A stretch of 64,000 bases of DNA from Sipunculus nudus (lineage: Eukaryota; Annelida; Sipuncula; Golfingiida; Sipunculidae): NCBI GenBank assembly GCA_026874595.1, contig CM049308.1:11187501-11251500 (forward strand). Reading direction: 5' to 3'. The notes under the pieces were generated by a model that saw nothing but the letters and a program-made list of their open reading frames with translations, had not been told where the DNA came from and searched no databases. Within the stretch, counting starts at the first letter, position 1; every line of letters begins with the position of its first letter. Of the stretch, positions 1-64,000 are shown piece after piece. Position numbers and translations under genes: made by a program.

Positions 1-389
1 GGACTTTTCGCTGCGTGGGAGACTGCTTCTGGTGCCCCGAATTTACAAAAATAAGGGAAAACATTTCTTACCTAGAGTACTCATTTAAATATGACTCCCT
101 ATTCTAAAAGACATTATGAAAACCTGACGAAAATTGTTATTAGGACTGAAGTGGAAAGATTTTATTTCATGGCTGAAAGTTGTCTATACATGTACCATTT
201 GATGTATTACAGGGATGACTACAAACTCTGATATGCATCTGAGACACCACATCATGAAAATATTTTTATTCTCATAAATAGAGATTCAAGTAATGCTATT
301 TACTTTAGCTAATTATTACTTAGTTAACAAATCTTTAAATTTACAAATATATAATGTCCCTTGGACATGCATAGGTATAATGCATATGT

Positions 390-687
390 CAAGGCCCAGG
401 TCCTGATCTGGACCAATCAGTGATAGTTTATGAGTAGGCTGAACTTAGGTGAATTTTGCTTGATTTAATTAGGAGTTTGTGCTGCAGGCATTATTTAGTA
501 TTGTGTCAACTCATAGTCTGAATCAGGATTTGGGCTGGTCCAGATCCTAATCGGGTTTGGACTTGTCAAAATCCAGACTGGGATCTGGTCAAGCCAAAAT
601 CCTGATTGGGGTTTAGGCAGACTGAATCCCAAACAGAATTTGGTCTGGACCATTTGGCAATTGGTCCAGATTGGGGTCTGGGCCTTG
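390..687. mobile_element. 298-bp inverted-repeat element (MITE-like)
   Basis: The left end starts CAAGGCCCAGGTCC and the reverse complement of the right end starts CAAGGCCCAGACCCC. Both continue into ATCTGGACCAAT, giving imperfect TIRs of about 28 bp. The interior is made of degenerate short units of the type ATCTGG-CTGGTCCAGATC. No coding capacity and no clear target-site duplication were seen. It is most likely a non-autonomous DNA element or foldback sequence. Confidence 0.6.
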
Positions 688-3600
688 AAATATACACAGG
701 TATACTGGATGAGGACTTTTCAGAACTTCTACAAATTTAAAAGTTGAAATATAGTAGGTGGCATTGAGATTTTTGAACTCATAACATATATACATTCTCT
801 CTGTAATACATAAGGCAAGATGTGTGTGTGTGCATTAAATTAATTGCCTTCTGGATTTTAAGTGTGCCTGTATTCAATGAATGGAAGTAAAAGCAGATAA
901 ATAACTTATAAGGATTAGAGTGAATCACAATTAAACCATTTATCAACTTGAGCAGAAACTGGATTTACACTGGAGACCTTCGACTCTGAGAGTCAACGCT
1001 TAACCCACTGGGCCATGCCCCACCCCACCCCCTGGTAGTAGTTATCAGATAATAATGCAAGGAAAATCAACCAGATTTAAATCAGTGAGGTGATCTCTTT
1101 AGAACAGTCGCTCTCCCAGTCCCTGTTCTACATCTGTCAGGCCTTTACCCAGCATGTAATATTAACATCAGCGATAAGTGGGAGAAATCAATACTGACTT
1201 ACAATATCATACATTATCAATAAATATTGTCATACATATCCTGTACCTGCACGAGCCTGTACCTGTATCATTAATCATACGTGTTTCGGGCCTACGTGTT
1301 ATGGCAGAGAATATACCTGTCTTATACGTTTAATGTATTAAAAGTATAAACATGCCCCACCCTTAAATATCTTTATATTCAAATTTTGGGTTTTTTTTGG
1401 TTGTTTTTCCAATCAGCAAAATGGTACCTTACCATTTTCTTGTATCTGTATGACTCACAAAGATAAAGAGTTTCCTGTATAAAGCATAGGATCTATGTGA
1501 AAGGGATACAGTAACTTAATAATTAATCTTCATAATTTATTTTACTTAAATGTATTGATGAAAAATCCTGAAAGACCATTCCCCTTAGGGAATATTAATG
1601 GGCATTTTGTGACCATTTTGTGTATATTTTCACAAAATTTGAGATGTAAAACCTCATGACCACAATTCATGTTCTGGATTCCTATAGATCTTATAATTAT
1701 GACCTAAACCATCTTTCAGTACCTATTAAATTTAAGTATATGTTTTATCATGCTTGGAACTGAAATAAACTGAAAAATAACATTTTCTCTGATACAGAAT
1801 AAATGCATTTTTTCCAAAGGTACTTATTTTTGGAACATGGCTTAATTTTAATTGTAGCTTTCTTATTTTACTTAACTACCAATTTATAAAAATTTCAAGA
1901 ATTTTCATATTCCTCTGTGTAATGAATATAGAGCAATGCTCATTCCAGTAACATATATCTGCACCAAGGCTAAATGTTCAGATGTTCAGAAATATAGAAA
2001 ACTTCTACTCAGGCTGGCTGCTGGGCTGTTCTGGGATTCCAAACCACGACATACAATAGTTATGAGCCAAACATGTAGCCATTTGACTGATACAACCCAA
2101 TATTTTATAATATATGCCTTTTAAGTATAGCTTATTCAGCTATTGTAAGTTTCCAATTCAGCGAATGACCAACTGAAAATGAACATGTGATGAATCTGAA
2201 AATGTAATGACTTACATATGTTCTGTATATCAGTTGGTGTGACTGATATGTTATCACAGTTAAAATACCAGTTAATACAAGGTTCCTCCACCAGATGGCT
2301 CTATCTATCATAAGTCTGATACAGAGCCATTAACTCTAAATCACACCATCAGATGGCCCCACTCATCAAATAACCCCCACCCCCACCCCCCTTCTCTCTC
2401 CACCTTTTTCTCTCTCATTTCATTTTTTTTTTGTTTGTTTAATACATTTTTCTCATTTACAATGAAAATTGTGAACAGATTTACGCATGTTTCTTATTAA
2501 CACAATTTGTTCACATTGTGCAAATATCTGAACACTTTAAATTATTACTATTATTATTAGATTATATTTTTTACTTTGTTTATTTTTATATCTATTTTAT
2601 ATTATATTTATATTATTTTAAATATATATATATATAGAGAACAAATGCAAAAATTCAAATTATTTTAAATATTTTATTAATTCTACAGTATCATGAGGTG
2701 TTTGGCAAAGCAACTTTGGTTATAATTCATTCTGACTGATATTGATTAAATATGACACCTGTTTTGACATAACCAAAATGAAATGGAAATCAGTGGTAGC
2801 TGTCTAGGAGTGGATGTTTGGTCAAGCAACAAAAGTACAGCATTCGTCAAAGTTAAACAAAAGAGTCAGAGTGTAGACCTGCCACGTCTCTTCTAGTTAT
2901 TTGCCACTGCAAAAATGTCAAACAAAATGCAGCATATAACCATAATAGGCTTCACTGAATTAGATGTAGTCCTTAAAAGGGCTAATATGTAAATACTTTC
3001 CACCAACTGAACCTGTCTCTTTTAAAAAGTTTAAGCATCAGGCCTAATGACTCTGCAACAAGTCAGGACTTACAAATGATGGAGGTGCTGCCACCTGTTG
3101 GTTAAGTAACAACTCAAAGAGCACAGACTAAGTTTTAGGGCAGTGAGCATAGAACTAGCTGTGGTGTATTAGAACTGTCAGCAACTTCATTAACAAACAA
3201 TATGTGTCAGAAGAGAATGAAAAAATAACACAGCCTCACCGAGGCAGTTTTGTATGCAAGATCATAATTATCTCAACAATTCAATTGTCTTGGACAGATG
3301 ATATATTATGTTCAAAGTCTCTATTTCTATTGTGTCTGACTTCCTTTGAACAAGAATTGAATAAAAATGTGGAAACTGGGTCATTTTATTTTTATTTGTA
3401 AAGAAAAGGCAACCAGTGCTGACATCTGATAGAATAATGCAGTACTAATAAAGAAAGTCGGTATAAAGGTAAGGTGCTGGCTGAGGTATGTGCTCTCTGG
3501 TTTACTGTGTCCGTTTTCATTATAAGTCAAAATTTGTACTCATCATGCTCAAAGTGATCCTGTGACTGGGTCAATATTCATGAAGATTTCAAATCTTTGA

Positions 3601-6600
3601 CACTCACTATAGGGGAAGTATTAATAAAATAATCTTTGGCAAATAATCCATCCTATAGGCACAGTTGTACAGTCATCTAACCAGTGACAGCTACTGGTAG
3701 TTGAACTTGAAGCAATGATCAGAAAAAATGACCATATGATTCGACATCATCATTCACCAAGGTGAAGTTGATGCCTTGCCACTTTAATGTTGACAGTTTA
3801 ATACTTCTGTGTCAATTGTAATTTACACTCTCAATTTCAAAAAAGATTTAATAAATTTGAGAAATCAGTGGAGGTTTCTAAATCAAACACTAATGCTGTA
3901 CATATCAGGTTTTATTCAAACATTATGAGCAGAACACATTTCACATATATGCTAATATTCCATTCAACTCTTAGTGAAATCATAAAAAGAAACCCTTGTT
4001 AAACCCTCTTACAAGAGAATATATATATATCTGAGTTTCAGCCTCAAGCAGATGAAGCCAGTCACAGCCATCACCTGTTTTCAGCCTTAACTCATAACAC
4101 CTACACTGACTCAAATGACCTAAACACCAAACCCTTACACCATAATTGAATGTTACTATATATAGGCCACTGGTACAGACCATTTCTGAAATAAGGTTCA
4201 CAGCCAGTCAAGTAAATGGTTCAATGTTGTAAATATATTTTTCCTTTGCCAATGTGCACTCAGCCAGTTGCATTCAATAAGCCTCTCAGTATGAAACTGC
4301 ACCTTGACTAGGTAAAAGAGTTCAAATATGAGTCATATAGCTCAGAATGAAAAGCAAAGTAAAGGCCCACTTGACCATACAGACATAACTGATGGTGTAA
4401 AGTCATGGATGGTTTGTGCTGTGTGGTGTATATTTTGTATTTCCTTCACATCTGCAGCTATCACTGGACAGCTGACTATGGGAATCAGTTCCAGTGTAAA
4501 AAAGACAGTCCTGGTGACGTGTACTTTAAAGGTATTACACAGTTACCTTATAATATTTCTAATAATCTTTAATATAATAGATAATATTTATTATAATATA
4601 TAATTTTAAACAGAACTTTAACCCTGTCACAATACCCATGTCCGAAGTTAAGTGAGCTGTTACGCTCACCCTGATCTGTGTGACCAAAATACCTGATGAC
4701 CTGACACCTTATGAACATACAGAATGATAAGAATGAAGTTTCAAATGAAAGGTCCATCAGTGCTCAACATTAACTGATAACTCCTTGCCCCGGGCAAGTA
4801 AAGGTTTGAGAAAATGGTAGTAGGGCAACCAAAAATAGGCTCCTACTTGCCCAATCAGGGAAGTGGGTGAAACATAAACCTTTACCAAAATATCTGAATC
4901 TTTAATTGATAATACCTCGTTTTCTCAAATTACCTGTTTGTTTCTCTTTGTAAATATTAAAGAGAAATATTATTAACATACAAAATTTGAAAATATTCAT
5001 TATTTAATAATAACATATAACATGCATATAAAAGCTAGATGTTACTTTCCCTACTAGGCAAGTATTTTCTAAGGTTAATTTCAAGCTGTGTCCATATTGT
5101 GTTTATGCTGCAGTATTTCTAAAGGAAGAATGGCAATTTTTTCATCTTTTTGAAGCTAGTTTACTGACTTTCAATCAGAGGACAATATATTATTCATATA
5201 ATGTTGCTATATATGAATCACAAGACATATCATCACTGGCAATAATGACATCACACGTAAACTGCTGTATTGTAAAACTGTTTGGCACAGCATCACAATA
5301 AAAGGCGCTCTGTATTATAGACTGTATAATGATCTGGTTCAGCAAAATGCACAGGGCTTGTGTTGTAAGATGACACTTTTTCTTTCAAAATATTATTAAC
5401 CCTTTGAAATATTTTGCTAACTTCTGAATCTGTCTGATTTATCAAGGTAACAGAAACAAGCAAACATTATCCACAGAGGGCACATACCTTCTCTAAGGCC
5501 TGATATTAATCAAATTAATAAACACCGCAAAAACTAATACATTTACATCTTGCCTGAAGGCTTATATTATTGTCTTCCCACCAGATGTCAGCACCAGCAG
5601 TAACACTTCGTAGCATTACAGACATAGTTTTATCATATTGTAACCCAGTGGCTGACATGAAATTATCAGCAAAACTAGAAAGTGCTCAAAGATAACAAAC
5701 CTCCTCAAACTTTCTGGATCACCATTTTCCACTGATTTCAGCTAAACTGAATCTCTTGTACAAGGAATTGTACATGTCTTAACTTAATTTTAACTGGAAA
5801 AGCAAGGTTTAATTAATAATTATTAATTTATATGTTACACAATGTTAAGCTTGTGATCCAAGACCTTTAAATTAAAAATTGTATTTGTTATTTAAAGTTA
5901 TTTATCATTTACCATAAGTTGGGGTTTTTTGTCTGTGAAGTCACCCATTAAAACATTGCACACATTGTACCATTGAACCTAGAACTTATAACATACTACA
6001 TATTAAGGAAAGAAGGCCCTGAAACATCTATTAAGATACCTGAACTTAAGTCATTGAAATTAGGTGACTGAAATTTAGCAAACAGAAAAATATATATCTA
6101 GTGTACATAAATTAGGTTGATATTTGCTAATTTGTGACAGTGTGAATTATTAGAACTATCATAATGTATTTAGATAGAATAGTGGGAACAATATTCACCA
6201 ACTCAGCAATTTAACTATTGAAGGTAGAGAATATTTGTATTGCAGGATATTGAATATTGTTTGTCACCCTCTGAAATAAAATTCTAAATCCAATTGTCAT
6301 GCATGTTCACCTCTATGCCAAATGACAGCAATCATATCATTTTCTCAGCTGTGGATTTTCTGCTATTGAAAATTACAGTAATGGTATCAAAAACCTCTCC
6401 CTAGCCCCATGTTAGGGCACCATGTCATGCTGCTCACCCAAATGAGCATCAAGACAGATAAATTACTTTTGTTCACTTATAAATGAGTAAAGCTGGTATT
6501 TAATTGTGCATTTATATATTTAATAAAACACATGTAATTTTGATATTCAGAACAGAAAATTATCTCAGTTAAGTTGAAAATTTTGATAAAGTCAAGTAGA

Positions 6601-6860
6601 TGTCTCAGAACTAACACATTTTCTAAACTCTGATTAATTATGGTAGTTGGTTTAAATAAAGTTCAAATGTGAACTTGCATGCTTTAAGAATAGATGAAAC
6701 CAAAGAAGCACATGTATCACATTTGTTCATTAGCTTTTTCCTCACTAAAATATTTTAAATGATCTTGTTCATTATGTGTTTTGTGCCCTTCAAAATGGTG
6801 TATCTGGAATAAATGTTTACTGTATTATCTGAATTAAGATGATAAAAATCAAGCTAGCCT
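688..6860. other. AT-rich non-coding stretch
   Basis: I found no exon, RNA gene or intact mobile element here apart from the tRNA-like patch near 965-1032. Short simple tracts occur (C-rich at 2380-2390, TA at 2620-2635). A GGGCAAG / CTTGCCC pair occurs at about 4780-4860. Open frames are short, have no recognisable domain, and look like chance. Confidence 0.6.
965..1032 (-). repeat. tRNA-like sequence (degenerate tRNA or SINE head)
   Basis: On the minus strand the sequence GGGGCATGGCCCAGTGGG followed by TTAAGC resembles a tRNA 5' end with an A box (TGGC--AGTGG). The following TTGAC-TCTCAGA-GTCGA can form an anticodon-like stem-loop. The expected B box (GGTTCGANNCC) is badly degraded. This is more likely a decayed tRNA-derived SINE or pseudogene than a working tRNA. 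Confidence 0.35.
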
Positions 6861-6869
6861 AAGATTAGA

Positions 6870-7190
6870 TTAGGGTTCTGAATTCTGATCTGGTTAGGCC
6901 CAGTTTAAAACCAGTCAACCACAGGATTGTAAACTTAACCAGCCTAGATCAAAATTCTAATCTGGGCCAGCCCAGTTTAAAATCAGTCCAGACCAGATTT
7001 AAATCCTGAAGTCTTTACCACAGGATTTTGATCTGGACCAGCCCAGATCAAAATTTTAATCTGGGCTGGCCCAGTTTAAAACTGGTCCGGCCCAGGTTAG
7101 AATTTTGATCTGGGCCGGTCCAAATCAAAATTTTGATCCGGGCTGGCCAGTTTTAAACTTGGCCAGATTCTAATTTGGGCCTCGACATAT
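6870..7190. repeat. Degenerate GGCCCAG / GATCTGG repeat
   Basis: About ten imperfect 25-35 bp units built from GATCTGG-C--GCCCAG and AAAATTTTGATC, in alternating orientations, so the block can fold on itself. It shares vocabulary with the inverted-repeat element at 390-687 (ending GGGCCTCGACAT versus GGGCCTTGAAAT) and is probably a relative or fragment of the same family. A TA tract follows at 7187-7211. Confidence 0.5.
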
Positions 7191-7211
7191 ATATTTAATA
7201 TATATATATAC

Positions 7212-9103
7212 AAATATATCAAATTAAATAAAACATGTTAAAAGATCCTTCACTGTCAAGCCAATGACTGTGCTGTGCTGTGTAAAGTTCTGTGTCCACC
7301 AGACCTGGGAGTCAATTTAGAATTTTCAATTGCAAAGCTATTCTAATATAAACCATTTATGAAACTTCAATTCTAAATCAAGTCAATTCATGTAGTTGGG
7401 AAAATATCAACTCATCTTTAATTCACATGCGAGGTGTAGTCTTTTGACAATAGGACATTTCACTGGTGAGTGTGCTGATGCACAAAATCCAGTATGCTGA
7501 TGCACAGAATTCAGCTGCCCACCATGATGCTTAGAACATCTGTTAGAGGTATCTGTGTTGGACTAAAGTCAAATAATTTGTGACTGATCTGCCAATATTC
7601 CATTCTAAAATCATTTGCTTTCTCATGTACCTGTACACAGGTTGAAATAAACTTGCATCAGGTGGGATCAGTAGCATAAAACACAAACATAGCATGCACG
7701 ATACCTTGAGCTGTGGCTGTAGTCATATTGTAAGATATTACCCCAAATAATATACAACAACACAAAATTTAAAGTTTTAAGTCCACAAAAATGGCCAAAA
7801 TGTCTGTCTAAAGTTTGAATGGTTGTTTAACTTTGCCAAATGTTGGTATACTGCCGTTTACTGGAAGCGTCTTTGGAAAGAGACGGAGAGTTGCTGGCTA
7901 CTAGCTTTGCTGTTGCATAACTATCTCCTTCTCATGCCTTGGCCCAAACTCCTTTCCCCTCGGCTCTCTTCCCAGCTTTTCTGATCCGACAGTGGAAGAG
8001 CCCAATGTCTAGGGTTGAATGCTTATCGGAAGATGGGATATCTTACACAATGACAGTTCTAACTTGCAAGTTCCAATTTCACATTTGATATTTGGTGGTG
8101 ATCAGGAATCTGTACAACTTACACAGTGCAAAGGTTTTTCAGGGAGAGCTTCCTTCAAGATCTTATATAATGTAAAAGTTAGCAGCATAGATTGGACCAT
8201 GTCATCTGGCAAAACTTTGGAAAGAAATGAATAACAAATTGTGTGACGAATTAAGGCAATGCAATTACTTTTTATATCTGAGAACAGTCAATTTTAAATT
8301 GCACCAGGACTCCCACAAGGTTTCTAAAGAAATAAAGGAATTTGAAATGGGCACCAAAGACAAAAGTATAGGAGTTAATAGGAATTTTTTTCCCAAAATT
8401 TAGGAAAATTATATGAGTTTTAATTGCACAATTGTGATTTTCATAGTAACCATTAGATTCTAAATGAATATTTAACTCGTTTAGATGGTCATACTTGTTT
8501 AGTCTGTTTCACCCTGGGGTGCCCATTGAAAATTGGTGATTATTCTCTTAAACTTAAATAAATTAGCACACAATTTGACACTGAAGCTAATTGATTAAAG
8601 GCCTAAAATAAGATGTAAAACTTCATAACACAAACCAACATAAATATTTTGCAACCTTTTGTTTCTTCTTATTCTTTTAGCCAAGTGACATGGTTTTTTT
8701 CATGAGTTAATAACCTAACTTTGACAATTACATTTTTTAGAAAATTTCTGACACACAACACCAATCAGCAGCTTCTAAATGTAGTTGCTTTAGCATGTGA
8801 CCTGTGACCTTGGATTAGTTGAGATGTTGGAAAAATATTTACTGTTTTCTCATATATTGATTTTAATGAAATACTGAAATATAATACAAGGTACGGTTTT
8901 GGTTTCATTCTAGTTAATTCGACCTATGCCTCATTTTCCATTGCAGCTACTTTCTGGATCTGGTCCATGAGTTTAAGAAAAGATCAACAAATTTCAATGA
9001 GTGCACAACTGTGAACAGAGTACAGTACTTACTTAGCATTTACTAACAGGGACAGTTCTATAAAAGAGCTGCATGTTTTCAACAACAGCAAGTCTATGTG
9101 ATA
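7212..9103. other. Non-coding stretch, nothing recognised
   Basis: No exon, RNA or repeat was identified with confidence. A C/T-rich patch at 7920-7990 and a 71-codon frame at 8019-8234 are present, but the frame has no recognisable motif or splice context. Confidence 0.45.
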
Positions 9104-9491
9104 ACAAGGGACCCATGGGTCATGATGCTCAGCTGTTATATATGATAAAAAATATGATTTGGGAAAGAGGCACATGCTTGTTTTGTATGGTAATAAATAT
9201 AGGCTTTATTATGAGTTGTTGGTGTTTAGCTTATGTATGATTTATGGGAGACAGGGAAGAGGATTGATTTCATTTATTTTATTAACAAATGGGGTGCTAT
9301 TGTCACACAGATTTTGACTTGGCCATATAACTTATAAGCAGCACATATTATAAAAGAGTTTTAATATTTATTAAAATTTAATAACAAATATTGTGCCAAT
9401 ATAATTTTTATTTAAAAAAATAATAAGTTAATCATGATTTTTTTAAATAAAATATAACTGAAATGATTATTGAAATAATATTATAGAATAC

Positions 9492-9513
9492 ATTCATGAA
9501 TGCATTCATGAAT
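9492..9513. repeat. 22-bp perfect palindrome
   Basis: The tract reads ATTCATGAATG followed by its exact reverse complement CATTCATGAAT, in an AT-rich setting. It is recorded as a structural oddity without an assigned role. Confidence 0.7.
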
Positions 9514-10513
9514 ACATTTTGAAAGTATCTGCACTGGTATTCAAATACTTTCATTTTTACCTGAATTCACATTCTTATGCAATAAAATTTTTTAATGCAG
9601 TACATATTCATATTCGTATTCAAATACATTTGCAAAGCATTCACACCATGTCTAGTATTTATTCAGTTTAAGCCAAACAAAGATGTTGAGAATCCAGAAT
9701 ATACAAAATTCACAAATTTAAATAATGATCATAAGTACCTAGTTTTATGGCTTTTATTTATATTAAAAAAAAATAAATGTAATATATTCACTTTGGAAGA
9801 CTTTCACATCAATCTACACACTAGACACAGTAGGAATCTAGATTATTATTATCAACTACATCTTTGTCTATCATTAATTTCCTTCATATGATCCCTAATG
9901 ATTAGTAATGAATATTATGATTTATTTTTTATCATTAAAATTTCACTGAAAAATACCATAGGTGACTGCATGGTGTTATTTGGAATAACATTGACATTGA
10001 CATTCTATCCATCCATACAAGATTCTTACATTATCAGTAACTGCAAGTTAATTTTCTGTTACTCATCAACTAACAAATTCCTTTTCTATTAATTTTTCTT
10101 TAATTTGTTATAAAAAACCAATACAAAATTATTAATTTATTGTTCATTGTTATGTTGTTTTTCAAAACAACTACTAGATGAGTTGGGTTGGACACCTGGA
10201 TCAACTGTGGCTGGGCATTAGCTGCCTGGCTGCCCCAGTGTATGCTTTGCTCAAGCATGCATAATCTGATGAAAGGTCAACAAGATCAACATACAGGTGA
10301 CTGAAGAGGGGCTGGATTAAGCCTGGGTCTGACATGGTCTCATATAAACATTAATAAAAGCTACAATATTTGGCCAATTTCTCTCAGCTTTCTAAACTAC
10401 AAAGATGAAATCCTTATGTGTTCATGATATGAAAATTATATCAACAGTGCTCTGAGGAAACAAACATGCCATGGTCAAAGTTGGGCAAATTTAAGGTACT
10501 AATTTTATATTTA

Positions 10514-11585
10514 CTGTATTTATTCCAATTTGGCGATCCCTCTTATTTCTCGACCCCAAAAAATATTTTGAAAGCATAATTTCTAAAATGACTCTAATTT
10601 CGCGACTGCCGACGATGTTTTCTGTCGACGATGTTAAGGTGTAATGCCTCCGTCTCTCACGGGCACCGCAGTTTGTATCTGACTAGATTCTTATTACACT
10701 GAGCATCCACAACAAACTTGTTTGCAATAAAATTTTTGAAGATACAAAGATGCGTTTTTCATAATATATAAACATGATAAAGCGTTCAAGTTCCAAATGG
10801 GTGTCCGTGACGAAGCAAACTCGTGTACCATTCCTGGTACGCACGTGTCTCGTGTGCGATTCACGTGGGATAATTAGCAATAATATTTAACAAGTACGGG
10901 GAAGCACTCGCGGTGGAACACAGTTGGACCAGTCATCTTAGTTAAGTTTAAACGACCTCGGTTAGTTTTTGGATGGGTGACCGCATATACAAAACAGGGC
11001 CCGATTGAGGGCACGCCAGCTAGGACCATTTCCGGTCGTACATATTTTAACGCGGCTTTACTTTCCTATATTTATTACGTATTATGCAAATAAAATTTAT
11101 CTGATAATTGGCAGTTATTTTTTATAAAGTCTTCTTCCAACGTGGTTATCTGCTTGTCCCTTTTCGGCCCGCCGATATCGCCGCCTGGTGGGTTAACTTG
11201 AATCAACTGGTAGTTGCATGAGTTGCCGTCTATGTCATCATACGTATACGCGAAGTAGTGATCATTTTGTAAAGTGATTGAGCTGAGTTTCATTAATCAT
11301 TTGCGGACACCGTGTAATTCATGTGACGGTTGGAAGCCCGTTTGTAGGAAATACTGTTTAGCTAACAAAACAAACTTATAAACGACCAAATTATCACTCA
11401 ATTCATATGACCGCTCGAGTGTCAGAGCGGCTCTGCGGCTCTAGGGAAGGTTATTAAACCGCGTGCCTCTTAAATCTCGACCACCGCAAATTCTGCAGGA
11501 AGATAATTTTCAAATATCCTCTATAGTCTCGACCTCTGAGAAAATTTATTATTTTTAAGTGGTCGCCAAATTAGAATAAATAAGG
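10514..11585. mobile_element. TA-flanked TIR element (Tc1/mariner-like, non-autonomous)
   Basis: The left end reads CTGTATTTATTCCAATTTGG and the reverse complement of the right end reads CCTTATTTATTCTAATTTGG, both followed by CGAYC, with TA on each outer side (10512-10513 and 11586-11587). TCTCGACC motifs recur near both ends. The element interrupts an older repeat. There is no transposase frame. Its interior is more CpG-rich than its surroundings and contains a 5S rRNA-like segment. A TA target site fits the Tc1/mariner or pogo group; the exact family is not determined. Confidence 0.6.
10925..10998 (+). repeat. 5S rRNA-derived segment
   Basis: The string GTTAAG, then CCTCGGTTAGTTTTTGGATG and GGTGACCGC matches the 5S rRNA internal promoter region (A box GTTAAGC, then C box GGTTAGTACTTGGATGGGTGACCGC) with scattered differences. 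The rest of a 5S gene is not recognisable, so this is a 5S-derived SINE3-type fragment or pseudogene inside the TIR element. It is not counted as a functional rRNA gene. Confidence 0.55.
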
Positions 11586-12833
11586 TATACTAATAACTTA
11601 TAAAATTTGAAAAATTCAGAACTAATTTATGGTATTCAATTGAATCTTGATTAAATAATGTTACATCCCTGACAAAAAATCTCTTGCTTCAGCAATCCTC
11701 TTGTTAAGGGAGTAAATATATTTCTTGATTTTTTAAAAAGTGCATTATGTTTGGGCCCATAACTTAAAACAATTACGCAATACTGACATCATTTCTGGCA
11801 TGTGCATAGCGAATGTATAGAAAAATATGTATATTGTATATGATCAAAGTCAGATCAGTGGTTTTGATATTAGGCAGTCTTACAGTGTAACAATGGGTTT
11901 TTAATGGAAAAATGAAGTTTTTCATTAATATTTCGAAGGAATTAAGTCCTAGTGATAAAATTCTTGGCATGGTAGGGGATTTTGGAGACATCTAACTGTA
12001 TGCTAAATTTAAGGAACTTAGAGCTGAAGCTGGGGAGCTGAGCTCTAGCAAACTGCATAACACTAGCTTGATGTAAACTTGATGTGACATGGTGCTTGAA
12101 AACTTGAATAAAATCTACAGTTTTTGATCAACTGGTTTCAAATTTTTGGTGTTAACAGACAAAATGCTAACAAAAACATGCTGTGAAAGTTAAATCCACA
12201 GTACTCACAGGATAAAAAAGTGCCATGGTCAAACTTGGGCAAAATTTAAGGTACCAATTTTATATTTTTGCCAATATTTAAAAAAATTTAACAGATTTTG
12301 ATCTAATTTTTGGTATACAATTAAATTTTGATCAATTAAAGTTGTATTACTGAAAAAAAGTCCCTACCTTTAACACTTTTGGTCTTAAGTGACCAAATAT
12401 CTTTCCTGATTTTTTTACAAGGTCCATTATGTTTGGGCCCATAACTTTTTTTAAATTAAATAATACTGACTTAATTTCTGGCATGTACATAGGAACTATA
12501 TAGAGGAATATTTATGGTAAATATGAAGAAAACCAGATGAGTGGTTTTGATATTAGGCAGTCCTGAAAAGTGAAAATAGATTTCTAATAAAAAATTGAGG
12601 TTTTTTCCTTCATATCTCGAAGGAACAAGGTCCTATTGACCCAATTTTCGGCATGGTAGGAGATTTTTGGGACATCCAACTGTATGGCAAATTTCAGATT
12701 CGTAGGTCCAATGGTGTCGAAACGTGCCAGTCTTACGGACGAACATCCGGACAGACAGACGGACGGACAGACAGACGACTGAGAATGGACCACGACTATA
12801 GCTCAGATGACTTATAGTCAGCTGAGCTAAAAA

Positions 12834-13725
12834 TCAATCAGTTATAACAGTTATATTGGACAATAAATTGTGTAGTGAAATAACATAGGAATATAAAGAA
12901 GGGTATGGTCTAAATACTGGAAGATATTGGATATCACCAGAGACAATTTTTTCATAAGATAAAATAGCATTCAGGGGGGAGCCCTGCAGCAATGGCTTAA
13001 ACCATTGTCACAAACTGAAAAGGGATATGGGCATTTCATATTTATTAGCAAAACTAATGGGCACTTAAAAAAGGAAACAATTATAATATTATAGCAGCCA
13101 TCTTGAATCTTGTCAGAGGACAATGAAGAAAGGGTATGAAGTATGAACTGACCAAGGATGCCACCTATGGTGACTTAAATGATATCTATACATGTATGAT
13201 AATACATATCAGTCACCATTCAATATATATATATATATATGCATTTGAGTGGGATTATAAGCTCCAAATGAATTGTACAAGTTTTTAAAAAGTAGAAAAT
13301 ACAAATTTATCTTAATCGTTTAGACAGGTTTCAGGTACAGTGAGCTAAAGTGAATAAAGTTTGTTTGAATATGTTTATAGATCCCTGAATAATAGAGCAC
13401 AGTTCAAGCCACATTGCTACAATATATACAAATTCTCACTGCTACTATAAGGGTGAATATGAGCAGTGCTGCAATTGTCTTTCTGGACAAAAAATATTAT
13501 GATAACTAAAGTTAAAGTCATTTTCTGTCACCAATACAAGGAAATTAGGTTCTAAATTAGATACATTTATATACTTTGGTGCAGACATTTTAATGTCACA
13601 ACTTTCATAACACTGATAAGAAAGCTCCCTTTAAGGGGAATATTAACATGGAAACGTGTTATTATGCAAATTCACTCAATACGTGGGAAACTGACATTTT
13701 GACGCTGAAGGTGGCCAGGTTGTCG
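12834..13725. other. Non-coding stretch with TA microsatellite
   Basis: It contains a (TA)n microsatellite at 13222-13240. Otherwise it is AT-rich sequence with no recognised feature. Confidence 0.5.
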
Positions 13726-14022
13726 CTATAGGTATCTGTACCTGTAATATGGTACCCTATTCAGTGTACCGGTACCTGGCTGCAAAGAGTGGGCAGTACC
13801 TGGTAACTGGACTGAAGTATCTGTACCTGTGTAATTTGATCCAGGTACATGTATGATACTAGAAACGGACACACTGATTTCAGGGTTGGGGCCAGGTTCT
13901 TGTACCTGGACCAGTACCCTATTAAGAGTACCTTTTCTTGTACTTGGCTGTAATGAGTCTCTGGACCAAGTATATGTACCAGGTATATGATGTATTCTAG
14001 GTGCATGTATGACACTAGCCCC
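13726..14022. repeat. GTACC-rich tandem repeat, two diverged units
   Basis: The words GTACCTG, GTACC and GGTACC recur about every 15-30 bp. Two longer units can be aligned: 13738-13872 and 13900-14022, each running TACCCTATT, then GTACC, TTGGCTG and CATGTATGA-ACTAG. The overlapping minus-strand open frames here are by-products of this low-complexity repeat. Confidence 0.55.
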
Positions 14023-15677
14023 AACATTTAGCCTCCATTCAGGAATGGAGCCTGAACACCTGTGTGTGTGTGTGTGGGTGGGGGGGGGGTTTCCCTCTGA
14101 TTTGACACAACCCCAAACAGGCAGTTTATGCATATTAAAAGGGGGATCTAAGCAATTATCTAATAATGTGTGATAGATGGTGGTTCCCTCATAGATCCCC
14201 ATGACTTCGCCTAAGAATATACTCTCCTAAGCCTTCTCAGCATGCCTTGCCAGGCTGTTAACAAGAGCCAATGGAGGTAACAATTATCTGGTTTTCTTGG
14301 GAGTTAGGGCTAATATTTTTGTACATACTGAACATTACGTTACTTTATATGTCCTTACTGAGTCAATAGGACTGTATTTTGCATAATATGTAGGGGCTGG
14401 TGCATGTCCTCAAGCTGATTGGTATCATTGGTACTTTGGTCAGATCTGACCAAGCTTTAGAGGATAAAGTCTTCATCTCGGGGGCTGTAACGCTTAGAAC
14501 TAGAAAGAACAAATAAGAATTGTTTGTGTTATAGGCCTGTAACTAGTATGACACTGGATAAGGATATATATATATATATATATATATATGTTGACTTGTA
14601 TATAGATCATTTAGATGAAATGTATATAATATACAATTATCATTAGAACAATTGTCTTTGAATTGAGCTAAAAATATCTGTACCTTACGCTCCATAAGCA
14701 GCAGTTATGCTATGCTCAACTATTCTCTACACTATCTGCTGCATTAAACTGCGGAAGCAGTCAGGTTAGGCCACCAGGTGGTGCTGTCTCTGTGGAATTC
14801 CCTCTGCATTATATTTAACCAAACACATAGCAGGTATCACCATGCACAATCAGATGTTCTACGAGGTACCGGTCACTTTACACTGCTGTGTAAAGCGCTT
14901 GGTAGCATAGACTTTTTCCACCCCAATTGGATTACACACGATGCAATTGTCAACTTTCAACACAGTCTCTATACTCACTTGCCTGAGGTCAGTTATCCCC
15001 CACAGCCTGCACAGTTCCTGAACTGCCGTGCAACATGAGCTTGCCTTGGACATAGCTCTGTTTGTTTACTAGCTAAGCCAACCAGATTTTTTTCTACTAG
15101 TTCTGCAGATTTGTTTAAACGCAGAGCCAATAAGACTTTACTTTATCCAGAGCAAATTCACTGGGTGTTGCCAAACCTGAAAAATCCTGCTATTTCTCAC
15201 AGCATGTGAGTGGAAGGTCACCAGGCTTGGGAGGTCACATGCTGTGTTACAGCATATATGTACCTGTATCTAGTTAAATCTCAAGTTCCTTGACCTTTAT
15301 CTAATTACTCAACAAAGATAATGTCCCTGTACCTGAACCTGATCATCTTGATCGGCTAACTGTTCCCTTACTTAGGTAAACTGCTATAATTAAGTAATCT
15401 TCAGTATGAGGAGGGTGTGTGATTGTACAAGGTACAATCTGCCTATGTAAAATATGGGTTACATATTGAAAGGATACAAACCTGACAAGGTGCCAAATGA
15501 TATCCCATTAAGAACAGCATTTTTAAGAGCGAATCAGAATCAATATGCGTCTTTGGACGAAACAATGTAGTCATAAGATTCTTTAAAACTGGGTCTAATA
15601 AAGTGTAGGATAGGATCTGGATAACTATTAAGAATTCACTAATTAAGTAATTGGGTAATAATAATCAGGGGACACCT
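14023..15677. other. Non-coding stretch with simple repeats
   Basis: It contains a (TG)n plus poly-G tract at about 14062-14088 and a (TA)n tract at 14564-14589. The 86-codon frame at 14778-15038 has no recognisable domain. Confidence 0.5.
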
Positions 15678-15686
15678 GTGGGTAGT

Positions 15687-16153
15687 GGCACTCGGTAAAA
15701 CCCGGAATTTCCGAGGATATTCCGAGATCCCTCGGAATAAAAGTTTGAGCCATTTCCCTCGGCAGAGGATCCTTGACAGTAGAAAAAAAGTACCCATACC
15801 TGAAGAATGAACATTTATCTTCCCATTTATTCAGGGTTCCGTTCTAATCCTCGACTTATTAAGGTACAGCGTACGATTTTTTTAACATCTTTTCAAACAG
15901 CCCTGCACGACTGCCATGTTTACTAATATTTTGGAAGCGCCTGGAGAATTCCCGGAGAATTCAGACCCACGGCGACCGGGCCCACTCAAAACCACATAAA
16001 AAACTGCAGCTTTCTCCATTCCTGTTGACAAATTATTTATTACCTGTTGGATTGCATCGTTTATTCGTTTAATTCTTCTATAGCGCTTTAATTACATTAT
16101 GATTTTATATATTAGGTCAATAGATAGTAAATTAATAGTAATAAAATGTACAA

Positions 16154-16213
<60 letters not shown>

Positions 16214-16940
16214 ATATTTAAAATCATTACATGGGTATTTTAAATTCAATATATCATTGTGGTATCAGGTGTATTTCATGAGGCTTAATTTACTTTCAAT
16301 TTGTACATATTTCATTTGATTGTTATGGCTCAGTTGTTAATTAATGATTTTGTTTCCAAATGTGTTCCTTTGTTCATTGGACTAATAAAAAAATAAAATT
16401 TTAATAATGCGAGTGGTAAATGAAGACACTTGTAGACACTGATACTGCTGTAGCCTCCCTGTCCAAATGTCATGCCACTTCCGTTAATTGTAGAATCTCT
16501 CTCCATGCCCTGTCCCTTTCTTTAGTTGTGGCCTTCCACAATATTTCATGATCTTATTATCAGTAAGAGGAGTTTATCTGATAAATCTACAATTCACTCT
16601 CTTTACTGGCCATATCCTTTTAATCCAGGCCTGTCAGCTGTTTATACTCTCCACGAATTCTCATGAAACCACCGGATTTAGGTATGATCTACCATAAACA
16701 AGGCCGTCGTCCCGGGCTGGTCAGATCTGGCTCGGAAAACCGTAGAATACGCCTTTAAAAGTCGAAGATTAGAACGGAACCCTAAAGAAATAGGAAGATA
16801 ATTATTCATTTTATATGTATGTGAACTTTTTTCCTACTTTCAGATATCTTCTGCTGAGGGAAATGGCTCAAACTTTTATTCCGAGGAATCTCGGAATATC
16901 CTCGGAAATTCCGCGGAAATTCCGGGTTTTACCGAGTGCC
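15687..16940. mobile_element. Non-autonomous Mutator-like element with long TIRs
   Basis: Both ends are GGCACTCGGTAAAACCCGG. The inverted repeats run about 180-190 bp (15687-15865 and 16752-16940), with one roughly 11-bp CGCGGAATTTC-type duplication in the right arm. The element is bounded by identical 9-bp direct repeats GTGGGTAGT at 15678-15686 and 16941-16949. Long TIRs plus a 9-bp target duplication fit MULEs; Merlin also makes 8-9 bp duplications but has short TIRs. There is no transposase frame. The interior contains a (TA)n tract at 16155-16211. Confidence 0.82.
16155..16211. repeat. (TA)n microsatellite
   Basis: About 28 uninterrupted TA dinucleotides inside the MULE-like element. 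Confidence 0.95.
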
Positions 16941-16949
16941 GTGGGTAGT

Positions 16950-19035
16950 CAACAGGTTAATGTACAGGAATGTTTAAAGTCAGTCACCTTAGGCTTAGGG
17001 TTTAACACCTGATGAAAATATGTATCAGTCATCTTAAAATTCAATACGACGCAATCAACTTTCATATATACAGGAAAGTGACTAAGTGCTGTAAAATTAT
17101 AATATACCCCATGTTTCTGTAAGAGTTGACACGTTGTTTATGTTTACCTACCGTCAACCTCCTCCGTGCCTTCCGTCAACACTTCACGAGTGAAGTTGGT
17201 GATTTGCCCAGAAAGTGATGACAGACTGTTCCCTATCCAAGAACTCATCTCGAATTAGCTTTGCGTGCCTTAATCTATTGTCTGAGTGGTCTAATTGTTT
17301 TTGTTTACATGCCGGTCGGTCAGTTTTCACTTGTTCGCATGTTTGACAGACAGGTGACTGCCAACTCAACGGCAGACATATTTGGCCCACTACGCATGCC
17401 CCTGGCTGTCTGTGTTCGCCTGAGCAGGGAATCAAGAGGTAGTTCACTCAGGCGGTTCAAATGGCGTCTTTTGCGAACAAATAAACAAATACACTTTAAG
17501 TGATAAATTAATATACATGAGGTTTCACTGAGTTTCTACGACTAATTTAAGGAACAAATTTTGATTCTTTGATTCTCCTCTTTATCCAAACACTTTACTT
17601 TTTATCTGAAAGAATAAAACTTACCCCCCCCCCCCCCGCAGCCCCCGGAGCGACGGCCCTGAAGGATTAAACTTATTCGAGGATTGTTAAAATATTAAAG
17701 CTAGGACAGAAAGACATGAATAGCTGTGTCATTTTATCCTTATGCAGATTTTAAAAAAATGGACCATCAAAGTTATTCCAGAAGATCCAGTAGGCCCAAA
17801 AATTAGGTTGTTAGGCCTACTAAAAGGAAAATTTGCAAAACTAAAAAAGTCAATTCCTATATAAATATATCCCGGGTCATTTCCCCAGCTTTCTTGTAAA
17901 AATGGTAACCCAAATCGATGTTATAATGTTGCTTTACACTGGATTTTCCATTTTCAATTTCAAGCTCTTTAATTACACTTAGATACATATAGGCCTATGG
18001 CCTTAATTTCCATTGCCTTCCCAAATTGCCGCCTTAATGTCACGTGCCCCTGGTCAGCCAATCTTTATTTCTATAGCTCAATATTCATATACATGTAATA
18101 TTATCTGCATATGCTGCATCCATAATCGAATTATTGCATGGGGGGGGGGGTAATGTCGAGGGTGTGCAGGCCTATCGGCAAAAGGGCTGGGGTCTAGGAG
18201 GGGGTGTACCCTTCGTGTGGTTTTCAAAACTTTACAATTTTCATGTAAAACATGAGCGATTTGAAGCAATTTCAGTCTTTCGGTATCAAATAACTTGGAA
18301 TATTCTCACTTCAGAAAATAAATTCAATTAAAATTCATTGCCCTCAAAATTCTAGAGAGATTGGCTATTGCCCTCTGTATATCCCCATGGATCTATATCA
18401 CTATTTTGAGGTACAAACTGGCTATATATACACATCATATTATCAGTCATTTTGCTATTGATATTTGAGGAATTTTTACAAAACTGTGACACATATTTGT
18501 TTATGACTGTTATTTTTTAGAAATTGCAGCCCATTTTGATGCAAAAATGATTTTAAATTATTAACAACATGGGGGGGGGGGGGGCGTATAACATGGTATC
18601 CCCCCCCCCCCCAACGGACATCAGACACCAAATTGTACCCGGAGGGGAGGGGGCAGGTTGTTTGGCAACGCGCTCAGCATATGATGCATACACGCTTCTT
18701 TGACAAATAAAATAGTTATGCTGAATTGTTAAAAAAACATTCTTTATTTGTAAAGTGATGCATGTAGGCCTATTCATAAAACTTTGCAAGTAGGACTAAA
18801 GTTACTCCAGTCATTCCTAGAATAGAAGACGGAGAGATTTATAAAGTATTTAAAAGTAACAACAATTATCAACAAGTTTGATTGCAATGTACCTTTGTTC
18901 TTTGTGAAATGTTGACCAAGGATAATCACAGCAAGGATTCAGCCTACCATATAATATACGTAAAGTCAGATTTCCCATGAGGAATGAATGTGAAGGGGAT
19001 TGAGTAGCGCCATATCGGTCCTCTGACATTACGAC
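16950..19035. other. Unassigned stretch with homopolymer G/C tracts
   Basis: It contains poly-C at about 17624-17637, poly-G at 18139-18150, poly-G at 18571-18583 and poly-C at 18600-18612. The last two are inverted neighbours that could pair. The sequence at 17100-17470 is richer in CpG than its surroundings. Short frames on both strands show no recognisable domain. Confidence 0.5.
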
Positions 19036-20105
19036 CAGATTACTGGCGCCAGAGTGTCATAATATTACATGCATCGAAATCTGAGAAACGCATTATAAAA
19101 GGCCCCATGAGGATGCAAATATACTCGTCATTTTTTACGCCGCCTCATGGCCTACAGGTACACTGTCAGTAGACATAAACCAGACTAATCGTCAGCAGAT
19201 TTAGTGTACTTTCTAACAACACCAACCATGAGCGAGAAAAGTTCCGTTTTGACATAGCATATTGGCAAACCCCTCCGCATGTTTGTTAAATTTCTGACCG
19301 CATGGATACAGGCATAGCTCGCAAGGGTTAGTGGATCCGCCAACTTGTACGCGATACAGGGTATCACTCGTTACCATAGAGACGGTATATCAGTTTGGGT
19401 CATGAGTTCACATGTATTCTTTAGTATTAGTTCATCATTTGTAGCATAATGTTAAAGGTGCCCAATCACCTACCTTTTGAAAAAGAATTTATGTCATTTC
19501 TGGCTTCCTTGTGTGTATATTAATGATCTAAGGGAAATGATGGTTGTGGGAAGTTCTAATAAGGCCTTCGTGAAAGACGTATGAACTTGTTTATCAACAA
19601 CATGTTTGTAAACACAGCAATGTTGAAAAACGGGAAAAACATGTAACCTAAAGTGGTAGGTTGCATATATGCGGAGGTAGTAAGGTCATCTTTTGCAAAG
19701 CTCTGGCTTATCTGACTTGCTACCAGATGCCCTTGTTGAATTTGTTTTGATTATTTTGGCGGGTCCCCACATATTTTAAACACGTTGATATAAACAAAAC
19801 AAGCGGCCTGTGTGCGGTGATATCCACGTTTTCTGGTCTATTTTTATAAAATCTCCAAGGAATTACCTTTAGTTTATAAAGGTCAGATTAGGCCCGTTTA
19901 AGATTATGGACTGTTTAATTACCACAATATGAATGCAATATGATGGAATACCACTGCGATGCATTTCTCAATATTGCTTGTATCACGATTCAGGTAGGCT
20001 ATTACCAGCCCAATTATCATTCCCATAGGGACTGAGAGAAGCAAAGTTTATCATGATTCACCGGGTTATCCTTTGTGATATCTTTGATGAAGATGAATAA
20101 AACAC
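19036..20105. repeat. Dispersed repeat, copy 1 (related to 59085-59670)
   Basis: Segments 19036-19450 and 19910-20105 are clearly similar to 59085-59480 and 59487-59670. They share ACATAAACCAGAC, TTTTGACA-AGCATATT, GCATGTTT-TT-AATTTCTGAC and TTACCATAGAGAC. The 19453-19905 part has no counterpart in the second copy and starts at GGTGCCCAATCACCTACC, so it is probably a later insertion of about 450 bp. No coding capacity was seen. Confidence 0.6.
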
Positions 20106-20722
20106 GTAATTCACATTGGTGCACAATCGTCTGCCTTTACGCGAAAATGCAGTTATGAAAAAACTTCGCTTCTGCAAAGCGCTAAAAGGCAACGGGATGT
20201 CTATGAAATTAATCTTAGGGGAAAGTAAGATCTATGTAAACAGCTTCTACCTGCAATAACCAACACAATGATAAACTGAAGAAAGCTTAAAACACTGTTT
20301 AAAGTATATTGAGTCTTTCCTATCTAAGATTTTTGTGTGAATATATGCAAATGACATATCAGGGACTAGTTTATGTCTAATATCTACATTGAATGACTAT
20401 GTTCACTATTTCTAACACCTCAAGGGCGACAAATCTTGCAAAAAGATAATATCGTTGTAGATAAGAATATAGGATAGGTAAGGTGTGGCCGAACCTTGAC
20501 CAAAAGAAAGCGAAGTCTCTCCCAGCCTCTCCAAGAGAAGTGACTGCAGCAGAGTGTCCGTCCGGCTTGCTTAATTCTAAGTAGACTATGGCCTATACTT
20601 GTATATGCGGCGTTTTCCTATATACAACTGTTCCCAAAGCAGCATTTACACATAGCGTCCTTCAGGAATGAGCTTGCTATGTCATGGCGCGTTCAAGTAA
20701 CTGTAGGTATAAAGTTTTCATT

Positions 20723-20781
<59 letters not shown>

Positions 20782-23700
20782 TGCTGTATGAATGCGTCTG
20801 TGCAGTATGTATGGGTAATGCAACTAGAAAACGGATGCCTGCATATGATTCCATTTATATGTATGTTTATGCGGTACGAATACGGTTAATACTATAGAGC
20901 TACATGAGTAGAGAAATCATCTGCAAGAGGAATACCCTATCACCGACTTCAAAAGTTCACAATTTCCCCGTTCGTTACGATGCGTATACGTTTTAAATCG
21001 CTACCCTGAGCGATCGAAATGTGCTGCATACGTATTTACGTATACGTACTGCATACATATGGAATGTTACTTTAACTGGGCGAGACAGTCTGGTTATACA
21101 TGTGTTTCCTGGTATCTATAGCTTAAGACAAGAGAAGCTTTCACTCCGGATGATAGAACTCGTTAGTCTTGGCGGGCTGTTTTCCTTTGGGGGGGGGGGG
21201 GGGATAAAGTCACACCAGTGGGGATGTGAACTCCAAGGTTCTTTTCAGTCAGTCAAAATAACATGTAGACCAGACATTAACACACTCAAAAATGACTCGA
21301 ACACCGTTGTAAGATAACAAAAAAAAATATCATAATAAATAATAGGTTACTTTCAGATCGGGGGGGGGGGGGGGGGGGAGGTGACGGAGTGCCGTCAACA
21401 TAAATAACGCAGTAATCACAATTTTTCCATGTCCATGAATTAATCTGCATAACACGGTCACTGTTCTAAATGTTCCAGGTCACATGACTTCTCGCTCTCA
21501 TGTGACGTCTAGACGTTCCACTAGTCCCTAGCGCAGTACGGAGGACAGTCAAATCCCAGCGTAATACAGATTGACACGGAAAACACCTGGTTCTCACTGC
21601 TGTATAACTGTTCACCGTCTATAAATCACTATTCGCGTGTCGCACACTGAATGTTCTTGTAGAGCCCTGGATAGACGACTCTCACAGCTGTACTTTACTG
21701 GAGTCCTCCAGTCTCAGGTTACCAAAGATACGCACTCTCGCAGCGAAATTCAGCACAATCACGGTTTCGCGTCAAGAAAAAGTCTCCTGCCTGTTTCTGG
21801 AAGCACGCACCACTCGTAAATCACAAGAATGCCAGTCCTTCGGCAAGTAATACTACTGTCTCTGAAATGTTTTACAGAGGATCACCCAGGTGGCATCCCT
21901 CAGACGTAGACTGTCACTATACACAGACGCGATCTCTCAACTGTATACACAGAAGACAGCAAGACAGCCAGGTGGACTGCTGAAGCCCTCAGGCGACGCT
22001 ACCCATACGTAGCGCTCCAGCTCTTCTGAAGTTGTACTTTGTTTCACGTCTTATTAGAGACTCCTGACGTCACAACTCCCGCTAATCTCTCCGCCAATCA
22101 ACCATTCCATCCACGATGTCCGTTGTCATTACACATCAAACCTAACGCGGACACGCCTCCGGCGACGATTTCGTGGGAAAGCTACCCTAAGCAAGTTCAA
22201 AGTTAAGATGTCGTGTACTAGACACAATTTCTATGGAGACCGTCATACTAGATCGGTCCGCACTTATTTATGCTACATAGAAAGAAAAATCAAAGGATGT
22301 AGGTGGCACCTACAATTACTATATTGCTTTGAAATTTACGTTAAATAAAAAAGTGTTCTTCCTAACTGGGTTTTCTCACGCTAATGGCTAAACATGATAC
22401 TCAATAAAATAAAAAAAAAACTTGCAAAACACTTATCTGGTCATACTCCCTATACCTAAATATACAAAGTCACAGTCTGGTGACAATAGAAAACTTATTA
22501 TAAAATCTTAAGTACCGGACTTGCTGTGCAGAATTGGAGCTGGAGACCCTGGGCCCATGGACTTCCAAACCCAAAACGACCATGCTCAAGCTATGCACCA
22601 ATTGCTGCTCATCAGCTCAGCTTCTAGAAAGACAAAGGAAAAGGGATTGAGTGTATCCCCGGAGTATATCCCTCTTTTTTGCATCAATATCTCGGCCTCC
22701 TCCACTTTTAAGCTCCGGCCGCTCAGGGTTGATCAGCCCTCCGCCGCCAATATACCAACCCGCAAGGACCAGTCTTCTCTAGCGGGTAACCTGAGAAATA
22801 GTCCCAGTGTTTGAGAAGCATATCGTTAACCCTGTTAACCGTGCAAACAACTGAAAACACGAAAACACATAGCTCTTTCATTCCTAAACATGAATATATG
22901 AAATATGCTCCATTGACTGACGGCCAACATGAATCCTTGACCTATATACACACATCAGTAAGCAACCTAGAGCCCCAAGGACGTAGACTTAACAGCTATT
23001 CAGGAGCCAGACTTCCAGAGAATGGAACTCTTAAAGAATAACACCACATCTTTGATTTCTTTTGACAACAGAAGAACACTGAGGAGAACGGAGAGCTCGG
23101 AGTCCGGTTCGCCATACAGAGCACACCCTTCGCATGGTCGATGCTCAATTATTTACCACGGAGTGAATCTGCAGTCAACATCCCTCCACGATAGGAGGCC
23201 AGTAATCTTTGTCTTACACCTACACTCTACACAGCAGTTGAAATAAAGAATCACCTACGAGTCACTCGACGCTGGAATCAGGATCATCCAAAAGTCTGGG
23301 TACTTTCAGGGTAATCATTCTGACTGATTTAAAAGCAAGTCATTTCCCGGCACTATGGCACAGGGAAGGTTCAAGAAAAAGGACATGGGCTCCCGCATTT
23401 GTGCTGCCCCCATGTATCACCAACAACTTCTTCCAGAAAAAGAGTGCTACATTGTACACTGAAGACACCTCATGTCAAAACACTGGCAACGACTGGTTTC
23501 TTTCATTGCTTCTTTAAACATTCTTTGATTGTGTCTAGAGTGAAGTACGGGCAAAGAAGCTTTAGCGTAAAGTGACGAGGGACTAACCAAAATCAACACC
23601 AACAAGCTAGCGAACCCTTAGAAGTAAGAACAATACTCATTGTGGATCTACTAAACCAGACTTTTCCCCTACCAAAGCTCTCCACCTACTCTATATCTGC

Positions 23701-24354
23701 AAGGCAACAGTAAAAAGAGACAGGAAGGTGTGAAAGAAGGACGTTTTGAGTTAACCATCATTTAGGTATGGAAAGCAATTAAAATCTAGTAACAAACGAG
23801 GGTCAGAATAATCAACAACAAGCACGACCACAGTTGGAGCAAACTGCCCGAGTACTGAGATCCGCAGACTCAGTAATGCAACAGAGCGCAGGGTTAGGAC
23901 GTCGAGGTCGCCTCGCTTACCTGTACCAGAGAAGGAATTGAGCAATGGAAATTGATGGTCCCAGCCATGACAAGCGAGGTTGTCAGATCAGACCTCAACC
24001 AGATGTGTCATAGAAACTCCCATTAGTCAACCACTGTACTCATGATTAAAAAAAACTTAAAATTTGTGACCGAGAACTTTGTTATGAATGGTTCCAAACC
24101 TTGTCGGACCACTCCACCTGTAATGGCTGGGACCACTGATTTCCGCGGCTTCATTCCTCGCATTAAACAGCTAATTATTCACGGTATTACTGTGAGTTAA
24201 TTCTGTGCTTATCAAAACTTTTGTAATAAAATCTATTTGCTTGAAACAGCTTAGTTCGTACCAATTCGATGAACAATTGGGATCATATTTCCCTGGAAGA
24301 CACTGAATGCCTCCTGTCCTCCACACCTTAAGTCTTCTTTTTTTTTCTTTTCGA
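20106..24354. other. CpG-richer unassigned block
   Basis: It contains a (TA)n microsatellite at 20725-20778, poly-G tracts at 21189-21203 and 21360-21379, and a stretch from about 21480 to 23250 with visibly more CpG than the rest of the window, including a CCAAT-type box (GCCAATCAACC) near 22092-22102. Several short plus-strand frames lie close together at 22521-23246 without recognisable domains. It could be a promoter or 5' exon of an unrecognised gene, or decayed transposon coding sequence; I cannot decide. Confidence 0.4.
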
Positions 24355-25640
24355 TCACTCATGTTGAAATGCCAGTCTCTTTGACGAATGTTGCCGTGCG
24401 TTGAAGATCCTTCCGATTGACGTAGAGTTTTCTTCCCAAAAATGTTGCCTAAGATCCTTGTATGAGGAGCATTCTTGCAGCAAACGCGGTGTTGTCGTGC
24501 TGCTGGTCTTGTAGGGGCAAAAGTAGGACTTGCCGATCAGGAGCTATGTGAATAGGTAATAGTTTATACGGTTGTTGTTTGTGCGCAGTCTAGATATATA
24601 ATCACCTGCTCAGATTTGGTAAGCAGATAGAAAGGATCCACTATGTTGTATTTGGGGTACTCCTGTATCCATTTACTGTGCTGCCTGACATTGGTAATTG
24701 TTTTTATTCAATTTTATACAAATTGTCTTCCTGTTGTTTAGTTGTTCCACCCTTGGCTAGACTGCTATATTATTACCAATTACTTTGCAATGCGATGGTA
24801 TGCACTGCACAGTGACTCTGGCGAGTATGCCTAAGAACGCAAGAGTAGAAATCAGGTCATCCAATTCTTCATCCCTTGCAAGTCTGGAGGCTCAGGACGG
24901 ACAGGGCATCTTTCAGGAACACTACATTGTTGGGCCTGTTTCGGCTATGTTTAACATGGACTGTACCTGTCTTAATGGCCACTACTTTTGGTTTGAATTT
25001 TGTAGAATAACAGTCGGCAGCGAGGGAGAACCTTACTTCTCTTCCTCCTGGGTACTTAATGTAGATTCCGGCGGCCTCATTTCTGAGCTGACTGCCTGTT
25101 CAGCGTAGCTATCTGTGTACACATGGGTCCAGCTATCTTGCGGGAAGTTGTTGCAGATGTGCTCCATGGTGTAAGACTTCTTTTTTCAGTACTGCCCCGA
25201 GTCTTTTTTTTTGCCAACATCGGAGATGCCACAATGAATCAGGGGAGAAATCATTCCACTGCAAGCAGGGTTCCCAGGTGCGTCTGGGATCACAACAGGG
25301 TCTTGATCCACAGGCTCTTGCTGTTTTTTTTTTTTTTTTCGAGAATCCTTTATTGGTTTTAAGCCTCCCCCTTTCAGTCTTCCCCTTTTTGGCTGTGACA
25401 TTGTATCCCTCATTCGGTGTCCTGCGAGTCTTCTGAACCTTGCACAAGAAGTTTGGTGTTTATGGTCCGCAAGCGATTCAAGCCCTGTGATGGTCTCCAG
25501 TTCTTTTATTTGTGTTATTTCCATGGCTCCAGTAATGAGTCTGTATGTTTGATTCTGTACCCTATTAATGTTATACGTTACACCAGTGCGTTCTGCTGAA
25601 TCACAGCAAGTCTTGTACAACACGTTGATGGCAAGAAATG
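24355..25640 (-). pseudogene. Decayed LINE 3' part with RNase H-like remains (Jockey-type)
   Basis: On the minus strand, broken by frameshifts and stops, I can read NRVQNQTYRLITGAMEITQI (about 25565-25500), then SWTHVYTD and AEQAV, GIYIKYPGGREVRFSLA, DALSVLSLQ, CIPSHCKVIG, RLRTNNNRINY, and YKDLRQHFW. In that order these match the end of the reverse-transcriptase region, an RNase H domain (YTD and PSHC motifs) and the C-terminal tail of Jockey-like LINEs. An A-run in the gene sense (25321-25340) and an unrelated stretch interrupt it. This is an inactive relic; the 107-codon plus-strand frame over it is antisense. Confidence 0.75.
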
Positions 25641-25960
25641 AAACTCAAGAGTTTCAATCTTCATTGCCCTTGTACAACGCATTCTTGACATACCATGGCA
25701 GCCAGAAAGCCAAACTTGGAGGTGCTTGATAGGGCTCGCTCACCATTAAGCATGTTGTGCCAGAGGGGTCTCCAGTGGCTTGGCTACGTTCACCGATGGG
25801 GGACTACCGAATCCCAGAAGTAATGTTGGCAGAAGGATGAGGAGAGCAGAGAGAAATCACTTGACCCCTTATGATGATCCTCAAAGACTGACTGACCGAC
25901 CACGCCACTACCTTTGTCTCCTGAGGCAGAAGGACCAGAACGTTGTGCCATTCCGGCTCT
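25641..25960 (+). pseudogene. Decayed LINE reverse-transcriptase C-terminus, opposite strand
   Basis: Reading plus-strand frames gives WQEMKLKSFNLH, then KPNLEVLDRARSPLSMLCQR and GLQWLGYVHRWGT. This resembles the widespread LINE tail motif NLEVLERA-(I)PSMYTLL-QRRLRWLGHV-RM. The match decays after about 25830. Together with the minus-strand relic it makes a head-to-head pair of LINE fragments. Confidence 0.6.
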
Positions 25961-26295
25961 CCTCCCCCTATGGCTTATAGTTTCGAGTATAGGCTTAATT
26001 TTCAACTAGGGCTCAACCAAGACCGCGGCATTCCCTGCTCTCTGCTAGGCTCCAAGGGTCTAATAATATTAGACAGTAGCAAAGAAGCCCCTTTCACCCT
26101 GCTAACACAAGTGTTCTTCCTGTTCAAATCTTTACTCCACAAAAACATGTTTAAAGACAATTTCAAACTGTATGTTGAATTCGGGATTCAAAGATCCCAT
26201 GGTTTCAAAACGTGCACTGTTAAAAGACTTCCGGATGGATGACGGACAAAGAACCAGCCCTAAAGCTCAGATGACTTACAGTCAGCCGATTTATA
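25961..26295 (+). mobile_element. 3' end fragment of a GCTCAGCTGAC hairpin-ended element
   Basis: GATGGATGACGGACAAAG, then AAGCTCAGATGACTTACAG and TCAGCCGATTTA at about 26235-26295 match the right end of the family, with decay in the last arm. The upstream extent is not defined. Confidence 0.45.
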
Positions 26296-29200
26296 AATGT
26301 ATATTTACGTATCTTTTTGCACACATGATACAATGGTGCATTTTCACATATTAATTTACATATTTTGATCAAGTTTGCTCAAATGAATTATGGTAATTTG
26401 GATTAAAGTTTGGCGGGTTTTGATAATTTCTATGAACAGTATCAACTGCATTATCCCCACAGAAATTACCACTGAAATCACCATTAATCACTTAAATACC
26501 CAATCTTACAATAATAGTATTATCTGTTAGTATTTATACCCATTTGACTGCAGGGAAATTAAACAAGGACTTAAACATGAACTGATCATGAGGAGATGCA
26601 AATACAATGAATGTTCATAACATTTTTATGTGATATCAAAGTTGGACAAATTCTTACAGCAAACAGCCGGTCTCTGGCATAAAATGTAAATGGTGGCTAC
26701 TAAAGATTTTCCATTTTTGATTTTATATTACAGTGTTTAAAAGAGGTCACAATGGATTTTTCCATCCCAGGCAGGATCAGGGAATCAACGCCTCTCCATC
26801 ATTCCTTACTAGAAATGCTTATCACAATGTATCCCCCTCTATGCGACTGGCATGCTTGCATACTAGTTTACATACTATTCATATTCCTCAACATTATAGT
26901 TCCAACTGGGGTGGGCTATAAATAACAAATGATATTGTTTTAAAATATGAATAATCTTTATTTCATATTTGTCCATTGGGCACATAACATGAGAGTGAAT
27001 TACACTTGAGATAAACAGATAAGAACTTATCTACACTGGACAGAGCCAACAACATCTGGAACAGAATTTCTGATGGACCACACATCAACTCATCCGATAC
27101 ACCCCACCATACTAAATAAGCTTTTATTTTAAACATGGTAGTTAATGAACAAGAACCATGCACACTCATACCAGTATAACCATGTCAATGCCATGTGCAC
27201 ATACACAAACACTCAAAACTTTCACATTTTTTGTTAGAATTAGCATGAATTTTATAAACTGTAGCTTAAAAGATGCATAAAACTCTATTGATGTATCCTG
27301 TTCCTACAGCATTATTATTTCACCAAACGTCTCTTCAGTTTTAAATGAGGTTTATTCAGTGATATGCAGGCTGAATATTGCTCAAGTAATGATACAACAA
27401 AGCTTACACTGGCCTCAAATATTCCCATGAGACATGCTATACCATATAAGGAGTTTTGCTGCATTAATCATATAATAGTTTTATTTAGTATGACATGGAA
27501 AGCTGTATTCAGCACGACTATACATGTCATTTGGGATTTTAGTCATGTGACAAAAAAAGACATGACGGACACTGTTACCATGACAACTGTATTATCATCA
27601 TGAAATGCCATCATCACCAAGGTAACGCCAACCATCAGAATCCTCACCAAGCAATAAACTATCTGCTTAACAGCCAAATACTGAATAGACAAGTCACATG
27701 ACTTTGCTGCCATGACAACAAAGGCTTTGACTTGCGCTAATATGTCCTGTGCACCAATATATTTCAAACATTTCATAGCCTAAAATATCTTATTTTTAAA
27801 ATATATATATAAAAAAAAACAAATTGTAATGTACCTGAATTTTCTGCAATGATAATTATTCCTATGTACACATTTGACGTTGCTAACAAATATCTCATAC
27901 TCCGAGCAGCGACAGTCCAAATGTCAGATGAAGTCAACATTGATGTTATCACTGATTAAATAATTAAACTGAAATGGGAGTAATATTAGCACAGGTGCAA
28001 TGATATCAAAAGGTTAGTCAAATACTGGAATGATAATTTGGTTAATCTGGAATTCTATTGGATCAGTAAAATTATATCATGCCAATCATATCTGTGGCTG
28101 AAAATTAAGCAAAAAAGCAAGGATAACTGATTTAATGCTTTTCACAATAATCTTGACAATGATCAACACATTTTGACACTAATTAGATGAAGCACTTTTC
28201 TTAGTCTTCTGTACTGGGTAACTTTTGAAGAGCAGATGACATGAGATAAGGATGAACTGTACTTTTCCTTGTCACAAATGAAAATCTGAATAAATCTAAG
28301 AAAATATCATTATTGTAATTTAAGTTAAAATTCAAATGCTCGTCAGTGCTAAAAATAGCTCATGCTTGACACAATTGTTTGATTTACATTTTTCCTGTCA
28401 GCAATACACTGGAGCTTGAATCATCCTTTGTTTTCAACTTTTTTTGCAATCAGTCCATCATTTTACATGAATACACAACAGAACTTAAAAAATATCCATA
28501 TTTCCCTCAGTGTGCTTTAGTTCATTGACTGAAGGCAAGATGGCACTGAGGTGTAAACAGGGTATTCCCTCAATAACAACAATAGCCATCAGAGAAATAT
28601 TATATTAAATTTTACCATTAATTTGATCATACTGCACACTTCAAAATATCAGTATTACACAAATTAATCAACATCAATAATATATTAAAATGTTATCATA
28701 AGATTTTTATTTATCAGCTCATACTTTTCTTTTATTTTCAGACTGAAAAATCTTGTTCACTGTACGAATTTATTAAAATGTGGCGAATGTTTAACATATA
28801 CATAATGAAAAGATATTCCACATGTAATTTCGTACATATGTCAGCTACTTATATGAACCTGTATTCATGCATATACCACATGACATCTTGGTGGTAATGT
28901 CAAATTTACCCTGTTGCAATGCTAGTATTGCCAAATACATGTATAGTTCTTTAAAATCAAGGTAGCAAAGATTATATGCGTGACCAAATCTGGGTTACAT
29001 ACTCTACATACAATGCCTTGACATCTGTGAAATGTGTAGTAGTCAATACCTAAATATCTGGGTATTTTACACAACATTCAATACCTGAATATCTTGAAAG
29101 TTAACTATGTAATACCTTGAAATAAGGCCAATGTACACAATATATCAACCCTAGAAATGTAGGTAGCATACGTTAGATTGTTACCATTAGTACCTTGATC

Positions 29201-31611
29201 TCTGGTGGTTTATAACAAATACAGTACCTGGGAATCTGGACAGTTTTACTATTTGACACCATAATCTTCACATACACTGTCACACCTAAGCAATGCATAT
29301 ATTACTCCTAATACCTTTACAACTGTACAATTAATGTACAACACATTCAGAGCTGGACATTTAAATCACAGAAATCCTGAAGGATAAGGTAGAGGAAGGA
29401 TTACTGCAAGACTAAAGGCTTCAGTCAAGTACAAATATGTAGTCTGGTGGGAGGTGGTACAAACAGTGCCCCCTTTCTCTGCCCCTTACTGAACCGAGGG
29501 ACTGAACCAAGGGTGCTTTCCAGTGAATAACTTAAGGCATCAGACCTGCTTTCTTACTTACATATACAGCAGTCATCTTCATGAGGCCTGAGACCTTCCT
29601 GGTCTTGGATTGTGAAACAATGACCTTAGACTTCAAATAAATATACATGCAAACTATGCATGATACAAGCTCTTGAAAGCAAAACACACACACACAAAAT
29701 GCTCCATCATTTTGCATGGAGTGATTTAGACTTTCAGTGTTGCCCACTACTGTTGATAAGGATCAGCACAAAGTGTCAAACAAATCCAATTGCATTTCAA
29801 ACATTTAGTACAATTGTTTATAAATAGGTGGCACTCTCACCCAACCATCATGACACTGGTACTTCATAAGCCTCACATGACACAAAGTGCTGTATCACCG
29901 AGTAATCAAGATTCAGGAAAGACTAGAATGATCCAGTAACACTGACAACAATGGTCGTGTAAACATATTTTTGATGATCCAGCACCCAAACTAACTGAAA
30001 CTACAATGACTGTAGGCATTTTTCAGTTTCATTGTATTAAATACTGTGGTTGGCTTTATATTTGTGGGGTTAAAATTTTGCAATTTTAGCCTTTTCGCAT
30101 TCCGCAAGGGTTCCAATTTCATGATTTCACAATACCAAAGACATATACACAGGAGTATAACCATTATTATGTGAATTTATTATATAAAATATTAACAAAG
30201 ATATTGCTTGTTATTGTAAATGGCAAACAATTGGAAAGCTCTGATATTATTCAAGATATCAATCTTTGAACATACACACTCTGTCAGCCTTTTACTTTTC
30301 AACAAATCCTTCAATATTGGGACCTCTTATTTACGAAGGTTTTTTATTTTTAGTGACAATTCCCGTTTCGCACATATCGCGAATTTGAAACCCTTACAAA
30401 CAAAAAGGCAACCAAAGTATCTCACATTTGTGTACATGCTAAGGTCAGATAAATTGGTATATTATCAGAGAAGTCCACTGGGCCACATTAACCCGTTTCA
30501 AAAACACTGGCCTGCCTTGTGCTGATTTGCAGGAACATATAAACTCTTAGTATTAAACACTCTTTTACAAACCTCCAAGTCGTGTCTTCAAACATTAAAA
30601 TTCTGACATAGATCAACTTTACAACATATCTTGTGTTGATACATATTGTGATCCTGTCTTAAGGAGATGACCATATGCTACCTGAGAAAATCTTACCAGA
30701 AGTTGTTTGATACTTGAAAGATAGTGAATAATAGCACAAGATCATTTGATTTGCATGTATGTCATCAGGATGGTTCATAAATGCACAAGTCTTACTTTTC
30801 ACTACATTATAACAATCCTGACAATAATCCCTATCAAAGAGATAACAAACTGATTAAATTCTCAGTTTTAAAATGTCAAGTATATTAATTTGCAAGCTCT
30901 GGTTTGGACATGAGCATTTAATGTTAAACAGTACTTGTAACATAAATACCCAGCTATTAACATTCCTAGGTTTTAATGCACTATAAAACCGGCAGCGAGT
31001 CCAAAGATATTTTTGGTGGTGCATCTTTGAAAATTGTGAATAAACATAAAGAGTACGTGTTTCACTGCAAACAGGTTACTTACATTATTTACACTAACAC
31101 ACCCACACACACCCTCAGTGCTGGGTTTCTGCAATATGTGTATCAGCTAAAGCTTACTCTGACAGCACTTCATACGAAAATGGGAATGAGCAAGAGAGAT
31201 GACATAATGGGACTTTAGAACAATGACACCCCACCCCCTGACTGCTGTCAAACTTGTTAAAATAAGTAAATATTAATATTAACATCAACTAATATGACAT
31301 ACAGTCATATTTCATAAATGCATTCATAATCCAAATGAATTTTAGGATTAAAACTGACATGATGGTTTTCCATATTGTTTGAGGGTATTTCGCATATATC
31401 TGTATCCGACACAGATCAGCGTGATCCAGCTCTTTGAATATCATTTCATTTGGCAAGTTAACATCAAAAACTTTGGGATATTACCATAAATATGAGATAT
31501 CTCTGTGCCTCCGCACTCTTGCCCGACTGTCCTACGAGGCACTGCCAGCACACGGCATGCTGGGAATTTTATATAGTTTTTTCGAGACATGACTCTCGAG
31601 TAGTTCATGTA
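26296..31611. other. Non-coding stretch downstream of RTF1
   Basis: AT-rich sequence with no recognised gene, RNA or intact element. The part closest to 31611 is expected to include the RTF1 3' UTR, transcribed on the minus strand. Frames such as 27364-27603 and 30220-30525 show no domain. Confidence 0.5.
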
Positions 31612-31712
31612 TCAGATTAATCCCTTCAGCTTTTTATAGTCCTGTAAATTAAGTGATCTTTTTGGAGCATTTTCTCGGCTAGTTGTCTTAAGTGGTATAC
31701 TCATGCCGGCAC
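31612..31712 (-). CDS. RTF1: RTF1 exon l: last coding exon and stop
   Basis: After acceptor TTTTTTACAG this exon completes Gly and reads AGMSIPLKTTSRENAPKR, then SLNLQDYKKLKGLI and a TGA stop at 31612-31614. The SLNL(E/Q)DYKK--GLI tail is the conserved end of RTF1. The 3' UTR should run to lower coordinates. AATAAA hexamers in gene sense occur at about 30343-30348 and 30176-30181, but nothing else supports a particular end. Confidence 0.94.
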
Positions 31713-31799
31713 CTGTAAAAAAGTATAAAAAAACTGTAAAACTTATGATAATATACATTTTTTGCAAATTTATATGGTACCTTGATTCATAACAAGAGC

Positions 31800-32250
31800 A
31801 CTGCAAATGGTGCATGATATGCCCTTGGCATGGCTTGCAACCTCTGACCTCACTAAATATGCGTGAATTTTTATGAAAAGGTAATTCAGCTGAAAAAATC
31901 TATTGGTAAATATGTGACATGGGTTTCATGAAAATCCATAGGATTTTTTGGTATGTAACCAAGGTGTCTCCAAAGTGCTGTGACCTCTGACCTCATCAAA
32001 TATGCATGGACTTTGATGGAAATCGAATTTAGGCAAGATATTTTTATTGATTAACATTTCTGATGAGTTTTATCAAAATACTTCATATTCTTCATACGTT
32101 ATCGCTGCGACAGAACAAAGTAGCCTAGTGACCTGTGACCTTATTAAATATGCGTGGATATTGCCCATAATCAAACTTGGGCAAGATAATTTGTTGGTTA
32201 GTAGTTATGGTGGGTTTCGTGAAAATTCATCAAAGCCCTGGTAATTTATA
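31800..32250. repeat. Three diverged tandem units with TGACCT-TGACCT
   Basis: CTGACCTC--TAAATATGCGTG-like words recur at about 31847, 31987 and 32137 (TGACCTCTGACCTCACTAAA, TGACCTCTGACCTCATCAAA, TGACCTGTGACCTTATTAAA), giving a period of about 140-150 bp. The units also share GGGCAAGATA and GTGAAAAT-CAT words. The block lies in the last RTF1 intron and is probably a fragment of the same class of tandem-built element as its neighbours. Confidence 0.5.
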
Positions 32251-32325
32251 GAAGCAACACTAAGACCAACAGTGGATATACCATAATACTTCTGTCATAT
32301 GATGGGCGTATAACAATTAACCATA

Positions 32326-32348
32326 GGGCGAGTGAAAGAGACTCGCCC
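32326..32348. repeat. Perfect 8-bp stem-loop
   Basis: GGGCGAGT and ACTCGCCC enclose a 7-nt loop (GAAAGAG). It is intronic, and its role is unknown. Confidence 0.75.
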
Positions 32349-32657
32349 AGTCCGGCAAGTACTTTGAAAAATTAATGCCAAGGCCTGTCTAACAGATGAT
32401 ATTTCTGCCCTGGTACTGATTGGAGTTTTTTTCATGTCAGTAGACTAAATTTTTCAGTTAAAAATGTAATAATAAAGATGGCCTTACTTGATAAAACTAG
32501 AATATCAGCAGAAGCTGACAAAAGCCCTCAGCCAAAAGAACAGTGTTTAGAGGTGGTAACAGTAACAAGTACTAAATATCTGTTCTCACATGGATGTATA
32601 TCTGTACATGTCTCAGTTATAAATTTAAAATGGAGAGGCATGAACCATGATTCATAA

Positions 32658-35600
32658 CAAGTGACCCATGGGTCATGACGCTCAGCTGACTGGGAAGAGA
32701 TTCACAAAAGGAAATTTTATCACCAGAATGGTAGTATATACCCATTCAACTGAAGCATCAAACAGATTAACCAACAGGCCAAGATTTAGTCTGTATTTAT
32801 ATATCTCAAAAATAGAGAAAAATGTGTAAACTTTTAAAACTAGAATACGGGTAACCGACAAGTGACTACATGTATCTGCCAAAATCGGATAGTGAGGCAT
32901 GGATTGAGTGGCAAGGGGAAATAGAGTGAGGTATGTTGCATATTAGCATGGATGTCTGCAGCCTAAATGTGTATGTAGGTTGTGCCACCTACCACAAATC
33001 CAGAAATCTGTCCAAGTTGTATACACCTGCAAAATTTTAGGCAGAAAAGTCAAACCACTACATGTATATGAGCGATTTTTGCCCATGGCAGACAAACAGA
33101 CAAACACCGTGCAAAAATCTTTGCAGGTAACCCCTCCAGTTTTGTGTATGATAAAGACCTATGTGAGATCTAAACACATGCACAATTTTGGCCCAATCGG
33201 TCAAATGGTTCCTGAGATATGAGGTTGGATGTGTCCAGCGTTAACTAGAATGTAGGTGGCGCCACCTGTCATAAAATCAAGAAAGCTGTCCACGATGTAT
33301 TAACCTGCAAAATTTTAGGCAGTTATGTCGAACCACTACAGAGAAATGAGTAATTTTAGGCCACGGCAGACTAACAGACAGACGCTGTGCAAACATTGTT
33401 ACAGGTGGCGCCACCATTTTTTGTGTATGTTACAGAGCTATCAAAGGGCTACATTTGTATAAATTTTATTTCCTGATCGGTCAAACGGTTCCCGAGATAT
33501 AAGCTTGGATGTCATCAGCATGAACGTGAACATAGGTGGCGCCACCTGTCATAAAATCAAGAAAGCTATCCTGGATGTATACACATGACGAATTTCAGGT
33601 GAATTAGTCAATTCACTGCAGAGATATGAGTGATTTTAACCCAAGGCAGATGAACAGATGGACACTGTGCAAACATGGTTACAGGTGGCGCCACCATTTT
33701 TTGTGTATGTTATAAAGCAATCCAAGGGCTACATTTGTATCAATTTTATTTCCTGATCGGTCAAACGGTTCCCAAGATATGAGGGTTTATGAGTAGAAAC
33801 AGACCCACAAATGGACACTGGATAGAGAGGAAAGGTCAGAGGTCAATGCAAATTGGTTAGGCACCAGTTCACATGTGACCCGATAATAGGTGTAAGTTTG
33901 GGAAAAATCGGTCCATTAGTCTCTGAGGAGCTCTCTGGAAACGAACGCCGCCACGGCGGAGGAACTCGGTCAAAAACATAGTATCCGCAAAACTTCGTTT
34001 TGGCGGATACAAAAATACAGGTGGCTCCACCAGTCTGCAGAAACTAATAAAAACACTTAATGGTCAATATCCATGCAAAAAATCATGGTGATCTCTGCAT
34101 TAGTTGTTCAGATACTTCAGTTTTTGTATCAAATTGTCCATTATTCTGAGGGATACTTCGGAGTCCTATAGCTTGAAGGATATGGGTAACAGAGACCTAA
34201 TTTCAAGTTTCCACAGGCACCTTTCATGGGCCTCCTTGCATGACAAGAATGAAGATTCTAGGTCCAGTTGTTGCGATTTGTATCCTGTTGACAGATAACC
34301 ACATCTTTAAAGGTCTCAAAAAAAAGAAAAAAATTCGTAAAAATTTGAAAAAAAAATAGAGGTGGCACACCCAGTCTGCAGAAACTGATGGAACAGCTCA
34401 TGATCAATATGTATGCCAAAAATCATGACCATCAGTGTTGTAGTTATTGAAATACTGCAGTTTTTGTATCAAATTTTCCATTATTCATGGGGGGGGGGGG
34501 GGGTATTTTGGACCCATACAGCTTAAAGAATATGGGTAACAGAGACCTAATTTCAAGTTTCCATGGAGACTTTTCATGGGTCTCCCTGTGTGTCAAGAAT
34601 GAAGATTCTTGGTCCAGTTTTTATGATTTGTGCCCTGTTAACAGATGTTCACATTTTTAAAGGTCTCAAAAATAGAGAAAAAAATTCGTGAAAAATTGAA
34701 AAATACAGGTGGCGCCACCAGTCTGCAGGAAGTGATGTAACATCTCATGATCAATATGTACGCCAAAAATCATGACCATCAGTCAAGTAGTTAATGAGAT
34801 ATTGAAGTTTTTGTATGAAATTTTTTACTTTTCTGGGAGGTACTTTGGGGCCACAAAGCTAGAAGGATATGAGTAACAGAGACCAAATTTCAGGTTTCCA
34901 TGGAGACTTATCATGGGTCTCCCTGTGTGTCAAGAACGAAGATTCTAGGTCCAGTCGTTACGATTTGTACCCTGTTGACAGATAACTACATCCTTAAAGG
35001 TCTCAAAAATGGAGAAAACAATTTGTGAACATTGAAAAATACAGGTAGCGCCACCAGTCTGCAAAAACTGATGAAACATCTCATGATCAATATGTATGTC
35101 GAAAATCATGACCATCAGTGATGTAGTTAATGAGATATTGAAGTTTTTGTATGAAATTTTTGACTATTCTGGGGGGTAATTTTGGGCCCCATAGCTCAAA
35201 GGATATGGGTAACAGAGACCTAATTTCTGGTTTCCATGGAGACTTTTCATAGGTCTCTCAGTGTGTCGAAAATGAAGATTCTAGGTCCAGTCGTTACGAT
35301 TTGTGCCACGCTAACAGATGACAGCATCCTCAAAGGTCTCAAAAATAGAGGAAAAAATCGTAAAAAATCAAACGGTACAGGTGGCGCCACCAGTCTGCAG
35401 GAACTGATCGAACATCTCATGATCAATATGTATGCCAAAAATGAAGACCATCAGTGATGTAGTTATTGAGATATTGAAGTTTTTGTATGAAATTTTTTAC
35501 TATTCTGGGGGGTACTTTGGGGCCCGATAGCTCAAAGGATATGGGTAACAGAGACCTAATTTCTGGTTTCCAAGGAGATTTTTCATGGACCTCTCAGTGT

Positions 35601-36077
35601 GTCAAGAATTAAGATTCTAAGTCCAGTCTTTATGATTTGTGTCTTGTTAACAGATGTTCACATTTTTAAAGGTCTCAAAAATAGAGAAAAAAATTCGTAA
35701 AAAATTGAAAAATACAGGTGGCGCCACCAGTCTGCAGGAAGTGATGTAACATCTCATGATCAATATGTATGCCAAAAATCATGACCATCAGTCAAGTAGT
35801 TAATGAGGTATTGAAGTTTTTGTATGAAATTTTTGACTTTTCTGGGGGGTACTTTGGGGCCCCATAGCTCGAAGGATATGGGTAACAGAGACCTAATTTC
35901 TGGTTTCCAAGGAGATTTTTTATGGACCTCTCAGAATCCCAAGTTACAAGGTTCTAGGTCCAGCAGTTACGATTTGTGCCTGGTTAACGGACGGACAGAC
36001 GGACAGACGGACAGACGGACGACGGACAAAGAGTGATCGCTATAGCTCAGATGACTTTCAGTCAGCTGAGCTAAAAA
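32658..36077 (+). mobile_element. Hairpin-ended composite element, copy A (3.4 kb)
   Basis: The left end is CAAGTGACCCATGGGTCATG, then ACGCTCAGCTGAC. The right end is AGCTCAGATGACTTTCAG, then TCAGCTGAGCTAAAAA, which folds into a hairpin (AGCTCAG-TGACT / AGTCA-CTGAGCT). The inner left part (32830-34013) matches the 41061-42778 element. The inner right part (34014-36000) has about six tandem units of about 338 bp, each starting near AGGTGGCGCCACCAGTCTGC. A GACGGACAGACGG tract sits just inside the right end. All open frames are short and repeat-derived. The terminal structure resembles Helentron-type non-autonomous elements (HINE); this is an inference. Confidence 0.65.
34014..36000 (+). repeat. 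Tandem units of about 338 bp with GGTGGCGCCACC
   Basis: Units start near 34018, 34362, 34701, 35040, 35379 and 35715. Each has the palindrome or a variant, then ATCTCATGATCAATATGTATG, GATATGGGTAACAGAGACC, GAAGATTCTAGGTCCAG and TTAAAGGTCTCAAAAATAG-type words. There is a poly-G tract at 34490-34503 in one unit. Non-coding. Confidence 0.8.
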
Positions 36078-37202
36078 TCCACCAAATGTTTCCTGAAAAA
36101 TAAGCTTCTAAGTTTTATTCTATTATCAGCTCTGTGACCATGAAAAGTATGTCAAGGTCACCCATCTTTGAACTTGACCGAGATTTTGTCGATATACAGC
36201 TTCACCAAAGAAATAAAATTCCTATTGTGAATCCTTTTAGAGATATCCCGCTCACAAGGCCAAAGTTGAAAAATCCAAGAAAAATTCATTAAAAATAAGA
36301 AATTGCAGGTGGCACCACCAAACTTGTGCAGCAGTTACAGACCATCACTCCCTATGATCATAGTAAGTATTGTGAAAATCCAGCCAATGGTTCCTGAGAA
36401 TTAAGCTTCTAAATGTTTTTTCAGCTCTAAAACGTAGAAAAATAGGTCAAGGTCACCCATCTTCGAACTTGACCGAGATTTTGTCAATATACATCTTCAC
36501 CGAAAAAATAAAATTCCTACGGTGAATCCTTTTAAAGATATCCCGCTCACAAGCCCAAAGTTGAAAAATCCGATAAAAATTCATTAAAAATCAGATATTG
36601 TAGGTGGCACCACCAAACTTGTGTAGCAGGTACAGATTATCAGTCCCAATAATCATAGTTAGTTTTGTGAAAATCCACCAAATGGTTCCTGAGTAATTAG
36701 CATCTAAGTGTTATTCTATAATCAGCTCTAAAATGTAGAAAAATAGGTCAAGGTCACCCATCTTCGAACTTGACCGAGATTTTGTCGATATACATCTTTA
36801 CCAAGGAAATAAAATTCTGACGGTGAATCCTTTTCAAGATATCCCGCTCACAAGGTAAAAGTAAACGGACGCCGGACGGACAGACGGACGGACGGACAGC
36901 TTGGGTGACGACAATAGCCCAGCAGCCTAAGGGCTGAGGGCTAAAAAAATGTTCAAGTCCAGGAATAGATTAACCTTTGGAAAAAAAGTTTCTAAAAGTC
37001 TACCAATATAAATAAAAATTTTGCTGATTAAAGACAGAAGTGATCAATGTAATCAAGAAAATGGCAAGGTAAATATGGCATCTATGGTCAAATATCATCC
37101 ATGTAAGCCATATTAAAATAGAGTGGACATCAGAATACAAATTCATCAACTGAAGAGTGCATAATATCAATAGTGCCATTTAGTGAGAGATTACAACATT
37201 AC

Positions 37203-37317
37203 CTTCTGATGGAACATCTAGGTCAATTTTTATATCAAAATCATGGACTGCAAAGAGATCATGTGACTGCTGCCCCCCTCTGTCATCATTCCTGCCTTTA
37301 CTGCCTGGGTCACCATC
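37203..37317 (-). CDS. RTF1: RTF1 exon k: HDLFAVHDFDIKIDL segment
   Basis: A 115-nt exon between acceptor CTCAACAG and donor GTAATG. It encodes DGDPGSKGRNDDRGGQQ and then SHDLFAVHDFDIKIDLDVPS and E plus one base. The DLF-VHDFD(V/I)KIDL motif is conserved near the RTF1 C terminus. It starts in phase 0 and ends with one base completed by the last exon. Confidence 0.94.
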
Positions 37318-38929
37318 CTGTTGAGAGAATACACAGTTAATTATACACACAGAAATGCAGGGATGTGCAGTTTGTATGTCTTACAACAATAGAACCTGGA
37401 AAACAAGTGGTCACATACCATGACATGAAACTGCAACACAAGCAGCAAGCGTTTTCAGTTCATCATATTACACAGAAAGTAACATGACTTAACAAGTATC
37501 ACGCCAAAATAATCTTGGTAATAGATAATAATTATACATGGGTACTGGGTAAGCACATTAAATCAACTGTTGAAAACAGATGCTTTCCTCACTGAGACAC
37601 AGAGATAATTATCTAATGACTGACCATCAGTCATGGGACATAAATAAGAAATTTACCAATATTATGTTTTTACTGAAAAGGTATCTCCTTCCAGTGAACA
37701 GGAACCTTACGAGTCTTAGTCTAATGGCCCACTGACATGGCAGATGTTTCTATTTTAGGTATATGAACTTGGCTGTGTACATGTGCAATTAAGCTGGTAA
37801 ATCTGTTATAAAACTGATATGTAATAAAGCTCATGAAATCAAAATAATATTTAAACTAAACATATTAATCATGTACAGGACCTTTTGTAACAAATTAAAA
37901 TAATAGAAGTTTTAGGACTGAAATGCATAAAAATGTGTGAAAATACTGAACAAATGTGCAGAAAACTACAAGTACAGGGAAGCATGCAAATAGTTTTCCA
38001 GTGAAATCTAGCCTTATGACCACCAAACCATCATGACCGTCCAAAAAAAACGACCACTATTTTTGGTCTAGGACTAATGTAAATAATCATAAAAACCTCC
38101 TGCTAACACGTACATACCATTAATATGACCACTCTAGCTGGTCCCCTTGGTGGTCACGTTCGCTAAATTTCACTGTATGGTAAAGCCAGCCAATGAGCAG
38201 GCGGAGACTAATAAATGAATAGTCAACATTGTTCTACGCATTTAACATCATTAATCATAATTTGTATGAAGACATCCTACGGGTAAACAGCATGACAAAA
38301 CACAGTGCACCTTTACAACTGAAAGTACAGTTTTTAGTACAAACTACATGCAATGGTCATGAAATTGTGTAATAAAAGCAACTAATGAAACAAACATCAA
38401 GAAAATTCAATATCAACATTCCTTCATTCAAAAACTCATTTTCAATATCGAAAGCTCCTGAAAGAAAGTATTTATTTTCTGACCCATTGTCATTTGACAC
38501 AGAAGGGAAAATCAATGATCAGAAGAATAAAACACCTCCAGCCAATATACTACCGGTATATCAATACTGTTGATTATGACTGGAGTGACTCTTGAAGTGG
38601 TAAATAGACATTATATAAAAATGTACAAAAAAATCACAAAATAAATTTAATGTTAAGATAAACCTAAACTAAAGAGCATTCTAGGGAAAGAGAAGCAAAT
38701 AAGGAATAGAAAATTGTAGAAAACAGAAAATAGCACAAGGATTCAGAGTAGGATCTACTTTCAGGCGAGAGCAACCAGTACACACTGGTAAATCAAGAAC
38801 CACTGGGGATTCACAGCCCAGTCCCAGGCTATCTTCATATTATGAACAGTTGTAGAGAGCTTATTTTACACATGTCTCAGCAAATGCTGCAGTTAAGTGT
38901 TAATTAAGAATTTTCTGGGTTTTCTCTTG

Positions 38930-38949
38930 TTGTCTTATATATATATATT
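38930..38949. other. Representative of intron j-k sequence, little recognised
   Basis: A short TA run in the 7-kb intron between exons j and k. The 37318-39480 and 42779-44310 parts of that intron hold no feature I can identify except poly-C at 43193-43217. 43500-44160 is enriched in loosely repeated phrases such as ATCACTGATATACTT and GGGATAA, suggesting an old diverged tandem repeat. Confidence 0.4.
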
Positions 38950-39486
38950 ACAACAGTTGCACAGGACAAAACAAAATATATGTTAAATGACTATCCTTTT
39001 CACAAGCAAATTCTAGTTAATGAACAACCTACTTAGAAATTTATCTCTGAACAATAGTTTGAAAGCTCAAACTGGTTGTACAGTATATTAGCTGTTCACA
39101 TGTATACCTTAAACTTCCAATAACTGCCTCCTACAGGGAAGCTTTTATTATATACACCACCTGTTATCAAGCAGTTGCTGTCTGATAAGACTGCAACACT
39201 CTGGTATATGTCAAACTTGAGATATGTAAAAGGAAGCATCTATACTAGGTCACCATGACCTGGCACTATTAATACTGGTACTATTAAAAATACTGGTACT
39301 AATATTAATAGTAATATTTACCTGGTACAAATACAAAATTATCATATAATTAAATTAACATTCTAAGAAAAACTGATCAAATGTAAAATCCTTAAAGTTC
39401 ATAAAAAGGTCTTGAAAGTTGAAATATGCCTATAACTTTGTGTGCCATATACTCTGAAAATGATCGGAAATAAAGACATCAAGATA

Positions 39487-39679
39487 CAGGTGGCCAAGGG
39501 GTTATGATGCTCAGCAGAATGTGAGACACAAGTCAAGGGATCAGCACATAAATAAATATAAATTTAAATATAAATAAATGCAAAATATTTCACTTCTGAG
39601 CTGCTTGGCAGATGGCTAGATAGACTGAGGATTGGTCATCACTGTAGCTCAGATGAATTACAGTTACCTGAGCTAAAAA
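39487..39679 (+). mobile_element. Short (about 190 bp) hairpin-ended element
   Basis: The left end GGTTATGATGCTCAGCAG and the right end TAGCTCAGATGAATTACAG, then TTACCTGAGCTAAAAA match the ends of the 3.4-kb elements, with almost no interior. It looks like a minimal deletion derivative or a diverged relative. Confidence 0.5.
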
Positions 39680-40340
39680 TGCATATAAATAAAGCTATCC
39701 TGGATCAAAAGACAAACCTAGCTGTCATTTTAGCACCTTGCGATTGTGCCTGCAGTGAATTCTTTTAAATTTGTTTAATAGGCTTCAAATGTGACATGTC
39801 CACTGTATTTCTAAGTCTCAAAATATTATTAAAATGTGTAAAATTGAAAAGAAATGTAGATGATTTCATCTATCTTGCTCATATGCAAACTTTGCATGGC
39901 AAAGGCTATAGATGATCAATAACCGTACAAAATTTCAGTTAAATCCATGCACTCATTGTCAAGATATCTCATCTAAAGTATCAATTTAAGACTTGAACAG
40001 TAAACAATATTAAAATTTTGCAATTGTCTCTGCAACAGTTCTGAAGAATTCTGATTTGACAAAGATATTTGTGGGGATGTTGCAGTTCCTTTTAATTTTA
40101 TGGGTAAATGCAAAATTTTTGTTTTGCAGCCTGTGCACTAACACAAATCTGATTTTCTAATTTTAAGTGCTCAAAGTGGACCAAAGTATGCATAGCTTGC
40201 AGAATACAAGTCACTGTGACCAAATGTCAGAATACCAGTTTCTAGATCTAACAGTTTAGATTGGTGCCCTGTTACTGGACAGCCATATAAACAATTATCA
40301 GTTTTGCTCAGGTGACTCAAAGTCAGCTGAGCTAAAACCC
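39680..40340 (+). mobile_element. Second 3' end of the same family
   Basis: TTGCTCAGGTGACTCAAAG, then TCAGCTGAGCTAAAA at about 40303-40337 is the characteristic hairpin end. The preceding 600 bp is AT-rich with family-like phrases (AAAATTTCAGTTAAATCCA and CAAGATATC), but the left end was not located. Confidence 0.4.
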
Positions 40341-41450
40341 CAATAAAATGGCCTGTTACACATATAACACAATATACACAATCATGAGAATAACTTAAAG
40401 AGGTACAACTGGTGTTCATCCCATTCAGCTGTTCAGAGGAATATAGCATTATTACAAGTTTCTACAAAATCATGTGCAATCTCAAAACAGTGCATAAAAC
40501 AAGCCAGGTATTGAGTGCTCATGTAACATGCATATATAACAATGTAACAGCATGAAGCATACAAGAAGTCGTGTGAAAACTAATCTATGTATCTAACTAT
40601 ATACAAGATCATGCAGGTTCAAACTCAAGGCTACCGGTACCTTTCTGTAGTTCACCCAGTCTTTCCGGCCTTCCTGTATTTGGGAAACAGAAACCAAACC
40701 ATATCCATATTAACAAAGTAAACCACCACCCATATCCCCTTAAATAATTTGTATTTCCAATTCTAACGTGCAATTATGTGAACCACAAATAAAAACATAA
40801 CTGAACTAAAATAAACTTATCTGGAGGAAAATTTACTAAAAATAAACCACTTGTTTAAAATCAAAATCTGATTTCTCTTCACATGACAAATGAAAATTAG
40901 ACTTTCCTAAATGACACTTTCACTGATCTTAAGATATAAAGAATTATATCAAATTTAAGAGCTGAAAATATTCAAAATGATTTGCAAATTATTCCTGATT
41001 TGAAGTTAGGTATTATGGACAAGATACAAGTGAAAAAAAAACATGGTAAATAAATATAAGAACTAGAATACGGGTAGTCGACAAGCGACTACTTGTATCC
41101 GCCTAAATCAGAGTGGAACGGGTGAAGTGTTGCATATCAGCATGGATGTCTGCAGCCAAATTGTGTATGTAGGTTGCGCTACCTACCAAAAAATCCAGAA
41201 AGCCGTCCAAGTTGTATACATATGCAAAATTTAAGGCAGATAAGTCAAACCACTATATTGTATATGAGTGATTTTTGCCCTTGGCAGACAAACAGATGGA
41301 CGCTGTGCAAAAAAGGGTTGCAGGTGGCGCCACCAGTTTGATAAAGTATGAACAAGAGCTTTGTGAGAACTCTACACATGCAAAATTTTGGCCCAATCGG
41401 TCAAACGGTTCCCTAGATATGAGCTTGGATGTCTGCAGCGTAAACTTGAT

Positions 41451-42450
41451 TGTAGGTGGCGCCACCTGTCATAAAATCAGATAAGCTATCCAGGATGTAT
41501 AAGCATGCAGAATTTCAGGTGAATTAGTCAAACCACTGCAGAGATATGAGTGATTTTAACCCAAGGCAGACGAACAGCTGGACACTGTGCAAACATGGTT
41601 GCAGGTGGCGCCACCATTTTTTGTATATGTTATAAAGCTCTCTAAGGGCTACATTTGTGCAAAAAAATTTTCCTGATCAGTCAAACGGTTCCTGAGATAT
41701 GAGCTTGGATGTCTGCAGCGTAAACGTGAATGTAGGTGGCGCCACCTGTCATAAAATCAGAAAAGCTATCCAGGATGTATACGCATGCCAAATTTCAGGT
41801 GAATTAGTCAAGTTACTGCAGAGATATGAGTGATTTTAACCCAAGGCAGACAAACAGATGGACACTGTGCAAACATGGTTGCAGGTAGCGGCACCATTTT
41901 TGGTGTATGTTATAAAGCTCTCCAAGGGCTACATTTGTGCAAAAGAATTTTCCTGATCGGTCAAACGGTTCCCGAGATATGAGCTTGGATGTCTGCAGCG
42001 TAAACGTGAATGTAGGTGGCGCCACCTGTCATAAAATCAGATAAGCTATCCAGGATGTATACGCATGCCAAATTTCAGGTGAATTAGTCAAGTCACTGCA
42101 GAGATATGAGTGATTTTAACCCAAGGCAGACGAACAGATGGACACTGTGCAAACATGGTTGCAGGTGGCGCCACCATTTTTGGTGTATGTTATAAAGCTC
42201 TCCAAGGGCTACATTTGTGCAAAAGAATTTTCCTGATCGGTCAAACGGTTCCAGAGATATGAGCTTGGATGTCTGCAGCGTAAACGTGAATGTAGGTGGC
42301 GCCACCTGTCATAAAATCAGAAAAGCTATCCAGGATGTTTGCGCATGCCGAATTTCAGGTGAATTAGTCAAGTCACTGCAGAGATATGAGTGATTTTAAC
42401 CCAAGGCAGACGAACAGATGGACACTGTGCAAACATGGTTGCAGGTGGCG
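41451..42450 (+). repeat. 280-bp tandem array, about 3.5 units
   Basis: TGTAGGTGGCGCCACCTGTC recurs at 41451, 41731, 42011 and 42291, exactly 280 bp apart. Each unit has a second palindrome, TGCAGGTGGCGCCACCATTT (mutated in the unit near 41883), so palindromes alternate about 150 and 130 bp apart. Units are nearly identical, implying recent unequal exchange. Confidence 0.9.
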
Positions 42451-42707
42451 CCACCATTTTTGGTGTATGTTATAAAGCTCTCCAAGGGCTACATTTGTGC
42501 AAAAAAATTTTCCTGATCGGTCAAACGGTTCCCGAGATATGTGGGTTTATGTGTGGAAACAGACGCACAAACGGACGCAGAGCCCAGAGGAAAGGTCAGA
42601 GGTCAAAACAAAATCGGGGCGCAGCAGTTCACATGTGACCCGAACATAATCCAGGGTTTCTGAAAATTCCACCCAGCGGTTACGGAGGAGTTCTCCGGAC
42701 ACCTACG

Positions 42708-42731
42708 CGGCGGCGGCGGCGGCGGCGGCGG
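42708..42731. repeat. (CGG)8 trinucleotide repeat
   Basis: Eight uninterrupted CGG units. The same position in the sister elements reads GCCGCCACGGCGGAGG (about 33945), GCGGCAACGGCGGAGG (about 45621) and GCCGCCGGGGTGGAGG (about 50533), so this copy has expanded. Confidence 0.9.
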
Positions 42732-44310
42732 CCAGCTGAAAACATAGTATCCGCAAAACTCTGTTTTGGCGGATACAATTAATATTCTTGGAATTTCAAG
42801 CTTAAACATATAAATCCCATATTCATAAACACAAAATAAAACTTTTGGAAGAATTATATCTTGATTCAAGCGTGTGGTGCAAGCCTCCCTGATGCTTTTT
42901 CAAGCCAACCGAAGAAACATGGGCTGTTGTTGGTAAAAACATTCTAAGGGAGACAAAGTATACAGTGCATATTTATAGAGCATCTATTCAGTTATTTCTT
43001 TAATTGTTCAATTCTTCCATAGTCCTTTTTTCTTATACAGGTTTTAAGATGTCATGCTGAATTGCTGGTCAGATGTGATGGGAGTTACATATCTCTTGAA
43101 TTAATTACTTCACAACCTAATTGTCACCCTAACAGCAAGGGATTAGTGGTAAGAATGTGGTTTTCAGCCCCTAGTGTACTATTGAGTCTACTGCCCCCCC
43201 CCCCCCCCCCCCCCCCCTCTCCCGGGCACTACCCCAATTATTATAAAAGCTGCACTTAACTAACAACCTTTAAATGACAGACCAGTGATACATGATTAAC
43301 ATGGGTTAACCTGTAACATTATGTTATGTAGGGTGTGGTCAGTGGTTGGGTTATAGAGTAAGCCTTAAAGATTTGTTAGTAACCCATCCTATATGATATA
43401 TATACGAATATAACCTGTAGTAAATAACTCAAATCCCCAATCATCATCATTGCTGTATGTTTGTTTAACCAAAAGAGTCTAGAACATTACAAAAGGATGA
43501 CAATTCAAGGGATAATTTGGCTAAATTATTAGGATCTTGACCAACCACTCATATGTTAAGGAATGATTGAGGAAAAGTGTTATGACTGTGACAAATCACT
43601 GTTATCTTCTGGGACTTTTGGGTCAAATTATTATGACTGGGACAGCTCATTGGTATACTTAGTGATACTTGGGTTTAATTAAGATGACTTAGCAGATTAT
43701 TGATAAACTTAGGGATAAACTGAAGACTGGGTATTTTAGGAAAATTTGGGTAAAAATATGACTGGGCAGATCACCAAGACAAATCACTGATATACTTTGG
43801 GATAACCTGGAACATATCACTTGCATTCTGGTACATTGTAGAAAATTACACAAATCACTTATAAACTAAAGTATTATTGCAATATATCACTATTATATTA
43901 AAAGATATTTGAAACATATCACTGATACACTTTCAGATAACGTGGACAGATCACTGATACACTTAAGGAAATCTGAGACATATGACATATATACACAGAG
44001 ATGACTAGGTCATATCAATGATATACCTACAGATAACTCATACACTGGGAATAACTGGTAAAAACTTAATAACTAAGACATCACAGATATACTAAGGGAT
44101 AAGTGGGCTTGATTAATGATACTTATTTTCACTGGAATAGATAACTAATACACTGAATAACTGTTTAAATTAATCTGATTTGAAAAGATTGCCGATTGGT
44201 TAATGTGGATATTATTTTATTCTGAGATAATGCAGTGAAGCATAATTTATGTCAATTCAAGGTATAATATTCAGACAACTATCAGCGAGAATTATAGTCA
44301 AGGTTCTTAC

Positions 44311-44397
44311 ATGAGGATTAGCTTTGGCCAATTCCTGTTGCTCAGCTTCTTTCTGTTTCTCCTGATCTGCAAGCTTCTCCACTTGTGCCCGCGTACT
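44311..44397 (-). CDS. RTF1: RTF1 exon j: poorly conserved linker exon next to the minisatellite
   Basis: An 87-nt, phase 0-0 exon after acceptor TTTTTTATCAG, with donor GTAAGA. It encodes STRAQVEKLADQEKQKEAEQ and QELAKANPH, a charged, probably helical or disordered linker. It lies where vertebrate RTF1 has a longer variable stretch, and alignment here is weak apart from a possible match to the SRDP-VQ region. The first 21 nt (44377-44397) and the acceptor are nearly identical to the minisatellite units in the upstream intron. Skipping this exon would remove exactly 29 residues without a frameshift. I infer that it is a real exon from open frame, phases and splice sites; transcript data were not available. 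Confidence 0.8.
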
Positions 44398-44455
44398 CTG
44401 ATAAAAAACAAAGTAATTCATAAACACTCCAATTGTGCCTGCTAAGTCTGATAAA
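44398..44455 (-). repeat. Exon-proximal unit of the splice-site-like minisatellite
   Basis: One unit (CATAAACACTCCAATTGTGC, then CTGCTAAGTCTGATAAA on the plus strand) lies directly next to the exon-j acceptor, before mobile element copy B begins at 44456. It ties the large array to exon j. Confidence 0.85.
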
Positions 44456-47400
44456 CAAGTGACCCATGGGTCATGACGCTCAGCTGACTGGGAAGAGATT
44501 CATAAAAGGAAATTTTATCATCAGAATGGTAGATACCCATTCAACTGAAGCATCAAACAGAACAACCAACAGGCCAAGATTTAGTCTGTATTTATATATC
44601 TGAAAAATAGAGAAAAAATGTGTAAACTTTAAAAACTAGAATACGGGTAGCCGACAAGTGACTACGTGTATCTGCCAAAATCAGAGTGAAGTGAGGCATG
44701 GATTGAGTGGCAAGGGGAAACAGAGTGAGGTATGTTGCATATTAGCATGGATGTCTGCAGCCTAAATGTGTATGTAGGTTGTGCAACCTACCACAAATCC
44801 AGAAAGCTGTCCAAGTTGTATACATATGCAAAATTTTAGGCAGAAAAGTCAAACCACTGGATATGAGTGATTTTAGCCCACGGCAGACAAACAGACAGAC
44901 GCTGTGCAAAAATGGTTGTAGTTTTGTGTATGATAAAGACCTATGTGAGATCTAAACACAAGCACAATTTTGGCCCAATCGGTCAAATGGTTCCTGAGAT
45001 ATTAGCTTGGATGTGTGCAGCGTTAACTAGAATGTAGGTGGCGCCACCTGTCATAAAATCAAGAAAGCTATCCAGGATGTATAAACCTGCAAAATTTTAG
45101 GCAGATATGTCAAACCACTACAGAGAAATGAGTGATTTTAGGCCACGGCAGACCAACAGACAGACGCTGTGCAAAATGTGCAAAAATGGTTGCAGGTGGC
45201 CCCTCCAGTTTTGTGTATGATAAAGACCTATGTGAGATCTATACACATGCAAAATTTAGCCCAATCGTTCAAACGTTTCCGAGATATGAGCTTGGATGTC
45301 TGCAGCGTGAATGAGAATGTAGGTGGCACCACCTGTCATAAAATCAAGAAAGCTATCCAGGATGTATACGCATGCCGAATTTCAGGGGAATTAGTCAATT
45401 CACTGCAGAGATATGAGTGATTTTAACCAAAGGCAGATGAACAGATGGACACTGTGCAAACATGGTTACAGGTGGCGCCACCATTTTTTGTGTATGTTAT
45501 AGAGCTATCCAAGGGCTACATTAGTATAAATTTTATTTCCTGATCAGTCAAACGGTTCCCGAGATATGAGCTTGGAAAGCTGATAAAATCAAGTCCCACA
45601 GGAGCTCTCTGGAAACGAATGCGGCAACGGCGGAGGAACCCGGTCAAAAACATAGTATCCACAAAACTTCGTTTTTGCGGGTACAAAAATACAGGTGGCT
45701 CCACCAGTCTGCAGAAACTAATAAAAACACTTACAAACATCAATATCCATTCAAAGAATCATGGTGATCTCCCCATTAGTTGTTCAGCTTTTGTATCAAA
45801 TTGTCCATTATTCTGAGGGATACTTCGGAGTCCTATAGCTTGAAGGATTGAAGGATATGGGTAACAGAGACCTAATTTTAAGTTTCCACAGGCACTTTTC
45901 ATGGGCCTTCTTGCATGACAAGAATGAAGATTCTAGGTCCAGTTGTTGCGATTTGTACCCTGTTGACAGATAACCACATCTTTAAAGGTATCAAAAAAAG
46001 AGAAAAAAAATCGTAAAAATATGTAAAAATAGAGGTGGCGCACCCAGTCTGCAGAAACTGATGGAACAGGTCATGATCAATATGTATGCCGAAAATCATG
46101 ACCATCAGTGTTGTAGTTATTGAGATACTGCAGTTTTTGTATCAAATTTTCCATTATTCTGGGGGGTAATTTGGAGCCATACAGCTTAAAGAATATGGGT
46201 AACAGAGACCTAATTTCAGGTTTCCATGGAGACTTTTCATGGGTCTCCCTGAGTGTTAAGAATGAAGATTCTAGGTCCAGTTTAATGATTTGTGCCCTGT
46301 TAACAGATGTTCATAACTTTAAAGGTCTCAAAAATAGAGAAAAAATTCGTAAAAAAACCCGAACAAATACAGGTGGTGCCACCAGTCTGCAGAAACTGAT
46401 GAAACACTCCATGATCAATATCCATGAAAACAATTATGGTGATCTCTGCATTAGTTGTTCAGATACTTCAGCTTTTGTATCAAATTTTCCATTATTCTGA
46501 GCTGTACTTTGGAGTGCCATAGCTCAAAAGATATGGGTAACAGAGACCTAATTTCAGGTGTCCATGGAGACTTATCATGGGTCTCCCTGTGTGTCAACAA
46601 TGAAGATTCTAGGTCCAGTCCTTACGATTTGTACCCTGTTGACAGATAACTACATCCTGAAAGGTCTCGAAAATAGAGAAAAAAAAATTGTGAAAATTTG
46701 AAAAAATACAGGTGGCACCACCAGTCTGCAGGTACTGATGAAACACCTCTTGATCAATATGTATGCCAAAAATCATGACCATCAGTGTTGTAGTTATTGA
46801 GATGTTGCAGTTTGTTTTTATCAAATTTTCCATTATTCTGGGGGGTTATTGGGAGCCCCCCATAGCTCAAAGGATAGGGGTAACAGAGACCTTATTTCAG
46901 GTTTCCATGCAGACTTTTTATGGACCTCTCAGTGTGTCAAGAATGAAGATTCTAGGTCCAGTCTTTATGATTTGTGCCCTGTTAACAGCTGTTCACATTT
47001 TTAAATTCTTAAAAAATCGAAAAATTCAGGTGGCGCCACTAGTCTGCAGGAAGTGATGGAACATCTCATGATCAATACGTATGCAAAAAAAAACATGACC
47101 ATCAGTCAAGTAGTTAATGAGATATTGAAGTTTTTGTATGAAATTTTTTACTTTTCTGGGGGGTACTTTGGGGCCCCATAGCTCGAAGGATATGGGTAAC
47201 AGAGATCTAATTTATGGTTTCCACGGAGACTTTTAATAGGTTTCTCAGTGTGTCGAGAATGAAGATTCTAGGTCCAGCGGTTACGAATTGTGCCACGTTA
47301 ACAGATGACAGCATCTTTAAACGTCTCAAAAATAGAGGAAAAAATTGTAAAAAAAATCAAAAAATACAGGTGGCGCCACCAGTCTGCAGGAACTTATGGA

Positions 47401-48060
47401 ACATCTCATGATCAATATGTATGCCAAAAATCATGACCATCAGTGTTGTAGTTATTGAGATATTGAAGTTTTTGTATGAAATTTTTTACTATTCTGGGGG
47501 GTACTTTGGGGCCCCATAGCTCGAAGGATATGGGTAACAGAGACCTAATTTCTGGTTTCCAAGGAGATTTTTCATGGACCTCTCAGTGTATCAAGAATTA
47601 AGATTCTAGGTCTAGGCTTTACGATTTGTGCCTTGTTAACAGATGTTCACATTTTTAAAGGTCTCAAAAATAGAGAAAAAAATTTGTAAAAAATCGAAAA
47701 ATACAGGTGGCGCCACCAGTCTGCAGGAAGTGATGGAACATCTCATGATCAATATGTATGCCAAAAATCATGACCATCAGTCAAGTAGTTAATGAGATAT
47801 TGAAGTTTTTGTATGAAATTTTTGACTTTTCTGGGGGGTACTTTTGGGCCCCATAGCTCGAAGGATATGGGTAACAGAGACCTAATTTCTGGTTTCCAAG
47901 GAGATTTTTCATGGACCGCTCAGAATCCCAAGTTACAAGGTTCTAGGTTCAGCGGTTACGATTTGTGCCTGGTTAACGGACGGACAGTCGGACAGACGAA
48001 CAGACGGACAAAGAGTGATCGCTATAGCTCAGATGACTTTCAGTTAGCTGAGCTAAAAAA
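44456..48060 (+). mobile_element. Hairpin-ended composite element, copy B (3.6 kb)
   Basis: It has the same ends and order as copy A: CAAGTGACCCATGGGTCATG at the left, an internal GTATCCGCC-type part to about 45684, then tandem units of about 338 bp, a GGACGGACAGTCGG tract and the hairpin end GCTCAGATGACTTTCAG-TTAGCTGAGCTAAAAAA. It is more diverged from A and C than they are from each other. It sits inside the minisatellite, after the word CTGATAAA. Confidence 0.65.
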
Positions 48061-49243
48061 CCACGCAAATCATGAACACTCCACTTGTGCCAGCTTAGTC
48101 TGATAAAAAAACAATGTAAGTCATAAACACTCAACTTGTGCCTGCTAAGTCTGATTAAAAAAACATATTAAGTCATAAACACTCCCCTAGTGCCTGCTTA
48201 GTCTGATAAAAAAAACAAAGTAAGTCATAAACACTCCACTTGTGCCAGCTTAGTCTGATAAAAAAACAAAGTAAGTCATAAACACTCAACTTGTGCCTGC
48301 TAAGTCTGGTTAAAAAAACAAATTAAGTCATAAACACTCCACTAGTGCCTGCTTAGTCTGATAAAAAAAACAAAGTAAGTCATAAACACTCAACTTGTGC
48401 CTGCTAAGTCTGATTAAAAAAAAAAATAAAGTCATAAACACTCCACTAGTGCCTGCTTAGTCTGATAAAAAAAACAAAGTAAGTCATAAACACTCCACTA
48501 GTGCCTGCTAAGTCTGATTAAAAAAAAACAAATTAAGTCATAAACACTCCACTTGTGCCTGCTTAGTCTGATAAAAAAAACAAAGTAAGTCATAAACACT
48601 CCACTTGTGCCTGCTAAGTCTGATTAAAAAAACAAAGTAAGTCATAAACACTCCACTTGTGCCCACGTACTCTGATAAAAAAAACAAAGTAAGTCATAAA
48701 CACTCCACTTGTGCCTGCTTAGTCTGATAAAAAAACAAAGTAAGTCATAAACACTCCACTTGTGCCTGCTTAGTCTGATAAAAAAACAAAGTAGGTCATA
48801 AACACTCCACTTGTGCCTGCTTAGTTTGATAAAAAAATCAAAGTAAGTCATAAACACTCCACTTGTGCCTGTGTACTCTGATAAAACAACAAAGTTAGTC
48901 ATAAACACTCCACTTGTGCCTGCTTAGTCTGATAAAAAAACAAAGTAAGTCATAAACACTCCACTTGTGCCTGCTTAGTCTGATAAAAAAACAAAGTAAG
49001 TCATAAACACTCAACTTGTGCCTGCTTAGTTTGATAAAAAAATCAAAGTAAGTCATAAACACTCCACTTGTGCCTGTGTACTCTGATAAAACAACAAAGT
49101 CAGTCATAAACACTCCACTTGTGCCTGCTTAGTCTGATAAAAAACAAAGTAAGTCAAAAACACTCCACTTGAGCCTGCTTAGTTTGATAAAAAAATCAAA
49201 GTAAGTCATAAACACTCCACTTGTGCCTGCTAAGTCTGATAAA
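48061..49243 (-). repeat. Minisatellite of about 51 bp, block 1 (about 23 units)
   Basis: Plus-strand unit: AAAGTAAGTCATAAACACTC, CACTTGTGCCTGCTTAGTCT, GATAAAAAAAC. In RTF1 sense this is GACTTACTTTG, a T tract, ATCAG and ACTAAGCAGGCACAAGTGG. It matches the exon-j acceptor and the first 21 exon bases (44377-44400). Unit length varies by 1-4 bp through the A/T run. Reading frames through it are 17-residue repeats and are not proteins. Confidence 0.95.
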
Positions 49244-52200
49244 CAAGTGACCCATGGGTCATGACGCTCAGCTGACTGGGAAGAGATTCGCAAAAGGAAA
49301 TTTTATCATTAGAATGGTAGTATATACCCATTCAACTGAAGCATCAAACAGATTAACCAACAGGCCAAGATTTAGTCTGTATTTATATATCTCAAAAATA
49401 GAGAAAAATGTGTAAACTTTTAAAACTAGAATACGGGTAACCGACAAGTGACTACATGTATCTGCCAAAATCGGATAGTGAGGCATGGATTGAGTGGCAA
49501 GGGGAAATAGAGTGAGGTATGTTGCATATTAGCATGGATGTCTGCAGCCTAAATGTGTATGTAGGTTGTGCCACCTACCACAAATCCAGAAAGCTGTCCA
49601 AGTTGTATACACCTGCAAAATTTTAGGCAGAAAAGTCAAACCACTACATGTATATGAGCGATTTTTGCCCATGGCAGACAAACAGACAAACACTGTGCAA
49701 AAATCTTTGCAGGTAACCCCTCCAGTTTTGTGTATGATAAAGACCTATGTGAGATCTAAACACATGCACAATTTTGGCCCAATCGGTCAAATGGTTCCTG
49801 AGATATGAGCTTGGATGTGTGCAGCGTTAACTAGAATGTAGGTGGCGCCACCTGTCATAAAATCAAGAAAGCTGTCCACGATGTATAAACCTGCAAAATT
49901 TTAGGCAGTTATGTCGAACCACTACAGAGAAATGAGTGATTTTAGGCCACGGCAGACTAACAGACAGACGCTGTGCAAACATTGTTACAGGTGGCGCCAC
50001 CATTTTTTGTGTATGTTACAGAGCTATCAAAGGGCTACATTTGTATAAATTTTATTTCCTGATCGGTCAAACGGTTCCCAAGATATAAGCTTGGATGTCA
50101 TCAGCGTGAACGTGAACGTAGGTGGCGCCACCTGTCATAAAATCAAGAAAGCTATCCTGGATGTATACGCATGACGAATTTCAGGTGAATTAGTCAATTC
50201 ACTGTAGAGATATGAGTGATTTTAACCCAAGGCAGATGAACAGATGGACACTGTGCAAACATGGTTACAGGTGGCGCCACCATTTTTTGTGTATGTTATA
50301 AAGCAATCCAAGGGCTACATTTGTATCAATTTTATTTCCTGATCGGTCAAACGGTTCCCGAGAAATGAGGGTTTATGAGTGGAAACAGACCCACAAATGG
50401 ACACTGGATAGAGAGGAAAGGTCAGAGGTCAACGCAAATTGGTTAGGCACCAGTTCACATGTGACCCGATAATAGGTGTAAGTTTGGGAAAAATCGGTCC
50501 ATTAGTCTCCGAGGAGCTCTCTGGAAACGAACGCCGCCGGGGTGGAGGAACTCGGTCAAAAACATAGTATCCGCAAAACTTCGTTTTGGCGGATACAAAA
50601 ATACAGGTGGCTCCACCAGTCTGCAGAAACTAATAAAAACACTTAATGGTCAATATCCATGCAAAAAATCATGGTGATCTCTGCATTAGTTGTTCAGATA
50701 CTTCAGTTTTTGTATCAAATTGTCCATTATTCTGAGGGATACTTCAGAGTCCTATAGCTTGAAGGATATGGGTAACAGAGACCTAATTTCAAGTTTCCAC
50801 AGGCACCTTTCATGGGCCTCCTTGCATGACAAGAATGAAGATTCTAGGTCCAGTTGTTGCGATTTGTACCCTGTTGACAGATAACCACATCTTTAAAGGT
50901 CTCAAAAAAAAGAAAAAAATTCGTAAAAATTTGAAAAAAAATAGAGGTGGCACACCCAGTCTGCAGAAACTGATGGAACAGCTCATGATCAATATGTATG
51001 CCGAAAATCATGACCATCAGTGTTGTAGTTATTGAAATACTGCAGTTTTGGTATCAAATTTTCCATTATTCTGGGGGGGGGGTATTTTGGACCCATACAG
51101 CTTAAAGAATATGGGTAACAGAGACCTTATTTCAAGTTTCCATGGAGACTTTTCATGGGTCTCCCTGTGTGTCAAGAATGAAGATTCTTGGTCCAGTTTT
51201 TATGATTTGTGCCCTGGTAACAGATGTTCATATCTTTAAAGGTCTCAAAAATACAGAAAAATTTCGTAAAAAAAACCGAACAAATACAGGTGGAGCCACC
51301 AGTCTGCAGAAACTTATGAAACACTCCATGATCAATATCCATGCAAACAATTATGGTTATCTCTGCATTAGTTGTTCAGATACTTTAGCTTTTGTATCAA
51401 ATTTTCCATTATTCTGAGCTGTACTTTGGAGTGCCATAGCTCAAAGGATATGGGTAACAGAGACCAAATTTCAGGTTTCCATGGAGACTTATCATGGGTC
51501 TCCCTGTGTGTCAAGAACGAAGATTCTAGGTCCAGTCGTTACGATTTGTACCCTGTTGACAGATAACTACATCCTTAAAGGTCTCAAAAATGGAGAAAAC
51601 AATTCGTGAACATTGAAAAATACAGGTGGCGCCACCAGTCTGCACAAACTGATGAAACATCTCATGATCAATATGTATGTCTAAAATCATGACCATCAGT
51701 GATGTAGTTAATGAGATATTGAAGTTTTTGTATGAAATTTTTGACTATTCTGGGGGGTAATTTTGGGCCCCATAGCTCCAAGGATATGGGTAACAGAGAC
51801 CTAATTTCTGGTTTCCATGGAGACTTTTCATAGGTCTCTCAGTGTGTCGAAAATGAAGATTCTAGGTCCAGTCATTACGATTTGTGCCACGCTAACAGAT
51901 GACAGCATCCTCAAAGGTCTCAAAAATAGAGGAAAAAATCGTAAAAAATCAAACAGTATAGGTGGCGCCACCAGTCTGCAGGAACTGATCAAACATCTCA
52001 TGATCAATATGTATGCTAAAAATGAAGACCATCAGTGATGTAGTTATTGAAATATTGAAGTTTTTGTATGAAATTTTTTACTATTCTGGGGGGTACTTTG
52101 GGGACCCATAGCTCGAAGGATATGGGTAACAGAGACCTAATTTCTGGTTTCCAAGGAGATTTTTCATGGACCTCTCAGTGTGTCAAGAATTAAGATTCTA

Positions 52201-52650
52201 AGTCCAGTCTTTATGATTTGTGCCTTGTTAACAGATGTTCACATTTTTAAAGGTCTCAAAAATAGAGAAAAAAATTCGTAAAAAATCGAAAAATACAGGT
52301 GGCGCCACCAGTCTGCAGGAAGTGATGTAACATCTCATGATCAATATGTATGCCAAAAATCATGACCATCAGTCAAGTAGTTAATGAGATATTGAAGTTT
52401 TTGTATGAAATTTTTGACTTTTCTGGGGGGTACTTTGGGGCCACATAGCTCGAAGGATATGGGTAACAGAGACCTAATTTCTGGTTTCCAAGGAGATTTT
52501 TTATGGACCTCTCAGAATCCCAAGTTACAAGGTTCTAGGTCCAGTGGTTACAATTTGTGCCTGGTTAACGGACGGACAGACGGACAGACGGACGACGGAC
52601 AAAGAGTGATCGCTATAGCTCAGATGACTTTCAGTCAGCTGAGCTAAAAA
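49244..52650 (+). mobile_element. Hairpin-ended composite element, copy C (3.4 kb)
   Basis: It is almost identical to copy A along its length (for example 49268-49486 versus 32682-32900), with the same inner parts, a short poly-G tract at 51074-51082 and the same hairpin end. It is inserted in the minisatellite after CTGATAAA, and the array resumes directly with ACAAAGTAAGTCATAAAC. Confidence 0.7.
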
Positions 52651-54590
52651 ACAAAGTAAGTCATAAACACTCCACTTGTGCCTGCTTAGTCTGATAAAAA
52701 AACAAAGTAAGTCATAAACACTCCACTTGTGCCTGCTTAGTTTGATAAAAAAATCAAAGTAAGTCATAAACACTCCACTTGTGCCTGTGTACTCTGATAA
52801 AACAACAAAGTCAGTCATAAACATTCCACTTGTGCCTGCTTAGTCTGATAAAAAAACAAAGTAAGTCATAAACACTCAACTTGTGCCTGCTTAGTTTGAT
52901 AAAAAAATCAAAGTAAGTCATAAACACTCCACTTGTGCCTGTGTACTCTGATAAAACAACAAAGTTAGTCATAAACACTCCACTTGTGCCTGCTTAGTCT
53001 GATAAAAAAAACAAAGTAAGTCATAAACACTCCACTAGTGCCTGCTTAGTCTGATAAAAAAATCAAAGTAAGTCATAAACACTCCACTTGTGCCTGCTAA
53101 GTCTGATAAAAAAACAAAGTAAGTCATAAACACTCCACTTGTGCCTGCTTAGATTGATAAAAAAATCAAAGTAAGTCATAAACACTCCACTTGTGCCTGT
53201 GTACTCTGATAAAACAACAAAGTCAGTCATAAACACTCCACTTGTGCCCATGTACTCTGATAAAAAAAAAACAAAGTAGGTCGTAAACACTCCACTTGTG
53301 CCTGTGTACTCTGATAAAACAACAATGTCAGTCATAAACACACCACTTGTGCCCATGTGCTCTGATAAAAAAACAAAGTAAGTCATAAACACTCAACTTG
53401 TGCCCATGTACTCTGATAAAAAAAAACAAAGTCATAAATACTCCACTTGTGCCCATGTACTCTGATAAAACAACAAAGTAAGTCATAAACACTCAACTTG
53501 TGCCTGCTAAGTCTGATTAAAAAAAACAAATTAAGTCATAAACACTCCACTAGTGCCTGCTTAGTCTGATAAAAAAAACAAAGTAAGTCATAAACACTCC
53601 ACTTGTGCCTGCTAAGTCTAATTAAAAAAACAAAGTAAGTCATAAACACTCCACTTGTGCCTGCTAAGTCTAATTAAAAAAAACAAAGTAAGTCATAAAC
53701 ACTCCACTTGTGCCTGCTAAGTCTAATTAAAAAAACAAATTAAGTCATAAACACTCCACTAGTGCCTGCTTAGTCTGATAAAAAAAACAAAGTAAGTCAT
53801 AAACACTCCACTTGTGCCTGCTTAGTCTGATAAAAAAAACAAAGTAAGATATAAACACTCCACTTGTGCCTGCTTAGTCTGATAAAAAAAAACAAAGTAA
53901 GTCATAAACACTCAACTTGTGCCCATGTACTCTGATAAAAAAAAACAAAGTCATAAATACTCCACTTGTGCCCATGTACTCTGATAAAACAACAAAGTAA
54001 GTCATAAACACTCAACTTGTGCCTGCTAAGTCTGATTAAAAAAAACAAATTAAGTCATAAACACTCCACTAGTGCCTGCTTAGTCTGATAAAAAAAACAA
54101 AGTAAGTCATAAACACTCCACTTGTGCCTGCTAAGTCTAATTAAAAAAACAAAGTAAGTCATAAACACTCCACTTGTGCCTGCTAAGTCTAATTAAAAAA
54201 AACAAAGTAAGTCATAAACACTCCACTTGTGCCTGCTAAGTCTAATTAAAAAAACAAATTAAGTCATAAACACTCCACTAGTGCCTGCTTAGTCTGATAA
54301 AAAAAACAAAGTAAGTCATAAACACTCCACTTGTGCCTGCTTAGTCTGATAAAAAAAACAAAGTAAGATATAAACACTCCACTTGTGCCTGCTTAGTCTG
54401 ATAAAAAAAAACAAAGTAAGTCATAAACACTCCACTTGTGCCTGCTTAGTCTGATAAAAAAAAACAAAGCAAGTCATAAACACTCCACTTGTACCTGCTT
54501 AGTCTGATAAAAACAACAAAGTTAGTCATAAACACTCCACTTGTGCCCATGTGCTCTGATAAAAAAACAAAGTCAGTCATATAAACACTG
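52651..54590 (-). repeat. Minisatellite of about 51 bp, block 2 (about 38 units)
   Basis: Same unit as block 1. Several units keep TTGTGCCCATGTACTCTGAT, closer to the exon-j form (GCCCGCGTACTCTG) than the common TGCCTGCTTAGTCTG type. A higher-order duplication of about 519 bp (ten units) is visible: 53384-53902 repeats as 53903-54421. A strongly diverged single unit lies farther upstream in the gene at 54961-55010 (TTTGTGCTCGCATACTCTG). Confidence 0.95.
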
Positions 54591-55432
54591 GTGGTGTGCC
54601 ATTTAATACATTATATTGATGAAGGGAAATTTTCTTTCAAAACCTATTTCAAAACCTGATTGCATTTTTGCATAATTGATCACAAACAATTCTGAAGTCA
54701 TAATACCCTGACAAAATATTCTTATTCTGTCTGAGATATAAGTGTCAGCAAACTTGCCATGACCTTGACTTTTCAGTGTGACGTAAGACTAGACAAAATT
54801 TAATTGGTCAATATTTAGGTATCTATAATTATATACATCACATTTCACACTGATAAAGATGTTACATAAAATACTTCATTAATAATTGTTCATTGGTTAT
54901 TTTCTATCTTTCAATCATAGAATATGCTTTTACAACCAATTCTTACCACTAATAAAAATTCCATTTGTGCTCGCATACTCTGATGAAACAACAAAGTCAG
55001 TAATAAACACAAGTCCGGTTATCATTGAATATAGCTTTGTACCATACATAGGTTTTTGAGCACTAGTTCTTTCAGAACTTTGCCTGCATGTAATTTTTTA
55101 CTGCATATTATTTTTTGCTTCATTTGGGTAAAGCCTCACAACAACACAAATTCAAATTCCTGCTTCACTCATTTATTAATCATCTGAGTAGACAGAAGCA
55201 ATAATAATCTTGAAATGACAGAAAGAAAACACTTGCTTGAGCTTCAACATTTGTGTTATATTAACACAGTTATTAAGATATTGGACAGTATTAGCCCTTA
55301 TTTGTTTATTACTTTTTATAACCAAAGAGCCATTCTTAAATAAAGCTGAATGATTTGTCAACACCTGGCGTAAAAATGAATGATCAAGCCTTAAAAAACT
55401 TGAGAAGGCTTCTATAACCAGTTGTAGCTCAC

Positions 55433-55568
55433 CTTGGTGACCATGGTGGGACGACACTGCCGTCGTGTGAACGGATCAGCTGTAGCTTGCTTCATCTCAG
55501 CTACCTCCTGCTTAGCTGCCTCTTCAGCATCAATGATATTTTTCAACCGATTCCTCTGGTTGATATAA
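55433..55568 (-). CDS. RTF1: RTF1 exon i: SYINQRN to DPFTRRQC segment
   Basis: A 136-nt exon between acceptor TTATTTATAG and donor GTGAGC. It completes Ser and reads YINQRNRLKNIIDAEEAAKQ, EVAEMKQATA and DPFTRRQCRPTMVTK. The DPFTRRQC-PT block is nearly invariant in animal RTF1. The exon ends in phase 0 just before the 11-kb intron that contains the splice-site-like minisatellite. Confidence 0.95.
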
Positions 55569-57173
55569 CTATAAATAAACATGTTGTACAATATAAGTAA
55601 CCCTAACTTTTCCACAGAATGCGAATCTATGCCATCTGCAGAAGAGTACCGTGGTCAGCTTCATATTTGCGAGGTTAGATATTTATGATTTTTATTTTTT
55701 CAGTTTCCCGAGGGTTTAACTTTAATTTTCAGGTTAAGTAAACCCATTCCACGTGCGTTTGTTGTGTGATGGGAGGATTTCATCCGGATCCCAGACTTTG
55801 TCCTGATTTGATTGGCCGGTACACTTGACATCATGAACTGAATTTTATCAACAACTCTGATCTAGTAATGCATGTTGTTTTTATTCTCTGCTGAAAATTT
55901 GGGACTGACAGAGGCAGAAATACTGTGCTTTTACTGAGATCTAGAATTTTTCGTCACAGGGGATTTCCCAGTGTGTGACGTCACTGCCGAGTTGACAGTG
56001 CTCATAGATGTGCCAAAAGTTTTTGAACAAATCACACAACCTCATGTTTTAAGTAGAAAAATAGATAGAAAAAAATGTTTTTCCTCCAGAAATTTGGCTT
56101 ATTTTATGTAAAATCTATATTAATATTTTTCTCATAGGCAATTATGTTATATGATAATATAATGAGATTTGGAATACATTTGCTTGACCTTCACGATTTA
56201 CCATACAGTAACTTACACAAAGTACATAACCATTACTATATCATTTTATAATATGCATGCAAAGTCTTAACCTCTGTACAAGGAGCTAAGGAACATTTAA
56301 CAGGTGTAAATTATTCATGCAACAGTAGTCACGGATCGTAATACTTTGAAATTTTCTCCTTTCCAATCGAAAGGCATTAATACAGGTTTGCCTTTCCGTA
56401 GATAAATTTGCCTACCATCATATCAAACTTTTAGTCACACTTCACAGTGTAAACCTGATTCTGCCATCTTACATGCACACTTGCATGCAAAAAGAACCAA
56501 ATGTTTTCAATAGTAACAGTTATATTAGAAACACAATTGTGCAGTGAAAAAAGGGAAAATATATGAGATAAGGGCCTAAATGCCGGAAAGTAAAAGAAAT
56601 GACAAACCATTTTATAGAAAATATAGAAAATATTGGGAAACGGTGGAACACCCCTGTAAAATATTTTTGGTTTGTTTTGTGTAATATTTGTTATCAGCTA
56701 CTAATTATGTGGGAAACATCTAGGTGTTCACCTTTCCAAAGAATTGGTGTAAAATGAAAAATGCCTTTTTGTGCACGTGTTTGCCAGTCTGAGACAGGTA
56801 GAAAGGTGCTATTATGACCCCTGGTGGCAGATATGGAAAAGAACTGATATTATTTGAATTATCAATCTATGAATTACAGGACACATAAATATTTATATCC
56901 ATGCTGACACTGATGCTACCGGCACAATATATGTGAGATGCCATTGAGGGCCACAGAATACTCTATACACCTGTGCACTGAGGTGTATTATTCAAGGTTT
57001 TATTTTCAAAATACTTTCCCCTTTGCGGGCATCACAAGTGCGAAACCTGCGCAAAAAAAAGCCAACCAAAGAGTAATACAGATTAGTTGAAGAACAGATG
57101 AAAATGCAAAATTTGAAGTTAATCATCCCTAGCCCACAAGTGATTATTCTTCTATCCACTATTTACAACAAAT

Positions 57174-57605
57174 GGTAATTGTGCATTTAAGAGGGTTTTT
57201 TTCAATGGCTAATTTTACAATCTTTAACACATATTATAAACAAAAGTAATGTTCTGTAATATAGAAGAGATGTATACTTTTTAGAAAAATAAGGGTTATA
57301 TAATGAAAGGTGGTGTTGTTTGAGAGTCATTGTGTCTTCCAAGTCAAATTTATTGCCTCAAATTTTCATCTTCTGCCATGACATTATGCATGACATCCAT
57401 GACATCGCAAAGAAAACAAGCTATATTTCAGCATTTTTGTCAATATATATCAAATATATTGGTTATTAAACTCTTTAAGTATAAGCCTTTTTCTTATATA
57501 AGTATACATTTCTTCTTATTATAGAACAATAAATTGTTGGAATCAATTTGTTAAAAATTGGTAATATAAGCCATTTATAAAAACCCTCTAAAATGCACAA
57601 TTACC
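57174..57605. mobile_element. 432-bp TIR element (MITE-like) in intron h-i
   Basis: The left end reads GGTAATTGTGCATTTAAGAG, then GGTTTTT. The reverse complement of the right end reads GGTAATTGTGCATTTTAGAG, then GGTTTTT: 26 of 27 bases agree, with weaker similarity (AATGGCT, TTTAACA) continuing inward to about 60 bp. No coding capacity. No target-site duplication is certain. Confidence 0.65.
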
Positions 57606-57676
57606 CAATTAACATCTTAAACTCAGCTTGGTATGCACCATTACCCAATTAACATCTTAAACTCAGCTTGGTATGG
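57600..57676. repeat. Tandem duplication of about 41 bp
   Basis: ATTACCCAATTAACATCTTA, then AACTCAGCTTGGTATG occurs twice in a row, starting at about 57600 and 57641, at the right edge of the 432-bp TIR element. The first copy overlaps the end of that element. Confidence 0.9.
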
Positions 57677-57834
57677 ACATTTGGCACTGCTCATACTATT
57701 CTTCAGAGTTGGCAGGCACAGTGGCCAATCTTGATTGGGCCCCAATGTTAATTTCATAACTATATGATATGAAACAAATAAGGCACATGACTGTAACAAC
57801 CATGACTGTGGCTAGTAGGGTCTTGGTTCCACAC

Positions 57835-57956
57835 CTGATAGAGTTGATATTACTGGTCCTGCGTCTGTCCAGTTCCTGAGCCCGCTCCTCCAGCTCGTCC
57901 AGCGCCTGTGTCACCTCAGTCAGCCTTTCCTCTTCTCCGTTAATCTCAGCCATTTC
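57835..57956 (-). CDS. RTF1: RTF1 exon h: coiled-coil segment
   Basis: A 122-nt exon following acceptor TATAATTAAG, with a weak-looking donor GTGTGG. It encodes EMAEINGEEERLTEVTQALD, then ELEERAQELDRRRTSNINSI and the first two bases of Ser. The heptad-like L/A pattern (LTEV-TQALDELEERAQEL) fits the coiled coil downstream of Plus3 in the family, and LDR-RT-NI-(A/S)I is conserved. The reading frame stays open for some 45 codons past the donor, so intron retention would add an unrelated hydrophobic tail before a stop. Confidence 0.93.
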
Positions 57957-58403
57957 CTTAATTATAATAAAGTCAACACCAGTTATAGCCACCACTCATG
58001 CAGGTAAGCATAGTCACTCAAACAAAGGTACCTTGAACATAAAGCAAAAATTCTTTTCCACAGAACTGTCTGATTACAGCATGGGAGAGATTGCATAATC
58101 TTAAAGAAATACAGATACCACAGTTAATCCTTAATGATCCAACTACCTTCATACTCCGGCATATATGCACACCTGCATAAACTATGTACATGTCAAGAAG
58201 GTGTTTAAACCATCAGAGTTTTCAACAAATATAACCAGGACCTTTTGATCTTCAATCACACAAGAAAATCTTGGGAAACATAATTTTATGTAACTTACAG
58301 GTAAAATGGTTTTCAGAATGAACTTGGAAATTTGATATTACAACAATACTTATGTAAGAACTTAATATGAATGTATGACAAATAAAATAAAATGGTTAAT
58401 CAC

Positions 58404-58481
58404 CTTCTGTTTGAGCAGCTGAGTCTTCTTCATGGCATAATTATGTGGATTTTTCTTGAACTTCTGTTTTTCTGAAACAAT
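58404..58481 (-). CDS. RTF1: RTF1 exon g: post-Plus3 helical segment
   Basis: A 78-nt exon in phase 0 at both ends, between TTTGTAG and the donor GTGATT. It encodes IVSEKQKFKKNPHNYAMKKT and QLLKQK. NYAMKKTQLLK is strongly conserved in RTF1. Being phase 0-0 and 26 codons long, it could be skipped without a frameshift. Confidence 0.94.
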
Positions 58482-58764
58482 CTACAAAGAGAACAAATCC
58501 TTGTCCATGTATTCATGTATTCCCCATCATTCATCTGGTTTACAGTAATAACCCAACCCCTTCCACTCTGTATCTCTGTATGTGTATACAGCTAAACTCT
58601 TTAGGTCAAATGTGAAGGAACAAACAAAAATTTGACATCATAGCTTAGAAATAATTAAACTGCAGTTTGCAGAAACTGAACTGTTCTGGCCTTCACAAAT
58701 GAGTCAGGGTATTCAACTGTACTGAAATCCTTCAAACATTCACAAACATGCACATACAAACATA

Positions 58765-58787
58765 AACACACACACACACACACAGTG
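58765..58787. repeat. (CA)n microsatellite beside the exon-f donor
   Basis: A CA run on the plus strand is a (TG)n run in RTF1 sense, starting about 10 nt after the exon-f donor, which is the non-consensus GTCAGT. Confidence 0.85.
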
Positions 58788-58793
58788 ACTGAC

Positions 58794-58989
58794 CTGATCT
58801 ATATCTTTCTCTTCAAACTTATATAATGCTGCTTGTTTCATGTCCTTGAATTTTTGTTCGATCTCGTCCAAGGTCGGGAGCTGAAGTCCTCCCAGCATCA
58901 CCGCTTCTCGCCACTTGAAGAATTCTGTGTCCTGAAAGTCTTGGTTTGACACAAATTCCAACCTGTAAACCCGTTCTGCGCTGCCATGC
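58794..58989 (-). CDS. RTF1: RTF1 exon f: Plus3 C-terminal part and following helix
   Basis: A 196-nt exon after acceptor CCCTTCAG. It completes Arg and reads HGSAERVYRLEFVSNQDF, then FFKWREAVMLGGLQLPTLDE and ends KFEEKDIDQ. EFVSNQ, the tryptophan helix and QLPTLDEI are hallmark RTF1 motifs that close the Plus3 domain and begin the helical region behind it. The donor reads GTCAGT, off the usual GTRAGT consensus, and is followed within about 10 nt by a (TG)n tract in the gene sense. Confidence 0.95.
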
Positions 58990-59084
58990 CTGAAGGGGAA
59001 GAGTTGTATTTAATTATTATATCAGTGTTTCCATGCACGAAAATTTTAGCGCCACTTCGGCCCTCACACATTTAAAGCCTACGA

Positions 59085-59670
59085 TTAGCATACTGGCTGT
59101 CAGTGTCAGAGTACCTTTACATCCTTTAAGACTGTATGAGGATGCCAATATTTTCATCATTTTTGACAATGCCTCATGGCCTACAGTATGCTGTCACTTT
59201 ACATAAACCAGACCAATTGTTAGCATTTTAGTATACTTTCTAACCACACCTAGGAGGAGCAAGAAAAATTCTCTTTTGACACAGCATATTAATAAATCCC
59301 TCTGCATGTTTATTGAATTTCTGACTGCATAAATACAGCATGGCTTGCACGTGTTACAGGATGGCAGCCAACTTGCATGCAATACAGAAAATGACTTGTT
59401 ACCATAGAGACAGAGTTTCAGTTTGTGAGTTTACAAGTATTAATTTGTGTTGATTCATCATTCCAATTCTAATGTTAAGAGTAAGGGCCCTTTACCACGA
59501 TATGAATGCAACATGATCAAAGACCACTGCAAGATATTCCTCCATATAACTTGTATTATGATTCAAGTGAGGCTTACTGGCCCAATATAAATGACGACCA
59601 AGTCCTGTACTCACCGCTATGGAAATCTCTACTCAGTAAAAATAAGCCATGATGCCCAATTTATTACACA
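59085..59670. repeat. Dispersed repeat, copy 2 (related to 19036-20105)
   Basis: It lies in RTF1 intron e-f. It is collinear with the 19-20 kb copy and lacks that copy's internal insertion of about 450 bp. Non-coding. Confidence 0.6.
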
Positions 59671-60515
59671 GTAAAACACTTGAACGTCCCATAAAAATGC
59701 ACAGAATATATTTACAAGGTTTGACTGGTGTGGTAATTACTGAGGTGACTGTGATATTCAGACAGAATGAGACATATTTTAAAATAATATTAAACATTCT
59801 TTAGAGATAAAGAGTTCATCTCCCACTACATTTGATTGGTGTGTCTATCTGAGACTAATTCAAAATAACCACTTATATCTGAAGTGTATTCAATCAGGAT
59901 TGAGGTCAAATACATATTTGTATTTAAATACAGTCATAGCATGTCTTTGTATTTGTGTCATGCAAACTGATTGAATTTGAATCTGATCGCAATATTTGAT
60001 GTATTTGATCAAATTCTGTACAAATACTGTACAAATACATATTCATATCTGTAAAATGCTCCACGCATCTAGGTTTCATCTCATTTAAACTTACAGAGTA
60101 TCCAACTTATTCCCGAACAAATGACAGCATCCAGTGTTTCTGATCCTTCAATGCAACAGTGTTCTTTTGTAGACTCTTTAGTGACAATAATTTGCGAGTA
60201 AGAACTCTGATACATAAATACAGGTATACCAGTACACATGAAATAAATGTGGTACCAGGGGAATATATTTTCTGTATAACCAAATATTTGCATATTTGTA
60301 TTTGTATTTGACACCTTGCATTGGTATTTAACATCACTCACTTGTATTAGTACTTGTACTTGGTAGGTACAACTGAGCATATTTGTATTTGTATAAGGCA
60401 AACTGTATTTGACCCCAACCCTGTGTTCAATAGCTTAAACCCCTGACATCTAGGCAAACTGATTTTTTTTAACCACAACATACAAACTTTACACAGCTTT
60501 ATATAAGAGATTTAC

Positions 60516-60598
60516 CTGAGCTTCAGTCCTTTGTTCGTCCTGGTGTTACCAAGCTGGTACACTTTGGCAGTTTCCACCACATCTGTAATTTCTGCAAC
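60516..60598 (-). CDS. RTF1: RTF1 exon e: Plus3 core, second segment
   Basis: An 83-nt exon between acceptor TTTGACAG and donor GTAAAT. It encodes VAEITDVVETAKVYQLGNTR and then TNKGLKL plus two bases of Arg. It corresponds to the Plus3 segment after the YRVAEI strand; the TNKGL(K/Q)LRHG motif is shared across animals. It starts in phase 0 directly after exon d. Confidence 0.94.
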
Positions 60599-61424
60599 CT
60601 GTCAAATAAACAGCAGAATGGTCATCACAAAATTTGTACATGTGAAGACACAGGGTTTCACATTTTACATTTTAAAGTACTTGACCATCCCGGCATGTAA
60701 CATCTAGCTTTTACTATCCCTAAATGAATTTATACTTGCCTGACAAAATCAGTGTACCAACCACAAACATCAAATGGTTCCACATGACTGTTGCATGTTT
60801 TATTGAATATTTGACAATACACTTGTTAAAATGTTTGTTTGTTATTATTATTTCTCTTCTTACTTCTACAGATAAATGTACAATCTAGAACAGAGGTATC
60901 TAATACTTAAAAAAAGGAATTCGGTTCACGTCTGTTTGCAATGTTCTCTAAAACCACGTTGTGTACAATACTGTGCCATACATCATTTTGAAGGTTATTA
61001 TCCCAGCAGTGACACAGGCGATATGAGAATAAATAATTTTTAATGTACATATAATTTTGAGTGATTTTTTTCCGTTTTCCATGCACGGAGGTAAGACCGA
61101 GCACAGCCGAACTGCAATCGGCAATGGCCGGAATGCGTGCATTGTGGTCACTCAACCTCAAACACTACTTTTGTTCATATGAATAACGCTTGCTTTCAGG
61201 GAGCGATTTGAACCTGTCTTACCTCACATTTGAACGAGGCCCTCACCAACGTGTGTGGTTCGTAAAGGAGAAAAACAGTTTCTCACTTTATGAAATGGAG
61301 AGTTCAACCCAGGAGGGGACAAAACCTAATTCAAGGTCCCAGTTTCAGGAACAGGGGTGGGATGGGGTTGGGTGGGGTGGAGTGGTGTCGGGGTTTCAGG
61401 CCTCAAAATTTGTCTGATACGATG

Positions 61425-61488
61425 AAAAAAAAGGTTGCGGTGGCCGAAAATGGGATTCGAACCCTCTGCATGGAGTCCCGTTGGGTCT
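61425..61488 (-). repeat. tRNA 3'-half-like sequence followed by T8
   Basis: On the minus strand: ACCCAACGGGACTCCATGC, AGAGGGTTCGAATCCCATTT, TCGGCCACC, then after four bases a run of eight T. GGGTTCGAATCCC is a perfect T-loop/B box, and CCAACGGGACTCC resembles the 3' anticodon strand plus long variable arm of a serine tRNA. No matching 5' half precedes it. It is a tRNA fragment, pseudogene or tRNA-derived SINE piece in intron d-e. Confidence 0.5.
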
Positions 61489-62066
61489 GCTTCTGCTACT
61501 TACAAGGTATGCATATTTCTGTTTCTTTCTTCAGGAACAGTTTCCTTGCAACAAATTTAATAAATCTTTCATGTGTTCCTCATATCAACCTAATCTTTAT
61601 ACGTCCAACCTTAGAATCTAGTAATGAATATGACAAGTATTATTCAAGAAAGATAATGGATATCTAATGATTATTTTATCTCACACTGGGCAAGTAGGAA
61701 CTGGCATTTGGAAGCCCTGCCACAATATTATGGAACTTTAACTTGACCTTGGCAAGCTGTTTGGCAATAATGTCAAGCCTTGCAATAATGTCAACTCTGC
61801 AATAATGTCACAGCAATGGGGCACTGCCTTCCCATGAAGGCTGCAGAGTGCTCACCCTGGGTGGGGTTAACCGTAAAAAAATCTCACTGCCTTGACTGAG
61901 ATTTGATATCACGGTCTCACAGACCACAGAAGCAGATGTGAATCTGCCATGTTGTTTATTTTAGAATGCGACGACTTTAAATTGTTTTACTGGATTGCCT
62001 GTGTGCCTGTGGATCAAACTACTTGCTGAGATAAATTTTAACCTTTGGGATCATTTATTAACTCAC

Positions 62067-62157
62067 CCTGTACACTGGCTTGCCATTATGGTTTCCAATA
62101 CCTATTCTGACAAAACAACCCCTGATTGTCCTTGCAAAGAATGGCATATGACACCAC
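62067..62157 (-). CDS. RTF1: RTF1 exon d: Plus3 core, first strand segment
   Basis: A 91-nt exon after the acceptor TTATTAG, with donor GTGAGT. It completes the Arg codon from exon c and reads [20 protein letters not shown] and then [10 protein letters not shown]. This is one of the most conserved parts of the Plus3 domain (WCHMPFF and VRIGIGNH). It was found by searching the intron for the expected block, and both phases fit exactly. It is only 30 codons long and has no separate long open frame. Confidence 0.93.
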
Positions 62158-62549
62158 CTAATAAAAGATATGAACATGATATGGTACTTACGTACTGAAC
62201 AATGTATTGTTTATACAGGAAAGGTCAAATATAAAATTAAAAGAAAGCAGAGCACATAATTTTTGTATATCTATTCAAGATCTCCTTAACATGATTAATT
62301 ACTTGAAGAATTTCAGTCTTGTCTGTTGGCATGGTTAAAACAAACAATTCTTTTCAAGACTACACCTTGGATTTTAATATATGCATCCTACTGGACTTTT
62401 TTGTACATGTTTTGATATTTTGATAAAGAGAAAAATGGTTTTGGTGATTGGCCTTGTGAAATGTCTCACTCACTAGACTGGAAACTGGACATTAATTTAT
62501 ATTCTAAACTATAATTATGATGTACAATTAAAAGAGTAAGCTGTCATAC

Positions 62550-62633
62550 CTTTCCAATTTATGTCTTGATAATCTTATTTTTGAGAGCTGTTCCTTAGTT
62601 TGGACATGCTGAATGGTCCTCTTTGGCTCCTCT
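62550..62633 (-). CDS. RTF1: RTF1 exon c: entry to the Plus3 domain
   Basis: An 84-nt exon between acceptor TTGTAG and donor GTATGA. It encodes EEPKRTIQHVQTKEQLSKIR followed by LSRHKLE and the first two bases of Arg. RLSRHKLERW is the conserved start of the Plus3 fold, the three-positive-residue domain of RTF1 that contacts phosphorylated Spt5 repeats. The exon joins b and d without a frame break. Confidence 0.93.
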
Positions 62634-62837
62634 CTACAATACAAAATACTAAAAGTGCATCGTTAAGTCACAAGGTACAGAATTGCTAAATACCATGTTA
62701 ACAGCTAGGATGACACAGAAGAACAATTGCCTTAATACAGGACACAGAAACTATTTTCAGTTCAACATAAATTTATAGCTTAAGCCTGCTGACTTGCATG
62801 ACATAAACCAGCTACTCTCTGTGACACAAGTACTTAC

Positions 62838-63030
62838 TCCTCCTCTGATTCAGATGAAGAGCTCCTGGATGACCTACTACTGGCTTCGGAGTCTGAGGCA
62901 TCATCTTTACTGGATGGCTTCTCCTCTTTATCATCTTCTTCATCCTCATCATCACCTTCATCTTCATCCTCATCATCAGACCAGACCTCACTGGCTTTCA
63001 ACTTCTGTTGTTTAGCCTGTGCTTGTTGCT
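62838..63030 (-). CDS. RTF1: RTF1 exon b: acidic-serine linker
   Basis: A 193-nt exon after the acceptor TTTCTCAG, ending in the donor GTAAGTA. It encodes QQAQAKQQKLKASEVWSDDE and then a run of Asp/Glu and Ser residues (about 45 residues, over half D, E or S). RTF1 orthologues carry a low-complexity acidic-serine stretch just before the Plus3 domain, also beginning with a SEV-(W/Y)-SDDE motif. The exon starts with two bases completing a codon and ends with two bases (GA) completed by exon c. The track is likely disordered and a candidate for casein-kinase-2 phosphorylation (family inference). Confidence 0.93.
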
Positions 63031-63556
63031 CTGAGAAAGTAACAGCAGACAGTATACACAACTGTTTCTCTCTTAAATATTTTACTTATCAGTTGACCTG
63101 AGGCGAAACATATCAGGCTTAACTTGTCATAAAAGCTCTATCAGTATAAGAGTTTAACATTTACTCGGGTCTCTTTTAGTATGACAACCAGCTACACCCA
63201 TGTTAGATGATCTTGAACATGCAACCTGATCATGTGCGTACATGCATGAGTGCGTAGGCATCTGCTTGCTGAAATACTTTTAAATGGTCACTCACTTGAG
63301 TTCTGATGTTAGAGGATACATTTCTAGGTACATAAACAAGCTACAGTCACATATAACTGTTGAACTGGAAACTGACCAAAATGCCTGTCTGTAAATGGGG
63401 AAACAATCTTAGGAGAGTATGTCAAAATTTGTTCAAAATTTCACAGGCCAGCAAGACCACTATGTGAAAGTTCCAAATTTCTTGTAAATTTCATGTCATT
63501 CAAATTACTATAAAACTTGATTAGGAATCATGAGGTAAGTCTTCCTTCACATTTAC

Positions 63557-63756
63557 CTTTTTTAAGTTTTTCTTCTCGTCTGGCCTTGAGGTCCTGTAAG
63601 GCTGAGAATTTCTTGCTATCTTTCTTATCCTCCATGACTTTCCGTCGCTCCTGACTTCGAAGGCTGGCTGACTTTAGTATCACCTCACCACCCTTCTTTT
63701 CTTTTTTCTTTTGTTCCTTCTTTTTTGCCTGCCTCAGCTTCTTTTCTATCTCAAAC
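63557..63756 (-). CDS. RTF1: RTF1 exon a: basic, lysine-rich N-terminal segment
   Basis: This 200-nt exon is bounded by AG at 63757-63758 and a GTAAAT donor at 63551-63556. It starts with one base finishing a codon and then reads FEIEKKLRQAKKKEQ, followed by SLRSQERRKVMEDKKDSKKF and ALQDLKARREEKL. The Lys/Arg/Glu-rich helical composition matches the HMD-proximal basic region of animal RTF1, where the FEI-KKL motif is conserved. It ends with one base (phase 1), which joins exon b to give Glu. The preceding exons are outside the window. Confidence 0.93.
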
Positions 63757-64000
63757 CTAACAAATAATTGTCAATTTATTGTCTCTGTCAATTATTTTTG
63801 TGACACAACTTGACAATATAAGCAGATACAAACCGAAGTTTATGTTTATCTTTTGGAGAGTGACAAACTATTTTATTTTCATGATATTCTTTTGAATACT
63901 GATCATCCCCAGAACACTTTAGGTTTATAATCTAAAGATACCAACTTTCTATTGAATAATGACTAGAGAAGCAGTAACAGTAGCATTTCTAAGGACTTAT

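Follow-up and report, generated by a model that had tools for sequence, protein, structure and literature searches.

The intron that precedes one exon of RTF1 in Sipunculus nudus raises a question about its own boundary: why is it filled with tandem copies of the very 3′ splice site at which it ends, which of the two came first, and what do so many possible acceptors mean for the gene? We address this in the window, by which we mean the whole 64,000-nucleotide stretch analysed (contig CM049308.1 of assembly GCA_026874595.1, positions 11,187,501 to 11,251,500 of the forward strand). Tandem, minisatellite-like copies of intron/exon boundaries have been described in the amphioxus Adh, globin and TnC genes under the name ‘mirages’ (PMC3087553, PMC3902484). 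The reading that we favour, with a probability of roughly three in four, is that the RTF1 array is a mirage that was seeded at the 3′ splice site of the exon here called exon j and expanded locally, and whose decoy acceptors are probably passed over.

The minus strand of the window encodes RTF1. A stretch of the human protein matches exon after exon by tblastn, and the joined exons match RTF1 chains in the PDB and contain a Plus-3 domain recognised by Pfam. Each of two RTF1 exons searched for in the 1.43-Gb genome gave a single match there. A homologue search found 656 sequences, of which 120 were listed and 119 printed; 16 of the first 25 listed are named molluscs and one is a brachiopod. The RTF1 tree, built from 42 rows (the window sequence plus 41 homologues from the 120 listed), contained no supported group of up to half of its rows that holds the window sequence, and the highest identity in this set was 75%, to Pecten. 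Exon j has the look of an ordinary segment of RTF1, though its first residues are unshared. At its place, following DPFTRR, the 119 homologues printed have a variable segment, and STRAQVEKL, with which exon j begins, is absent from all 119 (of 120 listed and 656 found). A search with exon j and its neighbour alone returned seven candidates, none at E ≤ 10, and so supplied no exon j start from a close relative. The features of the locus are collected in Table 1.

Table 1. Features of the RTF1 locus and its array, in window positions
Feature	Position	Strand	Basis or remark
Helentron/HINE-like copy C	32658-36071		outside array; own 280/336-bp repeats, no 52-bp units
Next RTF1 exon located, DGDPGSKGRNDDRGGQQSHDLFAVHDFDIKIDLDVPS, phase 0 start	37207..37317	-	tblastn, borders
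RTF1 exon j, 87 nt, phase 0-0, STRAQVEKLADQEKQKEAEQQELAKANPH	44311..44397	-	donor CAT/GTAAGA at 44310; one genome match
24-nt border word common to units (21 exon nt + CAG)	44377..44400	-	word and shuffle comparison
RTF1 intron holding the array, 11,035 nt	44398..55432	-	border analysis
Unit touching exon j	44398..44455	-	runs into exon j; T-tract interrupted by element A
Helentron/HINE-like element A	44456..48053	-	280- and 336-bp tandem repeats, GACGGACA microsatellite, end palindrome; in unit T-tract
Array block 1, 23 units of ~52 bp	48055..49243	-	TRF, core scan
Helentron/HINE-like element B	49244..52644	-	96.5% identical to copy C
Array block 2, 37 units	52646..54581	-	TRF, core scan
Probable old interspersed repeat, ends approximate	54589..54950	.	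splits outlier from array
Candidate 33-nt in-frame mini-exon, SMRAQMEFLLV	54947..54979	-	outlier acceptor; donor GTG/GTAAGA at 54946
Diverged outlier unit	54959..55010	-	unit edge GTGTTTAT same as block 2 outer unit
RTF1 exon upstream of array, ends ...DPFTRRQCRPTMVTK	55433..55568	-	donor AAG/GTGAGC; tblastn with human RTF1, PDB RTF1 match, borders

A unit of about 52 bp occurs 62 times in the intron before exon j, in an array spanning about 10.6 kb. Read in the sense of RTF1, a full unit consists of intron positions −31 to −1 (about 31 nt), then 21 nt resembling the start of exon j, and then intron anew, so that the first 21 nt of exon j are themselves the exon half of the unit and the authentic border forms the terminal part-unit of the array, contiguous and in register with the others. 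A scan of 44-55.2 kb on the plus strand with a 36-nt core, allowing at most 10 mismatches, recovered 63 places: the exon j border (44369), the unit touching it (44419), the 23 and 37 units of the two blocks and the outlier (54951). The first-pass annotation of this DNA had proposed that the unit copies the adjacent splice site, and the 51-nt border of exon j (−30 to +21) does match 62 other places at E ≤ 1e-2, in register. Its two-block layout, its single touching unit and its single diverged unit were likewise recovered, the count of about 61 block units giving way to 60.

The 24-bp match that it had placed across the border does span it, the border lying between 44397 and 44398. Among the units the best match to this word is 23/24 and 44 places in the intron reach at least 20/24, while 200 mononucleotide-shuffled introns reached at most 17/24. 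Among the located RTF1 borders, none of six other acceptors tested had any match elsewhere at that E-value limit of 1e-2; one of eight donors had three matches, on its GT microsatellite. The units are less uniform than first described. The commonest unit agrees with the exon j start at 18 of 21 bases, and two further elements credited to every unit are each present in a part of them: ATCAG in 50 of the 63 places and CTTAC in 38, all 38 being decoys, as the true acceptor has no CTTAC. The AG itself is kept in 57 of the 63 places, the remaining six reading ATCAA.

Mean differences over the core are 3.74/36 within blocks and 9.9/36 between the outlier and the units; the touching unit is only 2/36 from the core, and the blocks are mixtures of two intermingled classes. 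Block 2 contains an exact 519-bp duplication (53384-53902 and 53903-54421, 0/519 differences), which is either a very recent exchange or an effect of assembly. This duplication suggests that assembly might have created the copy number or some of the block structure; we consider such an artefact very unlikely, as units from different blocks show an average difference of 10.4% over the core, and elements A and B, which adjoin the blocks, are only 85-88% alike in their longest aligned pieces.

The unit is restricted to this locus. A two-unit probe searched against the 1.43-Gb genome gave 59 matches, all 59 at RTF1, in a search that scores the best candidates only and skips very common words; the 52-bp unit had no match in an independent 220-kb sample, that is, in none of 22 sampled 10-kb loci. 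Introner-type elements are introns supplied by a dispersed transposable element, so that the same splice-site-bearing intronic sequence occurs in many genes. We rejected this origin, the genome probe having placed the unit at the RTF1 locus only. What the locus does present is tandem units that span a copy of the boundary, a border contiguous and in register with them, and restriction of the unit to its host gene, which are the marks of a mirage. Minisatellite units carrying splice sites reportedly occur also in G1P3/IFI6; the sites there are donors, and those of the RTF1 array are acceptors.

The first-pass annotation knew of no described system of this type. The amphioxus mirages are such a system, and one globin gene among them has exactly this geometry. 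In BflGb6 (PMC3087553), the 3′ end of an intron and the 5′ part of the next exon are repeated in tandem beside the authentic border, and the splice signals are kept by many copies, not by all. The two loci differ in scale: the two BflGb6 haplotypes carry six and three copies, each 150-160 bp long, as against 62 of about 52 bp here, a copy number some tenfold higher. The RTF1 array differs further in its nested transposable elements and in belonging to a spiralian RTF1; BflGb6 has been studied by RT-PCR, and the RTF1 array from its DNA. Tandem repeats overlapping splice sites are also reported in amphioxus Adh3, TnC and PGBD5 (PMC3087553, PMC3902484), which are other genes in another phylum; the unit is 10-72 bp in Adh3, and the boundary repeats of PGBD5, of 60 and 108 bp, are similar but imperfect (PMC3902484). 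The amphioxus Adh mirage is also reported to be unstable in length.

Related cases come from human segmentally duplicated genes, in which internal tandem repeats lie at exon-intron boundaries (PMC2812944). The variable repeats of that study averaged four units of 30 bp over all cases, and novel introns or alternative splicing were reported. Minisatellite expansion at an exon-intron boundary is common to these and to our locus; unlike them, the RTF1 copies lie within an existing intron. The RTF1 array is therefore a real and large mirage and not a new kind of system. It extends the amphioxus phenomenon, with the related human cases, to a spiralian housekeeping gene. Neither a molluscan mirage nor one in RTF1 appeared among the titles found in the open-licence literature, which is weak evidence of absence; what is perhaps new is the size of the array, the nested elements and one decoy followed at 33 nt by a strong donor. 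Boundary repeats have been proposed as a source of new exons and introns, and the array offers a natural test of this idea.

The array is interrupted twice, by elements A and B, each about 3.4-3.6 kb long and each within the T-tract of a unit. These, and copy C outside the array, have inverted repeats near their ends, a GACGGACA microsatellite, central 280/336-bp repeats and an end palindrome, as judged by eye; folded as a single strand, the palindromic end did not go beyond shuffled sequences. Oyster Helentron-type elements are described as having inverted repeats near their ends, a microsatellite of a short motif, central tandem repeats and a 3′ palindrome (PMC7492417), and by eye A and B agree with the Helentron/HINE description in that paper, including insertion into T-rich sequence. 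Elements A and B are either two insertions, or one insertion later duplicated together with the array. The family is abundant in the genome, being present in 16 of the 22 sampled 10-kb loci. Five copies of a 280-bp repeat resembling that of the elements also lie at 41134-42541. Elsewhere in the window, a minus-strand open reading frame at 25186-25644 that had looked like part of a non-LTR retrotransposon had no Pfam match at E ≤ 1e-3.

Both intronic copies abut array units, and Helentron-like elements often carry tandem repeats (PMC7492417), so that the 52-bp array might be taken for the cargo of an adjoining element. This we regard as extremely improbable and have rejected: copy C has its own 280/336-bp repeats and not a single 52-bp unit, and of the 22 sampled loci, 16 have element sequence and none has the unit. 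On the mirage reading, the elements would be later arrivals that landed in the T-tracts of units already present.

The description of the intron as full of acceptor-like sites was sound. Scored with a splice-site weight matrix, 30 of the 62 decoys equal or exceed the true acceptor (24 equal, six higher), with a median of 9.1 against 10.1 for the true site, and of the 31 sites elsewhere in the intron that match or beat the true acceptor in score, 30 are array units. The AG is intact in 56 decoys. Among the 62 we found no signal of selection for or against the AG. The array may be neutral. Use of any decoy, as had been predicted, would lead to an in-frame stop, which is met by all 62: at codon 2 in 16, at codon 10 in 42 and later in four. 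The peptide TKQAQVECL followed by a stop, offered as the general reading, is the commonest one, found in 16 of 62.

Exons are recognised as acceptor-donor pairs (exon definition), and by this logic most decoys should be ignored, because donors are missing. The sense strand of the intron has only two donors with a score of at least 7.8, namely the authentic one and another next to the outlier, and 60 of the 62 decoys have no donor of that strength 12-300 nt downstream. Six of these 60 have a donor of 6.4 within 300 nt, and the other 54 have none above 4.2. A single decoy lies within 300 nt of the donor of exon j, the next being 3,789 nt away. It is that of the touching unit, whose first exon-like base is at 44447, 137 nt from the donor; it would read T and then a stop, and it scores only 6.5 against 10.1 for the true site because element A interrupts its T-tract. 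Exon definition thus probably ignores the decoys, and their rare use would yield stop-containing RNA. With dozens of intact acceptors lying upstream of the true one, and six that score above it, this intron is a natural test of exon definition and of the protection afforded by missing donors.

The same figures could be read in favour of a function. In a splicing attenuator, decoys would capture the upstream donor in some transcripts, which would then either contain a stop or skip exon j in frame, and copy number would tune RTF1 output. That every decoy stops in frame, that so many match or surpass the true acceptor in score and that the CTTAC word occurs in 38 of 62 decoys and is wanting at the real site all agree with such a device. 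Skipping would also keep the reading frame, as exon j is 87 nt long with phase 0 at both ends and the exon at 37207-37317 starts in phase 0, provided that no exon lies between. We nevertheless think it improbable, given the want of a strong partner donor for 60 of the 62 decoys and the loss of the AG in six, all to ATCAA, with selection visible neither way. The authors of PMC3087553 read their data as suggesting that regular splicing is not disturbed, and they mention the possible use of cryptic sites; PMC3902484 states that the Adh and TnC mirages generate no aberrant mRNAs. The amphioxus Adh, globin and TnC mirages are thus reported without disturbance of splicing.

As to which came first, the first-pass annotation had left the choice between growth of the array from the real splice site and capture of the exon start from the repeat. 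The 21 exon-like bases occur as 21 distinct haplotypes. At position 2, 47 of the 62 copies have C (the ACTAAG or ACTTAG kinds) and 15 have the G of the exon. The two outermost copies, at 54527 and the outlier, belong to the G class; 13 of its 15 members are interior to the blocks, however, and the unit next to the exon belongs to the C class, so that an argument from edge position alone was dropped. Nor is the exon the central haplotype, ranking sixth of 21 by summed distance. Within its own class the ACGCGG of the exon becomes ACGTGG, ACACAG, ACATGG or ATGCGA; every change at the two CpGs in these copies is a CpG transition, each departing from the exon in a different way, and exon j is the only sequence that retains both. 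This is what an array seeded at a splice site, beside an exon under constraint, predicts, and the decay pattern moderately favours an array that grew from the splice site, capture being the less favoured of the two. Against it count three further changes in the outlier, which are non-CpG. From these bases we infer that the exon probably preceded the array.

The converse order is that the repeat came first and that exon j acquired its start from the array, either by replacement with the last unit or by a shift into it. The first residues of exon j are absent from the 119 homologues printed, the unit nearest to the exon j start differs from it by one base in 24, the adjoining half of the intron is of the derived type and the touching unit lies outside the class of the exon, all of which capture would accommodate. 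We hold it to be rather unlikely in view of the CpGs, both of which the exon holds and at which the copies of its own class differ by CpG transitions. The unit, moreover, was found nowhere else by the genome probe or in the 220-kb sample, and the stretch of RTF1 in question is variable among the homologues printed. The half of the intron next to exon j resembles derived units and has no CTTAC, and array and border may for this reason have exchanged sequence.

Growth from the splice site would have begun with a local tandem duplication across the 3′ splice site of exon j, from about −31 to +21, and continued by unequal exchange to at least 62 intronic copies, leaving the authentic border as a terminal part-unit. 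The 21 nt of exon j would have kept the ancestral sequence, or one close to it, as the copies lost its CpGs, and the decoys would have been passed over by a machinery that chooses exons as acceptor-donor pairs. At a later stage, an old interspersed repeat would have cut the outermost unit off from the array. The spacer of about 360 bp that now separates this outlier has two collinear matches to one sampled locus (L018:321-380, E 1e-5; L018:512-638, E 0.066), and for that reason is probably such a repeat.

The outlier is also the unit with the strong donor. GTG/GTAAGA stands at the edge of the spacer, 33 nt after the outlier acceptor and in frame with it, and donors of such strength occur at 0.73 per kb on the minus strand of the window, so that chance alone would place one within some 50 nt in a few per cent of cases, as judged post hoc. 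The outlier might be a mirage copy in the course of becoming an exon, inserting SMRAQMEFLLV as an in-frame cassette mini-exon after TK and before exon j, with the other units as a copy-number-variable field of decoys modulating the use of the mini-exon and exon j; we rate this as unlikely. The donor would then sit just where the probable old repeat split the outlier from the array, and the outlier is the best place in the locus for seeking the birth of an exon. Its similarity to the array continues for about another 12 nt, as far as 54947, where a further unit would have followed.
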